From Actinomyces timonensis DSM 23838 (lineage in GTDB: Bacteria > Actinomycetota > Actinomycetes > Actinomycetales > Actinomycetaceae): a stretch of 60,695 bases of DNA. Numbering within the stretch: position 1 is the stretch's first letter; every line of letters begins with the position of its first letter. The DNA lies in contig NZ_JH806632.1 in NCBI RefSeq assembly GCF_000295095.1, forward strand, positions 130,941 through 191,635, in the 5' to 3' direction. Shown here piece after piece: positions 1 through 60,695 of the stretch. The translations under genes and the position numbers were made by a program. Below the pieces are notes generated by a model. It did not search any database, was not told the DNA's origin, and was given only the letters and a program-made list of their open reading frames with translations.

Positions 1-294
1 CTCGGCCGGGCGCGCGCTGGGTTTGGGGGCCGCCGGCCTCGCGCCGGGCTTGGGCGCGGACGGCGCCTTGGCCTCCTTCTTGCCCTCCGCGGGCTTGGCG
101 GCCTTGGAGGCCGCGGCGGCCTGGGCCGCGAAGTGCTCGCGCACGCGGCGCGCGACCGGGGGCTCAACCGCTGAGGAGGCCGCCTTGACGAACTCCCCCT
201 GATCCTTGAGCCACGAGAGGATCATCTTCGAGGTGATCCTCTTGCCAGTGGGGTCGAGCTCCTTGGCGAGCTCGTGAACGCGTGGTTTTGCCAC
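1..294 (-). CDS. infB: Translation initiation factor IF-2, N-terminal part (cut by window start)
   Basis: IF-2 is the GTPase that places initiator tRNA on the 30S subunit. Only the first 98 codons are in the window; the GTPase domains lie beyond position 1. The product starts [14 protein letters not shown] and continues into an Ala/Pro/Lys-rich linker, which is the usual actinobacterial IF-2 N-terminal module. The GTG start at 292-294 is supported by an AGGAG ribosome binding site five bases upstream. It is the last visible member of the rimP-nusA-ylxR-infB operon, all on the minus strand. The identification rests on the N-terminal motif and the operon position, both of which agree. Confidence 0.93.
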
Positions 295-386
295 TTTTCT
301 CCTGTCAGGTTGCCCGCTCCCTGACAGGAGCGGGCGCTAGTAGAGGCAGCTCATCGCTGGGTACTCATCGGGTGCCCATCGGCTTC

Positions 387-758
387 CTACCCGCCTTCGC
401 TATCGGTGGTCCGGCCCCGCGCGGGGCCGGTCGGATCATGCGCGGCCGCCTGCGCCGCATGGGCGGCGAGCCAGTCGCGCACAGGGGCCGCGTCGAGCGG
501 TCCCTCGGCGCGCAGCGCGCGCCCGGGGGCGCGCCTGCGCTCGGCGAGATCGAGGCACGCTGGATCCGCGTGGATCCAGGCGCCGCGCCCCGGCATGAGG
601 GCCCGGGCGTCAACCGCGAGCTCGCCACTCGTGGTCAGGGCCAGTCGCAGCAACTGCGATCTGGGGGCCTTGGCGCGGCAGCCGATGCAGGTCCGCTCGG
701 GCACGTGCGAGGAGGCTGTCACCGACTCACCGTGTCCTTCCGGGAACTCATCGCCCAC
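387..758 (-). CDS. ylxR: YlxR family RNA-binding protein (DUF448, RnpM)
   Basis: Small basic RNA-binding protein of the YlxR family, of 123 aa. Family members bind RNA, and one has been described as a modulator of RNase P. The signature is RTCIGCRAKAPRSQLLRLA near residues 23-41, followed by the conserved GRGAWIHADPACLDLA stretch. It lies between nusA and infB, its standard place in actinobacteria and Firmicutes. The N-terminus (about 20 residues before RTCIGC) and the C-terminal tail are unremarkable. A later start is possible, but the core domain is certain. Confidence 0.9.
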   Translation of the reverse strand: MGDEFPEGHGESVTASSHVPERTCIGCRAKAPRSQLLRLALTTSGELAVDARALMPGRGAWIHADPACLDLAERRRAPGRALRAEGPLDAAPVRDWLAAHAAQAAAHDPTGPARGRTTDSEGG

Positions 759-844
759 TGCTCGCGGGCGCGAGAACGCGCTCAGCGTCTGCTCAGCGTC
801 CCGCGACCCGCCCAGGGCCCGCGGGAATTCTACCGAAAGCGCTG

Positions 845-1891
845 TCAGGAGCCGTCGTCGGGGGTTGAGGTACCTGTCACGTCGTCGGCGCGCGACCCGT
901 GGCCCGGGGCGATCTCGCCGAGCTCGGCGTCGGCGTGGATGTCGATCTTCCAGCCGGTCAGGCGCGCGGCGAGGCGGGCGTTCTGGCCCTCCTTGCCGAT
1001 GGCGAGCGAGAGCTGGAAGTCCGGGACGACGGCGCGGGCGGTGCGCTCGGCCTCGTCGATGACCGTCACCGAGGCCACACGGGCCGGGGACAGGGCGTTG
1101 GCCACGAAGCGGGCCGGGTCCTCGGAGTGGTCGACGATGTCGATCTTCTCCCCGCCGAGCTCGGCCATGACGGCGCGCACGCGCTGGCCCATGGGGCCGA
1201 TGCAGGCGCCCTTGGCGTTGACTCCGCGCGTGCGGGCGCGCACCGCCATCTTCGTGCGGTGCCCGGCCTCGCGGGCGATGGCGACGATCTCGACGTCGCC
1301 GGAGGCGATCTCGGGGACCTCGCGCTCGAAGAGCTTCTTGACCAGCCCGGGGTGGGTGCGCGACAGGATGATCTGGGCGCCCTTGATGCCCCGGGAGATC
1401 TCGGTGCAGTAGACGCGGATGCGGTCCCCGTGGCGGTAGCGCTCGCCGGGCACCTGCTCATGGGGAGGCATGATCCCCTCGTGCTCCTCATCGAGGCGCA
1501 CGTGGATGATCCGGGGGTCACGGCCCTGCTCGACGACGCCGGAGATGAGCTCCCCGGTTTTGTCCTTGAAGGCGCCCAGGACCTCGAAGTCGCGGCGGTC
1601 CTGGATGCGCTGGACGATGACGGAGCGGGCCGTGGCCTGCGCGATGCGGCCGAAGTCGTCCGGGGTGTCGTCGAAGAACTCGCCAGTGGGCTCGTCCTCC
1701 TCGTCCACCTCGGGGGCCAGGACCGACATGTGGCCGGTCTTGCGGTCGATCTCCACGTGGGCGCCGCGGATGGCCCCGGGGACCTTGGAGTAGGCGCCGA
1801 GGATGGCGTCCTCGATGGCGGGCAGCAGGGCCTCGAGGTCGATGCCCAGCTCGTCGGCTGCGACGCGCAGCTCCGGCATGTTGATGTCCAT
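845..1891 (-). CDS. nusA: Transcription termination/antitermination factor NusA
   Basis: NusA binds RNA polymerase and nascent RNA to control pausing, termination and antitermination. The 348-aa product has the N-terminal polymerase-binding domain (LEALLPAIEDAILGAY), an S1 domain around residues 110-180 (GELISGVVEQ), and two KH domains (GPMGQRVRAVMAELGGEKID and SLAIGKEGQNARLAARL). The length fits the actinobacterial form, which lacks the C-terminal acidic repeats of E. coli NusA. The ATG start has GAGGAA just upstream. It is transcribed between rimP (58 bases upstream) and ylxR (86 bases downstream). Confidence 0.97.
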   Translation of the reverse strand: MDINMPELRVAADELGIDLEALLPAIEDAILGAYSKVPGAIRGAHVEIDRKTGHMSVLAPEVDEEDEPTGEFFDDTPDDFGRIAQATARSVIVQRIQDRRDFEVLGAFKDKTGELISGVVEQGRDPRIIHVRLDEEHEGIMPPHEQVPGERYRHGDRIRVYCTEISRGIKGAQIILSRTHPGLVKKLFEREVPEIASGDVEIVAIAREAGHRTKMAVRARTRGVNAKGACIGPMGQRVRAVMAELGGEKIDIVDHSEDPARFVANALSPARVASVTVIDEAERTARAVVPDFQLSLAIGKEGQNARLAARLTGWKIDIHADAELGEIAPGHGSRADDVTGTSTPDDGS

Positions 1892-1949
1892 GGTTCCTCT
1901 TGTCTGGTGCCGTGTGCGGATTCGGGGTGGGGGCGGCGGGCTCGGGTGG

Positions 1950-2429
1950 TCAGAAGACGACGATCATCCGCGCGCTGGCGATGTCGTCGAGGCGGAGCGC
2001 CGTGGTGGCGCCGTCGGCCTCGATCGTGACGGTCTCGTCGTCGGCCTGGGTGACGACGCCGGTCACGGTGGTGGGGGCCGCGCTCCCAGCGCCATCGCCG
2101 CCAGTGGTGGTGATGGTGGCGCTGTGGCCGACGGCGCGGCGGAAGTGGCGGGGGTCGCGCAGCTCGCGCTCGGCGCCCGGGGTGGAGACCTCGAGGGTGT
2201 ACTGGCCCTTGACCGGGTCGGCGTCGTCGAGGGCCGCGGAGATCGCGGCAGTGGCCTCTCCGATGCGGTCGAGGTCGAGGTCGCCGGGGCCATCGGGGAG
2301 GTCGATGAGGACCCTCACCACCGAGTGCTTGCCGGCCCGGGTGGTCTCGATGCCCTCGAGGAAGAGGCCCTCGGCCTCGACGACGGGGGCCAGCAGGTCG
2401 GTGAGCCGCGACGCGAGCGTGTCCGTCAT
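1950..2429 (-). CDS. rimP: Ribosome maturation factor RimP
   Basis: RimP assists 30S subunit maturation. The 159-aa protein has the N-terminal alpha/beta domain (VVEAEGLFLEGIE, VRVLIDLPDG, YTLEVSTPGAEREL near residues 90-104) and a C-terminal SH3-like domain. The phrase VSTPGAERELRDPRHF is diagnostic. A Gly/Ala insertion (GGDGAGSAA) lies within the C-terminal domain. It is the first gene of the rimP-nusA-ylxR-infB operon and is divergent from the lipoprotein gene at 2666. Confidence 0.95.
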   Translation of the reverse strand: MTDTLASRLTDLLAPVVEAEGLFLEGIETTRAGKHSVVRVLIDLPDGPGDLDLDRIGEATAAISAALDDADPVKGQYTLEVSTPGAERELRDPRHFRRAVGHSATITTTGGDGAGSAAPTTVTGVVTQADDETVTIEADGATTALRLDDIASARMIVVF

Positions 2430-2665
2430 GGTGTCCCTCGTTCCTCATCGGCGTGGATGGTCTCGTCGTGATGCCGGCGGGCATCGCGCGTTCGGTCGGG
2501 CCAATCGTACCTGTCGTGCCTGCCCGTGCCAGGCGGCGCTGTGGACGGGCGGGCCGCGCGGCGCCGCGGCGGCGTCGGGCCCCGCGCGGCGCGCGACCCG
2601 GCCTCCCCATCCCCCATGGGGCGCCTCATGCTGACCATGGCGGCGTCGCGTGGGAGGATCGGGGC

Positions 2666-3688
2666 GTGAACGACACCGCGCGCCCACGCTCCCCGCAGCC
2701 CTTCCCCCAGGCGGCCCGCCCCCTGCCCTCCAGGCGCGCCGCTCTGGCCAGGATGGGTTTGGCCGCGCTCGGAGTGGCCGCCATCGCGGGGACCGCGGCC
2801 TGTGAGGTCCCGCTGGGCGCCTCCGAGCCGGACCCTCTGCCCACGATGGCGGGGGACGAGGCCTCGCGCGAGGCGCTGGCCCGCCGGGCCGCCCTCATCG
2901 CCTCCGCCGCGCGCGCCGTCGCCGCTCAGGGCGGGCAGGGGGATATCAGCGCGCAGGCGGGCGTGATCGCCGAGGAGGCGGATGCCCAGCTCGCCGCGCT
3001 CGGGGGAGTGTGGGAGCCCTGGCCCACCGGCGCCCCGACCGGATACCCCACCGCCACCCCTGTGGAGACGGCGCCCGGGACAGCAACGAGCGAGGATCTG
3101 GTCTCAGCGCTGCGCGATGGCGCGGCGTCGGCGCGCTCGGCGCTGGAGGCCGCTCAGGCGGAGGACATCGCGAGGCTCGCCGCCTCGCTGGACGTCGCCT
3201 GGTCCCTGCGCCAGGAGGAGCTCTCCCCCGGCTCGGTGACGGCGCCCGCGCGATCAGCCTCGACGACGACCTCCCCGCTGCCGGATTCCACCCTGGCCCT
3301 CTACGACCAGCTGCGCTACACCGGCGAGCTGCTCGCGGCGGAGTCGGCCTCCGACTCGGCGACGAGGAAGCGGGCCGTCGAGGACGCCAAGGCCGCCACA
3401 GCGGTGGTCAACGCCTCCATCGCCGCCAAGGGACCGGCGACGGCGCAGGCCTCAGACCCGCGCCAGCCGGCCTATGGGGCGCCCGCGGGGGCCGACTCGG
3501 CGGACACAGCCTCTGGCCAGTGGATGGGGGCGCTGTGGCGCTCGATCATGGTCGAGGAGCTGTCGATCGCCGTCGCGGGCTCGGGCGATCAGCGCATGGT
3601 GGCCGCGGACGCCGCCGTGGCAGCCGCCCTGCGGGCGACCTCCTGGGGGGTCGAGACCGCCGAGGCGCTGCCCGGGACCGCTGGCTGA
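2666..3688 (+). CDS. DUF4439 ferritin-like lipoprotein
   Basis: Predicted exported lipoprotein of 340 aa, function unknown. I chose the GTG at 2666 because GGGAGG sits eight bases upstream and the reading frame before it is low-complexity. The N-terminus has a twin-arginine motif (SRRAAL, residues 22-27), a hydrophobic stretch, and a lipobox-like TAAC ending at Cys46, so Tat export followed by lipidation is plausible. The C-terminal half is Ala-rich and helical, with the YDQLRY, RQPAYGAP and MVEELSIAV elements that I associate with DUF4439, a four-helix ferritin-like family. A gene of this type commonly lies divergent to rimP in actinobacteria, as here. Metal binding is not evident. Confidence 0.75.
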   Translation: MNDTARPRSPQPFPQAARPLPSRRAALARMGLAALGVAAIAGTAACEVPLGASEPDPLPTMAGDEASREALARRAALIASAARAVAAQGGQGDISAQAGVIAEEADAQLAALGGVWEPWPTGAPTGYPTATPVETAPGTATSEDLVSALRDGAASARSALEAAQAEDIARLAASLDVAWSLRQEELSPGSVTAPARSASTTTSPLPDSTLALYDQLRYTGELLAAESASDSATRKRAVEDAKAATAVVNASIAAKGPATAQASDPRQPAYGAPAGADSADTASGQWMGALWRSIMVEELSIAVAGSGDQRMVAADAAVAAALRATSWGVETAEALPGTAG

Positions 3689-3763
3689 GGCGCCCGCCGG
3701 CCCCGCGCGGGTTCACCAGGCCCGCTTCCCCGCGCCCTCCGGCCTGTCCCCGGTGCGCCGGGG

Positions 3764-6700
3764 TCAGTCCCAGATCCACAGCCGCGTGGCCCGCACCCGG
3801 CCCGCGGTCCCGTCCAGCCCGCGCGCGGCGGTGAGCGCCCCGAGCCCTTCGGTCCCCTGAACCAGGTGGAGGCGGCAGGGTCCCACGGTGGTCCGCCACG
3901 CCGTCGCCAGGGCCTCGGCGCCCTCGCGGGAGCGGCCCAGGGCGGTGGGCAGGGGCAGGGCGAGCTCGCCGGCGCGCAGGGGCTGGAGAAGGTGCTCCAA
4001 TGCGGCGGCCGCGGCCCGGTGCCGCAGGCCCGGGCGGGTCCTGAGCGTGCGCCGGTAGGCGATCCTCGCCAGGCGCCAGCGCAGGCCGTGGGCGCCCGTG
4101 GCAGCGGTCATGAGCGAGATGGCGGTGCCGACCAGGACGAAGCGGGGCCTGCGCTCCATGGGGGCCAGGAGGTCGGCGAGCGCGCCCATGGCGGTCTCGG
4201 CCTGCGCGGTCCAGGCCGGATCCGCCCCGTGATCGGGCGGCGCGCAGGAGACCAGCACGTTGCCAGAGGCGTCGCGCCAGGCCTCGAGGCGATCGGCGCC
4301 GAGCTCCGCGCCCACGCGTCCCGTGGCCCGCAGCGAGGCCAGGACGCAGCCCGCGACGCTCGTCCAGAACTCGGGGGCCTGCCCGGCGATGATGCCGTCC
4401 AAGGCGCTGATGCGCACGGCGGGCCGCGCCCCGTGGTGGGTGGTGTGGGTGGAGTGGGTGCTGGAGCTCCCCGCGCCACTCGGGCCGACCAGTCCCGTGC
4501 TGGTGATGGCATCGATATGCCAGGCGTCGCGCTCGGCGGAGCGGTCCCCGAGGGTGGCCAGGGTGATCGCGTTGAGGCGGGCGATGAGGGCCTCGTCGAC
4601 GGCGCTCGCCTGCCCGGAGGCCCCCAGCCCGAGGATGCCCATTTGCTCCTCCTCCAGGACGGCCGGGGCCCCGGTGGTCAGCAGCGCGCCGCCCGCGGGT
4701 CCCCTGGGCCCAGCCTGACCGACGGCCTCGGGCGCGAGGGCGGATCGCGGCACCGCCCAGAGGTGGGCGTGGCGGCGCTCGAAGCGGTCGAGGTCCGCGC
4801 GGGCGCGCAGGCCGTCGTCGCCGGGCAGGAGGCAGACGACGGACCAGTTGTGCGAGACCTTCCCCTCCCAGCCCGGGTCGATCCTGATGGTCCGCCCGCG
4901 CAGTTGCTGGACGGCGGCCGAGGTGGTGACGGTGGTGAGGTCCACGAGGGTGTTGACGGCGGGGCAGTCCCAGCCCTCCCCCAGCAGCCCGCGCGTTCCC
5001 ACGATGATCCGGATGTCCCCCGCGGCGATGAGCTCGCTGATGGCCAGCACGACCTCGGCGCTGCGGGCGCCCCCGCCAGTGACGCTCAGCGTCCAGCCGT
5101 CGTCGATCGCGGGCAGCTCCAGGCCGGTGCGCTCGCGCAGGGCGTCGAGGATGGCGCCGTCATCGCGGGCCACGGCCAGGCGGGAGGCGGTCAGCAGGAC
5201 CGGGTGGAGGGCGCGCAGGGCGCCGTCGCTCAGGATCGTGGAGAAGCAGCGGGTGGCGCCTCCGGCCGCCCCGGGCCGGTCGGCGCCGATGAGGACGTCG
5301 AGGGCCCGGTGGGGCGCGGAGCGCTCGGCGGCGTCGGTGACGACGACGGCGCGCAGGCGCTCCCCCAGGGCGTCGAGCTCGTGGCGCAGGATGTCGATGA
5401 CGGCGGTGTCCTTGGCGCGCGAGGCCGCCGTCATGACGTCGAGGGGCGAGCGCCCGGCCCGGATGCCCGAGTCGGTGAGGCTGATGCCGAATCCTCGCAG
5501 TCCCTCGCGGGCGTCGTCCCAGTCGGCGCGCCTGGCGGGGTCGGGCAGGAGGCGGTCGAGGGCGTAGCGGGCGAGCAGGGAGAGCTCCTCCTCGGTGTCG
5601 GGGCTCGCCAGGCTCGGCAGCAGGGGCGTCACGAGGGTGCTCAGCGGCGTGGGAGTGTAGCGGTCGGCACGCGACAGGAGCGCTGAGGCGGTGGCGGCCT
5701 GGTCGGGGTCGGCGTCGAATCCGGCCGCCAGCGCGGCCAGGAGCCGGGGGTCATCGGCGGCCAGTGGCTGGGGCCCGCCGTCGCCCGGGTCCCCGCTGCC
5801 CTGGGCCGGAGCGAAAGCGTCGGGGCTGATCCCCGGCGCGACGAGGCCGAGGAGGTAGTCGATGCCGTCGGGGGCGAGGAGGTACTGGCCGATGCGGTGG
5901 GAGAGCTCGGCGCCGGCGGTGGACAGGAAGGAGCGCTCCTCGGGGGTCGGCAGCGTGAACCAGGCCAGCGGCCGGTAGGGGGCGAGGTGTCCGGAGCGCA
6001 CGACGGCGGGGATGGGGACGGCGGCGTCGACGTCCCCCAGGAGCGCGTGGTAGCGGTCCCAGGCGGGGTCCTCGCGACTGGGCTCGGTGGCGGTCAGCCC
6101 GATGAGGGTGGGGCGGGCGCCGACGGCGCGCAGGCGCCGCAGCAGGTAGTGGACGACGAGGGCCCAGTGGGCGCGCAGGTGGTGGCACTCGTCGACGATG
6201 ATCGTGGCGATCCCGGCGGCGACGAGGGCGTCGAGGCGCTTGCGGGCGCCGGCGCCGAGGAGGGCGGCGATGGCGTCGTCGTCGAGCTCGTCGACGCGGG
6301 AGCGGATCGTGGAGGCGCGCGAGGCGATCCCGCGCTTGTAGGCGGCGGGGTTGTCGCGGGCGAGGGCGTCGAGCCAGTCGGTGGCGCGCTCGCGGGCGCG
6401 CCCGTCGCGCATGAGGTCGGTGGTCCAGCGCTCGCGGGCGGCCTCCTCCCAGGGCCCGTCGGTCTCGACGACGGACAGGGCCTGGTAGGTCAGGGCGGTG
6501 AGGTCAGCCGGGGCCCGGCCCTCGGTGGGGGCCCCGTCGGCGGTGCTGGGCGCCCCGCCGTCCGGCAGGGAGAAGAACTCGGCGGCCTGCTGGATCCATT
6601 GGGCGCGGATGACTGTTGTGGGGGCCAGGACGAGGGCCCGGCGCCCGTTGCGCGCGGCCAGGCCGAAGCCGATGACGGTCTTGCCAGCCCCGGGTGGGGC

Positions 6701-6820
6701 GACGATGTGGAGGGTGGCGCCGTCGTCGGGTCGCGCGGAGCGCAGGATGTCGGTCTGGTAGTCGCGGAACGGCGCCCGCTGGCTCCAGGAGGCCAGCGGG
6801 CGCGCCTGAGCCCCCGTCAT
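3764..6820 (-). CDS. Large superfamily 2 DEAD/DEAH helicase-like protein
   Basis: Predicted 1018-aa ATP-dependent nucleic-acid helicase or translocase. The N-terminal half has a YQ motif at residues 21-22, Walker A PPGAGKT at 42-48, motif Ia VLAPTT near 64-69, the DEAD-box variant DECHH at 210-214, and GLTATE at 241-246. The second RecA-like lobe shows GTRGLLGEGWDCP near 608-620 and motif VI QLRGRTIRID at 639-648. About 140 residues (roughly 347-490) separate the two lobes, and the C-terminal 370 residues carry no domain I recognise. It resembles the ResIII/SNF2-like helicases found in defence systems and repair, but no nuclease or methyltransferase gene lies beside it. It starts six bases after the proS stop, so it is probably co-transcribed with proS. 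Confidence 0.8.
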   Translation of the reverse strand: MTGAQARPLASWSQRAPFRDYQTDILRSARPDDGATLHIVAPPGAGKTVIGFGLAARNGRRALVLAPTTVIRAQWIQQAAEFFSLPDGGAPSTADGAPTEGRAPADLTALTYQALSVVETDGPWEEAARERWTTDLMRDGRARERATDWLDALARDNPAAYKRGIASRASTIRSRVDELDDDAIAALLGAGARKRLDALVAAGIATIIVDECHHLRAHWALVVHYLLRRLRAVGARPTLIGLTATEPSREDPAWDRYHALLGDVDAAVPIPAVVRSGHLAPYRPLAWFTLPTPEERSFLSTAGAELSHRIGQYLLAPDGIDYLLGLVAPGISPDAFAPAQGSGDPGDGGPQPLAADDPRLLAALAAGFDADPDQAATASALLSRADRYTPTPLSTLVTPLLPSLASPDTEEELSLLARYALDRLLPDPARRADWDDAREGLRGFGISLTDSGIRAGRSPLDVMTAASRAKDTAVIDILRHELDALGERLRAVVVTDAAERSAPHRALDVLIGADRPGAAGGATRCFSTILSDGALRALHPVLLTASRLAVARDDGAILDALRERTGLELPAIDDGWTLSVTGGGARSAEVVLAISELIAAGDIRIIVGTRGLLGEGWDCPAVNTLVDLTTVTTSAAVQQLRGRTIRIDPGWEGKVSHNWSVVCLLPGDDGLRARADLDRFERRHAHLWAVPRSALAPEAVGQAGPRGPAGGALLTTGAPAVLEEEQMGILGLGASGQASAVDEALIARLNAITLATLGDRSAERDAWHIDAITSTGLVGPSGAGSSSTHSTHTTHHGARPAVRISALDGIIAGQAPEFWTSVAGCVLASLRATGRVGAELGADRLEAWRDASGNVLVSCAPPDHGADPAWTAQAETAMGALADLLAPMERRPRFVLVGTAISLMTAATGAHGLRWRLARIAYRRTLRTRPGLRHRAAAAALEHLLQPLRAGELALPLPTALGRSREGAEALATAWRTTVGPCRLHLVQGTEGLGALTAARGLDGTAGRVRATRLWIWD

Positions 6821-6826
6821 CGCGGT

Positions 6827-8650
6827 CTAGCGGGCGAGGGCGTCGCGCACGAGGGCGGCCACCTGCTCGGCGGCATCGCCCGCGGGCACGGAGCGGCGCT
6901 CGCCACTGCGGCGGTCGCGGATCTCGACGGTGCCCTCCTTGGCGAGGTCGCGGCCGACGACGATGGTGAAGGGCAGGCCGAGGAGCTCGGCGTCGGCGAA
7001 CTTGACGCCGGCGGAGACCCTGCGGCGGTCGTCGTAGAGGACCTCGACGCCGTCGGCGTCCAGCGCGGCGGCGATCCCTTCCGCGGTGGAGAAGACGGCG
7101 TTGTCCTTGCCGGTGGCCAGGACCTGCACGTGGTAGGGGGCCACCGCGATGGGCCAGGCCAGGCCGTGCTCATCGTGGTTGGCCTCGGCCAGGGCGGCCA
7201 TGACGCGGGAGACGCCGATGCCGTAGGAGCCCATGGTGACCACGCGGGCCTTGCCGTTCTCGTCGAGGACGGTCAGCCCCAGGGCCTCGGAGTACTTGCG
7301 GCCCAGGGCGAAGATGTGCCCGACCTCGATGCCGCGCGCCAGGGTGAGCAGGCCGGAGCCGTCGGGGGCGGGGTCGCCCTCGCGGACCTCGGCGGCCTCG
7401 ATGGTGCCGTCGGCGGTGAAGTCGCGGCCCATGACGAGGCCGAGGACGTGCTTCTTGGGCTCGTTGGCGCCGGTGACCCAGCTGGTGCCGTTCACGATGC
7501 GAGGGTCGACGAGGTAGCGCACGGAGCCCACGAGGCGCTCGGTGCCGTCCTCGTCCTTCTCCACGCGGCGCAGGGGAGAGTTGGGCCCGATGGCGGCGGG
7601 GCCGATGTAGCCGCGCACGAGCTCGGGGTGGCCCTCGAAGTCCTCCTCCTCGGCCATGGCGACCTCGGCGGGGGCGACGGCGGCCTCGAGGCGCTTCATG
7701 TCGAGGTCGCGGTCACCGGGGATGCCGATGACGAGGAGCTCCTTCTCCCCACTGGGGTGGGTGAGGGTGACGACGAGGTTCTTGAGGGTGTCGGAGGCCT
7801 GCCAGGCGCGCCCGTCGGGGCGCGGGTAGGCCTCGTTGCACAGGGCGACGAGGGTGTCGATGGTGGGCGTGTCCGGGGTGTCGACGACGCGGGCCTCGGG
7901 GGCGCCGGTGGCGTCGATCTCCTCGGGGACGACCGTGGTGACGGCCTCGGCGTTGGCGGCGTAGCCGCCGGGCGAGCGCACGAAGGTGTCCTCGCCGATG
8001 GGCGAGGGGTGGAGGAACTCCTCGGAGTGGGAGCCGCCCATGGCGCCGGACATGGCGTTGACGATGGCGTAGTCGAGGCCGAGGCGCGTGAAGAGGCGCT
8101 CGTAGGCGTCGCGGTGGAGCTGGTAGGAGGCGTCGAGGCCCGCGTCGTCGATGTCGAAGGAGTAGGAGTCCTTCATGACGAAGTCGCGTCCGCGGATGAT
8201 GCCAGCGCGGGGGCGGGCCTCGTCGCGGTACTTCGTCTGGATCTGGTAGATGATCGCGGGCAGGTCCTTGTACGAGGAGTACATGTCCTTGACCGCGAGG
8301 GTGAACATCTCCTCGTGGGTGGGGGCCAGGAGGTAGTCGCCGCCCTTGCGGTCATTGAGGGTGAACAGGGTGGGGCCGTACTCGGTCCAGCGCCCAGAGG
8401 CCTTGTAGGGGTCGGCGGGCAGCAGACCGGGGAAGTGGAGCTCCTGGCCACCGATGGCGTCCATCTCCTCGCGCACGATCGCCTCGATCTTCCGCAGAGT
8501 GCGCAGGCCCAGGGGCAGCCAGGTGTAGATGCCGGGCGCGGCGCGACGGATATAGCAGGCGCGCACGAGGAGCTTGTGGCTGGCGACCTCGGCGTCGGCG
8601 GGGTCCTCGCGCAGGGTACGGATGAAGGCGTTCGACATCGTCTGTAGCAC
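6827..8650 (-). CDS. proS: Prolyl-tRNA synthetase
   Basis: Class II aminoacyl-tRNA synthetase that charges tRNA-Pro in the cytoplasm. The 607-aa product is the bacterial type with an editing insertion. It has the motif 1 region ([19 protein letters not shown]), motif 2 ([21 protein letters not shown]), the inserted editing domain around residues 225-400, motif 3 ([16 protein letters not shown]) and the C-terminal anticodon-binding domain ([11 protein letters not shown]). A GTG at 8648-8650 gives [13 protein letters not shown]; the internal ATG four codons later is an alternative start. It is followed by the helicase gene. Confidence 0.97.
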
Positions 8651-8775
8651 GGCCCGATCCTACGTGCTTGGCGCGCGGAGGCCCCAATCAGTACGGGCTT
8701 GGCGCCGGGCGGCGGCGAGGCCGGGATGATGGTGGCGCCTGCTCGGAGTGGGCGGGGCCCACTGGTTCAGCACCG

Positions 8776-8794
8776 TGCATCATGAGATGATGCA
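8776..8794. promoter_or_regulatory. Palindromic operator before toxin-antitoxin pair 1
   Basis: TGCATCAT-GAG-ATGATGCA is a perfect 8-bp inverted repeat ending three bases before the antitoxin start codon. Antitoxins of this type normally repress their own operon by binding such a palindrome. No Shine-Dalgarno sequence precedes the ATG at 8798, so a leaderless transcript is possible. Binding by the adjacent antitoxin is inferred from position. Confidence 0.6.
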
Positions 8795-8797
8795 GTC

Positions 8798-9037
8798 ATG
8801 CGCACCACTGTTGATCTGCCGCCCGCGCTCCATCTGAGGGTCTCCCGTGTGGCGGCGGCCCGCGGAGCCTCGCTCTCATCGACCATCAGCGAGCTCACGG
8901 CGATCGGCCTGGAGCGGGAGGAGGGCCCGGATATCCCCGAGATCCCCACGAGCCCGGTGACCGGGCTTCCCCAGTTGAGGGTCGGGCGCCCGGTCACCGC
9001 CCGCGAGATCGATGATTTCCTCGCGGAGGAGGAATGA
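8798..9037 (+). CDS. VapB-type antitoxin (ribbon-helix-helix)
   Basis: Small 79-aa antitoxin. The N-terminus MRTTVDLPPALHLRVSRVAAARGASLSSTISEL is a typical ribbon-helix-helix DNA-binding fold, with the strand in residues 1-7. The Asp/Glu-rich C-terminus (REIDDFLAEEE) is the likely toxin-neutralising tail. Its stop overlaps the toxin start in ATGA, which gives translational coupling. The palindrome at 8776-8794 immediately upstream is its probable operator. Confidence 0.82.
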   Translation: MRTTVDLPPALHLRVSRVAAARGASLSSTISELTAIGLEREEGPDIPEIPTSPVTGLPQLRVGRPVTAREIDDFLAEEE

Positions 9038-9435
9038 GCGCCTTCCTCGCCGACGCGAATGTGCTCATCGCGCTACTCGTCCCCACGCATGAGCACCATG
9101 ATGCCGCTGAGCGGTGGATGATGGCGCTCACCGACGATGATTCCGTGGCATCAGATCCCGTGACGGAGGGCGCTTTCGTTCGTTACGCGGTTCGAGTCGG
9201 ATATCCAGCAGGGCACGCGCAGCGCATCCTCGAGCATGTGCACAGCGTCAAGCGCTGGGAGTTCTGGGATCGTGGTATGTCCTATGCCGACGTCGATCTG
9301 CGCGCAGTCCGGGGCCATCGGCAGGTGACGGATGCCTATCTGGTGTCCCTGGCTCGCAGCCATGGAGGCATTCTCACTACTTTCGACCAGCCGCTGGCAG
9401 CGCGCTTCCCCACCGACGTCGTGCGCATCGACTGA
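9034..9435 (+). CDS. VapC-type PIN-domain toxin
   Basis: 133-aa PIN-domain protein, a predicted Mg-dependent ribonuclease toxin. The expected acidic residues are present: Asp7 in FLADANVLIAL, Glu in VTEGAFVRY, Asp in VTDAYLVSLA, and a final Asp in ILTTFD. The order antitoxin then toxin with a four-base ATGA overlap is the standard VapBC layout. The target RNA cannot be told from sequence. Codon use is slightly less G+C-biased than in the neighbouring housekeeping genes, which fits an accessory module. Confidence 0.85.
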   Translation: MSAFLADANVLIALLVPTHEHHDAAERWMMALTDDDSVASDPVTEGAFVRYAVRVGYPAGHAQRILEHVHSVKRWEFWDRGMSYADVDLRAVRGHRQVTDAYLVSLARSHGGILTTFDQPLAARFPTDVVRID

Positions 9436-9474
9436 CCGATCACCCTGGTGTCCGCAGGCGGCGGGCCGCCCCCT

Positions 9475-10059
9475 TCACGACAAAGGCGCGGTCGCGGGCA
9501 TGCCCGGGGCCTCCGGCAGCTCGGGCCGCCTGGCGCGCCGCTGCGCCAGGAGCAGGAGGGCGAGCTCCTCACCTGTCATCGGCAGGACGTCCGCGCTGAT
9601 CACCCCAGGCGGGACATTGAAGCGGGCATTGGAGCGGATGAGGAAGCGGGCGATCGGACCAGCGGTGCGCATCGGGTAGCCAGGATCGGCCCAGACGACG
9701 GAGACGAAGTCGTTCGTCACCCCGACTGTCTGGAATGGCGTGGGGAAGAATCCTGTCGCCTGCTCCCACGGGATGAAGCCGACCGACATCCCCGAGGTGT
9801 TGTCGTGGATCCCGGCGTCGTCGATGGCGAGGATGGGACGGGTGAGCATTCTCAGGCCCAGGAACCCGAAGAAGCCGAAGACGACGACGGCGATGAGGCC
9901 GACGATTCGCAGCAGCGGGAAGAGCGCCTCACGGGAGGAGAGAAGCGACGGGTCGAGGAGCATGACAATGCCGATGAGGACGAAGGCCGCGCTGCCGATA
10001 AGCGTGAAGGCCATACGGCCACGGCTTCGAGGGTACTGAACTGCGGGCAGTGAGGACAT
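9475..10059 (-). CDS. STM3941-like small membrane protein
   Basis: 194-aa protein with two closely spaced membrane helices in the N-terminal third (AFTLIGSAAFVLIGIVMLL and LIAVVVFGFFGFLGL), followed by a soluble domain with GIHDNTSGMSVGFIPWEQATGF. That IPWE pattern and layout recall the STM3941 family of unknown function. I chose the ATG at 10057-10059, because the upstream extension (another 19 codons to 10116) is not membrane-protein-like; no good ribosome binding site supports either choice. It is convergent with the VapC gene and has no obvious operon partner. Confidence 0.6.
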   Translation of the reverse strand: MSSLPAVQYPRSRGRMAFTLIGSAAFVLIGIVMLLDPSLLSSREALFPLLRIVGLIAVVVFGFFGFLGLRMLTRPILAIDDAGIHDNTSGMSVGFIPWEQATGFFPTPFQTVGVTNDFVSVVWADPGYPMRTAGPIARFLIRSNARFNVPPGVISADVLPMTGEELALLLLAQRRARRPELPEAPGMPATAPLS

Positions 10060-10176
10060 ATCGTCATGGTGCCACAGGTCACTTCCACGGGGAACGACCC
10101 GGATGGCGCCTGGCATCCTCGCGGTGAGGCCCCGGGCCAGCCCTGATGAGCAGCGCCACGGGGCGCGACGGGCGGC

Positions 10177-11133
10177 TCAGAGCAGGACCGTGGCGAAGGC
10201 CCCGTGCGGGGTGAAGCCAAGCGAGTCGTAGAGGGCGCGCGCCGGGGCGTTGAAGTCGTTGACGTACAGGCTCACACCGCCGCCCGGCCCCACGTGCTCG
10301 CGCCGCACGGCGTCGACGACGGAGGCCAGCGCCACGCTGCCCACTCCCCTGCCGCGCAGGTCCGGGCGGGTCCAGACGCCGGTGAGCTGGGCAACCGCGC
10401 CGTCGGGGGCGTGCCAGATCCCGCCGACGTCGGCTTTGAAGGCCACCCGCGCCGGGCGGTCGGGGAGCGCGGGGCCCCCGTGGCCGTCGTCGAGGAGGAT
10501 GTAGCTGCGCCCCTGGCCGATGAGCCAGGAGACGTTGCGGGCGTAGGAGCCACCGGCGGACATGGGGTCGTAGCCGACCTCCTCGGTGAACATGGCCACC
10601 GAGGCCGGTAGGACGAGCGTTTCCTCCTCGGGGCGGGCCTTGCGCGTCCCTCGCGCGGCCCAGGACAGGCTCTGCCGCCGGGCCACCGCCTGGGCGGCGA
10701 GGCCCCCGGGCGGGCTCGGAGCCACGAGGACGGGCTGGTTCCAGCGGGCCTCCCGGCAGCGCATCCCAGCGGCCTCGAGGCGCTCCCATAGGAGGCCGAC
10801 GTCCTCGGGGGTGCCGAGGATCGATCCATTGCGGGTCAGGCGCGGGCGCGCGTGCTCGGCGAGCGCCTGGGCACTGGCGCGTCCCGCCCCAGGCAGGCCG
10901 AGCTCGGGGCGCGGGGCGAGACCGGTGACGATGAGGGAGCCAGTGGACCATGCGGCGGCGTCGGGGGCGGCGGGCCGGCCCAGGACGACGACGTCGCCCG
11001 ATCCCCAGTGCTTCCAGCGCTCGAGCTGCTGGGCGAGCGGCAGACAGAGGACGGGGTCGCGGGAGCACAGGGCGAGCACGCCCCCGGCACGGCGGGGGCT
11101 CACGGGGGTCAGTCGGCGCGAGAACAGGGGCAT
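10177..11133 (-). CDS. DUF4081-GNAT family N-acetyltransferase
   Basis: 318-aa protein with an N-terminal DUF4081-like half and a C-terminal GNAT acetyltransferase domain. The acetyl-CoA-binding loop is GVWTRPDLRGRGVGSVALA, and the fold ends with FNAPARALYDSLGF. I chose the ATG at 11131-11133 (MPLFSRRL) over an in-frame upstream extension that is only Arg/Ser-rich shadow sequence. A gene of this architecture lies immediately downstream of ispG in mycobacteria and other actinobacteria, as here (40-base gap). Its substrate is unknown. Confidence 0.82.
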   Translation of the reverse strand: MPLFSRRLTPVSPRRAGGVLALCSRDPVLCLPLAQQLERWKHWGSGDVVVLGRPAAPDAAAWSTGSLIVTGLAPRPELGLPGAGRASAQALAEHARPRLTRNGSILGTPEDVGLLWERLEAAGMRCREARWNQPVLVAPSPPGGLAAQAVARRQSLSWAARGTRKARPEEETLVLPASVAMFTEEVGYDPMSAGGSYARNVSWLIGQGRSYILLDDGHGGPALPDRPARVAFKADVGGIWHAPDGAVAQLTGVWTRPDLRGRGVGSVALASVVDAVRREHVGPGGGVSLYVNDFNAPARALYDSLGFTPHGAFATVLL

Positions 11134-11173
11134 ACCGCGAGTGGCGGGCGCGCCCGCCGGAATGGGATCCCTC

Positions 11174-12345
<1,172 letters not shown>

Positions 12346-12349
<4 letters not shown>

Positions 12350-12570
12350 GCGCTCCAGTATGTCACCGCGCTGCGCGCGCGCACGACGCCGCCGGGTGTG
12401 GTGAGCGCGATGAGCCACCACGGCACCGGGCGGCTGGGCGCCAGCCTGAAAGAGTTGCTGAACAAGGCAGCGACAACCGCGCGATAGCCTGCGAGCCCTG
12501 CCCAGCCACCGAGCATGTAGCCGAGCAGCACTCCACCCACGTGCCCATCCGCTACCAGGCACACGCCCAC
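12346..12570 (-). CDS. Possible small membrane protein or rhomboid-like remnant
   Basis: A 74-codon frame fills the gap between rseP and ispG. Its stop overlaps the ispG start in GTGA, which would allow translational coupling. The product begins with a hydrophobic segment containing [14 protein letters not shown], reminiscent of the last helix of rhomboid proteases (GHxGGxxxG), and continues with a Trp-containing second hydrophobic stretch. A TAG lies four codons upstream of the GTG start. It could be a real small membrane protein, a gene remnant, or chance. No ribosome binding site is evident. Confidence 0.28.
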
Positions 12571-12606
12571 GATGATGGGCTAGCAGAATACTCCTGATCA
12601 GCGCGT

Positions 12607-13932
12607 TCAACCGGTGATCGGCGCGACGAGGTCGACCCACACGAGGATGACGGTCATGACGATGAGCACGCCGAAGACCACCTGCCCCACGGGGAGGAGG
12701 CGCGCGGTGTCCACGGGGCCGGGGTCGGGGCGCCCGTGCGCCAGGGCCCAGCGTCGCCGGGCCCCCTCCCAGAGCGCGCCGGCGACGTGGCCGCCGTCGA
12801 GGGGCAGCAGGGGGATGAGGTTGAAGGCGAAGAGCGCCAGGTTGAGGGAGCCGAGCAGCATGAGCATCTGGGCCACGCGGAGCGACAACGGGATGCTCCC
12901 GGTGTCCGCGCCCGTGCCGGCGCTGGAGACCTCCCCCGCGATGCGCCCGACCCCCACCAGGCCGATGACGCCGGTGGCGGAGCGCTCCTCGTGGCCGAGC
13001 CCGGCGGACACGGCGTGGTAGAGGCCCACGGGAAGGGTGACGATCGCCTTGAGCGTGCCGGTCACCGCCTGCCCGATCGTGGAGGGGAGCTCGCCGACCG
13101 GCATGGGCACCGCCCCGTAGGTGGGGGTGATGCCGACGTAGGGGCGGGCGGTGGTCGTGGGATTGCCGTCCGCGTCGAGCACGGGGTTGCCCTGGGAGTC
13201 GCGGACCTTGCGCTGGACCTCGACGGCGGTGACCGTCAGGGTGACCTCCGCGCCATCTCGCTCGACGACGACGGGCACCGACCGCGTTCCGGACGCGGCG
13301 ATGGCGCTCTGCACGTCCTTCCAGGACGAGGTCCGCGCGCCGTCCCAGGAGCGGATCTCGTCGCCCGCCTGGAGGCCGGCCACCGCGGCGGGGGAGGCGG
13401 GGTCGGACTGCCCGCAGGGGGCGTCGGACTCGACGTCGGCGGTCAGGCAGGTGGAGATGGACTTCAGGGTGGTGGTGCTGCCCGGCGCGCCGATGCCGCC
13501 CAGGGCGATGGCCAGCAGGACGATGCCGAGCACGAGGTTGGTGAGGATCCCCCCGGCCATGACGACGAGCTTGCGCGGAACGCTGAGGCGGTAGAAGGCG
13601 CGGTGCTCCTCACCGGGCCCGATCTCGGCCAGGGCGTCCGCGCGGGCATCGGCGACCTGCGAGCCCGGCTTGTCCGGGCGGTCCGCCCTCGCCGGGGGGA
13701 TCATGCCGACGAGCTTGACGTAGCCGCCCAGCCAGATCCATTTCACGCCGTACTCGGTCTCCCCCCGGCGCGTGGACCACACGCGGGGGCCGAAGCCGAT
13801 GAAGTACTCGGGGACCTTCACGCCGAAGCGCTTGGCGGGGATCATGTGCCCGAGCTCGTGGAGCGCCACCGAGATGCCGATCCCGATGACGAGGACGAGG
13901 ATGCCGAGGGCGTATGCGAGGGCCTGGGTCAT
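12607..13932 (-). CDS. rseP: Site-2 intramembrane zinc metalloprotease RseP/Rip1
   Basis: 441-aa membrane protease of the S2P family, which cleaves anti-sigma factors or other membrane substrates within the bilayer. HELGH at residues 25-29 supplies two zinc ligands and the catalytic Glu; the third ligand lies in the LLPLDGGH motif near the C-terminus. A periplasmic PDZ domain lies between them ([19 protein letters not shown]). The family signature GFGPRVWS follows the first helix. It overlaps the dxr stop in ATGA. The dxr-rseP-ispG order is the same as in mycobacteria. Confidence 0.95.
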
Positions 13933-15215
13933 GCGCGCAGTCTGCCACGGGAGGCGATGAGCTCGTCGGCGCGCGCCCGCGCCCAGGCCTCCGCCTGCGC
14001 GACGTCGTCGAGGCTGGGAGCGGCCAGGCCCTCGTGCTCGCCCAGGACGGCGGCGTCGATGGCCACGATGTCGAGCCACTCGAGCCCGCCCGCCAGGAAG
14101 GCGGCGACGGCCTGCTCGTTGGCGGCGTTGAGGACGGCGGGGTGGGTGGCCGAGGCGGCGACGGCGCTGCGGGCCAGGCCGACGGCGGGGAAGGCCTCGT
14201 CGTCGAGGGGCTCGAAGCCCCAGGACACGGGCGCGGTCCAGTCGTTGGGGGCCACGAGCCCGGCGAGGTCCGGCCTGCGGGGCCATGTCAGCCCCAGCGC
14301 GATGGGCAGGCGCATGTCCGGGGGCGAGGCCTGGGCGATCGTGGCGCCGTCGATGAACTCGACCATCGAGTGGATGACCGACTGGGGGTGGACGACGACG
14401 TCGATGCGCTCCGGCGGGATGTCGAACAGCAGGTGCGCCTCGATGAGCTCGAGGCCCTTGTTGATGAGGGTGGAGGAGTTGATGGTCACCACGGGGCCCA
14501 TCGCCCAGGTGGGGTGGGCCAGGGCCTGCTCGGCGGTGACGCCCGCGAGCGAGTCGCGGTCGCGGCCGCGGAAGGGGCCGCCGGAGGCGGTGAGGACGAG
14601 GCGGCGCACCTCGCTGGCACCGCTGACGACGGGGCTGGTCAAACCCTTCTCGTGGCGGCCCGACGCGAGCGCCTGGGCGATCGCGGAGTGCTCGGAGTCC
14701 ACGGGGACCACCTGGCCGGGGCGGCGCAGCGCCTCCTTGACCAGCGCTCCGCCGACGACGAGCGATTCCTTGTTCGCCAGGGCGAGGCGCGCCCCGCTGG
14801 CCAGCGCCGCCAGCGTGGGGCGAAGGCCCACCGAGCCGGTGATGCCATTGAGGACGGTGTCCCCCTCCCCCGCGCCGGAGGCCTCGATGACCGCGGTGGC
14901 GGCGTCGGGGCCGGTGAGGATCGTGGTGACGGGGTCGGGCCGGCCCAGGCGCTGGGAGGCGGCGGCCAGGGCATCGCGCAGCGCCTGCTCGGCCCCCGGG
15001 CGCTGGGAGGCCAGGGCGATGAGGGGGACGTTGAATCGCAGGGCCTGCTCGGCCAGGAGGTCGAGGCGGGAGCCGCCGGCGGCCAGGGCGCTCACGCGGG
15101 GCGCGCGCTGGCCGAGGCGCCGGACGACCTCGAGCGCCTGGGTGCCGATGGATCCTGTGGAGCCGAGCAGGACGAGGGACTTGGGGGCTCCGGCGTGGGT
15201 GGTCGTGCTGGTCAT
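13929..15215 (-). CDS. dxr: 1-deoxy-D-xylulose 5-phosphate reductoisomerase
   Basis: DXR converts DXP to MEP with NADPH and a divalent metal, the first committed step of the MEP pathway. The 428-aa product opens with the Rossmann motif LLGSTGSIGTQALEV. It has ALANKESLVVGG and the metal-site region PVDSEHSAI, followed by TASGGPFRGRD, AHPTWAMGP and VHPQSVIHSMVEF. The length is slightly above the family's roughly 400 because of small Ala-rich insertions. It is 34 bases downstream of the DivIVA-like gene and is coupled to rseP. Confidence 0.97.
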   Translation of the reverse strand: MTSTTTHAGAPKSLVLLGSTGSIGTQALEVVRRLGQRAPRVSALAAGGSRLDLLAEQALRFNVPLIALASQRPGAEQALRDALAAASQRLGRPDPVTTILTGPDAATAVIEASGAGEGDTVLNGITGSVGLRPTLAALASGARLALANKESLVVGGALVKEALRRPGQVVPVDSEHSAIAQALASGRHEKGLTSPVVSGASEVRRLVLTASGGPFRGRDRDSLAGVTAEQALAHPTWAMGPVVTINSSTLINKGLELIEAHLLFDIPPERIDVVVHPQSVIHSMVEFIDGATIAQASPPDMRLPIALGLTWPRRPDLAGLVAPNDWTAPVSWGFEPLDDEAFPAVGLARSAVAASATHPAVLNAANEQAVAAFLAGGLEWLDIVAIDAAVLGEHEGLAAPSLDDVAQAEAWARARADELIASRGRLRA

Positions 15216-15249
15216 GCTCGTCCCTTTCCGGACGCGGCCCAGGAGGGCA

Positions 15250-15792
15250 TCACTCGACGGAGAAGACGACCTCGACGACGCGCGCGAGGTAGCGGTCGAC
15301 GCTGGACTCGTCGTAGGCCTTGGCGCCGCGCGCCGTGCCGAACACGGCGGTGCGGACCTCGGCGGAGGTCAGGGGCTCCTCGGAGTCGAAGTAGGCGGCG
15401 ATGCGATTCATGAGGGCGTCGACGTCGGCCTTGGCGTAGCCGTGGCGGCGGGCCGGGGCGAAGCGCTCCCCGGAGGGGCGCAGGAGGCGGGGGTAGAGCG
15501 TGGTGGCGAGCTCGGCGACCTGGTCCATCCAGGCCTGGCGCCCGTTCTGGGCGACGAACTCGGCCCTGCGCCGCTGCAGGAAGGCGGTCTCGAGGCGGTC
15601 GAGGGCGGCGTCGACGGCACCCGGCTCGTAGCCGCGGCGCACGATGTCGAAGGCGACGGTGCGCACGCCCTCGGAGTCCATCTCGTCGAGGTCCTCGGAC
15701 TCGTAGATGTCCTTGGCCGTCTCGAAGTAGCCGTCCACCTGCGAGGGACGGTATCCCCGGCGGAAGAACGACGTCCTGGGGAACATGGTCAT
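15250..15792 (-). CDS. DivIVA-like repeat protein
   Basis: 180-aa protein built from repeats that resemble the DivIVA/DUF3496-type element: [16 protein letters not shown] near residue 10, [21 protein letters not shown] near 50, [18 protein letters not shown], and finally [15 protein letters not shown]. The pattern hydrophobic-xx-RGY-x5-VD recurs four times. Such proteins are linked to polar growth and cell-wall organisation in actinobacteria, but the exact role is not known to me. The ATG at 15790-15792 overlaps the rlmN stop (ATGA), and AGGAGAGG lies eight bases upstream. Confidence 0.75.
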
Positions 15793-17066
15793 GACCTGAT
15801 CCTCTCCTGCTTGTCCTGCTTGAGAACCTCCGCCGCCAGTTGGCCGCAGGCTCCATCGATGTCGCTCCCGCGCGTGTCGCGCACGGTGGTGGTGATGCCG
15901 GCGCGCCGGAGCGTGCCCACGAATAGATCTTGCACGCTGGGCTCCGAGCACGTCCAGATCGAGCCCGGCGTGGGGTTGAGCGGAATCGGATTCACATGCG
16001 CCCAGCCGTGCCCGCGCCGGTTCAGCTCATCGGCGAGCATCTGGGCCCGCCAGGCGTGGTCGTTCATGTCCTTGATGAGGGCGTACTCGATGGACACGCG
16101 CCTACCGGTGGCCCGGAAGTAGTCGTGGGCGGCGTCGAGGAGCTCGCCGACCTTCCACTTGGAGTTGACCGGGATGAGGGCATCGCGCAGCTCGTCGTCC
16201 GGCGCGTGGAGGGACACGGCGAGCGTGACGGGCATTCCCTCCCCCGCCAGCTTGCGGATGAGCGGGACGAGGCCGACGGTGGAGACGGTGATGCCGCGGG
16301 CGGACAGGCCGAAGCCCTCCGGGGCGGGATCGATGAGCCGGTGGAGGGCGGCGACGACGTTCTTGTAGTTGATCATCGGCTCGCCCATGCCCATGAAGAC
16401 GACGTTGCTCAGCCGCGCGGGACCGCCGGCCAGGGCGCCGTCGGCGGAGACGCGGGCGGCATGGCGGACCTGCTCGACGATCTCAGCCGTGGTGAGGTTG
16501 CGGGTGAGTCCCATCTGCCCGGTGGCGCAGAAGGGGCAGGCCATGCCGCAGCCCGCCTGGGAGGAGACGCACAGGGTGGTGCGGTCCTTGTAGCGCATAA
16601 GCACGGACTCCACGCGCACCCCGTCGTGGAGCTCCCAGAGGTGCTTGAGGGTCCGGCCGCCGTCGGCGCGCATGACCCTCGCCTCGGTGATGAGCTCGGG
16701 CAGGAGCTCGGCGGCCAGCTGCTCGCGCACGGCGGCGGGCAGGTCCGTCATCTCGGCGGCCTCGCGGGTGAAGCGGGTGAAGTAGTGGCGGGAGAGCTGG
16801 TCGGCGCGGAAGGCGGGCAGGCCGGCCTCGGCCAGTGCCTCCTTCCTGCCCGCGAGGTCGAGGTCGGCCAGGTGGCGGGGGGCCTTGCCCCGGGCGGGCG
16901 GGACGGCGAAGGACAGGCGGGGGCGCGCGTCGGGGGTGGTGGCGCCCTCGGGCGGCTGGTCCGTGGGCATCACCTGGACCTCGCCGGGCGCGGGCCCACC
17001 GGCCCGGCGCTTCAGGGCGACGGGCTCGGGGCGCCTCGTGCGGGCGCGGCCGGCGGTGGGGCTCAC
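15789..17066 (-). CDS. rlmN: Dual-specificity RNA methyltransferase RlmN
   Basis: Radical-SAM enzyme that methylates C2 of A2503 in 23S rRNA and A37 in tRNAs. The 425-aa product has the cluster motif CGMACPFC, the SAM-binding [12 protein letters not shown], and a late conserved Cys in DIDGACGQL that forms the methyl-carrier thioether. The N-terminus (about 50 residues) is a Pro/Arg-rich extension before the RNA-binding fold [15 protein letters not shown]. The start is a GTG at 17064-17066; internal starts such as the ATG of MPTDQ would remove only the extension. Confidence 0.96.
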
Positions 17067-17120
17067 GAGGCTCAGGGTCCTTTCTCTCAGTGGCGTCTCA
17101 GGTCTCGTCCCGGGCGGCTC

Positions 17121-18059
17121 TCACCAGGGAATGAGGGTGAACAGGTACACGATAGGCGCGGTGACCAGGATGGAGTCGAGCCGATCCATGAGCCCGCCGT
17201 GCCCTGGCAGGAGGGTGCCCATGTCCTTCAGGCCGAGATCGCGCTTGAGGAGGGACTCCCCCAGGTCCCCGAGCGTGGCCACGAACGTGCAGCAGGCGCC
17301 GAGCGCCGCGCCCGCCCACAGCGGCCCGTCGAGGAAGAACAGGCAGGCCGCCCCCGCCCCGACGGCGGCGATCAGCGATCCGGCGAAGCCCTCCCACGAC
17401 TTCTTCGGGGAGACCGAGGGCGCCATGGGGCGGCGGCCAAAAGTGATGCCGGCGAGCCAGCCGCCGGTGTCATTGGCGATCGGCAGGGCGAAGAGGGTGA
17501 TCACCTTGGCCACGCCGTGGTCCTGGGCGACGAGCAGCACGGCGAAGCTCGCGAGGAACGGGAGGTAGGTGGCGGCCAGGACGGAGGCCGTGGCGTCCAC
17601 GGAGCGCGAGCGCCGGGCCTCGTCATGGGCATCGGTGCGCGGAACGTCGTGGGGGCTGTCCTCGAGGACGGTGCCGTCCTCGGCCTCGGCGCGGTCCACG
17701 AAGGACCACAGGACGCAGGCCCCGACGGTGGCGAGGTAGGCGCCGAAGGCGCCCTCGGCGCCGAGCTTCCAGGCCGTGACGGCGATGCCCGCGGTTCCCA
17801 CCCACAGGGGAAGGAGCGGGAGGGCGACGCCCTTGCGGGCGAAGGCGCCCGCGAGCTCCCAGAGCGCCCCGCACACGGCGAGGATGACCACGCCGACGAA
17901 GTACTTCTTCTCGAAGACCAGGGAGGCCAGGATGCCGCTGATGAGGACGGCGGAGACACCGATCGCGGCCGGCAGGTTGCGACCGGCCCGGCCCGTGGCG
18001 GGCAGGGGCGCGCGATTGCGCGTCGGAGGCGGTGTCAGCAGGGCGTTCAGAATGGTCAC
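17121..18059 (-). CDS. cdsA: Phosphatidate cytidylyltransferase (CDP-diacylglycerol synthase)
   Basis: Integral membrane enzyme making CDP-diacylglycerol from phosphatidate and CTP, the branch point of phospholipid synthesis. The 312-aa protein has about eight hydrophobic segments. The C-terminal CdsA signature is complete: KRDLGLKDMGTLLPGHGG followed by LMDRLDS. A charged cytoplasmic loop (VDRAEAEDGT to DEARRSRSVD) interrupts the helices in the middle. It lies between frr and rlmN on the minus strand. Confidence 0.96.
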   Translation of the reverse strand: MTILNALLTPPPTRNRAPLPATGRAGRNLPAAIGVSAVLISGILASLVFEKKYFVGVVILAVCGALWELAGAFARKGVALPLLPLWVGTAGIAVTAWKLGAEGAFGAYLATVGACVLWSFVDRAEAEDGTVLEDSPHDVPRTDAHDEARRSRSVDATASVLAATYLPFLASFAVLLVAQDHGVAKVITLFALPIANDTGGWLAGITFGRRPMAPSVSPKKSWEGFAGSLIAAVGAGAACLFFLDGPLWAGAALGACCTFVATLGDLGESLLKRDLGLKDMGTLLPGHGGLMDRLDSILVTAPIVYLFTLIPW

Positions 18060-18131
18060 GAGGGGTACTTCGGGTTGGGGCGGGGCCGCGCCGTTCTCGT
18101 CCTCCCCGCGCGGGCGGGGCGGGCAGCGGGC

Positions 18132-18689
18132 TCAGACGGAGAGGAGCTCGGACTCCTTGGAGGCCAGGGACTTGTCGATGGCGTCGACGAAGCGCTTGGT
18201 GAGGTGGTCGAGCTCGCCCTCGGCGCGCTTGACGTCGTCCTCGCCGGCCTCGCCGTCGCGCTTGATGGCCTCGAGCTCCTTCTTGGCCTTGCCGCGCACG
18301 CCGCGGACCTGCACGCGGGCCTCCTCGGCGCGGGAGCGCGCGAGCTTGACGTAGTCCTTGCGGCGCTCCTCGGTCAGCGCGGGCAGGGTGACGCGGATGA
18401 CCGTGCCGTCGTCGGTGGGGTTGACCCCGAGGTCGGACTCGCGGATCGCGGTGGTGATCGCCTTCATCGCGGAGCGGTCGAAGGGGCTGACGATCACCGT
18501 GCGGGCCTCGGGGATCGTCAGGGAGGCGAGCTGCTGGAGGGGGGTGGGGGCGCCGTAGTAGTCGACCAGGATCGAGTTGAACATGGAGGGGTTGGCGCGG
18601 CCGGTGCGGATGGCGGCGAGCTCCCCCTTGGCGGCCTCGAGGGCCTTCTCCATCTTCTCCTCGGTGGAGAGCATGACATCGTCGATCAT
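18132..18689 (-). CDS. frr: Ribosome recycling factor
   Basis: RRF splits post-termination ribosomes with EF-G. The 185-aa length is exactly typical. Recognisable segments are EEKMEKALEAAKGELAAIRTGRANPSMF (split here by residue limits only in description), YYGAPTPLQQLASLTIPEAR, SDLGVNPTDDGTVIRVTLP and LTEERRKDYVKLAR. The ATG at 18687-18689 has GGAAG upstream. It lies downstream of pyrH, the common bacterial arrangement. Confidence 0.97.
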   Translation of the reverse strand: MIDDVMLSTEEKMEKALEAAKGELAAIRTGRANPSMFNSILVDYYGAPTPLQQLASLTIPEARTVIVSPFDRSAMKAITTAIRESDLGVNPTDDGTVIRVTLPALTEERRKDYVKLARSRAEEARVQVRGVRGKAKKELEAIKRDGEAGEDDVKRAEGELDHLTKRFVDAIDKSLASKESELLSV

Positions 18690-18780
18690 CGTTCTTCCTT
18701 CGCTTGGGGTGGCTGGGTGGTTGTCGCGCCGCGGCGCTGGGTGGATCGGACGTTGATGGGGGGCTCGCGCGCCCGGGGGC

Positions 18781-19539
18781 TCAGGGCTTCGGGCTGGCCA
18801 CGAGCGTGCCGATCTTCTCACCCAGGAGGGCCTTGGTGATATTGCCGTCCTTGCCCATGCCGAACACGCGCATCGTCAGGCCGTTGTCACGGGACAGGGC
18901 GAAGGCGGAGGCGTCGACGACGGCGAGGCCGTCCGCCAGGGCCCGCTCGTAGGTGAGGTGGTCGAGCTTGACGGCGCTGGGGTCCTTGCGGGGATCGGCC
19001 GTGTAGACGCCGTCGACGCCGTTCTTGCCGACCAGCAGCTCATCGCAGCCGGTCTCCAGGGCGCGCTGGGCGGCCACGGTGTCGGTGGAGAAGTAGGGCA
19101 GGCCCGCGCCCGCTCCGAAGACGACGACGCGCCCCTTCTCCAGGTGGCGGATGGCGCGCAGCGGGATGTAGGACTCGGCGACCTGCCCCATGGCGATGGC
19201 GGTCTGCACGCGGGCGGGGACGCCGGCCTTCTCGATGAAGTCCTGGAGGGCCAGGGCGTTCATGACGGTGCCGAGCATGCCCATGTAGTCGGCGCGGGCG
19301 CGTTCCATGCCGCGGGCGGAGAGCTCGGCGCCCCTGAAGAAGTTGCCGCCGCCGACGACGACGGCGACCTGCACCCCGGCGCGCACGGCGTCGGCGATCT
19401 GCGTGGCGGCATCGGAGACGACATCGGGATCGAGGCCGATGGAGCCCCCGCCGAAGACCTCACCCGAGAGCTTGAGCAGGACGCGCCGCGGGTGGTGCCC
19501 GTGCGCGACGCGATCGTCTCTGCTGCCCGTGCCTGTCAT
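18781..19539 (-). CDS. pyrH: UMP kinase
   Basis: Phosphorylates UMP to UDP; a hexameric amino-acid-kinase-fold enzyme. The 252-aa product has [11 protein letters not shown], the nucleotide loop [28 protein letters not shown], and [21 protein letters not shown] chose the ATG at 19537-19539 (MTGTGSRDD) with AGAGG upstream; the longer frame upstream is not conserved in type. It starts the pyrH-frr-cdsA-rlmN run. Confidence 0.96.
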
Positions 19540-19743
19540 CTCTGCCTCTCTGCCTGTGCCGTGGATCGCCCGCGGGCGACCGGGGAACGCCCGCGCATTG
19601 GCGGGGCCGCGGTCGCGGGCGGGCATTGCGCCGTCCGATAGAGCGTACCCGCTCGCGGCGTCCCGGGCGGCCCGCATGAGTCGGCGAAGCAGCGCTTGGC
19701 ACGTGGCGGGCGCTCGTCGAGCGCGGGCAGATCGGGGCTCCGA

Positions 19744-19777
19744 AACGGTCACAATCCGTTATCACGGGCGTTAGGCT
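19744..19777 (+). promoter_or_regulatory. Candidate promoter and operator for the symporter operon
   Basis: AACGG-TCACAAT-CCGTT (19744-19760) is a perfect 5-bp inverted repeat. It overlaps a weak -35-like GTCACA, and TAGGCT (19772-19777) is a suitable -10 about 18 bases further on. A start site near 19784 would give a leader of about 43 bases before the ATG at 19827. The whole gap 19540-19826 shows nothing else. The regulator is unknown. Confidence 0.4.
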
Positions 19778-19826
19778 CACGAGGAGCACCCATTCACGTG
19801 TCTCGGTTCACACGCAGGAGGCGTTG

Positions 19827-21575
19827 ATGGCCCTGTCCCACTCGTTCCTACCCCTCGCCGCTTCGGGCTCCTCCACCCTGCTAGAGGCCCGCTGGTACGA
19901 CTACTTCCCCATCGTCGTCTACTTCGCCTTCGTCCTGGGCGTCGGCTTCATGGCCAAACGACGCATGGCCTCCTCCGATGACTTCCTCACCTCCGGCCGC
20001 TCCCTTCCCGCCTGGGTCACCGGCATCGCCTTCGTGTCGGCCAACCTCGGCGCGGTGGAGATCATGGGCATGTCCGCCAATGGCGCCCAGTACGGCCTGC
20101 CGACCTTCCACTACTTCTGGATCGGCGCCATCCCGGCCATGATCTTCCTGGGCCTGGTCATGATGCCCTTCTACTACGGCTCCGGCGTGCGCTCGGTGCC
20201 GGAGTTCATGCTCAAGCGCTACGGCAAGGCCGCCCATCTCATCAACGCGCTCTCCTTCGCGCTGGCCCAGCTGCTCATCGCCGGCGTCAACCTCTACCTG
20301 CTGGGCTCGATCGTCCACCGGCTGCTGGGGTGGCCACTGTGGGTGGCGCTCATCGTCGCCGCAGTCATCGTGTTCAGCTACATCAGCCTGGGCGGCCTGT
20401 CCGCCGCCATCTACAACGAGGTCCTCCAGTTCTTCGTCATCATCGTGGCGCTGCTCCCGCTGACCCTCATCGGCCTCAACCGCGTGGGCTGGTGGGGCGG
20501 CCTCAAGGAGAAGATCACGGAGGCGGCCACCGCCCACGGCACCGGCGCCTACGCCGACCCGAGCGCGCAGCTGCACTCCTGGCCCGGCAACCTGCTGTCC
20601 GGTTTCGACTCCTCGGCCCTGTCCGTCTTCGGCATCGTCTTCGGCCTGGGCTTCGTGCTGTCCTTCGGCTACTGGACGACGAACTTCGTGGAGGTCCAGC
20701 GCGCCATGGCGGCCGACTCGATCTCCGCGGCGCGCTCGGCCCCGATCATCGGCACCTTCGCGAAGATGATCGTGCCCTTCCTCGTCATCATCCCGGGCAT
20801 GGTGGCCGCGGTCCTCGTCTCCGAGATCGTCGGGCTCAAGCAAACCTCGCTCAGCGGCGCGACGGCCAGCGGGGAAGTCACCTACAACGACGCCGTCTTG
20901 CTCCTCATGAGAGACGTCCTGCCCAACGGCCTGCTGGGCCTGGCGATCACCGGCCTGCTCGCCTCCTTCATGGCGGGCATGGCGGCGAACATCTCCGCCT
21001 TCAACACGGTGTTCACCGTGGACCTCTACGAGCGCTACATCAACACGAAGGCCGATGACGCCACCTACCTGCGCATGGGCAAGATCACGACGGCGATCGC
21101 CACGACCGTCGCGATCTTCACCGCGCTCATCGCGTCGAACTACTCCAACCTCATGGACTACCTCCAGCAGCTCTTCTCCATGTTCAACGCGCCGCTGTTC
21201 GCGACGTTCATCATCGGGATGTTCTGGCGGCGGGCCACGAGCCACGCGGGCTGGTCCGGGCTGGCCTGCGGGACCCTGGCGGCCCTCGCCCTCAACGTGG
21301 CCTCCTGGACGGGGCACCTGACGCTGCCGGGCCAGGGCCTGGCCTTCCTCGCCGCGGGCACGGCCTTCGCCGTCGACATCCTCGTGACCGTCATCGTCTC
21401 CATGATGACGGCGCCCAAGCCCGCGGCGGAGCTGGAGGGCTTCGTCTACTCCCTCACCCCGCACGAGGCGCGCACCGACCCGAACGAGGCGGCGCTGCCG
21501 TGGTTCCGCAGGCCGGTCCCACTGGCGATCTGCGCGGGCACGCTCGTCATCCTGCTCAACTCGATCTTCCACTGA
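19827..21575 (+). CDS. Sodium:solute symporter (SSS family)
   Basis: 582-aa membrane transporter of the sodium/solute symporter family, with about 13-14 helices. Family features include DDFLTSGRSLPAWVTGIAFVSANL after the first helix, GVRSVPEFMLKRYG, and the TFIIGMFWRRATSHAGWSGL segment late in the protein. The N-terminal pattern resembles the sugar (SGLT-like) branch rather than the proline branch, but the substrate is not certain. The ATG at 19827 has AGGAG six bases upstream. It is followed by a small membrane protein and probably serves the polyol or sugar operon at 22170-26820; that link is inferred from adjacency only. Confidence 0.88.
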   Translation: MALSHSFLPLAASGSSTLLEARWYDYFPIVVYFAFVLGVGFMAKRRMASSDDFLTSGRSLPAWVTGIAFVSANLGAVEIMGMSANGAQYGLPTFHYFWIGAIPAMIFLGLVMMPFYYGSGVRSVPEFMLKRYGKAAHLINALSFALAQLLIAGVNLYLLGSIVHRLLGWPLWVALIVAAVIVFSYISLGGLSAAIYNEVLQFFVIIVALLPLTLIGLNRVGWWGGLKEKITEAATAHGTGAYADPSAQLHSWPGNLLSGFDSSALSVFGIVFGLGFVLSFGYWTTNFVEVQRAMAADSISAARSAPIIGTFAKMIVPFLVIIPGMVAAVLVSEIVGLKQTSLSGATASGEVTYNDAVLLLMRDVLPNGLLGLAITGLLASFMAGMAANISAFNTVFTVDLYERYINTKADDATYLRMGKITTAIATTVAIFTALIASNYSNLMDYLQQLFSMFNAPLFATFIIGMFWRRATSHAGWSGLACGTLAALALNVASWTGHLTLPGQGLAFLAAGTAFAVDILVTVIVSMMTAPKPAAELEGFVYSLTPHEARTDPNEAALPWFRRPVPLAICAGTLVILLNSIFH

Positions 21576-21587
21576 GGAGCCACCGAC

Positions 21588-21860
21588 ATGTCACTGCTGT
21601 CAAAGATCCTGGCCGATATCCGCACGGTCATCGCCGCGGTCCTCGGCATCTTCGGCCTCTTCCTGCTCGTGTGCTCGGGCTTCCTGAACGGCGAGGACGA
21701 GATGACCAAGACCGGCGGCGTCAACGCGAACCTGTGGGCGGGCATCGCCCTCATCGTGGTCGCCGTGCTCATGGGCCTGTGGTGGGGCGTCTCCCCCAGC
21801 GAGTCCGGCAAGGGCTCGGGCGGCTCCCCCTCCGACCCGAACGGCGCGGCCCAGGGCTGA
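21588..21860 (+). CDS. Small two-helix membrane protein downstream of the symporter
   Basis: 90-aa protein with two predicted membrane helices (VIAAVLGIFGLFLLVCSGFL and LWAGIALIVVAVLMGLWWGV) joined by a short loop NGEDEMTKTGGVNAN, and a Ser/Gly-rich tail. GAGGAG lies eight bases before the ATG, and the gene starts 12 bases after the symporter stop, so they are co-transcribed. I do not recognise the family. It may be an accessory subunit of the transporter, by position only. Confidence 0.72.
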   Translation: MSLLSKILADIRTVIAAVLGIFGLFLLVCSGFLNGEDEMTKTGGVNANLWAGIALIVVAVLMGLWWGVSPSESGKGSGGSPSDPNGAAQG

Positions 21861-21882
21861 GCCCAGCCGCCCCGACCCGAGC

Positions 21883-21923
21883 AAGGGGCCTGGATCCATG
21901 ATGCTCATGGATCCAGGCCCCTT
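21883..21923. terminator. Strong hairpin terminator after the symporter operon
   Basis: A perfect 19-bp stem (21883-21901 with 21905-21923) with loop TGC; the arm reads AAGGGGCCTGGATCCATGA. It begins 22 bases after the stop at 21860. No U-run follows, as is common for high-G+C terminators. It separates the transporter genes from the catabolic genes. Confidence 0.8.
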
Positions 21924-22010
21924 CATCATCGCTCTTCGTCCCCTACTCGTCGGGCTCGCACGGATGCTCCGGGCATCGCGGCGGCGCGCCAATGCCGCCA
22001 GGGCGCGGCG

Positions 22011-22045
22011 CGGGGTGTGACAAAGCAGGGCGTTGTCACACCCCG
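22011..22045. promoter_or_regulatory. 35-bp palindromic operator before the catabolic operon
   Basis: Perfect 13-bp inverted repeat: CGGGGTGTGACAA (22011-22023), nine-base spacer, and its exact complement at 22033-22045. It lies 124 bases upstream of the kinase start and 87 bases after the preceding hairpin. The gap 21861-22169 otherwise holds only that hairpin and a possible -10 around 22090 (GATAGCGT). The DeoR-type regulator at 26131-26820 is the natural candidate to bind it, by inference. Confidence 0.6.
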
Positions 22046-22169
22046 GGCTGCGACTCCTCCTGAGGATCTTCCTCTGATGGCGGGCCCGCGGATAGCGTCG
22101 GAGGCGCCACCGGGCCGCAGCGTCGCTGCCCGGAATCACGGAGCCAACGGAGTCCCCGGGAGGAACGCC

Positions 22170-23492
22170 ATGACACGCATCCCTGATCACCCGCTCGTCA
22201 TCGCTGTCGACTCATCCACCACATCCTCGAAGGCGATCATCGTTGACGCCACGGGCCGGGTCCTGGCCCAGGGCAAGCACGAGATCGAGCTCCACTCGCC
22301 CCGATCCGGCTGGTACGAGCACAACCCCGCGGACTGGTGGGAGAGCACCGAGGCCTCCATCGCCGACGCCGTCGGCCAGCTCGACGACGAGCAGCGCGCG
22401 GCCATCACCGCCATGGCGATCACCCACCAGCGGGAGTCCTTCGCGCCCTTCACCGAGGACGGCCAGGCGCTGCGCCCCGGGATCCTGTGGCTCGACGGGC
22501 GCGCCTCGAAGCAGATCCTCGCCTACGGCAGCGACGAGATCCACGCGCTGTCCGGCAAGCCCGCCGACATCACGCCCGGCCTGTACAAGATGGCCTGGGT
22601 CAAGGAGAACGAGCCCGAGGCCCTCACCAACGCCCACAAGGTGTCCGACGTGCACGGCTACCTCGTGTGGAACCTGACCGGCCGCTGGTGCACCTCGGTG
22701 GCCTGCGCCGACAGCCTCGGGCTGTTCGACATCTCCCGCCTGACATGGTCCGACACCCTGCTCGACATCGCCGGCGTCACCCGCGAGCAGATGAACGACC
22801 TCGTCAACCCGGGCGAGTTCATCGCGAACGTGAAGCCCGAGATCCGCGAGCGCTGGGGGCTGGAGCAGGGCCTGCCCGTCATCGCCGGCTGCGGCGACGG
22901 GCAGGCCGCCGGCATCGGCGCGGGCGTCGTCGAGCCCGGCTGCGGGGGCCTGCTCACGCTGCCGTACTGGCAGGCGGTCCAGTCCCCCTACTGGGACCCC
23001 ATCGCGCGCGGCGCCTTCATCGGCTGGCGGGGCTCGCACGACCGGGCGGCGATGTACCGCTCGATCCTGGAGGGCCTGAGCATCGAGATGGCGCGCGACA
23101 TCGACGCGATGCAGGCCTCGACAGGAGTGCCGGTCACGCGGATCGGGGCGATGGGCGGCGGCACGCGCAGCCCGCTATGGCGCCAGATCATGACCGACGC
23201 GACGGGCCGGCCGATCACCGCCTGCGCCGAGGACGAGATCGCGGCGCTGGGCGCGGCGATCATCGCCATGGCCTCCACGGGCGCCCATGGGGACACGACG
23301 ATCCCGACGGCCGCCAAGGCGATGGCTCGCTTCGGCGACACCACCGAGCCCGACCCCGCGACGCATGAGCGCTACAGCGAGGCCGCGGCGATCCAGGGCG
23401 AGATCTACCGGGCCATCAAACCGGTCGTCGACCGCATCGACGCCTTCGCGGAGAAGTACCCGATGGCGGCGCCCGCGGGAGCCGACGCCTGA
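22170..23492 (+). CDS. FGGY-family carbohydrate kinase with an internal deletion
   Basis: 440-aa member of the FGGY sugar/polyol kinase family. The phosphate-binding start VIAVDSSTTSSKAIIVD, HQRESFAPF, LWLDGRAS and GCGDGQAAGIGAGV are intact, as is the C-terminal adenosine motif GAMGGGTRSPLW. However, GAGVVEPGC runs straight into GGLLTLPYWQAV near residues 250-262. Relatives have roughly 60-80 more residues there, including the second phosphate motif. The reading frame is preserved, yet ATP handling should be impaired. The ATG at 22170 has GGGAGG six bases upstream. It heads the operon kinase, GpsA-like, zinc dehydrogenase, aldolase, DeoR. The substrate is unknown. Confidence 0.8.
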   Translation: MTRIPDHPLVIAVDSSTTSSKAIIVDATGRVLAQGKHEIELHSPRSGWYEHNPADWWESTEASIADAVGQLDDEQRAAITAMAITHQRESFAPFTEDGQALRPGILWLDGRASKQILAYGSDEIHALSGKPADITPGLYKMAWVKENEPEALTNAHKVSDVHGYLVWNLTGRWCTSVACADSLGLFDISRLTWSDTLLDIAGVTREQMNDLVNPGEFIANVKPEIRERWGLEQGLPVIAGCGDGQAAGIGAGVVEPGCGGLLTLPYWQAVQSPYWDPIARGAFIGWRGSHDRAAMYRSILEGLSIEMARDIDAMQASTGVPVTRIGAMGGGTRSPLWRQIMTDATGRPITACAEDEIAALGAAIIAMASTGAHGDTTIPTAAKAMARFGDTTEPDPATHERYSEAAAIQGEIYRAIKPVVDRIDAFAEKYPMAAPAGADA

Positions 23493-23544
23493 CGCCGGGG
23501 CGGCGCGCCACAGTCCGCAGTCCAGGCGACGAAGGAGAAGAGCA

Positions 23545-24519
23545 ATGAGCACGATCACCGTTCTGGGAGCGGGCGCGATGGGCTCGGCCCTGTGCACGCC
23601 CGTCGCGCGGGCGGGCTGGGATGTCCGGCTATGGGGCACCTGGCTCGACGACCACCTCCTGGACGCCCTGGAGGCGGGCAGGCCGCACCCCGCACGAATG
23701 CCCCACTGCCGAGCAGTGTGGCCCTCTTCCGCTCCGATGACCTCGAGGAGGCCCTCGACGGCGCCGACGTCGTCGTCATGGCGGTCGCGTCGGTCGGCGT
23801 CCCGAGGGTGACCGAGATGGCCCTCGATGGGATCACAAGGGCCCAGGCCCTGTGGCTGACGAGCAAGGGATTTTGCCCCGACGCCGAGGGGCGCGTCCAG
23901 CTCCTCCCCGACGCCATCCGCCGGATCGCGGGCGATCGCGGGCTGCCCCCGATCGTCGCGATCGCCGGTCCGGTCAAGGCCAACGAGTGCGGCGTCGAGG
24001 AGCCCACCGCCACGATCTTCGGCTGCCGGGACCTGTCCGTGGCGCAGGAGTATGCCCGCCAGGCCCGCACGGACCGCTACGCCATCGCGCTCGGCGTGGC
24101 CGACGGCCTGGAGGAGAGGACGGGCGTGCCCCACCACAACCTCAAGGCCGCCGCATTCGCGCGCGGTCGAGGAGATGTCCCTGCTCGGCCGAACCCTGGG
24201 AGCCCGGCCCGAGACGGCCTTCGGCCTGGCCGGCGTCGGCGACCTCGAGGTGACCGGGCTGTCCGGCCGCAACAAGGTCTACGGCACGCGCCTCGGCCGG
24301 GGCGAGGGCGCGGCCCAGGCCCTTGAGGAGATGACCCGCCTCGAGCAGACCGTCGAGGGCGTGCCCGCCGTCGCGCTGGCGACGAGGCTCGTCGAGCAGT
24401 CCGCCCCTCAGCTCGTGGGCGAGTTGCGCTTGCTCGCGGCCGTCGCCCGGCTCGTCGCCGGCGGTGTCGACGACCCGCAGGAGCTCCTCATCCCCGCGGT
24501 CCTCCCCGCGCGGCCGTGA
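23545..24519 (+). pseudogene. GpsA-like NAD(P)-dependent dehydrogenase, broken by two indels and a deletion
   Basis: The gene starts at ATG 23545 with STITVLGAGAMGSALC (Rossmann GxGxxG). The frame shifts after GRPHP, at a run of four C at 23688-23691 that probably lost one C. It continues as RTNAPLPSSVALF in the third frame to NLKAAAFAR near 24160. A CG-repeat there (about 24158-24165) seems to have lost one CG, which returns it to the first frame as EEMSLLGRTLGARPET. In addition TDRYAIALGVADG joins segments that in GpsA proteins are separated by about 20 residues containing the catalytic ALKN lysine. The ending GVGDLEVTGLSGRNK is normal for the family. The role was probably oxidation or reduction of a polyol phosphate. 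Confidence 0.8.
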
Positions 24520-24532
24520 TCGGGGCGCGGTG

Positions 24533-25420
24533 ATGAGCCAGATGATGGATGCGGCCGTCATGCACGGCCCCGACGACATCCGCTTCGAGAGCGTCCCGCG
24601 GCCGGCGTGCCCGCCGGGCGGCTTCGTCGTGCGGGTCGACGCCGTCGGCCTGTGCGGCTCCGACATCCGCAACCTGACGACGGACTCGAGCAAGGGCGCC
24701 TACCCCCACATCTACGGCCACGAGGTGGTCGGCGAGGTGGTCGAGGCCGATCCGTCGGTCAGCGCGTGCGCGGTGGGCCAGGAGCTCTACATCTACCCGG
24801 TCGCCCATTGCCTGCGCTGCGAGCAGTGCCGCTCGGGCCACCACGAGCAGTGCACCGAGGTCGAGGAGTACACCGAGCGCCCCGGTGGCTTCGCCCAGTA
24901 CATCTCCTACACCGCCACGCGCGCCGGGCGCGGGGCATTCTTCGCGCTCCCCGACGGCGTCGGCCCGGTCCTCGCCACGCTGGCCGAGCCGCTGTCCTCG
25001 ACCTACGCGTGCGTGGAGAACATCGATGTCCGCATGGGCGATACCGTCGCGATCCTCGGCGCGGGGCCCGTGGGCGTCATGCTGGCGGTCCTCAGCCGGA
25101 TGCGCGGGGCGGACAGGGTGATCCTCATCGACATCAACGCCGAGCGCCTGGAGAAGTCCCTCGCCTTCGACATCGACCACCGGATCGACTCCAGCCGGGA
25201 CGACGCCGTCCAGGCCGTCCTCGATCTCACCGATGGGCGCGGGGCCGACAGCACGCAGGTGGAGAGGGCCTTCGAGCTGGCGATATCGCCGCGCTTCCCC
25301 ACGCGGCAGTTCCTCACCCACGTGCTGCCGCTGTCCGAGATCAACGAGGCCATCCGGCTGCCCCGCACGGGCGAGGCGCTCAAGGTCGCCCTCCTGCCCC
25401 AGCAGCGGCCTGCCGCATGA
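24533..25420 (+). CDS. Zinc-dependent alcohol dehydrogenase (MDR), internally deleted
   Basis: 295-aa medium-chain dehydrogenase, against about 345 in the family. Catalytic-zinc residues (GLCGSDI, GHEVVGEV), the four structural cysteines (CLRCEQCRSGHHEQC) and the NAD-binding GAGPVGVML are present. After LTDGRGADS the sequence jumps to TQVERAFELAISPRFPTRQF. The second half of the nucleotide-binding domain (about 50 residues) is missing, in frame. The C-terminal LPLSEINEAIRL is normal. ATG 24533 follows the GpsA-like stop by 13 bases. It was probably a polyol dehydrogenase. Confidence 0.8.
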   Translation: MSQMMDAAVMHGPDDIRFESVPRPACPPGGFVVRVDAVGLCGSDIRNLTTDSSKGAYPHIYGHEVVGEVVEADPSVSACAVGQELYIYPVAHCLRCEQCRSGHHEQCTEVEEYTERPGGFAQYISYTATRAGRGAFFALPDGVGPVLATLAEPLSSTYACVENIDVRMGDTVAILGAGPVGVMLAVLSRMRGADRVILIDINAERLEKSLAFDIDHRIDSSRDDAVQAVLDLTDGRGADSTQVERAFELAISPRFPTRQFLTHVLPLSEINEAIRLPRTGEALKVALLPQQRPAA

Positions 25421-25450
25421 GACCCGACCACACCACTGAGGAGCACCACC

Positions 25451-26089
25451 ATGATCCTCCACGACGAGCGCGCCAGCGTTGTGCGCGCGTGCCAGGAGAT
25501 GCAGCGGCTGGGACTCGTCGTCGGCACGGCGGGAAACGCCTCGACGCGAGTCGGCGACCTCGTCGTCATCTCTCCCTCCGGCGTCGCCTATGAGGAGCTC
25601 AAGCCGGGGATGATCGGCGTCCACGATCTTCAGGGGGCGCCCGTGGACGCGCCCCTCAAGCCGTCGAGCGAGCTGCCCCTCCACCTCGCCATCTACAACG
25701 GCACCCAGGCGCGAGCGGTCACGCACAACCACGCCCCCGCCTCGACGGCGATGGGCCTCGTGCGCGACACGGTCCCGACCTCCCACTACTACTCCGCCTT
25801 GTTCGGCGGAGTAGTGAGGGTCGCCCCGTACGCGCCTTTCGGAACCCAGCGGCTCGCGGACAATGTGCTCGCGGCGCTGGAGGACCGGCTCGGCGCGCTC
25901 ATGCGCAACCACGGGGCCGTGACGATAGGCCCGAGCCTGGACAAGGCATTGTCCTTGCTGCCCTATCTCGAAAACATTTGCGATTCCCACCTGCGCGCGA
26001 TGGCGAGCGGCGCCCCCGTGGCGCTGCTGAGTCAGGCGCAGGTCACCGACGCCGTCGAGGCGCTCAAGGGCTACGGCCAGGGCCACTAG
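25451..26089 (+). CDS. Class II aldolase/adducin family protein
   Basis: 212-aa zinc-dependent aldolase or epimerase of the FucA/AraD family, which cleaves or rearranges phosphorylated sugars. It has GTAGNASTRVGDLVVISPSG, the catalytic Glu in SSELPLH, zinc ligands in THNHAPAS and NHGAVTIG, and the expected length. It is the only enzyme of this operon that appears complete. A strong hairpin lies within the coding sequence at 25788-25815. The start at 25451 is ATG, with GAGGAG upstream at 25439-25444. In this context it probably splits the phosphorylated product of the operon's kinase and dehydrogenases. Confidence 0.85.
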   Translation: MILHDERASVVRACQEMQRLGLVVGTAGNASTRVGDLVVISPSGVAYEELKPGMIGVHDLQGAPVDAPLKPSSELPLHLAIYNGTQARAVTHNHAPASTAMGLVRDTVPTSHYYSALFGGVVRVAPYAPFGTQRLADNVLAALEDRLGALMRNHGAVTIGPSLDKALSLLPYLENICDSHLRAMASGAPVALLSQAQVTDAVEALKGYGQGH

Positions 26090-26130
26090 GGCAGGGGCCG
26101 GGGCCCACCGGCAGCGCCGTCAGGAGGGAC

Positions 26131-26820
26131 ATGGCAACCGCGATGACGCGGGCGCAGCGGTTGGCGACGATCGCTGACTCCGTGATGGAGGCCGGCGCGC
26201 TCACCGTCCACGAGCTCGCCGATCGCTTCCGCGTCTCACGGATGACCATCTACCGCGATCTCGCCGAGCTCGAGGCCGCGGGCAGCGTCTGGCTGGAGCA
26301 GGGCAAGGCGACCGCGCGCAGGTCCTCCTTCACCGAGACCTCGAGCGACTTCCGCGCCACACTGCGCCAGGCGCTCAAGCAGTCGCTGTGCGAGGCGCTG
26401 CGCCCGATCCTCCGCCGCGGCCAGACGATCATGCTCGACGACTCCTCGACGGTGCGCCCGCTCATCGCCATGCTCGGGGGCGCCGGGCCCATCACGCTCA
26501 TCACGCATTCCCAGACGGTGGCGCTCGAGGCCCGCCAGCACCCGGAGCTGCGGCTCATCCTGGCCGGGGGCGCCTACAACCGGGCGCTGGACTCGTACTA
26601 CGGGCTGACGACGCTGTCGGTGCTGCGCTCGCTGCGGGCGGACCTGTGCGTGATGTCGACGGCGGCGCTCCAGCGCGGTGTCCTCTACCACCCGTTGGAG
26701 GAGGGGGCGGCGGTCAAGGCCACGATGCTCGAGCAGTCCGAGAGACGGGTCCTGTTGGTGGATCACGCGAGGTTCGGCCATCACGCGACGCATGTCGTCG
26801 CGCGCGCCGGCGGGAAATAA
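26131..26820 (+). CDS. DeoR-family transcriptional regulator, slightly short
   Basis: 229-aa regulator with an N-terminal DeoR winged helix-turn-helix (LTVHELADRFRVSRMTIYRDL, residues 28-48 approximately) and a sugar-phosphate sensor domain (LDDSSTVRPLIAML, ITHSQTVALEA, LAGGAYNRALDSYYG). The C-terminus ends abruptly after DHARFGHHATHVVARAGGK; DeoR proteins usually continue 20-40 residues. The stop is TAA, unusual for this window. AGGAGGG lies four bases before the ATG. It probably represses the operon through the palindrome at 22011-22045. Confidence 0.85.
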   Translation: MATAMTRAQRLATIADSVMEAGALTVHELADRFRVSRMTIYRDLAELEAAGSVWLEQGKATARRSSFTETSSDFRATLRQALKQSLCEALRPILRRGQTIMLDDSSTVRPLIAMLGGAGPITLITHSQTVALEARQHPELRLILAGGAYNRALDSYYGLTTLSVLRSLRADLCVMSTAALQRGVLYHPLEEGAAVKATMLEQSERRVLLVDHARFGHHATHVVARAGGK

Positions 26821-26822
26821 CG

Positions 26823-26855
26823 GGCCCCGCCGCTCCGATGCGGAGCGGCGGGGCC
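26823..26855. terminator. Bidirectional terminator between deoR and tsf
   Basis: Perfect 15-bp stem (26823-26837 with 26841-26855, arm GGCCCCGCCGCTCCG) and loop ATG. It starts two bases after the DeoR-type stop and ends 19 bases before the tsf stop, so it can serve both convergent genes. Confidence 0.85.
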
Positions 26856-26874
26856 GGTTGCCGCGGGCGCGCGA

Positions 26875-27714
26875 TCAGGCGCCGACGCGGAAGCGGACGA
26901 AGCCGACGAGCTCGCCGCCGGTGGCCTCGATGACCTTGCCGACCGTGGTCTTGGGGTCCTTGGCGAAGGCCTGCTCGACGAGGCAGTTCTCCTTGAAGAA
27001 GCCGCCCAGGCGGCCCTCGACGATCTTCGGGATGGCCTTCTCGGGCTTGCCCTCGGCGCGGGTGGTCTCCTCGGCGATGGCGCGCTCCTTCTCGACGACG
27101 TCGGCGGGGACGTCCTCGCGGGTGGCGTAGGCCGGGGAGTAGGCGGCGGTGTGCATCGCGACGTCGTGGGCGACCTCGGCGGCCTTGGCGTCGGTGCCGA
27201 CGAGCACGCCCACCTGCGCGGGCAGGTCAGGGTTGGTGCGGTGCAGGTAGAGTTCGACCTTGGGGGCGCTCAGGCGGCCCACGCGGCGCACGACGATCTT
27301 CTCGCCGATGACGGCCTGCATGCCGTCGGTGAGGTCCTTGACGGTGGAGCCGTCGACCTCGACCTCGGCCAGGGCCTCGGCGGTCTCGGCGCCGGAGGAC
27401 AGGGCCGCGGAGAGGACCTTGTCGGCGAAGTCGAGGAACTTCTCGTTCTTGGCGACGAAGTCGGTCTCGGCGTTGATCTCGACGAGCACGCCGGTCTGGC
27501 CGTCGGCGTCGTCGACGACCTTGGCGGCGATGAGGCCGGCCGAGGCGGCGCGGCCCTCGCGCTTGGCGATGCCCTTGAGGCCCTTGACGCGGATGATCTC
27601 GATGGCCTTGTCGACGTCGCCAGCGGCCTCGTCGAGGGCCTTCTTGACGTCGAGCATGCCGGCGCCGGTCTTCTCGCGGAGCGCCTTGATGTCAGCGGTG
27701 GTGTAGTTCGCCAT
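26875..27714 (-). CDS. tsf: Elongation factor Ts
   Basis: EF-Ts is the nucleotide exchange factor of EF-Tu. The 279-aa product opens with NYTTADIKALREKTGAGMLD, has VKKALDEAAGDVDKAIE, and the core VEINAETDFVAKNEKF. AGGAG lies six bases before the ATG. It is the second gene of rpsB-tsf, with a 44-base gap. Confidence 0.97.
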   Translation of the reverse strand: MANYTTADIKALREKTGAGMLDVKKALDEAAGDVDKAIEIIRVKGLKGIAKREGRAASAGLIAAKVVDDADGQTGVLVEINAETDFVAKNEKFLDFADKVLSAALSSGAETAEALAEVEVDGSTVKDLTDGMQAVIGEKIVVRRVGRLSAPKVELYLHRTNPDLPAQVGVLVGTDAKAAEVAHDVAMHTAAYSPAYATREDVPADVVEKERAIAEETTRAEGKPEKAIPKIVEGRLGGFFKENCLVEQAFAKDPKTTVGKVIEATGGELVGFVRFRVGA

Positions 27715-27758
27715 GGATTCTCCTGGTGTTGGAACGTGAGGAATGTCGTCGGGGTCGC

Positions 27759-28652
27759 TCAGGCCTGCTCGGCCGGGGCCTCGGTGGCGGCCTCAGCCGG
27801 GGCAGCATCGGCGGGAGCCTCGGCCGGGGCCTCAGGGGCCTGCGCGGACTGCTCGGCCGTGGCGGCCTCAGCGCCGGCCAGGAGCTCGGCCTCCCACTCG
27901 GGCAGCGGCTCGGCCTCGGGCGTGCCGGCCTCGGGCTCGGCGCCGGTGCGGGCGCGGCCAGCGGAGCGGGCGAGGAGGCCCTCGGCGGCGGCGTCGGCGA
28001 CGACGCGGGTGAGCAGGCTGACGGAGCGGATGGCGTCGTCGTTGCCCGGGATGCCGTAGGTGACCTCGTCGGGGTCGCAGTTCGTGTCGAGGATCGCGAT
28101 GACCGGGATGTTGAGCTTGGAGGCCTCGGAGATCGCCAGATGCTCCTTCTTGGTGTCCACGACCCACACGGCGGCGGGGAGCTTGGCCATGTCGCGGATG
28201 CCGCCGAGGGTGCGGATGAGCTTGTCCTTCTCGCGGCGCATCATGAGCAGCTCCTTCTTCGTGCGGCCGGAGCCGGCCACGTCGTCGAAGTCGATCTGCT
28301 CGAGCTCCTTCATGCGGTCCAGGCGGGCGCGCACGGTGGAGAAGTTGGTGAGCATGCCACCCAGCCAGCGCTGGTTGACGTAGGGCATGCCGACGCGCTG
28401 GGCCTGCTCGGCCACGGCGGCCTGCGCCTGCTTCTTGGTACCGACGAACAGGATGTTGCCGCCGCGGGCGACGGTCTCCTTGACGAAGTCGTAGGCGGTG
28501 TTGATGCCCTCGACGGACTTCGTGAGGTCGATGACGTAGATGCCGTTGCGCTCAGTGAGGATGAAGCGCTTCATCTTGGGGTTCCACCGGCGGGTCTGGT
28601 GCCCGAAGTGGACACCGGACTCGAGGAGCTGGCGCATGGTCACGACTGCCAT
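27759..28652 (-). CDS. rpsB: 30S ribosomal protein S2
   Basis: The 297-aa product starts [21 protein letters not shown] and contains [20 protein letters not shown] and [16 protein letters not shown], all diagnostic for S2. The last 60 residues form an Ala/Glu/Pro-rich tail (APEAPAEAP), longer than in E. coli but common in actinobacteria. I placed the start at the ATG 28650-28652 with AAAGGA upstream rather than at further in-frame starts. It heads the rpsB-tsf operon. Confidence 0.97.
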
Positions 28653-29222
28653 GACTTGTCCTTTCGCGCGGCCGGGAGGTTGCCCGGTCCGCCATGTGTC
28701 AGGGGGCGCCGCCGATCGGCGACGACGTCCCATGGGTTCTTTGAGTTCGTTCCCCATGCCCGGGCGAGCCGGGTCCGCCCTGGGGCGGGCGGATAGGGCC
28801 TGGTGCCCGCGACGCGCGGCCACCCGCCTGCGCCTCCCGTTGCGTCAGGAGGGGCCTGCGGGACCGCGACCGCGGCGTCCGAAAGGACGATCCCAGGGCC
28901 CGAGGGCCCTGGGTGCGGGCACGCGAAGTCAGTCGCTGCTGCGGGATCCGGGGAGGCCGGGTCCGCGCTGGACCGGTGATCCCAGAGGAGGTCATCCCGT
29001 GGGAACTCGACCAGCACGCTTCACAGCGGACCGCGTGCGCGAGGCTATCACAGCGATACCGACCTTTCCGCATCGTGACGGGCAATGACGGCACTGCTCA
29101 AGTGTCGTTCTCGTCACGGGGGTGGGAGCCCGCCGGGAACCACAGGCGCGGTGGCGCAGGGGCTCCCAGCGCTCCTGTGCGGACGGACGGCGACGGGGCG
29201 ATGGCGGGGCCGAGCATGGGGC
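28653..29222 (-). promoter_or_regulatory. Long rpsB upstream region with leader hairpins
   Basis: 570 bases without a convincing gene. On the strand read into rpsB there are two compact hairpins about 220-260 bases upstream of the start: a perfect 10-bp stem at 28892-28913 (arm CCCAGGGCCC) and CGTCC-TTTC-GGACG at 28876-28889. They could be part of an S2 autoregulatory leader or the end of something else. A promoter could not be fixed. The right end also holds the M23 gene's upstream region. Confidence 0.35.
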
Positions 29223-29819
29223 ATGACCTCCTCACGGCCGCGCCACGCGCTCCTGGCACCGGTGGCCCTGCTCGCCGCACTCGCCCTCGCGCTGCTCGTC
29301 CCCTCCCCCGCCGCCGGCGCGCCGCCGGTGGGAGGCGGCACCGGGGCGGCGGCAGCTCACAGCGGGCCCGCGAGCGCGCCGGTGGCGCGTGAGGATGACG
29401 CGCGTCGGCGCACGCGCTACGTGTGGCCCACGGGAGGGCCGGTGGCCGTGGTCGAGGGCTTCGATCCTCCCGCCGTCGTCTGGGGCTCGGGGCACCGGGG
29501 CGTGGACCTGGCCCTGGCGGCGGGCAGCCCCGTGCGCGCGGCGGGCGCGGGCACGGTGGCCTTCGCGGGGATGGTGGCGGGGCGGCCCGTGGTCTCGATC
29601 GATCATGCGGGCGGGATCCGCACCACGTATGAGCCCGTGGAGGCGTCGGTGTCGGCGGGCGAGGCGGTGAGCGCGGGGCAGGTGATCGGCACGCTGGCGC
29701 CGGGCCACCGCTCGGACGGCGTCGACGCGCTGCACTGGGGCGCGCGCACCGGGAAGAAGTCCTATATCAACCCCCTGCGCCTCCTGCGCCCGCCCGTCAT
29801 CCGCCTCAAGCCCGTGTGA
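29223..29819 (+). CDS. M23 (LytM-like) family exported protein
   Basis: 198-aa secreted or membrane-anchored protein with a signal sequence (LLAPVALLAALALALLVPSPAAGAP) and a C-terminal LytM/M23 domain, a fold of peptidoglycan endopeptidases. The first zinc motif is present (GHRGVDLALAAGSPV: His and Asp). The second, normally HxH, reads ALH in DALHWGAR, so one catalytic His is missing. It may be a non-catalytic activator, as some M23 proteins are. The start is the ATG at 29223, preceded only by a weak G-rich site. It is convergent with xerC. Confidence 0.8.
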   Translation: MTSSRPRHALLAPVALLAALALALLVPSPAAGAPPVGGGTGAAAAHSGPASAPVAREDDARRRTRYVWPTGGPVAVVEGFDPPAVVWGSGHRGVDLALAAGSPVRAAGAGTVAFAGMVAGRPVVSIDHAGGIRTTYEPVEASVSAGEAVSAGQVIGTLAPGHRSDGVDALHWGARTGKKSYINPLRLLRPPVIRLKPV

Positions 29820-29856
29820 GCGGGACGCATCACTCGGGCGTGGCCCGGGGGCCTGC

Positions 29857-30852
29857 TCAGGCGCGAGGGAAGGCCTGGTCGTAGACGGCGCGCAGGCGCT
29901 CGGCGCTCACATGCGTGTAGCGCTGCGTGGTGGCCAGGGACGAGTGCCCCAGGAGCTCCTGGACGCTGCGCAGGTCCGCTCCCCCGCCGAGGACATGCGT
30001 GGCCGCGGAGTGCCGCAGGCCGTGCGGGCCGAGGTCCGGGACCCCCGCGGCCGCCGTCGCCCAGTGGACCACCTCGCGGATGGCGCGGGTGTCGACGCGC
30101 CCGCCCCTGGCGCCGAGGAACAGGGCGGCACCGGTGCGCGGACCGACCAGGGCGGGGCGCTCATTGAGCCATCGCTCCAGGGCCCGGGCCGCGGGCGCTC
30201 CGTAGGGGACGGTGCGCTCCTTGCCGCCCTTGCCCAGGACGCGAATGGTGCGCCGGCCGGCGTCGACGTCGCCAAGGTCGAGGCCGGCGAGCTCGGAGAC
30301 CCGCATACCGGTGGCGTAGAGGACCTCCAAGAGCGCGAGGTCGCGCTCGGCCAGAGGACGCTCCTCAGCAGGAGCCTGGCTGGCGCGCTCGGCCGCGGCG
30401 GCCAGGAGCGCGGCGGCCTGCTCGGCGGTGAGGACCGTGGGCAGGCGGTTGTCCACGCGCGGGGAGCGCAGGCGAGCAGCGACGTCGGAGGACAGCAGGC
30501 CGCAGCGGTGGGCCCAGGTGGAGAAGGAGCGGATGGCGGCGCTGCGCCGGGCCATGGTGGCCCGCGAGTGGCCGGAGCCGGACATGCTGGCGAGCCAAGC
30601 GCGCAGATCGGCGAGGTCCAGGCTGGCCAGGGCAGGACCGATGGGCTCTGCCTCGGCCGGGCCCACCCCCAGGAAGTCGAGGAGGTCCTCCAGGTCGCCC
30701 ACGTAGGCGCGCACGGTGTGCTCCGACAGGCCCCGCTGGAGGCCAAGATGCCGGAACCAGGCGTCCAGGAGCTCGCCGCGCAGCGAGGGCGCCGAGGACG
30801 CTGGGGGCGGGGCCTGGCCCGACCTGGGGCTGTGGTCGCGCTCGGGGCTCAT
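29857..30852 (-). CDS. xerC: Tyrosine recombinase XerC
   Basis: Site-specific recombinase of the XerC/D type, resolving chromosome dimers at dif. The 331-aa product has all catalytic residues: Arg184 (TGMRVSEL), Lys208 (GKGGKERTVP), His277 and Arg280 (HGLRH), His303 (LGHSSLATT) and Tyr312 (QRYTHV). The N-terminal SAM-like DNA-binding domain follows a Pro/Ser-rich lead. Its ATG overlaps the dprA stop in ATGA. The location next to dprA is normal for actinobacteria and does not suggest an integron or phage. Confidence 0.95.
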   Translation of the reverse strand: MSPERDHSPRSGQAPPPASSAPSLRGELLDAWFRHLGLQRGLSEHTVRAYVGDLEDLLDFLGVGPAEAEPIGPALASLDLADLRAWLASMSGSGHSRATMARRSAAIRSFSTWAHRCGLLSSDVAARLRSPRVDNRLPTVLTAEQAAALLAAAAERASQAPAEERPLAERDLALLEVLYATGMRVSELAGLDLGDVDAGRRTIRVLGKGGKERTVPYGAPAARALERWLNERPALVGPRTGAALFLGARGGRVDTRAIREVVHWATAAAGVPDLGPHGLRHSAATHVLGGGADLRSVQELLGHSSLATTQRYTHVSAERLRAVYDQAFPRA

Positions 30853-32186
30853 GCGCCCAGGGTAGAGGACGCCGCGCCGCCCGCCGGGGCACGGCGGCGC
30901 TGGGCGGGGCGGCGCCAGCGGGCGCCGTCGCGCTGGGCGCGGCCGGCCAGCTCGAGAGAGCCCAGGGCGGCGAGCGTGTCACGCTCGGACAGCCCCGCGG
31001 CCCGGGCGACGGACTCGATGCTGGCCGCGGTGCGCACGGGCAGGGCATCGACGACGGCGGCCGAGACGGCGTCGAGCCCATCGAGCAGGCCGGGCTGGCG
31101 GGCCTCGGCGCTCTTCTCCTTGGGGGCATCGGCGTCGGCGGCTCCCACGGGCAGGAGGAGTTCGAGGGACTCCTCGACGTCGGTGACGCAGGTGGCCCCC
31201 TGCCGCAGGAGCCGGTGGCACCCACCGGAGGCCATGGAGGTCACCGGCCCGGGCACGGCCCCCACGGGGCGACCGATCTCCATGGCGTGGTGGGCGGTGG
31301 ACAGCGCGCCGGAGCGCCAGGCCGCCTCCACGACGACGGTGGCGCCCGTCATCGCGGCGATGACACGATTGCGGGTGAGGAAGCGGTGCCGCCCCGGCTG
31401 GCTGCCGGGCGGAACCTCGGCCACGAGCGCCCCGTGGTCGACCACCGCCTGGAGGAGGGCGGAGTTGCCCGCCGGGTAGAGGCGGTCCACTCCCCCGGCG
31501 GAGACGGACAGCGTGGGCCCGGCGGCGAGGGCGCCCCTGTGGGCAGCGGCGTCGATGCCGAACGCGCCGCCGGAGACGATGAGCGCCCCGCGCTCGGTGA
31601 GCCCCTGGGCGACCTCGATGGCCATGCGCTCTCCGTAGGCGGTGGAGTCGCGGGCGCCGACGAGCGCGAGCGCGCGGCCGGCCCCGCGACCGGCTCCCTG
31701 GCCATCCCCCATGCGGTCCTCCCGTGTTGGCAGGCCCGACGTCCCAGCGGCGGGGACCATCTCCTCGCGGCCCACGAGCAGCGCCGGATCCCCGCGCAGC
31801 CAGAGGCAGAAGGGAGGCTGCTCCAGGTCGTCCAGGCCCGGCGGCCACCAGGGGTCGCCCGGGACGACGAGCGAGCCGCCCAGGCGCTCCAGGACGTCGA
31901 GCTCGCGGCGGATGTCCAGGCCGGTCAGCCTGGGCGCCCAGCGCTCGACAGCTTTGGCCCATTGGCGGGGCGTGGTATCCGCGAGCAGATGGTCGGGCAG
32001 CGGCGGGTACTCGGGGCTCCCGGAGCCCTGCTCGGCCCTGTGACGCGCCCAGGCCAGGGCCTCGGGCGCTCCGAGGCCCGCCACGAGGAGGGCCGCGGCA
32101 TGGTCAGCGGGCTCGGCCAGGCGCGACCAGGTGGCGCGCGCCAGGAAGTCCGGCTCGCTGGGCGCGGTGACGGTCTGTGCGCTCAT
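30849..32186 (-). CDS. dprA: DNA-processing protein DprA
   Basis: DprA (Smf) loads RecA on incoming single-stranded DNA in natural transformation. The 445-aa product has an N-terminal helical region, a Rossmann-like core (LALVGARDSTAYGERMA, SGGAFGIDAAAHRGALAAG, LTRNRVIAAMTGATVVVEA), and a C-terminal winged-helix. There is an insertion of about 25 residues (GREEMVPAAGTSG to GDGQGAGRGAGR) before the core. Both ends overlap neighbours by four bases (ATGA with comM and with xerC), so all three are translationally coupled. Confidence 0.94.
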   Translation of the reverse strand: MSAQTVTAPSEPDFLARATWSRLAEPADHAAALLVAGLGAPEALAWARHRAEQGSGSPEYPPLPDHLLADTTPRQWAKAVERWAPRLTGLDIRRELDVLERLGGSLVVPGDPWWPPGLDDLEQPPFCLWLRGDPALLVGREEMVPAAGTSGLPTREDRMGDGQGAGRGAGRALALVGARDSTAYGERMAIEVAQGLTERGALIVSGGAFGIDAAAHRGALAAGPTLSVSAGGVDRLYPAGNSALLQAVVDHGALVAEVPPGSQPGRHRFLTRNRVIAAMTGATVVVEAAWRSGALSTAHHAMEIGRPVGAVPGPVTSMASGGCHRLLRQGATCVTDVEESLELLLPVGAADADAPKEKSAEARQPGLLDGLDAVSAAVVDALPVRTAASIESVARAAGLSERDTLAALGSLELAGRAQRDGARWRRPAQRRRAPAGGAASSTLGA

Positions 32187-33763
32187 GGGCGGGCTCCTCG
32201 TGTGCGCAGGGCCAGGGCGGCCCCGAGGTCGGGCAGGGTGGGACGGTCGCGCTCGGCGAGGTCGGCGAGCGTCCAGGCCAGGCGCAGGACGCGGTCCACT
32301 CCGCGAAGAGTGAGGTCTCCCCGGTCGAGGGCCTCCATGAGCGGGCGCATGAGCTCGGGATCGGCCCCGCCCTCCTCGCTGCGCAGGTAGGAGCCCGGGA
32401 CCTGGGAGCTGAGGCGCCAGGGCGTTCCCGCCAGCCTGGCCGCGGCCCGCTCGCGCGCGGCGAGCACCCTGCGGACCACCACGGCGCTCGACTCCCCGGG
32501 GGCGCCCGAGGCGAGATCGGCGGCGCTCACGGCGTCGACCTCCACCTGGATGTCCACCCGGTCCAGGAGGGGCCCGGACAGCCGGGAGAAGTAGCGGCGG
32601 CGCTGCAGCGAGGTGCAGGTGCATTCCAGGCCCTTGCCGCTGGCGCGCCCGCAGGGGCAGGGGTTGGCGGCCAGGACGAGTTGGAAGGCCGCCGGGTAGT
32701 CGGCGCGCCCGCCGACGCGGTCGATGCTCACCTCCCCGGCCTCGAGGGGCTGGCGCAGGCAGTCCAGGACGCTGGCGGGGAACTCCGGGGCCTCGTCGAG
32801 GAAGAGGACGCCGCGGTGCGCCAGGGACACGTCCCCCGGGCGGGGCAGGCCGGAGCCCCCGCCGATGATGGCGGCGCGCGTGGCGGTCTGGTGCGGGCAG
32901 CGCATGGGTGGCTCGGAGAGCAGGCCAGCGTCGGCGTTGAACAGGCCCGCCAGGGAGTGCAGGGAGGTGACCGTGACGGCGTCGCGCTCGGTCAGGGGAG
33001 GCAGGATCGAGGGAAGGCGCTCGGCGAGCATGGTCTTGCCCGCCCCGGGCGGCCCCACCATGAGCAGGTGATGCCCGCCAGCGGCGGCGACCTCCAGGGC
33101 GTGGCGGGCCTGGGCCTGCCCGACGACGTCGGCGAGGTCGGCCCGGTGGGCGGAGGCCGCGCGGCCGCTCGTGGGCGCGGCGATGGGCGCCGGGGGACGC
33201 GCCTCGGCCCCGCGCATGATCTCGACGGCGGCGCGCGGCAGGCGGCCCCCGTAGCCCTCGACGAGCTCGCCGATGTGGTGGACCGCCTGGATGCTCGCAC
33301 CCGGCACCAGGGAGGCCTCCCTCGCGCAGGCGGCGGGGACGACAATGCTGCTCACACCCGCCTCGACGGCGGACAGGACGGCGGGGAGCACGCCGCGCAC
33401 GGGATGCACGGCGCCGTCGAGGCCGAGCTCGCCGATGTAGACGACGCGGGCCATGGTGGCCAGCGCCCGGGGTGGGAGGGCGCCGCGCGCGCCGAGCACG
33501 GCCAGGGCGAGGGCGAGGTCGAAGCCCGTGCCGGTCTTGGGAAGGTCCGCCGGGGACAGGTTGACGGTGAGGCGCTGCTCGCCCCAGGTGGTGCCGCAGA
33601 CGGTGAGGGCCGCGCGCACGCGCTCCCGGGACTCGCGGATCGCGGCGTCGGGCAGGCCCACGAGCATGAAGCCCGGCAGGCCGGAGGCGGCGTGGGCCTC
33701 AACGTCGACGAGGTGGCCGCGCAGCCCGGTAAGGGTGACGGCGAGGGTGCGCGCGATACTCAT
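32183..33763 (-). CDS. comM: YifB/ComM family AAA+ Mg-chelatase-like helicase
   Basis: 526-aa AAA+ protein of the YifB/ComM family, which promotes branch migration during transformation in the species studied. The N-terminal Lon-protease-like fold (GLPGFMLVGLPDAAIRESRERV) precedes Walker A GPPGAGKTML and Walker B GVLFLDEAPEF. The cysteine cluster PCPCGRASGKGLECTC is present, along with the arginine-rich LDRVDIQVEVD. ATG 33761-33763 overlaps yraN. The comM-dprA pair supports a transformation or recombination role. Confidence 0.93.
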   Translation of the reverse strand: MSIARTLAVTLTGLRGHLVDVEAHAASGLPGFMLVGLPDAAIRESRERVRAALTVCGTTWGEQRLTVNLSPADLPKTGTGFDLALALAVLGARGALPPRALATMARVVYIGELGLDGAVHPVRGVLPAVLSAVEAGVSSIVVPAACAREASLVPGASIQAVHHIGELVEGYGGRLPRAAVEIMRGAEARPPAPIAAPTSGRAASAHRADLADVVGQAQARHALEVAAAGGHHLLMVGPPGAGKTMLAERLPSILPPLTERDAVTVTSLHSLAGLFNADAGLLSEPPMRCPHQTATRAAIIGGGSGLPRPGDVSLAHRGVLFLDEAPEFPASVLDCLRQPLEAGEVSIDRVGGRADYPAAFQLVLAANPCPCGRASGKGLECTCTSLQRRRYFSRLSGPLLDRVDIQVEVDAVSAADLASGAPGESSAVVVRRVLAARERAAARLAGTPWRLSSQVPGSYLRSEEGGADPELMRPLMEALDRGDLTLRGVDRVLRLAWTLADLAERDRPTLPDLGAALALRTRGARP

Positions 33764-34266
33764 GATCCGCACACCGCCCGGTGGTGGCGCAGGAGGGCGG
33801 GGGCGCCCTCGCGCAGGAGCACGGAGACGACGTCGAGGCGGAGGCGGTGCTGCGGGGCTCCCCGCTGCCCGGCCCAGGCGGCGGCCAGTCGGCGCAGCCG
33901 CGCCTCCTTGGGCGGGGTGACGGCCGCGGCGGGCGGCCCGGCTCGCAGGCTGGATCGGGCCTTGACCTCGACGATGACGAGGGCTCCGGCGGGGTCCTCG
34001 GCGATGAGGTCGAGCTCGCCGCGCAGCCCGGATCCGGCGGGGGCGCGCCAGTTGCGCTCGAGGATCCGCCAGCCGGAGTCCCGCAGGTAGCCCGCGGCGA
34101 TGTCCTCGCCCCGCTGGCCGGTGAGGCGGCGCTTGTCCGCAGGGCTCGTGGGCGGGGCGGGCGGGGCCTCCCGCGGGGCGGGTGGGGTCTCCCTCGAGGC
34201 GGGAGGGCTCGGCTGTTTGGGCAGCGCGGCGGGTGGCGCGGGGATGGTCGGGTTCGTCGGGGTCAC
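33760..34266 (-). CDS. yraN: YraN/UPF0102 family nuclease-like protein
   Basis: 168-aa protein of UPF0102, with a restriction-endonuclease-like core: RGEDIAAGYLRDSGW, NWR, GELDLIAEDPAGALVIVEVKARSS. The E-x-D-x-x and VEVK residues are the putative catalytic set. A Pro/Ala-rich lead of about 45 residues precedes it. I chose the GTG at 34264-34266, five bases after GGAGGTGA, instead of one seven codons earlier. It is coupled to comM by ATGA. Confidence 0.88.
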   Translation of the reverse strand: MTPTNPTIPAPPAALPKQPSPPASRETPPAPREAPPAPPTSPADKRRLTGQRGEDIAAGYLRDSGWRILERNWRAPAGSGLRGELDLIAEDPAGALVIVEVKARSSLRAGPPAAAVTPPKEARLRRLAAAWAGQRGAPQHRLRLDVVSVLLREGAPALLRHHRAVCGS

Positions 34267-34404
34267 GGTGGTCACCTCCGTGACCACGGTGCACCGCCGT
34301 CGTCCTCACCGGGGCCCGCCGTCCCCAGGAGCGGGCGGGGCCCGCGCGCGGCGGGCCCGGTGGTTCCCGGCGCGCGTGGCCGCAGGAGCGCGCCGGTCAG
34401 GCCC

Positions 34405-34710
34405 TCAGGAGGGGATCTCCATCTCCGGCTTGGACAGCTCCTCGACGTTGACGTCCTTGAAGGTGACCACGCGGACGGACTTGACGAAGCGGGAGGAGCG
34501 GTAGATGTCCCACACCCACGCGTCCTCCAGGCTCAGCTCGAAGAACACCTCCCCGCCGTTGGTGCGCACCTGCACGTCGACGGAGTTGGCCAGGTAGAAG
34601 CGGCGCTCCGTCTCGACGACGTAGTCGAACAGCCCCACGACGTCCCGGTACTCCCGGTACAGGTCGAGCTCCAGATCGTTCTCGTATGCCTCAAGGTCCT
34701 CTGCACTCAC
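34405..34710 (-). CDS. DUF2469 family protein
   Basis: 101-aa protein conserved across actinobacteria, function unknown. It starts with GTG at 34708-34710: VSAEDLEAYENDLELDLYRE, then YRDVVGLFDYVVETERRFYLAN. The length and start match the mycobacterial family member that also lies next to rnhB and lepB. It is 122 bases downstream of rnhB. Nothing indicates an enzymatic motif. Confidence 0.9.
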   Translation of the reverse strand: MSAEDLEAYENDLELDLYREYRDVVGLFDYVVETERRFYLANSVDVQVRTNGGEVFFELSLEDAWVWDIYRSSRFVKSVRVVTFKDVNVEELSKPEMEIPS

Positions 34711-34832
34711 CGGGCCATCATGCCCGCCGCCCCTGCCCTGGCGCGAGAGGCGGGCGGGTTGCGTCGCCCACCCGCGGCCGCCCCGATCCCACACGCGGCG
34801 CCCCCATCCCCGCCGCGGCGGGCGCAGTGGCC

Positions 34833-35543
34833 TCAGCGCAGCCCGGGCAGGCGCCAGCTGCGTCGGTGCTGCTCGCAGGCGCCGAGCTCGGCGAGGCCCG
34901 CCTGGTGCGCCGCCGAGCCGTAGCCCTTGTTGGAGGCCCAGCCGTAGCCGGGGTCCGGCAGAGCGGACATGATCGCGTCGCGCTCGACCTTGGCCAGCAC
35001 GGAGGCGGCCGCGACGACGGCGCAGCCCGCGTCGGCCTTGACGCGCATGACGACGCCGGGGACGTCGTCGTCTGGGATGGCGGGGCCGTACTCGCTGGTG
35101 GGGGCAGGCGCGCCTGGCTGGTCGAGGGCGGTAAGGAGGTCGCCCGCGGGCTGGGCCAGCCAGTTCGCGGTGCCGTCGAGGATGATGATGCCGGGCAGGT
35201 GCCCGCGCTGGCGGACCTGGGCCAGGGCGCGGCGCCCCGCCAGGCGCAGGGCCGCGGCGATGCCGAGGGCGTCGATCTCGGCCGGTGAGGCGTGGGCGAT
35301 GGCGTGATCGGCGAGCCATGCGGCGCAGGGGGCGACGAGGGCCTCGCGCCGGGCGGGGCTGAGCATCTTGGAGTCGGCCAGGCCCTCGGGGAAGGCATCG
35401 GCGGTGCTCCGGGAGACGATCGCGAGTCCGACGGTGACGGGGCCGGCCAGCGCGCCCCGGCCAACCTCGTCGAGCCCGCCCACGAGCTCGTGGTCCTCCA
35501 GGAGCGAGGTCTCGAGCTCCCTGTCTGGGCACAGGCGCGCCAT
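34833..35543 (-). CDS. rnhB: Ribonuclease HII
   Basis: Removes ribonucleotides from DNA and RNA-DNA hybrids. The 236-aa product has the GLDEVGRGALAGPV motif with catalytic Asp and Glu (residues 25-26 approximately), SKMLSPARREAL, ILDGTANWL, and VKADAGCAVVAAASVLAKVERD. It starts three bases after the lepB stop, so is probably co-transcribed. Confidence 0.95.
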   Translation of the reverse strand: MARLCPDRELETSLLEDHELVGGLDEVGRGALAGPVTVGLAIVSRSTADAFPEGLADSKMLSPARREALVAPCAAWLADHAIAHASPAEIDALGIAAALRLAGRRALAQVRQRGHLPGIIILDGTANWLAQPAGDLLTALDQPGAPAPTSEYGPAIPDDDVPGVVMRVKADAGCAVVAAASVLAKVERDAIMSALPDPGYGWASNKGYGSAAHQAGLAELGACEQHRRSWRLPGLR

Positions 35544-35546
35544 GGG

Positions 35547-36473
35547 TCAGGCCGCGCGGACCATGCCGTGGGCGGCGTCAGTGCCGTCAGCCGCGTCCCG
35601 GGCGGCGGGGGCCGCTGCTGCGGCGGCAGGGTCCGCGGCGGGGATGTCCTTGAAGGCGTCGCGCCCGCCGGCGAGCGTGTCCCAGTGGGACAGGGGCCAG
35701 ACGATCCTCTTGGCCACCCCCACGACGTTGGTCAGGGGCAGGGCGCCGCCGTGGGCGTCGGAGGTGTGGAAGCGGGAGTCGGCGGAGTTGGATCGGTTGT
35801 CCCCCATGACCCACACGCAGCCCTCGGGCACGACGACGTCGAAAGCCGTGGTGGACGGCGAGGTCCCCTCGCGCAGATAGGGCTCGTGGAGCTGGACGCC
35901 GTTGACGGTGAGGCTGCCGTGGCCGTCGGCGGCGACGTGGTCCCCCGGCATCCCGATGATCCGCTTGATGAGGTGGTGCCCGGAGTCCTCCGGCAGGAGG
36001 CGGATCGCGATGAAGAAGTCGCGCATCGCGCCCTTGAAGCCCGTTGGGTCGGTGGTGTCGAGCCAGGAGTCGGGGTCGCGGAAGACGATGATGTCGCCGC
36101 GGTGCAGGTCCGTGGAGTCGTACATGGTGACGGCCACGCGATCCCCGTTGACGAGGGTGGGCTCCATGGAGGCCGAGGGGATCTCGAAGGTCTGGACGAC
36201 GAAGGACTTGATGAGCGCCGAGCCGGCCAGGACGACGGCGATGACGATGATGCTCGAGAGCAGGCGCCGCCAGCGGCTGGGGACGGCGGGGGTGGGGGCG
36301 GAGTCGACCAGGCGCGTGCCCGTGGCGTTGGCGACGGACTGGCGTGGGGGGAAGGTGGGAGGGAGGGGCTCGGGGGTGTCCTGGCCGTCCCCGCCGCCGG
36401 CGCGGGGGTCCTCGTCCTCAGGGTCATCCTGGGAGGTCCCCAGGACGATGATCGGCTGGCGCTGATCGGTCAC
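35547..36473 (-). CDS. lepB: Signal peptidase I, copy 1
   Basis: Membrane-bound Ser/Lys protease that removes signal peptides. The 308-aa product has a cytoplasmic lead of about 68 residues, one transmembrane helix (about 72-88), catalytic Ser102 in IPSASMEPTL and Lys170 in LIKRIIGMPGDH, and [15 protein letters not shown]. The C-terminus is an Ala-rich tail after the catalytic domain. The GTG start at 36471-36473 has AGGAGG upstream. A second copy lies at 37166, on the other side of rplS. Confidence 0.95.
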   Translation of the reverse strand: MTDQRQPIIVLGTSQDDPEDEDPRAGGGDGQDTPEPLPPTFPPRQSVANATGTRLVDSAPTPAVPSRWRRLLSSIIVIAVVLAGSALIKSFVVQTFEIPSASMEPTLVNGDRVAVTMYDSTDLHRGDIIVFRDPDSWLDTTDPTGFKGAMRDFFIAIRLLPEDSGHHLIKRIIGMPGDHVAADGHGSLTVNGVQLHEPYLREGTSPSTTAFDVVVPEGCVWVMGDNRSNSADSRFHTSDAHGGALPLTNVVGVAKRIVWPLSHWDTLAGGRDAFKDIPAADPAAAAAAPAARDAADGTDAAHGMVRAA

Positions 36474-36539
36474 AGGGCCTCCTCTCGACGATCGTGGTGG
36501 TGGGCGTGGGCGGGGCGGCGCCAGGCGCCGGATGGACTC

Positions 36540-36568
36540 AGCGCCCGGGGCGCGGTGCCCCGGGCGCT
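36540..36568 (-). terminator. Terminator after rplS
   Basis: Perfect 12-bp stem (36540-36551 with 36557-36568, arm AGCGCCCGGGGC) and five-base loop. It lies 16 bases past the rplS stop in the direction of transcription and 66 bases before the lepB copy 1 start. Confidence 0.75.
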
Positions 36569-36584
36569 TGAGGGAGAAGCGGGA

Positions 36585-36932
36585 TCAGGCCTCCCGGCGC
36601 TCCTTGATCTTGGCGGCCTTCCCGCGCAGGTTGCGCAGGTAGTACAGCTTGGCGCGGCGCACGTCACCACGGGTGACGACCTCGATCTTCTCGATCGAGG
36701 GGGTGTGCACCGGGAAGGTGCGCTCGACGCCGACGCCGAAGGAGATCTTGCGGACCGTGAAGGTCTCGCCGATGCCGCCGCCGTGACGGGCGATCACGAC
36801 GCCCTGGAAGACCTGGACGCGGGAGCGGTTGCCCTCAACGACCTTGACGTGCACCTTGACGGTGTCGCCGGGGCGGAAGCTGGGGATGTCGTCGCGCAGC
36901 GACTTGGCGTTGATCTCGTCGATCAGGTTCAT
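36585..36932 (-). CDS. rplS: 50S ribosomal protein L19
   Basis: The 115-aa product starts [20 protein letters not shown] and contains [39 protein letters not shown] and [20 protein letters not shown], all diagnostic for L19. The ATG at 36930-36932 has AGGAGA six bases upstream. It sits between two signal peptidase genes. Confidence 0.97.
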
Positions 36933-36978
36933 TGTTCTCTCCTGCGCACGTGCCACTGGTCATGAGCGCTTGCTAAGT

Positions 36979-37013
36979 GGGGCCGCACCATCCGCGCTGG
37001 ATGGGGCCGCCCC
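36979..37013 (-). promoter_or_regulatory. Imperfect hairpin in the rplS upstream region
   Basis: 15-base arms (36979-36993 and 36999-37013) pair at 13 positions around a five-base loop, 47 bases upstream of the rplS start. It could be a terminator of the upstream lepB-trmD transcript or a leader structure of rplS. The gap 36933-37165 shows nothing else distinct. Confidence 0.4.
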
Positions 37014-37165
37014 GGTGCGTGAGCCCGACGGGTCCTGCGATAGCGGGCCCTCCCCAGTGGCGGAGGCGCCCCGAGTCCCGTGGGCGGGCCCAGTCTGCCA
37101 CAGGGCCGCGGGGCGCGGCGATGACGCCCGCGCCCAAGTGCGCGACCTCACGCGCGCCCGCGGCG

Positions 37166-37954
37166 TCAGGAGGCGGCGGGCACGCCAGCGAAGGCGCTCT
37201 CGCCGTCAGTGAGGCCTCCCCAGCGGGAGATGGGCCAGGCCACGCCCTTGGCGACACCGACGACGTCGCCCAGCGGCACGAAGCCGCCGTTGGCGTCATC
37301 CTGGTGGTAGCGGGAGTCCTGGGAGTTGGCGCGGTTGTCCCCCATGACCCAGACCTTGCCCGGCGGGACGACGACGTCGAAGGCGAGCTCGGAGGGGGCG
37401 CGGCCGGGCTTGATGTAGGGCTCGTTGATCGGGGTCCCGTTGACGGTGATGGGGCCGACGCCGTCGGCGACGACGTGGTCCCCGGGCATCCCGATAACGC
37501 GCTTGATGAGGTAGTCGCCGGTGCGGTCGGGCAGGACGCGCACGGCGATGAGGGCGTCCTGGAGGAGCCCCCTCAGGCCGGTGGGCTGGGGGTCGTTGAG
37601 CCAGTCGTCGGGATCGGCGAAGACGACGACGTCGCCGCGCTGGATGTCGGTGCTGTCGTACATGGTGACCACGACCCTGTCGCCCTTCTGGAGGGTGTTC
37701 TCCATCGACCCGGATGGGATGACGAAGGACTGGGCGACGTAGGACTTGAACAGCGCGGCGCAGACGAGCCCGATGACGAGGAAGGCGGCGACGATGAGGC
37801 GGCCCCGCCAGCGGCTGGACCGGGACTGCTCGGCATCGGCGTCCTGGGTCTCCTCGGCCTCCTCAGCAGCGCTGGTCTCCTCGGGGGCCTCGGCCGGGTC
37901 CTGCGCGGCCTGGTGGTCCGGGGCGTCCTCGGCACGGGTGGGCGCGTCGCTCAT
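37166..37954 (-). CDS. lepB: Signal peptidase I, copy 2
   Basis: 262-aa type I signal peptidase with an acidic cytoplasmic lead, one membrane helix (about residues 53-69), Ser83 in [10 protein letters not shown], Lys151 in [12 protein letters not shown], and [15 protein letters not shown]. It resembles copy 1 closely from YDSTD onward, so the pair looks like a duplication that has diverged mainly in the cytoplasmic lead and the extreme C-terminus. ATG overlaps the trmD stop (ATGA), so it is translationally coupled to trmD. Confidence 0.94.
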
Positions 37955-39453
37955 GGGCGCGGCTCCTTCCTGGGGCTGGGCTCGACAGCGGGGTCGAGGG
38001 CGAGGGACATGACGACGTCGCGGCAGGTGGTTCCACCCACGTCGTAGCTGCGCTTGCCGCGCAGCCGGAAGCCGGCGCGCTTGTAGGCCTTCTGCGCCCG
38101 CTTGTTGCCCTCGTGGGTGCCCAGCCAGATCTCGGTGGCGCCGGCGCGGGTGGCGGTCTCGATGGCGTGGGCCATGAGGGCGGAGGCCAGTCCCGAGGAT
38201 CGCAGACGGGCATCGGCGTAGACCTTGGACAGCTCGGCCACGGCCCTGCCGCTGGCCGGGTCGGGCGCGGCGATGCTGGGCGGGCGGGCGTCGAGGCCCT
38301 CGGGCAGGGCGCCGTCGGCGTCGGGGGCCTCGAGGAGCCAGACCGTGTAGCCGACGAGCTCGCCGGGGGCGATGCTCTCGGGGCCCGTTGCCGCGGGCGA
38401 GCCCTCAGGCAGCTCGGCGACGGCGACGCCGGCGCGATCGTCGGCGATCCAGCGGGCGAAGCGCTCGGAGGTGAGGGCATGGGCGACATGCGCGCCGATC
38501 TGCTCCTCGGTGAGGAAGGGCGGGCAGGCGTCCGGGAAGGTCCGCGCGGCCAGGGCGGCGAGGGAGGCGGCGTCGGCGGGCTCGGCGGGGCGCAGGCGCA
38601 TGGGGACGGGCCGCGGGGCGTGGCCGGGCACCACCCAGCCGTGGCGGGCGAGGGCGGCGCGGTCCTGGGAGTCGAGGCCAGCGGGCTCAAGGGCGCGGAT
38701 CATGTCGGGGCGCCGGGCGGCGGTGCGGGCGATGGCCTCATCGCGGCGCGCGCGGGCGATACGGGCGTGGTCCCCGGACAGGAGAACCTCGGGGGCGTCC
38801 AGCCCCCGCCAGGACACGGGGCGGGTGAGGACCTCGTGCTCGAGGAGGCCGGCGGTGCTGTGGGACTCCTCGACGACGGAGGCGGGGTTGCCGACGACGC
38901 CGGGCAGGAGCCGGGCGATGGCCTCGATCATGACGATGGCGGCGACCTCTCCCCCGTTGAGGACGTAGTCGCCGATGGACAGCTCGCGCACCTCGATGCC
39001 GCGTGACGCGTAGTGGCGGGGCACGCGCGAGTCGATGCCCTCGTAGCGCCCGCAGGCGACGACCAGGCGGTCGGCCCCGGCGAGGTCCTCGGCGGTGCGC
39101 TGGGTGAAGACCTCCCCGGCGGGGGTGGGGATGAGGAGGACGGTGCGGCCAGCGCCCGCCCCGGGCGCGCTCGTGGTTCCCTCCTCACCGGCCAGGACGT
39201 CGTCGAGGGCCTCCCCCCAGACGTCGGGCTTCATGACCATGCCGGCGCCGCCGCCGAGCGGGGTGTCGTCGACGGTGCGGTGGCGGTCGTGCGTCCAGTC
39301 GCGCAGGTCGTGGACGCGCAGGTCGATGAGGCCGTCGGCGCGGGCGCGCCCGATGAGGGAGAGGTCCAGGACGTCGAGGAAGGCGGGGAAGATGCTGACG
39401 ACGTCGATGCGCATCCGCTGGGCGGGCGCCGCGGCGGTGCTGGGCTCAGTCAT
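37951..39453 (-). CDS. trmD: TrmD tRNA (guanine-N1)-methyltransferase fused to a GNAT acetyltransferase
   Basis: A 500-aa product with two domains in one uninterrupted frame. Residues about 18-285 are TrmD, the SAM-dependent m1G37 methyltransferase with its trefoil knot: [50 protein letters not shown] and [13 protein letters not shown]. Residues about 295-500 form a GNAT domain, starting [14 protein letters not shown], with [19 protein letters not shown] for acetyl-CoA and [12 protein letters not shown]. No stop or ribosome binding site separates the domains. The start overlaps rimM by eight bases. The fusion is visible directly; whether both parts stay joined in the cell is inference. Confidence 0.93.
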
Positions 39454-40018
39454 GGTCACCGCCGTCGGCCGTGGTCTCCTCGCTGACGTCGATGGCGCCC
39501 AGGCCGGGGAAGAGGCCGCCGGGCGGGTCGATGAGGACGAGGTCGGCCTCGGGGTCGACCTCGGGCACGAGCGCCTCGACGAAGGGGACGGCGACGCGCT
39601 GCCCGTCGGGGGTGGTGACGATGAGCCGGTCCTGGGCGACGCCGGGCTCGAGGTCGGTGACGGTGCCGAGCCCGGTGCCGTCGACGTGGCGGGCGGCCAG
39701 GCCCACGAGCTGGTGGCGGTACCAGGCCTCGTCGTTCTCGTCCTCTTCCTCGGCGTCGGTGTCGATGAGGAGGCGGTGCCCGCGCAGGGCCTCGACGGCA
39801 GTGCGGTCGGGGGCCTCGGCGAAGGCGGCGAACCAGCGGGTGCCGTCGAAGCGCAGGCGCTCCACGGTGAGCTCGGTGGCGGGCCTGCCGGAGCGGTCCT
39901 GTGTGGCCAGGACAGTGCCGGGGGCGAGGCGGCCCTCGGGGTCATCGGTGCGGATCTCCAGGCGGACCTCGCCCTTGAGGGCGTGGGCGGGGCCGATGAT
40001 GGCGACGGTGAGCTGCAC
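39446..40018 (-). CDS. rimM: 16S rRNA maturation factor RimM
   Basis: 30S assembly factor binding S19. The 190-aa product has the N-terminal barrel ([20 protein letters not shown]) and the PRC-barrel ([32 protein letters not shown]). GTG start at 40016-40018 with AGGAG upstream. It precedes trmD, the normal rimM-trmD order. Confidence 0.95.
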
Positions 40019-40167
40019 CTGGTCTCCTGTGGGGGCGTGGGTCGGCGGCGAGATCGATCCGCCGTATCGGCCACCAACCTACCGCGCCGCCGGCCCGGGC
40101 CCCCGCGCCAGCGCGAGGAGGGGCGAACCTCACTCCCCGAGCAGGAGGTATCCCTGGCGGCGAAGGC

Positions 40168-41112
40168 TCAGGCGACGGCGTCGGACAGGCGGGTGAGGCG
40201 CTCGGCCTCCTCGGGGGCCAGGGCGAGGTCGAGCGCGGCGGTGATGGCCGGGAGCTGGGCGAGCGAGCGGGCGGAGGCCAGGGGCGCGACGACGCCGGGG
40301 CGGTCGCGCAGCCAGGCCAGGGCCACGGAGGCGGGCTCCACGCCGTGGGCGGCGGCGATCTCGACCACCGCGTCGACGACGTCGAAGCACTCGGGGCGCA
40401 GGTAGTCGGCGACCATGCCCGCGCGGTCGCCCGTGGGGGCCTCATCGCGCCGGTACTTGCCGGCGAGGAAGCCCGCGGCCAGGGAGAAGTAGGGCACGAG
40501 GCCGAGGCCGTGCCGGGCGGCGACCTCGCCGCGCCCGCCGGGCCCCTCGACGTCGCCGCGGTGCAGGAGGTTGTAGTGGGGCTGGAGGGCGACGGGGGCG
40601 GCGGCGCCCTGCTCGGCGGCCAGGCGCATCCACTCCTCGATGCGCTCGGGGGTGTAGTTCGACAGGGCGACGTAGCGGATCTTGCCGGCGGCGCGGATCT
40701 CCTCGAAGACGGCGATGGTCTCTTCCAGGGGGACGGTGGGGTCGTCGAAGTGGGCGTAGTAGAGGTCGATGGCCTCGACCCCCAGGCGGGCCAGCGACTC
40801 GTCGACGGCGAGGCGCACGTTGTCGGGGGCCAGGCCCGCCCGGTCGGGCTTGGTGGAGACCTTCGTGGCGATGACGACGTCGTCGTGGTGTCCCCGCGCG
40901 CGGACCCAGGAGCCGATGACGGTCTCGGACTCCCCGCCGTGGTTGCCCGGCGCCCAGTGGGAGTAGCCGTCGGCGGTGTCGATGAAGTTGCCGCCAGCGG
41001 CGACATAGGCGTCGAGGACGGCGTGGCTGGTGGCCTCGTGGGCGGTCCATCCCAGGACGTTGCCGCCGAATCCGATCCTGGCGACGTCGAGGTCCGAGTC
41101 TCCCAAGCGCAT
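40168..41112 (-). CDS. Aldo/keto reductase
   Basis: 314-aa NADPH-dependent aldo/keto reductase of the YghZ/AKR type, reducing carbonyl compounds. The catalytic tetrad can be placed: Asp in NFIDTADGYS, the Tyr of the same segment, Lys in VIATKVSTK, and His in YYAHFDDP. The phosphate-binding region is near the C-terminus (VAPLASARSLAQL). AAGGAGA lies before the ATG. It sits in the ribosomal-gene backbone as a single gene with its own terminator upstream; the substrate is unknown. Confidence 0.93.
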   Translation of the reverse strand: MRLGDSDLDVARIGFGGNVLGWTAHEATSHAVLDAYVAAGGNFIDTADGYSHWAPGNHGGESETVIGSWVRARGHHDDVVIATKVSTKPDRAGLAPDNVRLAVDESLARLGVEAIDLYYAHFDDPTVPLEETIAVFEEIRAAGKIRYVALSNYTPERIEEWMRLAAEQGAAAPVALQPHYNLLHRGDVEGPGGRGEVAARHGLGLVPYFSLAAGFLAGKYRRDEAPTGDRAGMVADYLRPECFDVVDAVVEIAAAHGVEPASVALAWLRDRPGVVAPLASARSLAQLPAITAALDLALAPEEAERLTRLSDAVA

Positions 41113-41189
41113 GAGTCTGTCTCCTTCGTCGAGGTGGGCGGTGCGGGCGCGGCGCGCCCACGGCCCGGATACGGGCCGGTGGGAGGCAC

Positions 41190-41237
41190 AACGCCGTCGC
41201 CCGGCCTTCCATTCCTGGAGGGCCGGGCGACGGCGTT
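41190..41237 (-). terminator. Terminator after the rpsP-khpA operon
   Basis: 17-bp perfect arms (41190-41206, arm AACGCCGTCGCCCGGCC, with 41221-41237), extended by four weaker pairs into a six-base loop. It lies 33 bases beyond the khpA stop. Confidence 0.82.
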
Positions 41238-41270
41238 AAGGAGTGCTGAGGCTGCTCGGTTGGCGCGCGC

Positions 41271-41507
41271 TCAGCGGCGGTCGGTGTCGACGACGTCGAC
41301 GCGCACCGGCGAGTCCGCCAGGGCGCCCACGACCGTGCGCAGGGCCCGGGCGGTGCGGCCCGAGCGGCCGATGACGCGGCCGAGGTCCTCGGGGTTCACG
41401 CGCACCTCGAGGAGGTCGCCGCGGCGCAGCGACCGGGAGGTGACGGTGACGTCGTCGGGATTGTCGACAATCCCGCGGACGAGGTGCTCGAGCGCGTCAG
41501 CCAGCAT
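41271..41507 (-). CDS. khpA: KH-domain RNA-binding protein KhpA
   Basis: 78-aa single KH-domain protein, encoded directly after rpsP (one base gap), its usual place. The RNA-binding loop is VIGRSGRTARALRTV. KhpA with KhpB affects cell division and RNA stability in the species studied. It ends 33 bases before the terminator at 41190-41237. Confidence 0.93.
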   Translation of the reverse strand: MLADALEHLVRGIVDNPDDVTVTSRSLRRGDLLEVRVNPEDLGRVIGRSGRTARALRTVVGALADSPVRVDVVDTDRR

Positions 41508-41508
41508 G

Positions 41509-41994
41509 TCAGGCCTCCTCGGCGGGGGCCTCGGGAGCGGCCTCCTCGGAGGACTCCTCCGCGGCCTTGGCCTCGGCGGCGGCAGCGTCGGCCGCCTCCT
41601 TCTCGGCGTCGGCCTTCGCCTTGGCGGCGGCGGCCTTGCGCTTCTCGGCGTCGTCGGAGACGGCCTTGACAGCGGCCTCCTTGGCGGCCGCGGCGGCCTC
41701 GGCGTCCTTGACCTTCAGGCGGCCCTCGGCGCCGGGCAGGCCCTTGAACTTCTGGTAGTCGCCCGTGATCTTGAGCAGGTTGAAGACAGTGTCGGAGGGC
41801 TGGGCGCCCACGCCGAGCCAGTACTGGACCCGCTCGGAGTCGATGCTGATGAGCGAGGGCTCCTGCATCGGGTCGTAGAGGCCGACCTCCTCGATGACAC
41901 GGCCGTCGCGCTTCTTGCGGGAGTCGAGGACGACGACCCGGTAGAAGGGGGCGAACTTCTTGCCCATGCGCTTGAGGCGAATCTTGACTGCCAC
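41509..41994 (-). CDS. rpsP: 30S ribosomal protein S16 with a long charged tail
   Basis: 161 aa. The N-terminal 85 residues are S16 ([29 protein letters not shown] region, [10 protein letters not shown]). The C-terminal 75 residues form an Ala/Lys/Glu-rich helix ([19 protein letters not shown]), longer than in E. coli S16 (82 aa). GTG start at 41992-41994 with AGGAG nine bases upstream. It heads rpsP-khpA. Confidence 0.95.
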
Positions 41995-42295
41995 TTGGTT
42001 GAACTCCTGGTTCTGGATGGTTTGGCCCGCGCCGATCCCCGGTGGGGTCAAGCAACGGTTTCCGGCGGGAGCCGAGACGCGAGGGCGCGAGGGAGAGGGG
42101 CCTCGCGCGCCCGAGTGCACAGGGGATTGTGCCAGATGCCGCCAAGAGGCCGCCACCGCGAGCGCCGCCGACCGGCCGCGACGCGGTGCGAGATCGCCCA
42201 CAGGGCCCTCATCGCCATACCGCCGCGCTTCCGCGGCGCCCGGGGGAAGCCGGGCCGCGAGCCGGCCTGGCGGGGCGGGGCGGGCCCCGGGAGGC
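41995..42295 (-). promoter_or_regulatory. rpsP upstream region
   Basis: 301 bases between the amino-acid symporter stop and rpsP, both on the minus strand. A TTGACC near 42050 (minus strand) could be the -35 of rpsP, with no clear -10. G/C-rich dyads near 42240-42290 could terminate the symporter transcript. Nothing coding was recognised. Confidence 0.3.
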
Positions 42296-43852
42296 TCAGC
42301 CCTCCTCGTCGAGACTGGCCACGCGCGCGGCGGCCTTGTCAGCCGTCCAGATATCGCCCTCGAGGGCCCCGGGCAGATCGGCGCGCTCGGCGATGAAGGC
42401 GGGCTCGGCGACGCCGTCGGCTCTCTGGCGGTCGTAATCGCGCAGGACGGCGAAGACCCAGCGGCTCAGCCAGAGCACGGCCACGAGGTTGAGGATCGTC
42501 ATGAGGGCGAGGGCGACGTCGGCCATCACCCAGGCGAGCTCGAGGGCGACGATGGCGCCCAGGCCCGTGGCCGCCGTCATCGCCAGGCGCAGCGCGACTC
42601 CCGCGCCGCGCCCACCGCCGAGGTAGCTGAGGTTGATCTCGGCGAAGTTCGAGTAGCCCAGCACCGAGGAGTAGGCGAAGGTCGCCACGACGAAGGTCAT
42701 GAACCACACGACCCACCCGCCGGGCAGGGCATCGGCCAGGGCGTGCTGGACGAGCGTCGTCTCGGCCCACTCGGGCTGGATCCCCGGGGTGTAGATCGAG
42801 GGGGCGGCCAGCAGGACCGTCAGGCCCGTGGCGGTGCAGATGACGATGGTGTCGATGAAGACGCCGAGGGACTGGATGAGGCCCTGGACCACGGGGTGGG
42901 CGACGTCGGCGGTGGCCGCCCCGTTGGGGGACGATCCCTGGCCGGCCTCGTTGGAGAACAGGCCGCGCTTGGTGCCGTTGAGGAAGGTGGCGAACAGGCC
43001 TCCGCCCACGCCGGCCAGGCCCGGCCGCAGTCCGAAGGCGCCAGCGATGATGTCCCTGAAGACCGCGGGGACGCTGGGCAGGGAGACAGCGATGACGACG
43101 GCGACGACGGCGAGGTAGGCCAGGGCCATGAGCGGCACCAGCCACTCGGTCACCCGGGCCACGAAGCGCATCCCAGCCAGCAGGATCGGGGCGGTCACGA
43201 GCATGAGGATGATCGCGGTGGCCGTGGTGGACACGTGGTGGGAGGAGTCGAGCGTGGCCGCGATCGTGTTGGACTGGACCATGGGGAAGATGAGCCCGTA
43301 GGAGAAGATGAGCATGACCGCGAAGACGATGCCCATCACCCGCCCGATCCCGCCGCGGCCCTTGAGGGCGAGGCCGCGCTGCATGTAATAGGCCGGGCCG
43401 CCGCGGAAGATGCCATCGGCGTTGCGGACCTTGAAGACCTGGGCGAGGGTCGACTCGGCGAAGGAGGTCGCCATGCCGAGCAGGGCCACCACCCACATCC
43501 AGAACAGGGCGCCGGGCCCGCCCAGGGTGATGGCCAGGGCGACGCCGGCGATGTTGCCCGTGCCCACGCGCCCGCCCAGCCCGATGACGAAGGCCTGGAA
43601 GCTGGAGAGGGATCCGCGCTGGTGGCGCGAGCGCAGGACGAGGCGGATGCTGCGGGAGAAGAGGCGGAGCTGGACCCCGCGGGTGCCCAGGGTGAGGAGC
43701 AGTCCCGTGCCCAGCAGGATCCACACGAGGATCTTGCCCGAGACGAAGCCCTCGAAGGTCGACAGCAACACCGTAAGGCGCTCGGTCAGCGGCGCCTGGG
43801 AGGCCGCGGCGGTGATCGCCGTTGGGAGGGCGAGGGGCGTGGCGGTGGGCAT
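42296..43852 (-). CDS. Alanine/glycine:cation symporter (AGCS family)
   Basis: 518-aa sodium- or proton-coupled amino-acid transporter with about 10-11 helices. Family marks include [55 protein letters not shown] and [14 protein letters not shown]. The first and third fit the AGCS signature. It is divergent from the ABC exporter operon at 44057. Start ATG 43850-43852; the ribosome binding site is weak. Confidence 0.94.
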
Positions 43853-43984
43853 AAGGGGTCCCGTCAGTCCGGTTCCGAGGTGAACCCCGCGAGACTAGCC
43901 GAGTTCCCGAAACGCGCCGTTCTCACGTCCGCTCCCCGGAGCCCTGGCGCCGCGGCGCCGGGCGACGGCGATCGCCCCGCCCGC

Positions 43985-43998
43985 ATGACATCTGTCAT
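43985..43998. promoter_or_regulatory. Candidate response-regulator operator before exporter 1
   Basis: ATGACA-TC-TGTCAT, a perfect 6-bp inverted repeat, 58 bases before the ATPase start, with a further TGACAG half site at 44009-44014. Its position in the divergent gap 43853-44056 suggests control of the ABC/two-component operon, probably by the response regulator at 47140. The binding protein is inferred. Confidence 0.5.
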
Positions 43999-44056
43999 CG
44001 ACGGGCGGTGACAGCGCTCAGTACCCGGCGTCGGCCTCCTCCCCGAGGATGGAGCC

Positions 44057-45043
44057 ATGACACAGAACATGCCGGGCGCCCCGAGCGCCCCGACCTCCCC
44101 TGATCCCTCGCTCGCCCCGGCCGTCGAGGTCGCCGGCCTGGTCAAGACCTTCGGGCCGGTGCGCGCCGTCGACGGCATCGACCTGCGGGTGGCCCCCGGC
44201 GAGATCGTGGCCTTCCTCGGCCCCAACGGCGCCGGCAAATCCACCGCCCTGGACGTCATCCTCGGCTTCTCCACCCCCGACGCCGGAAGCGCCCGGGTCT
44301 TCGGCCTGGCCCCCGCCCAGGCGGCCCGCGAGCTGCGCACCGGCGCGATCCTCCAGGAGGGGGGCCTCCTGCCCGACTACACGGTGCGCCAGACGATCAC
44401 CGCCGTGGCCGCCATGCGCGGCGCCCGCCACGACATCCCCGCCGTCGAAGAGCTCGCCGGCATCTCCCCGATCCTGGGCAGGAAAGTCGTCAAGTGCTCC
44501 GGCGGCGAGCGGCAGCGCCTGCGCCTGGCCCTCGCGCTCCTGGGCAACCCGGATCTCATGGTGCTCGATGAGCCCACCGCCGGCATGGACGTCACGGCCC
44601 GCCGCTCCTTCTGGGCCGCGATCCGCGAGCGCGCCGCCGGGAACAAGGCGGTCCTCTTCGCCACCCACTACCTCCAGGAGGCCGCGGACTTCGCCGACCG
44701 CATCGTCATCATCAACCGGGGGCGGATCATCGCCTCGGGATCGGTGGACGATGTGCGGGCGCTGGGCGAGGGCACGGTGGTCACCGCCACCTGGCCGGGC
44801 CTGTCCGGCGTCGGTCCCCTCGATGAGGCGCTGGCCGAGGCGCGCGCCAGCCTCCAGGATGTGGCGGTGCGCGGCGAGCACGTCGAGATCCGCACCACCG
44901 CGCCCGACGACGTCGCCCGCATCCTCCTCACCCGCACTCCCTCCCACCACCTGGGGATCACCGCGCTGAGCCTCGACGATGTCTTCGCCGAGCTCGTCGA
45001 GGACGCGGCGGAACCAGGACAAGCACCGCGACGGGCCGCCTGA
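44057..45043 (+). CDS. ABC transporter ATP-binding protein (exporter 1)
   Basis: 328-aa ATPase subunit. Walker A FLGPNGAGKST, Q-loop in LQEGG, signature CSGGERQRL and Walker B LMVLDEPTAGMD are all present, with the switch His in LFATHYL. The DrrA-like C-terminal extension (about 85 residues) follows. The signature begins CSGG rather than the more common LSGG. It pairs with the permease at 45087, and both are coupled in one operon with a histidine kinase and a response regulator. The substrate is unknown; such units often export lipids or peptide antibiotics. Confidence 0.93.
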   Translation: MTQNMPGAPSAPTSPDPSLAPAVEVAGLVKTFGPVRAVDGIDLRVAPGEIVAFLGPNGAGKSTALDVILGFSTPDAGSARVFGLAPAQAARELRTGAILQEGGLLPDYTVRQTITAVAAMRGARHDIPAVEELAGISPILGRKVVKCSGGERQRLRLALALLGNPDLMVLDEPTAGMDVTARRSFWAAIRERAAGNKAVLFATHYLQEAADFADRIVIINRGRIIASGSVDDVRALGEGTVVTATWPGLSGVGPLDEALAEARASLQDVAVRGEHVEIRTTAPDDVARILLTRTPSHHLGITALSLDDVFAELVEDAAEPGQAPRRAA

Positions 45044-45086
45044 GCCCTGCCCCGCACGACCACCCCTCGATCCCCTGGAGACAACC

Positions 45087-45935
45087 ATGAGCAACCCGAC
45101 CACCACTCCGACACCCACCATGAGCACTGCGGCGGCTCGCGCGGCATCCACTCGCCACTCCCCCGACGAGCGCCCGAGCCTCCTGCCCTACCTGCTCACC
45201 GAGCTGCGCACGACGATCCTGCGGGCGGACACGATCATCTTCATCGTCGTCATGCCGCTGGGCATGTACCTGCTGTTCGGGACGATGACCTCCTACAGGG
45301 ATATCGACGCGGGCCGGGGCAACGTCAACGCCGTCATCATGGTGACTATGGCGGCCTTCAGCGCCGCCATGGCGGCCACGAGCGTGGCCGGGAGCTCCGC
45401 CGTCGAGATGGCCGGGGGCTGGGGGCGCCAGATGGGGCTGACCCCGGGAGGGATGCGCTCCTACTACCTGGTCAAGGCCGCGGCCGCCGTCCTGCTCTCG
45501 CTCGTGCCCATCACCCTTCTCTTCGCCGCCGGGGCGATCATGGGCGCCCACTGCGACAACCCCCTCGTCTGGCTGGGCTCCTTCCTGGGCTGCCTGCTTC
45601 CGACGATCCCCTTCGCCCTGTACGGGCTGGCCATCGGCATGTGGTTCCCCTCCCAGGGCGCGGTGGGCACGGCGGCAGCCTCAGTGACGGTGTGGGCCTT
45701 CCTGGCCAACATCTTCATGCCGCTGTCCGGAACACTGTTCACGATCGCGCACGTCACACCGCTGTACGGGGCGGCGACCCTCGCCGAGCGCCCCATCATG
45801 GGCGATGTCGTCAACACCGCCACGGGCATCGTCCACGAGAACTCGTGGCTCCAGGTCGCTAACCTCGTCGCATGGACGCTCATCCTCGCCGGCATCTGCC
45901 TGGTCTCCCGCCGTCGGGGAACGAGCCGGCGATGA
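45087..45935 (+). CDS. ABC-2 type permease (exporter 1)
   Basis: 282-aa ABC-2 family permease with six predicted helices, starting at ATG 45087 with CTGGAG six bases upstream. The first helix contains DTIIFIVVMPLGMYLLFG, and the sequence continues through SVAGSSAVEMAGGWGRQM to LFTIAHVTPLYGAATL. It works with the preceding ATPase. The stop overlaps the kinase start in ATGA. Confidence 0.9.
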   Translation: MSNPTTTPTPTMSTAAARAASTRHSPDERPSLLPYLLTELRTTILRADTIIFIVVMPLGMYLLFGTMTSYRDIDAGRGNVNAVIMVTMAAFSAAMAATSVAGSSAVEMAGGWGRQMGLTPGGMRSYYLVKAAAAVLLSLVPITLLFAAGAIMGAHCDNPLVWLGSFLGCLLPTIPFALYGLAIGMWFPSQGAVGTAAASVTVWAFLANIFMPLSGTLFTIAHVTPLYGAATLAERPIMGDVVNTATGIVHENSWLQVANLVAWTLILAGICLVSRRRGTSRR

Positions 45936-47143
45936 GAGGGCCTGCCGCGCGCGGGCCGGCAGCCCCCTCGCAGGCGCCGAACTGGCGCGATTGGCGCCGG
46001 ACCTGGCCTGGCACACCGGGGTGGCTCGGCGTCGACTGGCAGTCCTCGATCTGGATCGGTTTCCTCGTCGCGACGGCCGCCTTCCTCCTGAATTCGGACG
46101 CCCCCGTGTGGATGAAGGTGCAGGGGACCTCGGCGGTGGCCGCCTTCGCCGTCGTCTACGTCATCGAGGTCAGCCTCATCGCCAAGCGCTTTGACTTCGC
46201 CCGCATCACCCCGGACTCGACGCTGCGCGAGGAGATGGCCCCCGCGATCCGCCCGCTCGTTCTCATGGGGCTCTGCGCCGTGGCGGCGACGATCGCGATC
46301 ACCTGGTACTTCCCGGTGTTCCTGCCCTACTTCTGCGCGGTCGTCCTGTTCACCACGAGGCTGCGCACGGGCCTGGTGGCGACTGCGGGGATGTGCCTGA
46401 TGAGCCTGCTCATCGTGCTGATCGCGGACGTGGGCGAGCCCGGGATCGTGTACATGACGCTCGGCTGCATCATGTCGTCGTGCTTCGTCGTCCTGTCCCG
46501 CTTCTATGCCGAGCAGGAGGAGCAGCGCGCCCGTCGGGCCCGGGCTGAGGCGGCGATGGCCGAGCGCGACGAGATCGGCCGGGACGTGCACGACATCCTC
46601 GGGCACTCGCTCACCGTGCTCACCCTCAAAGCAGAGGTGGCCCAGCGGCTCCTGCGCCGGGATCCCGAGGCCGCCGAGCGCGAGCTCACGGAGGTCATCG
46701 AGCTCTCGCGGGCGGCGCTGGCCGACGTGCGGGCGACCGTCACGCGCCTGCGAACCCCGGACCTGGCCAGCCAGATCGAGTCCTCGCGCACCGCCTTCGC
46801 CGCCGCCGGGATGGAGGCGGAGTTCGCCGGCTCCGCCGATGACATCGCGCTGGGGCAGCGCGAGCTGGCCTCCTGGGCCCTGCGCGAGGCGACGACGAAC
46901 ATCCTCCGCCACGCGGCGGCCACCCGGGTCCACGTCACGCTGTCCCCGGGGCGGATCATCGTGACGGACAATGGGCGCGGGCTGGAGGGAACCCTGCCCG
47001 GCAATGGGCTGCGGGGACTGCGCCAGCGCGTGGAGTCGGCGGGCGGCGACCTGCGCCTGACGAGCCCCGCGCCGTCGCCGTCGTCCGATTCAAGCGCGGG
47101 TGGCGCGGCTGGCCCGGGCACCGAGATGGAGGTCGTGCTGTGA
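45932..47143 (+). CDS. DesK-like sensor histidine kinase
   Basis: 403-aa kinase of the HisKA_3/NarX-like class. Five to six helices occupy residues about 38-190 with little external loop, so it senses the membrane or a helix partner, such as the neighbouring exporter. The phosphoacceptor is His220 in RDEIGRDVHDILGHSL, followed by an HATPase domain (REATTNILRHAAATRV, TDNGRGL). It overlaps the permease by ATGA and the regulator by GTGA, so the exporter and two-component genes are one translational unit. Confidence 0.92.
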   Translation: MRGPAARGPAAPSQAPNWRDWRRTWPGTPGWLGVDWQSSIWIGFLVATAAFLLNSDAPVWMKVQGTSAVAAFAVVYVIEVSLIAKRFDFARITPDSTLREEMAPAIRPLVLMGLCAVAATIAITWYFPVFLPYFCAVVLFTTRLRTGLVATAGMCLMSLLIVLIADVGEPGIVYMTLGCIMSSCFVVLSRFYAEQEEQRARRARAEAAMAERDEIGRDVHDILGHSLTVLTLKAEVAQRLLRRDPEAAERELTEVIELSRAALADVRATVTRLRTPDLASQIESSRTAFAAAGMEAEFAGSADDIALGQRELASWALREATTNILRHAAATRVHVTLSPGRIIVTDNGRGLEGTLPGNGLRGLRQRVESAGGDLRLTSPAPSPSSDSSAGGAAGPGTEMEVVL

Positions 47144-47793
47144 GCACAGGGAGCACTGGCGCCGCTGCGCCCACGGGCGAGGGCGGCGCGATCCGCCTGC
47201 TCATCGCTGACGACCAGGCGCTGGTGCGCGGGGCGATGGCCACCCTGCTGGGCCTGGAGCCGGACCTGGAGGTGGTGGCGCAGGTGAGCACCGGCAACGA
47301 GGTGGTGGCCGCCGCCCGCGAGCACGGCGCCGATGTGGCCCTTCTGGATATCGACATGCCCGACGGTGATGGCCTGGCCGCCGCCGCTGCCCTGGCCGCC
47401 TCGGGGCTGGCCTGCCGCAGCCTCATCGTCACGACCTTCGGGCGGCCGGGGTACCTGTCCCGGGCGCTGGAGGCGGGGGCGAGCGGGTTCCTGGTCAAGG
47501 ACACGCCCCCGGAGCAGTTGGCGGACGCGATCCGCCGCATCCACTCCGGCCTGCGGGTGATCGACCCGACCCTGGCCCAGGAGTCGGTGCTGCTGGGCCC
47601 CAATCCGCTCACGGAGCGGGAGAAGGAGGTGCTGCGCCTGGCGGCCCGGGGCGACGACGCCCATGGGATCGCGGCGGGGCTGCACCTGGGCGAGGGGACG
47701 GTGCGCAACTACCTGTCCAGCGCCATCGCCAAGACCCACGCCCGCAATCGCACCGAGGCCGCCCGCACCGCCGAGCGCAACGGCTGGCTGTAG
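47140..47793 (+). CDS. NarL/FixJ-type response regulator
   Basis: 217-aa partner of the kinase at 45932. The receiver domain has LLIADDQALVRG and the phosphorylation site Asp70 in LLDIDMPDGDG. The output domain is a LuxR-type helix-turn-helix (NPLTEREKEVLRLAARG, LGEGTVRNYLSSAIAKT). GTG start. It probably regulates its own operon through the palindrome at 43985. Confidence 0.94.
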   Translation: MSTGSTGAAAPTGEGGAIRLLIADDQALVRGAMATLLGLEPDLEVVAQVSTGNEVVAAAREHGADVALLDIDMPDGDGLAAAAALAASGLACRSLIVTTFGRPGYLSRALEAGASGFLVKDTPPEQLADAIRRIHSGLRVIDPTLAQESVLLGPNPLTEREKEVLRLAARGDDAHGIAAGLHLGEGTVRNYLSSAIAKTHARNRTEAARTAERNGWL

Positions 47794-47878
47794 GGCCTGG
47801 GCGGACCGAAGATCCGGCTCAGGGAGTCAGGCCCCAAACGCTCGACGGTCGGCACACTCAGCGTGGACAGGGGCGCGA

Positions 47879-47998
47879 TGTCAATTCTGCTGCCGTCGAG
47901 CGGTCCCCCCAGGATGGCGGAGATGACGATCGTTGGAACCCCAACGCTTCCTCCTGCGATCTCTCCGCACCCATTCCTCGACGGCAGCAGAATTGACA
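47879..47998. repeat. Long inverted repeat (22-bp perfect arms) between operons
   Basis: Arms 47879-47900 and 47977-47998 are exact reverse complements; the left arm begins TGTCAATTCTGCTGCC. They enclose 76 bases that contain a small hairpin CGTTGG-AACC-CCAACG (47931-47946). The left arm's inner end can instead pair with CGCTCGACGG at 47839-47848. The gap 47794-48105 holds no gene. It may be a terminator, a conformational switch, or a 120-bp non-autonomous element; no flanking duplication was seen. Confidence 0.7.
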
Positions 47999-48087
47999 GG
48001 CCTGCCTCCGCACACAGCAGTGGCCAGCGCCAGCCCCTGGCTGAGCCTCAGCCCGGAGGCCTCTACTCCACCACGCCCACCCTGAAG

Positions 48088-48105
48088 TGCATGTAAAATG
48101 CATGC
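48088..48105 (+). promoter_or_regulatory. Promoter and operator of toxin-antitoxin pair 2
   Basis: TGCAT-GTAAA-ATGCA (48088-48102) is an inverted repeat that covers TAAAAT (48094-48099), a good -10 ending six bases before the antitoxin ATG. Transcription would then start at or near the ATG and give a leaderless mRNA; no ribosome binding site is present. The antitoxin probably represses here. Confidence 0.6.
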
Positions 48106-48384
48106 ATGGTTGCTCTTCAGATCCGCAATGTCCCCGACGACGTCCGCGACGCGCTCGCCGAGCGGGCGAGGAGCCGCGGGGAGTCGCTGCAGGCCTACCT
48201 CCTCGAGATGGTGACCCGGGAGGCGGGTTGGAATCGCAACGTTGAGATCCTTGAGAGGATCTCCAGGCGTCTCACGGACTCACAGCAGCCGTCCCCGAGC
48301 ACGGAGGACATCCTTGAGAGCATCGACCTCGCGCGCCAAGAGCGCGATGCCCGGCTGCTCCAGCAGTCGGGGGAACAGGCATGA
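48106..48384 (+). CDS. FitA-like ribbon-helix-helix antitoxin
   Basis: 92-aa antitoxin. VALQIRNVPDDVRDALAERA is a FitA/VapB-type N-terminal ribbon-helix-helix, followed by the HTH-like SRGESLQAYLLEMV and an acidic C-terminus with Ser/Asp residues. Its stop overlaps the toxin start (ATGA). A second ATG four bases upstream (48102) is out of frame. Confidence 0.85.
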   Translation: MVALQIRNVPDDVRDALAERARSRGESLQAYLLEMVTREAGWNRNVEILERISRRLTDSQQPSPSTEDILESIDLARQERDARLLQQSGEQA

Positions 48385-48779
48385 TCGTCGTCGATTGCTC
48401 AGCGCTTGTGCATGCGCTCGCCCACCTCGGTGACGCGGGTAGAGATGCGCGTAGCCGCCTCACTGATGACCCGCATTGGATCGCTCCCGACATCCTGACC
48501 CTCGAGGTCGTCTCTTCCCTGCGAGGCCAAGCGCTCGGACGCAAACTCACTGAGGAGACCGCGTTGAGCGCGCTGGCCGAGTTCAGGGCGATGGACATCA
48601 GCACCTATCCCACCCGCCCCCTCATCGGCCGGATCTGGGAGCTGCGGGACAACCTGAGCGTCTACGACGCCGCTTACGTGGCCCTCGCGGAGGCGGAGGA
48701 CTGCGCCCTGGTCACCCGCGACGCGCGCATCGCCAAGGCCCCGGGAACCCGGTGCCGGATCGAGGTCCTCGGCGCCTGA
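48381..48779 (+). CDS. VapC-type PIN-domain toxin
   Basis: 132-aa predicted ribonuclease. The acidic residues are Asp5 (MIVVDCSALVHAL), Glu in LTLEVVSSLRG, Asp in VYDAAYVALAE, and Asp in LVTRDARI. The layout is the same as the pair at 8798-9435, but the two toxins are different enough to be separate acquisitions. It is convergent with ffh. Confidence 0.87.
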   Translation: MIVVDCSALVHALAHLGDAGRDARSRLTDDPHWIAPDILTLEVVSSLRGQALGRKLTEETALSALAEFRAMDISTYPTRPLIGRIWELRDNLSVYDAAYVALAEAEDCALVTRDARIAKAPGTRCRIEVLGA

Positions 48780-48795
48780 GACCCGGGCCCCACCG

Positions 48796-48866
48796 TCGAG
48801 TTCGTCGCTTTGATGCCGAGTTCGTACCATTACCCGTCGAAGTCGGCGTCAAAGGTACGAACTCGA
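48796..48866. terminator. Bidirectional terminator with two alternative stems
   Basis: 24-base arms (48796-48819 and 48843-48866) pair at 21 positions. An alternative perfect 11-bp stem joins GAGTTCGTACC (48818-48828) to 48854-48864. It lies between convergent vapC and ffh and can serve both. Confidence 0.7.
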
Positions 48867-48885
48867 TGACCGCAAGGAGCGCGGT

Positions 48886-50616
48886 TCAGAGACCGAGGCG
48901 GCGGCGCAGGTCCTCGGGGAGGGCGGCCATGGCGTCGGCGACGTCGTCGCCGCTGGAGGCCGCCTGCTGCGGCTGCGCGGGCGCCTGGGCCGGAACGGCC
49001 TGCTGGCCCGGCATGATGCCGTAGCCACCGGCGGCACTGCCCGTCCCACCCGCAGCGCCGCTCGCGCCCCCGGCTGGCGCAGAGCCCAGCCCGAATGAGG
49101 AGCCGGCCACCGGCGCCGCGGGCGCCTCCTGGGCTCCCTGCCCGGCCTGCTTGGCCTGGCGCGCTGCCTTGGCGGGGTTGCCGGAGCGGCCCTTCTTGCC
49201 GCCCTTGCCCTTCTTCTTGGCCTTGGGGGCCTGGCGGGCCTTGGAGTGCTTGCCCGTGGACGGCAGCGAGCCCATGCCGGGCATGCCGCCGCCAGCGCCA
49301 CCTATGCCGCCCATGCCGCCGGAGGCCATGGCCTCCATCATCTTCTTGGCCTGCTCGAAGCGGTCGACGAGCTCGTTGACCGCCTGGACGGTGGTGCCCG
49401 ATCCCTTGGCGATGCGGTTGCGGCGCGAGCCGTTGAGGATCGTGAGGTCCTTGCGCTCCGCGGGCGTCATGGAGCAGACGATCGCCTCGATGCGGTCCAC
49501 CTCGCGGTCGTCGAAGGCCTCGATGGCCTCGCGCATCTGCCCCATGCCGGGCATCATGCCCAGCAGCTTCTTCATCGAGCCGAGCTTGCGGATCTGGCGC
49601 AGCTGGGAGAGGAAGTCGTCGAGCGTGAACTCGCCCTTGGCGAGCTTGGCGGCGGCATCCTCGGCCTCCTTGGCGTCGAGGGTCTTCTCCGCCTGCTCGA
49701 TGAGGGTGAGCAGGTCGCCCATGTCGAGGATGCGGCTGGCCATGCGGTCGGCGTGAAAGCGCTCGAAGTCGTCCAGGCCCTCGCCGGTTGAGGAGAACAG
49801 GACGGGCGCGCCGGTCACGCCGCGCACGGACAGGGCCGCGCCGCCTCGGGCGTCGCCGTCGAGCTTGGACAGGACGACGCCGGTGAAGCCCACGCCGTCG
49901 CGGAAGGCCACTGAGGTGTTGACGGCGTCCTGGCCGACCATCGCGTCCAGGACGAAGAGGATCTCGTGGGGGGCGACGGCGTCGCGGATGCGGATCGCCT
50001 GATCCATCATCTCCGCGTCCACGCCCAGGCGGCCAGCGGTGTCGACCACGACGACGTCGTAGCCCTTGGCGCGGGCCTGCTCCACGCCGCTGCGGGCCAC
50101 CTGGACCGGGTCGCCAATGCCGTTGCCCGGCTCGGGAGCCCAGATGTCCACGCCCGCGCGCTCGGCGACGACGCCCAGCTGGGTGACGGCATTGGGGCGC
50201 TGGAGGTCGGAGGCGACGAGGAGGACCCGCTTGCCGTCGTCCTTGAGCCAGCGGCCGAGCTTCCCGGCCAGCGTCGTCTTACCGGCGCCCTGGAGGCCGG
50301 CGAGCATGATGATCGTGGGGCCGCGATCCGCCCAGTTGATCTCGCGGGTCTCGCCGCCCAGGACCTCGATGAGCTCGTCGTTGACGATCTTGATGACCTG
50401 CTGGGCCGGGTTGAGCGCCTGGGAGCGGGCGGCGTCGACGGCCTTCTCGCGCACGGCGGCGGTGAAGGCGCGCACCACCGGCAGGGCGACGTCGGCCTCG
50501 AGGAGGGCGCGGCGGATCTCGGTGACGGTCGCCTCGACGTCGGCCTCAGTCAGGCGGCCCTTGCCGCGCAGCGAGTTGAAGGAGGCGGTGAGCCGGTCGG
50601 AGAGGTTGCCGAACAC
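48886..50616 (-). CDS. ffh: Signal recognition particle protein Ffh
   Basis: SRP54 homologue that binds 4.5S RNA and signal peptides and targets ribosomes to FtsY. The 576-aa product has the N domain, GTPase motifs GLQGAGKTT, DTAGRLG and SKLDGDARGG, and the Met-rich M domain (KKLLGMMPGMGQM; SGSTV-like RNRIAKGSGTT). The last 130 residues after the M domain are a Gly/Met-, Lys- and Ala/Gln-rich tail not seen in E. coli Ffh. GTG start at 50614-50616 with AAGGA upstream. Confidence 0.96.
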   Translation of the reverse strand: MFGNLSDRLTASFNSLRGKGRLTEADVEATVTEIRRALLEADVALPVVRAFTAAVREKAVDAARSQALNPAQQVIKIVNDELIEVLGGETREINWADRGPTIIMLAGLQGAGKTTLAGKLGRWLKDDGKRVLLVASDLQRPNAVTQLGVVAERAGVDIWAPEPGNGIGDPVQVARSGVEQARAKGYDVVVVDTAGRLGVDAEMMDQAIRIRDAVAPHEILFVLDAMVGQDAVNTSVAFRDGVGFTGVVLSKLDGDARGGAALSVRGVTGAPVLFSSTGEGLDDFERFHADRMASRILDMGDLLTLIEQAEKTLDAKEAEDAAAKLAKGEFTLDDFLSQLRQIRKLGSMKKLLGMMPGMGQMREAIEAFDDREVDRIEAIVCSMTPAERKDLTILNGSRRNRIAKGSGTTVQAVNELVDRFEQAKKMMEAMASGGMGGIGGAGGGMPGMGSLPSTGKHSKARQAPKAKKKGKGGKKGRSGNPAKAARQAKQAGQGAQEAPAAPVAGSSFGLGSAPAGGASGAAGGTGSAAGGYGIMPGQQAVPAQAPAQPQQAASSGDDVADAMAALPEDLRRRLGL

Positions 50617-50748
50617 GGGGGTCCTTCCTGGGGCGCGGGCGCGCCGGTCGGGGGTGCGGGGCCCGGGCGGCGTGGGACCGCCCGGGCATCGCGCGTTGCT
50701 GCCGCCCAGGATAGCGGCACGGGCAAGCGCTCTCCCCCACCCCGCGCA

Positions 50749-51618
50749 TCACTCCCAGGTGACGGACTGCGGGTCCACCCCCTGGGCGAGAGCGGAGGCG
50801 TCGATGATCTCCTTGAGCCAGGCGGCCAGGCCCTTCTCCTTGGCGTCGTAGTAGTCGGTGAAGCGCTGGTCGGCGACGTAGCCGCGGGCGATGAGCACCT
50901 GCTTGGGCACGGTCACCTCGAACCAGCGGTTCAAGTCCGCCCTGTGGCGCTCGGCCAGCGCGTTGGCCTCCTCGCTTCCGGGGGCAACGCCGCGGCGCAG
51001 GGCATCGGCGAGATCGGTCTCCAACTGCTCTGTCTCGGCGGCCGCCCGCTGCCAGTCCCGGGGCGTCATGGCGGCCTTGCGGCGCTCGGACTCGGCCCAG
51101 TCGTCGGTATCGCCCCAGCGCTCCTCGGCCTCGGCCGCGTACTCCTCTGTCCACTGGCCGCCCCAGGCCTCGGCCCGCTCGGCCCCGCTCATGTGGTTGC
51201 CCATGGTCTCTGCCTCCATCATGGTGTCGATGACGCGGACCATCCGCGTCAGGCGAGAGACCCTCTCGGTCAACAGGCGCCGCTGCTGCACCAGGTGCTC
51301 GATCGCCGTCGTCGGGGCGGCGTCGAGCAGCTCGCCGATCGCGGACAGGCTCATACCGGTCTCGCGGTAGACGAAAATCTGCTGGGCGCGGTCGATGTCG
51401 GCGTCGCTGTAGAGGCGGTAGCCGGACCAGCTGCGCCCCGAGGGGGTGAGCAGGCCGATCGCGTCCCAGTGATGGAGCGCGCGCACGCTCACGCCCAGCA
51501 GCCGCGCGGCGGCGCCGACCGTGCGGTCGCTCTCTCGCGCGGGGGCCTCGGCAGGGGCGGGGGCCGGTGCCGGGGCGCTGGGGTGGGGCGCGTCGTTCAT
51601 GCCCTGAGGATCTCTCAT
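50749..51618 (-). CDS. MerR-family regulator with a TipAS-like domain
   Basis: 289-aa regulator. An N-terminal MerR helix-turn-helix (VGAAARLLGVSVRALHHWDAIGLL, residues about 34-57, and SGYRLYSDADIDRAQ) is followed by a coiled dimerisation helix and a C-terminal TipAS-type helical domain (WFEVTVPKQVLIARGYVADQRF). TipAS domains bind thiopeptides and other drugs. A Pro/Ala lead of about 30 residues precedes the HTH. I chose the ATG at 51618 because a MerR-type promoter would place the transcript start there; ATG 51600 is an alternative. Confidence 0.9.
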   Translation of the reverse strand: MRDPQGMNDAPHPSAPAPAPAPAEAPARESDRTVGAAARLLGVSVRALHHWDAIGLLTPSGRSWSGYRLYSDADIDRAQQIFVYRETGMSLSAIGELLDAAPTTAIEHLVQQRRLLTERVSRLTRMVRVIDTMMEAETMGNHMSGAERAEAWGGQWTEEYAAEAEERWGDTDDWAESERRKAAMTPRDWQRAAAETEQLETDLADALRRGVAPGSEEANALAERHRADLNRWFEVTVPKQVLIARGYVADQRFTDYYDAKEKGLAAWLKEIIDASALAQGVDPQSVTWE

Positions 51619-51625
51619 GCGACGC

Positions 51626-51656
51626 AGCCTGTCGCCTCACGCCGCGTGAGGGTCAA
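51626..51656 (-). promoter_or_regulatory. MerR-type autoregulated promoter
   Basis: On the minus strand TTGACC (51656-51651) and CAGGCT (51631-51626) are separated by 19 bases. Within the spacer and -35 edge lies the perfect dyad CCTCACGC-G-GCGTGAGG (51635-51651). A 19-bp spacer with a central dyad is the hallmark of MerR-regulated promoters. Transcription would begin about at the ATG (51618), giving a leaderless mRNA. Confidence 0.65.
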
Positions 51657-51762
51657 GGATGCGGCCGAGTCCGGGCCCTGTCCCTCCGATCCCCGCCCGG
51701 GCCCGGACCTCACCAGGACTTCGCCGGCCCCCTGCTGACCACAAGAGACAAAATGGCGCAGG

Positions 51763-52029
51763 TCAGAAAATTCCAGTGAAGTCGAGCAAGAATAGCGACA
51801 CCATTAGAAAGACGGCCGCCACGGCCGCAACGGCAATCAATCTCCAGCCAAGGGCCTTCTGACCGGAAGACGATTTGCCGGCCAATGAGCGGGACAGAAA
51901 TTCCGCTTCCAGGATTAGAATCAGAAACGCGGCCCCCCAAGCCCACCAGGGAATACCTCGACTGAACATCGATGCAACCCCAAGAATACAGGCCACAATA
52001 AGAAAATTATTGCCACGACTGACGCGCAT
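51763..52029 (-). CDS. Small three-helix membrane protein (possible immunity protein)
   Basis: 88-aa protein with three predicted helices: NNFLIVACILGVASMF, IPWWAWGAAFLILILEAEF, and LIAVAAVAAVFLMVSLFLL. It starts at ATG 52027-52029, 33 bases after the stop of the candidate secreted peptide gene, with GGGGGA upstream. The base composition is richer in A+T than the backbone. I recognise no family. Small membrane proteins in this position often protect the producer of a membrane-active peptide, so immunity is a reasonable guess but unsupported by homology. Confidence 0.6.
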   Translation of the reverse strand: MRVSRGNNFLIVACILGVASMFSRGIPWWAWGAAFLILILEAEFLSRSLAGKSSSGQKALGWRLIAVAAVAAVFLMVSLFLLDFTGIF

Positions 52030-52062
52030 TAACACATTCCCCCGTGAAGCCAATATCAATCG

Positions 52063-52617
52063 TCAGCAGGAAATCGCAGTGACCAGCGCACCGCCAGCAG
52101 CTTCGCAAGCAGCGGCCGTAGCAGCGCCAGCGATCGGAGTGGCAACACCGCTCGCGCCCGCCGATGCTGGAAGACACACAAGCCCTCCCCAGGCGATATT
52201 GAAAGCCCAACCAATCCATTTCGGCATGCAGTACCCTTGAGGAAGATCAGGCGAAACGAACGATGCTCCCTCTTCTCGAATCATCTGAGTAGATTCATCG
52301 AAGTAGAATGTCATTCCGGAATCTGGAGAAGTTATGTCAATCCTCGCTACAATCAGTCCGGCCGAGTCGGTCCACGTGACAGCATCACCTTCAATTGAGA
52401 TTTCATCCCCTTCAACCATATTCAATTTAAGACCTTGCCCCTGCACGGGAACTGCGGAACGCTGAGCACCGGTCCGAGGATCTACTGCAACTTGATCCTG
52501 AGACGCAAGAACCTACTGATCTCTTTCTCGGACTACCGCACCTGCGGGAGCACCGATCGATGCGCACAGCACAGTGGCGGCAATCACGAGCATGATCGAC
52601 TTCACTGTCGTTTTCAT
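52063..52617 (-). CDS. Candidate secreted cysteine-containing peptide precursor with an internal amber codon
   Basis: A 184-codon frame from ATG 52615-52617. Residues 1-27 are a signal peptide (MKTTVKSIMLVIAATVLCAS, likely cleavage after PAGA). Codon 35 (52513-52515) is TAG, after VRERDQ. The frame continues without a stop for 149 further codons: a hydrophilic pro-region and a C-terminal segment beginning YCMPKWIGWAFNIAWGG with Cys130, 148, 171 and 184 (the last residue) and many Gly/Ala. AAGGGAG is upstream. The design (signal, pro-region, hydrophobic Trp/Gly/Cys peptide) resembles a secreted bacteriocin, but I recognise no family. The amber codon may be a nonsense mutation, a read-through site or a sequencing error. 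A separate start at GTG 52446 would lack the signal. Confidence 0.55.
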
Positions 52618-52697
52618 AATGCACTCATCTCCCTTAGTGGCGCGCGCATACATGGCTTGAAGATCAAGCGCCCTTGATCCGATCCCCAAGCGGCAAA

Positions 52698-52727
52698 ATC
52701 GTAATACTGCTGGTCAAAGGATGTCAA
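52698..52727 (-). promoter_or_regulatory. Near-consensus promoter of the candidate peptide gene
   Basis: On the minus strand TTGACA (52727-52722), an 18-base spacer, and TACGAT (52703-52698). This is the closest match to a housekeeping sigma-70-type promoter noticed in the window. A start near 52691 gives a leader of about 70 bases to ATG 52617. Confidence 0.65.
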
Positions 52728-52771
52728 GAGGTCGACTGGACTCATCTTGGACGCCCGCACAGAACTGCGCC

Positions 52772-52995
52772 TCACATGAATACGCGCTCGGCGTCGATGG
52801 ACTCGGCCTTGCACAGATCGTTGACCGTCTCGGTCATCGCTTTGTCGTAGCTGTATCCACGGCCCCAACCGGGGCGCGGGGATAGCGGGAAACGCCCAGC
52901 CAACGATCCGGCGGGTGAAGACATCGGCGATGAATACAGTGCGACAGAACCCGGTCCGCGCGCAGGAAGGGGCAGCCTCCCACTCGCGGAGTTGA
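52772..52995 (-). mobile_element. Deleted remnant of an IS3-family transposase (OrfB)
   Basis: One frame reads WEAAPSCARTGFCRTVFIAD followed by VFTRRIVGWAF, which matches the integrase-core start of IS3-type OrfB. A second frame, about 25 codons later, reads GYSYDKAMTETVNDLCKAES, the segment with the catalytic Glu near the end of OrfB. The roughly 60-100 residues normally between them, including the second catalytic Asp, are missing. No terminal repeats were found. The remnant lies between the response regulator gene and the candidate peptide promoter. The gap 52618-53025 holds this remnant, that promoter, and nothing else recognised. Confidence 0.75.
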
Positions 52996-53025
52996 GGGCC
53001 TCGGAGCCGGCCGCTCGGCCGTCTT

Positions 53026-53793
53026 TCACGCGGTGGCCCGCAACCAGGCGAGGACGGCGCGCACGCGCCGGTTCTCCTCCTCGGGCGGCAGATCGAGCTT
53101 GGCGAGGATATGCGCCACGTGCTTGGCCACCGCACCGTCGGAGACCACGAGCCGGGCGGCAATCTGGCTGTTGGACAGGCCCTCAGCCATGAGGGCCAGG
53201 ACCTCCCGCTCGCGCTCCGTCAGGCGGTCGACGGCGCCCTCCGGCGCGGGCCCGGTGCTCCCCGCAGTGCCCCGGGCCGTTCCCGCTGGCGACGACGGCG
53301 CGGGGCCAGCCCCGCCAGCACTCGCCGCCGCCCCACTGGCAGGGGCCGCCGTCGTGCGGGCGAGGAGGCCGGCCACGACCTCCGGATCCACGACCACTCC
53401 CCCGCTGACGACGACCTGGAGGGAGCGCATGAAGTCCTCAACGCGCCCCACCCGCTCCTTGAGGAGGTAGCCGACCCCGCCGGACTCCTCGGCGAGGAGG
53501 TCGCGCACGTACTCGCCAGCCGTGTAGGCGGACAGGACGACGACGGGCAGCCCCGGGTGGGCCCCGCGCAGGGCGACGGCGGCCTTGAGCCCGTCGTCGG
53601 CATTGCCCGGGGGCATGCGCACATCGGTGATGACGGCGTCGGGAAGCTCGCCGCGCGAGGCCAGGGACTCGACGGCGTCCAGGAGCCCGGGCGCGTCATC
53701 GGCCTGGGCGACGACCTCGTGCCCGGCGTCGGCCAGGAGCGCGGCCAGTCCCTCGCGCAGGAGGGCGGCGTCGTCGGCCAGAACGATCCTCAT
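53026..53793 (-). CDS. NarL/FixJ-type response regulator
   Basis: 255-aa regulator. Receiver: MRIVLADDAALLREG, phosphorylation Asp57 in ITDVRMPPG. An Ala/Pro/Gly linker of about 40 residues separates it from the LuxR-type DNA-binding domain (LTEREREVLALMAEGLSNSQ, then LVVSDGAVAKHVAHILAKL). ATG 53791-53793 starts the receiver directly; an upstream in-frame extension is not conserved-looking. It is the likely partner of the kinase at 53869, on the same strand and downstream. Confidence 0.93.
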   Translation of the reverse strand: MRIVLADDAALLREGLAALLADAGHEVVAQADDAPGLLDAVESLASRGELPDAVITDVRMPPGNADDGLKAAVALRGAHPGLPVVVLSAYTAGEYVRDLLAEESGGVGYLLKERVGRVEDFMRSLQVVVSGGVVVDPEVVAGLLARTTAAPASGAAASAGGAGPAPSSPAGTARGTAGSTGPAPEGAVDRLTEREREVLALMAEGLSNSQIAARLVVSDGAVAKHVAHILAKLDLPPEEENRRVRAVLAWLRATA

Positions 53794-53868
53794 AGGGGTG
53801 ATTGTGCACGAAAGGCCCGCGGCGCTCACCGGGGCCCCGCCGCCGGGCCTCCGGATGTCCCGTCCGCC

Positions 53869-55107
53869 TCACCAGGGAGGCGCGGCCGGGGCGCTCAAGT
53901 GGAGGGTCGTGCCCCGTCCGGGCGGGGAGTCGATGACCAGCTCGCCGCCGACGGTCGCCATCCGCTGGGCGATGCCCGCCAGGCCCGTGCTGCCGCTGCC
54001 GGCCTCCTCGATGCGGGCGCCGCCGACGCCGTCGTCCTCGACGCTGGCCTCCACGCCCGCGGCGGAGCAGACCATCGCGACTCGCGCGCGCCCGACTCCG
54101 GCGTGGCGGGCGACGTTCGTCAGGGCCTCGCTGATCGCGAAGTAGACGGCGGTGGCCACGGGCGGCGTGATCGCCGAGTCGTCCCCGCTGATCGACACCC
54201 CCGGCTCCAGGCTGGAGCCCGCGCACAGCTCGCGGACGGCGGCGGCCAGGCCCCGGTCGGTGAGCACGGCGGGGCGCACGGCGCGCACGGTCGCCCGCAG
54301 CGAGGCGAGGGCGGCCTCGGACTGCTCCTGCGCGCGGTCCACGCGGGTGAGGATAGCGTCGCGCGCTCCCTCGTCCTCCAGGCGGGCGGCGGCGAGCCGC
54401 ACCGAGCCGAGGGTCATGGCCAGGGCGCTCAGGTGCTGCTGGGCGCCGTCGTGCAGGTCGCGCTCGATGCGGCTGCGCTCGGCCTCGAAGGCGTCCACGA
54501 GCGTGGCCCGCCCTCGCGTGAGATCTCCGACCTGCGCGTCGAGCTCCTTGGCTCTCTCGGCGACGGCGTCGCGGCCAAGGATCTCTGTGACCACGAGGCG
54601 CAGCCGGCCGATGCCCGCGAGGACCGCCAGGCAGATCGCGGCAAGGAGGAGGCTCGCGGGGATCGCCCACCAGGCGTCGATCGGGCGGGTGGCCGTCCCC
54701 ACCCCGAAGCCCACGGGGTGCTCCTCGGAGACGATCCACGGGACGCCGGCCGCGATGACGACGAGGACTCCCCCGATGACCGTCACGAACATGGAGGCCA
54801 GGCCGAGGACGAGGGAGGCGGCGGCCAGCGGGAGGTCCTGGCGCCAGAAGGCCGCGGTGACGATCCGTGAGGAGCACCAGCGCGTCACCGGCTCGCCGTC
54901 CTCGCGGCCGGAGGGGGCGCTGGCGCCGAGGCGGCGGGCGGCCCAGCGCTCGGCCTCGGCCAGGGCTGGGATCGTCAGGTGCGCCAGGAAGAACCCGATG
55001 GACACGATCATGAGGACCGGCAGCCATGCGACGGCATGGACGAGCTCGGCGAGCACGATCATCGGCCAGCGGCGCCCCGGGGCGCTCGGGCGTGTCCTCG
55101 TCATCAT
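53869..55107 (-). CDS. Sensor histidine kinase (HisKA_3 type)
   Basis: 412-aa kinase with an N-terminal sensor of about four to six helices (LAELVHAVAWLPVLMIVSIG, LAAASLVLGLASMFVTVIGG and others) and two Cys/Trp-rich loops. The phosphoacceptor is His219 in RIERDLHDGAQQHLSA. The HATPase domain has EALTNVARHAGVGRARV and EDDGVGGARI. The start is one of two adjacent ATGs (55105-55107). It precedes the regulator gene at 53026 and diverges from the ABC/FtsX exporter at 55259, which it probably controls. Confidence 0.93.
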   Translation of the reverse strand: MMTRTRPSAPGRRWPMIVLAELVHAVAWLPVLMIVSIGFFLAHLTIPALAEAERWAARRLGASAPSGREDGEPVTRWCSSRIVTAAFWRQDLPLAAASLVLGLASMFVTVIGGVLVVIAAGVPWIVSEEHPVGFGVGTATRPIDAWWAIPASLLLAAICLAVLAGIGRLRLVVTEILGRDAVAERAKELDAQVGDLTRGRATLVDAFEAERSRIERDLHDGAQQHLSALAMTLGSVRLAAARLEDEGARDAILTRVDRAQEQSEAALASLRATVRAVRPAVLTDRGLAAAVRELCAGSSLEPGVSISGDDSAITPPVATAVYFAISEALTNVARHAGVGRARVAMVCSAAGVEASVEDDGVGGARIEEAGSGSTGLAGIAQRMATVGGELVIDSPPGRGTTLHLSAPAAPPW

Positions 55108-55138
55108 GGCCCGGACGCTACCCGCGCGCTTGCCCGCA

Positions 55139-55228
55139 GTCATTGGCGCCAGCACCACCCTTGCGCATCCACCTGGCTCCACCAGGGGTGGGGACAGGAG
55201 CGCGAGTTGGGGCCTGGGCGCCAATGAC
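55139..55228. promoter_or_regulatory. Paired operator in the divergent gap of exporter 2
   Basis: GTCATTGGCGCC at 55139-55150 and its exact reverse complement at 55217-55228, 66 bases apart, lie between the divergent kinase and ATPase starts (gap 55108-55258). Each contains the palindrome GGCGCC. They are good candidates for response-regulator binding at two divergent promoters. Confidence 0.6.
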
Positions 55229-55258
55229 CCTGGCGCTTGCCTGGGCTGCAATCGAGGC

Positions 55259-56098
55259 ATGAAACCTCTCCATCGCTCGCCCCGCCGCGGCCCCGCCGAC
55301 GGCGCCCCTGCTCCGACCGTCCCCGCCTCGCCCACGCAGCCGCCCTCGGCGATCTCGGTGCGCGCCCTCAGGCGCGACTACGAGGTCCCGGGGCGCGCCT
55401 CAGCCGCCATCCGAGCCCTGGCCGGGGTGGACCTCGACCTTCCGGCATCGTCCTTCAGCGCGATCGTCGGGGCCTCGGGCTGCGGCAAGTCGACGCTCCT
55501 GCACATCATCGCGGGCCTGGACCGCCCCACATCCGGCAGCGTCGCCCTGCTGGGGACGGCGACGACGTCGCTGCGCCCCAGCGCGCTCGCCGCGTTCCGG
55601 GCGGCGCACGTGGGAGTGGTCTTCCAGGAGGACAACCTCGTCTCCTCCCTGTCCGCCAAGGACAATGTGGCGCTGCCGGGGCGCCTGCGCCACCGCCCGC
55701 TGCCGCGCGGCGCGGCTCGGGCGGCCCTGGAGCGCGTCGGGCTCGGCGCCCAGGCGGGCTCCCTGCCCGAGCGCCTCAGCGGCGGTGAGCGCCAGCGGGT
55801 GGCGATCGCCCGGGTCCTCGCCTCCCGGCCCGCCATCGTCCTGGCCGATGAGCCGACGGCCGCGCTCGACGTCGTCTCGGCGCGGGTCGTCCTGGACTGG
55901 TTCGCCCAGATCGCCGCCGAGGGCGCCTGCGTCCTCATGGTCACGCACGATCCCGCCGCGGCCGCACGTGCCCAACGGGTCGTCGTCATGGACGGCGGGC
56001 ACGTCGTCGAGATGGTTCCCGGGGGCGATGCGGCGGCGGTCTCGCAGGCGCTCCTGCGCGCCCGGGACGCTGGGGCCGGTGAGGGGAGGGCCGCCTGA
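55259..56098 (+). CDS. ABC transporter ATP-binding protein (exporter 2, MacB/LolD-like)
   Basis: 279-aa ATPase. Walker A VGASGCGKSTLLHIIAGLDR, Q-loop VVFQEDNLV, signature LSGGERQRVAIARVL, Walker B IVLADEPTAALD and switch MVTHDPA are all intact. It belongs to the group that pairs with FtsX-like permeases. A Ser/Pro/Arg-rich lead of about 35 residues precedes the domain. ATG 55259; no good ribosome binding site, so it may be leaderless. It overlaps the permease by one base (TGATG). Confidence 0.94.
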   Translation: MKPLHRSPRRGPADGAPAPTVPASPTQPPSAISVRALRRDYEVPGRASAAIRALAGVDLDLPASSFSAIVGASGCGKSTLLHIIAGLDRPTSGSVALLGTATTSLRPSALAAFRAAHVGVVFQEDNLVSSLSAKDNVALPGRLRHRPLPRGAARAALERVGLGAQAGSLPERLSGGERQRVAIARVLASRPAIVLADEPTAALDVVSARVVLDWFAQIAAEGACVLMVTHDPAAAARAQRVVVMDGGHVVEMVPGGDAAAVSQALLRARDAGAGEGRAA

Positions 56099-57453
56099 TG
56101 CTGCGACTGGCATGGAGCGATCTGCGCCGCAGCGCGGGCCAGTGGGTCTGGGCGCTCGTCATCGTCGCCGTGGCGGGCGCCTGCTCGGGCGCCCAGATGA
56201 TGATCACGCGTGGGGCGCTGGCGGCCGCGCATGCCGCGGGTGACGAGAGCATGGTCGAGGGCGCGAGGGTCTTCCAGGGCTGGACGCTCACGGCCGTGTC
56301 CCTGTCCGCCATCACCATCCTCGTCATCGTGGCCTCGCTCGTGGTGCGCCAGCGCGAGCGGGCTCATGGGCTGTGGCGGGCCCTGGGGATGAGGCCGCGA
56401 GCCCTGCGAGCGATCCTGCTCGGGCAGCTGGCGGTGGTCGGCGCGCTTGGCGCGCTGGTGGGGCAGCTGGGCGCCTACCCCCTGGCGCGCCTCCTGCGCC
56501 CGATGCTCGTGGAGCAGCGCATGGTCCTGCCCGACGCCGGTCTGGCGCCGAGCGCCTCCGATCTGCCCGTGCTCGTGGGACTCGCGGTCGCGGTGAGTGT
56601 CCTCGGGGGCCTGGGCGCCACCCGCCGCTCGGTGGGGGCGCAGGTGGTGAGCCTTCTTCGGGGGCTCGATGAGCGGCGCGAGCGGCGCTGGCGCCTGGGA
56701 CGCGCGGTCCTCAGGGGGATCTGCGTGCTGGGGTGCCTGATAGGGCTGGTGGCCGCCGCCGTGGCCGCAGCTGGCGCGGAGCCGGGCACCGAGAAGGCCA
56801 TCGGCACGGTCGTCAGCGGCGCTTTCGCGGCGCTGGGGGCGGTGCTCCTGGCGGCCCCGTGGCTCGTGCCGGTCATCGAGCGCGCATGGACGGCGCTCGT
56901 CCCGGCCCGCTCCCCTGCCTGGTTCCTGGCGCGGCGCGCGGCTGCGCACCAAGCGGGCCGCTCGGCGGCGACTGTCATCCCGTTCACGGTGGCGAGTGGC
57001 CTGGTCGGCATGTTCTACCCGATGAGGATCTTCGGGGCCAGCGGCGTGACGCCCACGGGGCTGTTCTCCATGTTCGGCCCGGCGCTCATCGTGGCCTGGG
57101 CCGGCGGGGTGGCGGTGATCGCGATGGGGGCGGCCCGGCGGCGTCGCGATGCCGCGCTGCTCGTGGCGGCGGGCTCCCGGAACCGGCAGGTCCGCGCGGC
57201 CCAGGTGCTGGAGGGGGTGATCCACGCTGTGACGACGACGCTGCTCGGCGCCATCACTGCCGTCGCGGTCCAGGTCATCGGCTACATCGCCTGGAATGGG
57301 ACCGTGCCGGCGCTCCGAGTGGCGCGGGGTGGCCCGTGGTTGGAGCTCGGCGCGCTGGGAGGGACGACGCTGCTGGTCATCGCTCTCGCCGTCGTCGCCT
57401 CATCAGCGCTGCTGGGCCGCTCAGCGGTGGAGACCCTGCGCGCCCGGGACTGA
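56098..57453 (+). CDS. FtsX-like ABC permease (exporter 2)
   Basis: 451-aa permease with two halves of about four helices each. The first half has SAITILVIVASLVVRQRERA, then LWRALGMRPRALRAILLGQL, a typical FtsX/MacB coupling segment; the second has VIAMGAARRRRDAALLVAAG. Such units export peptides or lipids, or act in peptide-antibiotic sensing and resistance together with a two-component system (BceAB-like in a loose sense). It lacks the large extracellular domain of true BceB. Confidence 0.9.
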   Translation: MLRLAWSDLRRSAGQWVWALVIVAVAGACSGAQMMITRGALAAAHAAGDESMVEGARVFQGWTLTAVSLSAITILVIVASLVVRQRERAHGLWRALGMRPRALRAILLGQLAVVGALGALVGQLGAYPLARLLRPMLVEQRMVLPDAGLAPSASDLPVLVGLAVAVSVLGGLGATRRSVGAQVVSLLRGLDERRERRWRLGRAVLRGICVLGCLIGLVAAAVAAAGAEPGTEKAIGTVVSGAFAALGAVLLAAPWLVPVIERAWTALVPARSPAWFLARRAAAHQAGRSAATVIPFTVASGLVGMFYPMRIFGASGVTPTGLFSMFGPALIVAWAGGVAVIAMGAARRRRDAALLVAAGSRNRQVRAAQVLEGVIHAVTTTLLGAITAVAVQVIGYIAWNGTVPALRVARGGPWLELGALGGTTLLVIALAVVASSALLGRSAVETLRARD

Positions 57454-57477
57454 AAGGCCCCGCGCTCGCGTCCGCCC

Positions 57478-57717
57478 TCAGGCGAGGTACCTCTCCAGGG
57501 CCTCTTTCACGAGGTCTTCTGGGGAGCAGGAGCGCCGGACCGCCTGCTCGCGGACCTTCTTGGCGATATCGGCAGGCACGACAAGCGCCGTCGCGGCGTG
57601 AGGATTGGGCATCCATGGCAGATCGGAGAGGTCATAGCCAGCCTCTGCCTCCTCGACGTAGCGGGCCAGCTCCGCCGTGTCGACCCCGGGCACGGAGTCA
57701 CTGATCGTGTAACTCAT
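57478..57717 (-). CDS. Orphan antitoxin-like protein
   Basis: 79-aa protein with an acidic N-terminal half (LARYVEEAEAGYDLSDLPWM) and a C-terminal ribbon-helix-helix-like segment (TALVVPADIAKKVREQAVRR, then EDLVKEALERYLA). It resembles antitoxins of the VapB or RHH type, but no toxin gene adjoins it. It starts seven bases after ftsY on the same strand, so it is probably part of the ftsY transcript. It may be a solitary antitoxin or a small regulator. Confidence 0.65.
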   Translation of the reverse strand: MSYTISDSVPGVDTAELARYVEEAEAGYDLSDLPWMPNPHAATALVVPADIAKKVREQAVRRSCSPEDLVKEALERYLA

Positions 57718-57724
57718 CGTCTCG

Positions 57725-58921
57725 TCAGGCGAGGAGGGCGTCGACGAAGCCCTCGGGGTCGAAGGGGGCGAGGTCGTCGGCGCCCTCGCCCAGGCCGACG
57801 AGCTTGACGGGCACGCCGAGCTCGCGCTGGACAGTGACGACGATGCCGCCCTTGGCGGTGCCGTCGAGCTTGGTGAGCACGATGCCGGTCACGCCCACCG
57901 CCTCGGAGAAGACCTGTGCCTGGCGCATGCCGTTCTGGCCGGTGGTGGCGTCCAGGACGAGGAGAATCTCGCCGACGGGAGCGATCTTGCCCATGACGCG
58001 CTTGATCTTGCCGAGCTCGTCCATGAGGCCGGCCTTGTTCTGGAGGCGCCCGGCGGTGTCGACGAGGACGACGTCGGCGCCCTGATCGGCGGCCTTGCGC
58101 ACAGCGTCGAAGGCGACGGAGGCGGGGTCAGCGCCCTCGCGCTCGGAGCGGACGACGTCGACGCCGACCCTCTCGCCCCATGTGGCGAGCTGCTCGGCGG
58201 CGGCGGCGCGGAAGGTGTCGGCGGCGCCCATGACGACGGTCTTGTCCTGGGCGACGAGGACGCGGGCGAGCTTGCCGCAGGTGGTCGTCTTACCGGTGCC
58301 GTTGACGCCGACCATGAGGATCGCGGCGGCGGGCTCGGTGCCCGCGGGGAGGTCGGCGTTCTCGGTGAGGGCGGGGCGGGCGAGGTTGAGGGAGCGGTCC
58401 ATAGTGGGGTCGACGAGCTCGAGGAGCCCGGAGCGCAGGACGCCGCGGATCGCCTCGGGGTCGGAGGTCCCGAGGACCTTGGCCTGGGTGCGCAGCCCGT
58501 CCATGAGCTCCATGGTGACCTCGACGCCGAGGTCGGAGGTGAGCAGGGTGTCCTCGATCTCCTCCCAGTCGGACTCGGAGAGGTCTCCGCGCGAGAGGAC
58601 GGACAGGATGGCCTTTCCGAAGCCGCCGGAGCCGGCGAGGCGGGCGCGCAGCCGCTGCATGCGCCCGGGGATGGACTCGGGCCGCTCCAGGGTGGCGACG
58701 GCGGGGGTCTCGGGAGCCTCGGCGGCCTCGCCGGGGGCGCTGGGCTCCTCCCCCGGCTCCTCGGGGCTGGCCGAGGGCAGGGCCTCCTCGGGCTCCAGGG
58801 GCTTGTGGGCGCTGACCTCGGGGGGCACCCGGCCGCGGCGACGGCGGCCGGAGACGAGCCAAAGACCTCCCGCCAGGGCGAGGACGGCGAGGACGGCAAT
58901 CACGATGAGCATCGGGTCCAT
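57725..58921 (-). CDS. ftsY: Signal recognition particle receptor FtsY
   Basis: GTPase receptor for the SRP-ribosome complex at the membrane. The 398-aa product begins with a membrane helix (LIVIAVLAVLALAGGLWLVSG) and an acidic A domain. It has the N domain (FGKAILSVLSRGDLSESDWEEI) and GTPase motifs GVNGTGKTTTCGKL, DTAGRLQNK and TKLDGTAKGG. An N-terminal transmembrane anchor is usual in actinobacteria. It lies downstream of smc (33-base gap), the common order smc-ftsY. Confidence 0.97.
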   Translation of the reverse strand: MDPMLIVIAVLAVLALAGGLWLVSGRRRRGRVPPEVSAHKPLEPEEALPSASPEEPGEEPSAPGEAAEAPETPAVATLERPESIPGRMQRLRARLAGSGGFGKAILSVLSRGDLSESDWEEIEDTLLTSDLGVEVTMELMDGLRTQAKVLGTSDPEAIRGVLRSGLLELVDPTMDRSLNLARPALTENADLPAGTEPAAAILMVGVNGTGKTTTCGKLARVLVAQDKTVVMGAADTFRAAAAEQLATWGERVGVDVVRSEREGADPASVAFDAVRKAADQGADVVLVDTAGRLQNKAGLMDELGKIKRVMGKIAPVGEILLVLDATTGQNGMRQAQVFSEAVGVTGIVLTKLDGTAKGGIVVTVQRELGVPVKLVGLGEGADDLAPFDPEGFVDALLA

Positions 58922-58954
58922 GCCCCCATCATGCCCGATGCCGGGCCGGCCGCG

Positions 58955-60695
58955 TCAGCCCCCGGCGCCCGCGTCGCCGCCTTGGACCCGGTCCCGTGCG
59001 AGGCGCTGGGAGACGGCTTGGGTGACGCCGTCGCGCATGGTGATGCCGTAAAGAGCGTCGGCGACCTCCATGGTGCGCTTCTGGTGGGTGATGATGATGA
59101 GCTGGCTGGACTCGCGCAGCTCGGTGAAGATCTCCAGCAGGCGCCCCAGATTCGTGTCGTCGAGCGCCGCCTCCACCTCATCCATGACATAGAAGGGCGA
59201 GGGGCGCGCCTTGAAAATCGCGATGAGGAGCGCCACCGCCGCCAATGACCTCTCCCCGCCCGAGAGCAGGGACAGGCGCTTGACCTTCTTGCCCGCGGGC
59301 CTCGCCTCGATCTCAATACCGGTGGAGAGCATGTCGCCCGGGTCGGTGAGCACGAGGCGGCCCTCACCGCCGGGGAAAAGGCGGTCGAACACGGACTCGA
59401 ACTCGCGAGCCGTGTCCTGGAAGGCGGAGGTGAAGACCTCCTGCACGCGCGCGTCGATCTCCTCGACAATCCCCAGAAGGTCCGCGCGCGAGCGCTTGAG
59501 GTCGGCCAACTGCTCGGCGAGGAAGCGGTGGCGCTGCTGCAGGGCGGCGTGCTCCTCAAAGGCCAGGGGGTTGACCTTGCCCAGGCGGGCGAGATCACGC
59601 TTGGCCTTGGTAAGCCGCTTCTCCTGCTCGGCCCGCACATACGGCCGCCCCGGGCGAGGCACCTGAGGCTCGGCGCTCTCCTTCTCGCCCTGCTCGGCAG
59701 GCTCCTCCCCCGCCTCAGACGCCTCAGATGCCTCAGACGGCTCAGTCTCAGACGCTCCCGCCGCCGGATCGGCGTCGTCCTCCATGATCTCGAGGACGGG
59801 CATATGCGGCCCGAACTCCTCCACCAGGGGGTCGAGCTCAAGCCCGAGCTCGGTCAGCGCCCGCTCGGCCAGGGCCTCCAGACGAGTGCGGTGCTCGGCG
59901 CGGGCGATCTCCTCGCGGTAGGCGGCGTCCGTGAGGGCGGAGATCTCCTTGGTGAGGCGGTCGATCTCATCGCGCACCTCCCTCGTGGCCTCCAGAGACT
60001 CGGCGCGCTCAGTCTCGACGGCGGCGCGCCGCTCCGCCGCCTCAGCGGCCCACTCACGGCCCACCTCGGCGGCCTGTCGGGCCTCATCGCGCACCCGCTG
60101 GGCGACGAGCAGCTGGCGGGCACGGCGCTCCTGGGCGCGCTCGGCGGCCGCCCGGGACTCGCGCTCACGGCGGGCGGCCTGGCGCAGGGAATCGGAGCGG
60201 CCCCGCCCGGAGCGCTCGCGCTCCTCGGCGGTGCGCAGAGCCAGGCGGGCCTCCGTCTCCGCAGCGCGGGCGACGGTGGCGGCCTCAGCGGCCTCGTCGC
60301 GGCGGGCGCGAGCCGCGTCGATGGCGGCCTCCGCGTCCACCGGTGCGCCATTCTCAGTGCTCCCGACGCCGTCGGGGACTCCCGGCGTGGACCCCTCCTC
60401 AATCTCGGCCAGGGCGGCGGAGGCTGCGGCGAGCTCGGCGGTGCGCTGGGCGGTCTCCTCGTCGGCGCGCTCCAGGACGCGCCGGGCACGGCCCGCCTCC
60501 TCTGTGGCGGCGTGGGCTGCGGAGGCCAGGCGGGCGAGGGCCTCGGCCTCGCGGGCGGCCTCGGCGTCGGCGCGGCGCAGTTGCTCCAGGGCGGCGGTGA
60601 GGTCGTGGCGGCAGGCGTCCTCGGCCTGGCGGGCCTCGGCCAGGGCCGCCTCCGCCGTCTCCTGGGCCTCGCGGGCGGCCTCGGCGCGGCTGGCG
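58955..60695 (-). CDS. smc: Chromosome segregation protein SMC, C-terminal part (cut by window end)
   Basis: The frame stays open to the window end with no stop in 580 codons. The C-terminal head domain has the ABC signature LLSGGERSLAAVALLIAIFK and the Walker B motif VMDEVEAALDD, followed by IITHQKRTMEVADAL. Upstream lies a long Ala/Glu/Arg-rich coiled coil (AAERAQERRARQ, RADEETAQR). An acidic Ser/Glu segment (DPAAGASETEPSEASEASEA) interrupts the coil, unlike most SMC proteins. The N-terminal head and hinge lie outside the window. Confidence 0.95.
   Translation of the reverse strand, partial: ASRAEAAREAQETAEAALAEARQAEDACRHDLTAALEQLRRADAEAAREAEALARLASAAHAATEEAGRARRVLERADEETAQRTAELAAASAALAEIEEGSTPGVPDGVGSTENGAPVDAEAAIDAARARRDEAAEAATVARAAETEARLALRTAEERERSGRGRSDSLRQAARRERESRAAAERAQERRARQLLVAQRVRDEARQAAEVGREWAAEAAERRAAVETERAESLEATREVRDEIDRLTKEISALTDAAYREEIARAEHRTRLEALAERALTELGLELDPLVEEFGPHMPVLEIMEDDADPAAGASETEPSEASEASEAGEEPAEQGEKESAEPQVPRPGRPYVRAEQEKRLTKAKRDLARLGKVNPLAFEEHAALQQRHRFLAEQLADLKRSRADLLGIVEEIDARVQEVFTSAFQDTAREFESVFDRLFPGGEGRLVLTDPGDMLSTGIEIEARPAGKKVKRLSLLSGGERSLAAVALLIAIFKARPSPFYVMDEVEAALDDTNLGRLLEIFTELRESSQLIIITHQKRTMEVADALYGITMRDGVTQAVSQRLARDRVQGGDAGAGG

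Follow-up and report, generated by a model that had tools for sequence, protein, structure and literature searches.

The interrupted gene at 52063..52617 of the window, together with the small membrane protein gene that directly follows it, is likely to represent an undescribed family of bacteriocins with four cysteines, secreted through Sec, matured by a protease and accompanied by immunity proteins; the antimicrobial activity is what we infer from this arrangement. The window is the whole stretch of DNA that we analysed, 60,695 nucleotides of Actinomyces timonensis DSM 23838 (contig NZ_JH806632.1, positions 130,941 to 191,635), and the genome that carries it is 2.93 Mb in 4 contigs.

The precursor gene and its setting

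The precursor gene is read on the minus strand, from 52617 to 52063, and consists of 184 codons and a stop codon, with an in-frame TAG at codon 35. The three parts that a preliminary description of this DNA had distinguished were confirmed in the translation: a signal peptide of approximately codons 1-27 (delimited by eye) with a basic start, a hydrophobic core and an AGA end, then a hydrophilic pro-region, and finally a C-terminal peptide with four cysteines at approximately codons 129-184. The positions that had been given for these cysteines, codons 130, 148, 171 and 184, were likewise recovered by translation, the codon numbering being fixed on an equally long intact orthologue from A. denticolens, and another cysteine lies within the signal peptide. 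The predicted mature peptide would comprise about 56 residues (52066..52233, minus strand), counted from a presumed N-terminus. Computed on the intact orthologue, whose residues across this region are identical to those of the window, it is hydrophobic, with a net charge of 0 and a cysteine spacing of 17-22-12.

The preliminary description had also proposed looking in relatives for the same frame without the amber codon, and this is what A. denticolens DSM 20671 carries (locus L004), with three coding differences from the window besides the TAG. On the sequence evidence the precursor frame is more than chance, because it is kept in other species with the four cysteines invariant. The homologues in related genomes have signal-type N-termini, and the absence of such homologues, which had been named in advance as a reason for giving up the interpretation, was therefore not what we found. 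Since the precursor is interrupted in the window genome, the strain probably produces no peptide; the TAG is known from a single assembly, where it may reflect an error of sequencing. A single-sequence structure model of the intact orthologue (mean pLDDT 43, below 50 in the C-terminal part) presented weak beta strands in the pro-region and is unreliable in the C-terminal part.

The gene had been described as lying in an island richer in A+T, and the row from 52001 to 53000 does have the lowest G+C content of all 1-kb rows of the window, 56.2%, the remaining rows ranging from 59.2% to 77.9%. Immediately upstream of the two genes, at 52772..53029 on the minus strand, there is a probable remnant of an IS3-type transposase. 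It has weak similarity to two IS3-like places in the same genome, 41% over 66 residues at the first (E 3.2e-4) and 39% over 67 residues at the second (E 0.011), with a stop inside in both cases. The second place adjoins a frame that we judged by eye to be IS3-like, and this frame matches a transposase at another locus, which is an integrase core by Pfam. The remnant itself matched nothing in Pfam at E <= 1. The adjacent transposase remnant of the preliminary description is thus upheld by the similarity to IS3-like places and finds no backing in Pfam; we regard it as probable, on a likeness that is plausible and weak. Among the 26 loci searched, IS3-type transposases lie less than 2 kb from two more copies of the gene pair (in G415 and G486).

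A candidate sigma-70-like promoter, TTGACA-18-TACGAT, is placed upstream of the precursor at 52698..52727 on the minus strand by its match to the consensus alone; 3 such sites were found in the region against 0.5 expected. Further upstream, the segment 53026-57453 encodes a response regulator and a histidine kinase (53026-55335) and then, both assigned by eye, an ABC-transporter-like ATPase and a permease. On the downstream side the gene pair is adjoined by a MerR regulator with a TipAS antibiotic-recognition domain (50749-51618, minus strand).

Comparison with the corresponding A. denticolens contig gave 153 aligned windows of 300 bp with a median identity of 91.0%. Six consecutive ones, which together cover 51301..53100, are nearly identical (98.7-100%), and outside this tract only two windows reach 98%. 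Given a 1.8-kb tract of such identity against a median of 91%, the two genes and their flanks were probably exchanged recently between the window species and A. denticolens. The low G+C and this tract, at least 98.7% identical to A. denticolens, both agree with the earlier suggestion that the DNA was gained. The MerR/TipAS gene lies partly within the tract. Elsewhere in the window, two small frames judged by eye to be VapB-like and PIN-domain-like (48106-48779) may be a gained toxin-antitoxin pair, because the alignment to A. denticolens has a gap there (47795-48875). The stretches 3703-6780 and 21874-26874, to which nothing in the aligned A. denticolens contig corresponds, are probable insertions or gene-content differences.

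The partner gene and the two-gene cassette

The candidate immunity gene (51763..52059, minus strand) starts three bases past the stop codon of the precursor and is intact. Its product, of 98 aa if translation starts at a TTG or 88 aa if it starts at an internal ATG, contains two to three hydrophobic segments and the motif GIPWWAW; the gene has three coding differences from its A. denticolens counterpart. A terminator-like hairpin at 51812-51836 was set aside because it falls within this coding frame. Small membrane proteins directly downstream were found for 21 of the 27 precursors of the family under a strict rule (same strand, start between -90 and +120 bases from the stop, 55-150 aa and at least two hydrophobic segments) compared with 29 of 843 control frames, a contrast flattered by the composition of the controls, which took in every frame at these loci that is open over at least 150 codons, the non-coding ones and the cassettes themselves included. 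In the other six (L020, L073, L074, L118, L120 and L122), the precursor is followed by a short hydrophobic frame below the cut-off, which was accepted by eye. Because a small membrane gene is the usual companion of such precursors elsewhere, the precursor and the membrane protein of the window constitute a two-gene cassette.

The partners align with each other within Actinomyces and two further genera; beyond the alignable set they have little in common except size and topology. Besides the two cassette genes, no genes were seen at a fixed position beside the cassette across genera, and neither a modification enzyme nor a protease was observed to recur beside it. Frames resembling ABC transporters are shared by 9 loci from 5 genera, those resembling response regulators by 7 loci from 4 genera and those resembling kinases by 2 loci from 2 genera, their positions not being fixed in any of these cases. 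The ABC-transporter-like frame directly upstream in G063 does not resemble an exporter, because it contains two ABC domains but lacks a membrane domain. Partner-like membrane proteins with the motif GLPWYAWIIQFVIL, or one close to it, were also seen at L079, L080 and L081 (in G051, G053 and G052, respectively), with no precursor detected within 10 kb around; each is either an orphaned immunity gene or the partner of a precursor that went unrecognised.

The precursor family in other genomes

Profile searches identified 27 precursor loci in 24 genomes; 12 of these loci were in the profile, so that their own scores are not independent. Using the piece of the precursor after the in-frame stop as query, 13 of the 49 genomes of the genus matched at E <= 0.01 and 7 were kept; the six weak ones (G041, G020, G021, G001, G018 and G028, E 0.0037-0.008) were dropped for lack of recurrence at E <= 1e-4. 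The same query matched 10 of 213 genomes of the taxonomic family at E <= 1e-4, one of which (G124) was dropped because the match falls within a large membrane-protein frame, and in a contig search it returned one locus, that of A. denticolens. In a sample of the order, profile A1, built from five relatives, found matches in 7 of 396 genomes, three of which lie outside the taxonomic family (G415, G486 and G501). With a profile of 12 relatives (A3) the matches at E <= 0.01 rose to 20 of the 213 genomes of the taxonomic family, in 9 of 36 genera, a distribution that is patchy. The same profile matched 2 of 394 genomes in a sample of the class, that of the window and G442, and in a sample of the phylum that of the window alone (1 of 296), so on these samples the family seems to be confined to the order. 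Also dropped, as chance matches, were a second row of G047 and weak additional ones of L020, L028 and L072.

Seven precursors are broken or truncated (those of G000, G008, G009, G027, G091 and G442, and the second of G092) and were left out of the survey of cysteines and spacing, which covers 20 full or nearly full frames. All 20 have exactly four cysteines past the signal region. The spacing between the first and the second cysteine is 17 in five frames and 18 in fifteen, that between the second and the third is 12-22, and that between the third and the fourth 12-17. The C-terminal part comprises 48-63 residues, its mean hydropathy is 0.5-1.1 in 19 frames and 0.1 in one, and several of the mature peptides are not cationic. 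Judged by hydropathy only, 19 of the 20 frames have a signal-type hydrophobic stretch, the exception being G195.

Nothing but the four cysteines and one proline is invariant in 22 aligned C-terminal domains. This domain is nevertheless the better conserved part, with 51-79% identity compared with 31-52% for the whole precursor in the same four pairs. The precursors in alignment A3 are 125-214 residues long, and by eye their pro-regions fall into two kinds, the first having a GD-x-V-x-I pattern and the second, which is shorter, NYPRVS ahead of the first cysteine. Two different precursors occur in each of three genomes, G501 (L073, L074), G092 (L119) and G052 (L120, L121), the second precursor of G092 being N-terminally shortened and less than 2 kb from the first.

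Loss of the precursor and retention of the partner

A search with the partner matched 44 of the 213 genomes, and of these we used those with E <= 1e-10 for a survey of decay, which comprises ten Actinomyces genomes (G000, G006, G008, G009, G013, G017, G027, G032, G037 and G047). The precursor is intact in three of them (G006, G013 and G047) and broken in five: a stop interrupts it in G000 and a frameshift in G027, in G009 the mature part has lost its first half, in G008 only the last two dozen residues are present and in G017 there is a stop-ridden remnant. In the remaining two partner-bearing genomes, G032 and G037, no precursor was detected. The partner is open in six of the ten with the precursor broken or undetected, namely at the five broken loci and in G032, while the partner frame of G037 ends early.

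The dN/dS of the partner was 0.19-0.58 in eight pairs, with synonymous sites near saturation in several of them. In the pairs where both precursors are dead, the values were 0.21 (G027-G008) and 0.38 (G009-G017). These low ratios could also stem from selection that preceded the decay. Survival of the partner after loss of the precursor is the behaviour expected of an immunity gene, and we take it as moderate evidence because the partner is a shorter mutation target than the precursor.

Comparison with known families

Searches of Pfam and NCBIfam with the precursors and partners gave no convincing match to any bacteriocin or immunity protein, which is consistent with the earlier view of a secreted precursor without a recognised family. 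The weak matches in these collections (a T6SS effector model, cytochrome b561, TgpA_N, a WW domain, EP400_N and others) were under the curated cut-offs where shown and were rejected, and matches of the partners at E 0.001-0.012 were ascribed to their hydrophobic helices. Nothing was found in the PDB searched by profile at E <= 10, nor in PADLOC with 9 partners at E <= 0.1, and a match to PHROGs by one of 12 members (E 0.074) was not convincing. Plasmid and phage records presented chance-level matches only (best E 0.9 and 0.09), none of the 34 stretches of IMG/VR that fitted a pattern encodes a relative, and in the open-licence PMC literature no title was found that describes a four-cysteine precursor family. 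The precursor family is without a name in the databases searched.

Halocin C8 resembles the present precursors in layout only, with a signal sequence, a hydrophilic pro-region and a C-terminal hydrophobic peptide that contains cysteines. In halocin C8 the pro-region itself is the immunity protein. A small membrane protein is likewise encoded immediately downstream in two of the four halocin loci fetched; in L127 (1804-2010) and L128 (1799-2005) it is a 68-residue protein after haloarchaeal halocin C8-like genes, a parallel layout without shown homology, and a comparison of the halocin-locus membrane proteins with the actinobacterial partners was negative. The full-length halocins fetched have ten cysteines whereas the present family has four, and their hosts are haloarchaea and not actinobacteria. 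Membership in the halocin C8-like domain family (TIGR04449) was rejected, the best score being 9.3 bits (E 2.2), from one of 12 members, against a cut-off of 24 bits. Kinship was not borne out either, since an hhalign comparison of 22 with 4 sequences gave a probability of 1.9% over 8 columns. The TIGR04449 model had no match in the window's genome at E <= 0.01, and a search of 197 genomes of the class gave one match, barely above the cut-off, in G634, which is not the window's. Proteolysis of HalC8 is reported to free a bioactive C-terminal fragment (PMC12893001), which is the route of maturation proposed here for the present precursors.

Actifensin, a defensin-like bacteriocin of Actinomyces ruminicola, is similar in being a disulfide-bonded Actinomyces bacteriocin with a gene cluster found in some strains only (PMC6989792). 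As given there, it has a 69-residue precursor with a 32-residue leader, six cysteines and an operon with further afn genes, whereas the precursors described here have 125-214 residues and four cysteines and belong to units of two genes. Assignment to the actifensin or bacterial defensin class was rejected, given six cysteines in a mature peptide of 37 residues in the one case and four in 48-63 residues in the other.

Proposed function and alternative explanations

The features of a Sec-dependent bacteriocin class that are present in the family are the signal-type stretch (19 of 20 frames) and the adjacent small membrane protein (21 of 27 by rule and six by eye). In the mechanism that we propose, the precursor would be exported through Sec and its predicted signal peptide removed, and a protease encoded outside the cassette would then cut off the hydrophilic pro-region extracellularly. 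The released peptide, about 48-63 residues long and mostly hydrophobic, would be held by two presumed disulfides among the four invariant cysteines, and it would probably insert into the membrane of competing related bacteria. The partner, of about 70-135 residues, would sit in the membrane of the producer and protect it, a role as immunity protein that is suggested by its position, topology, divergence and persistence. Because the precursor is interrupted and the partner open, the window strain would probably be an immune non-producer. The preliminary description had interpreted the locus as a secreted precursor in gained DNA, and both elements stand; it did not include the immunity-like gene next door, how widespread the family is, or the pattern of decay. 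For the wider claim, that the cassette is the founding member of a separate class of bacteriocins in the order of Actinomyces, strongly hydrophobic and locked by disulfides, with pro-regions of the GDxVxI or NYPRVS type, a fast-evolving membrane immunity protein, movement between species and repeated collapse to immunity-only 'cheater' loci, we see the chances as evenly balanced.

A secreted peptide with a pro-region beside a membrane protein would also fit a signal and its membrane partner, and the genes upstream of the cassette in the window include those for a response regulator and a histidine kinase. The peptide could then be a pheromone which the partner senses or processes, with no killing involved. 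We consider this quite improbable, because two-component genes do not regularly accompany the cassette elsewhere among the genera, because the partner is too short and too variable for a sensor kinase, and because it is kept after loss of the precursor, which is not expected for the receiver of a dead signal. Another model is offered by SdpC of Bacillus subtilis, which is Sec-exported with a long pro-region, gives a membrane-active peptide, has a membrane protein for immunity, and needs helper proteins from dedicated maturation genes. Its layout of signal, pro-region and peptide is comparable to that of the present family, and helper genes likewise adjoin precursors; perhaps, then, the precursor is an exported membrane-active protein that hits its own population, for example a lysis or cannibalism factor, and the partner helps in export or maturation and not in immunity. 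However, although NCBIfam includes an Sdp-type model, no Sdp model was among the NCBIfam matches of 12 precursors at E <= 5, and no dedicated maturation genes such as those of SdpC were seen to recur by the present cassette. A partner that is open in six of ten Actinomyces genomes with the precursor broken or undetected is also unexpected for a dedicated helper, and we hold this explanation to be very unlikely.

The immunity interpretation of the family is compatible with a further reading, since the latter is about the strain and not the family: the cassette of the window strain may be a dead remnant of no present consequence, its partner just not yet decayed. The TAG at codon 35 of the precursor is in keeping with this. 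The interruption must also be young, given how closely the tract in the window resembles that of A. denticolens, so that an intact partner in the window strain alone says little. Elsewhere in Actinomyces, however, the partner is open beside far more decayed precursors (G008 and G017) and its dN/dS is below 1. A dead remnant is thus possible and, on the whole, unlikely.

Significance

Many Actinomyces and their relatives live in mouths and on animals. If our interpretation of the family as bacteriocins with immunity proteins is true, these bacteria would have an unnamed bacteriocin family of minimal two-gene layout, and the four-cysteine precursor family merits a name. The predictions that follow from the cassette family are clear, because producers and immunity-only strains are recognisable from sequence. 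If the reading as a distinct class is true, then producers, immune non-producers and sensitive strains would be readable directly from genomes. Recurrent disappearance of the peptide where the partner is kept offers a natural test of the change from producer to immune non-producer.
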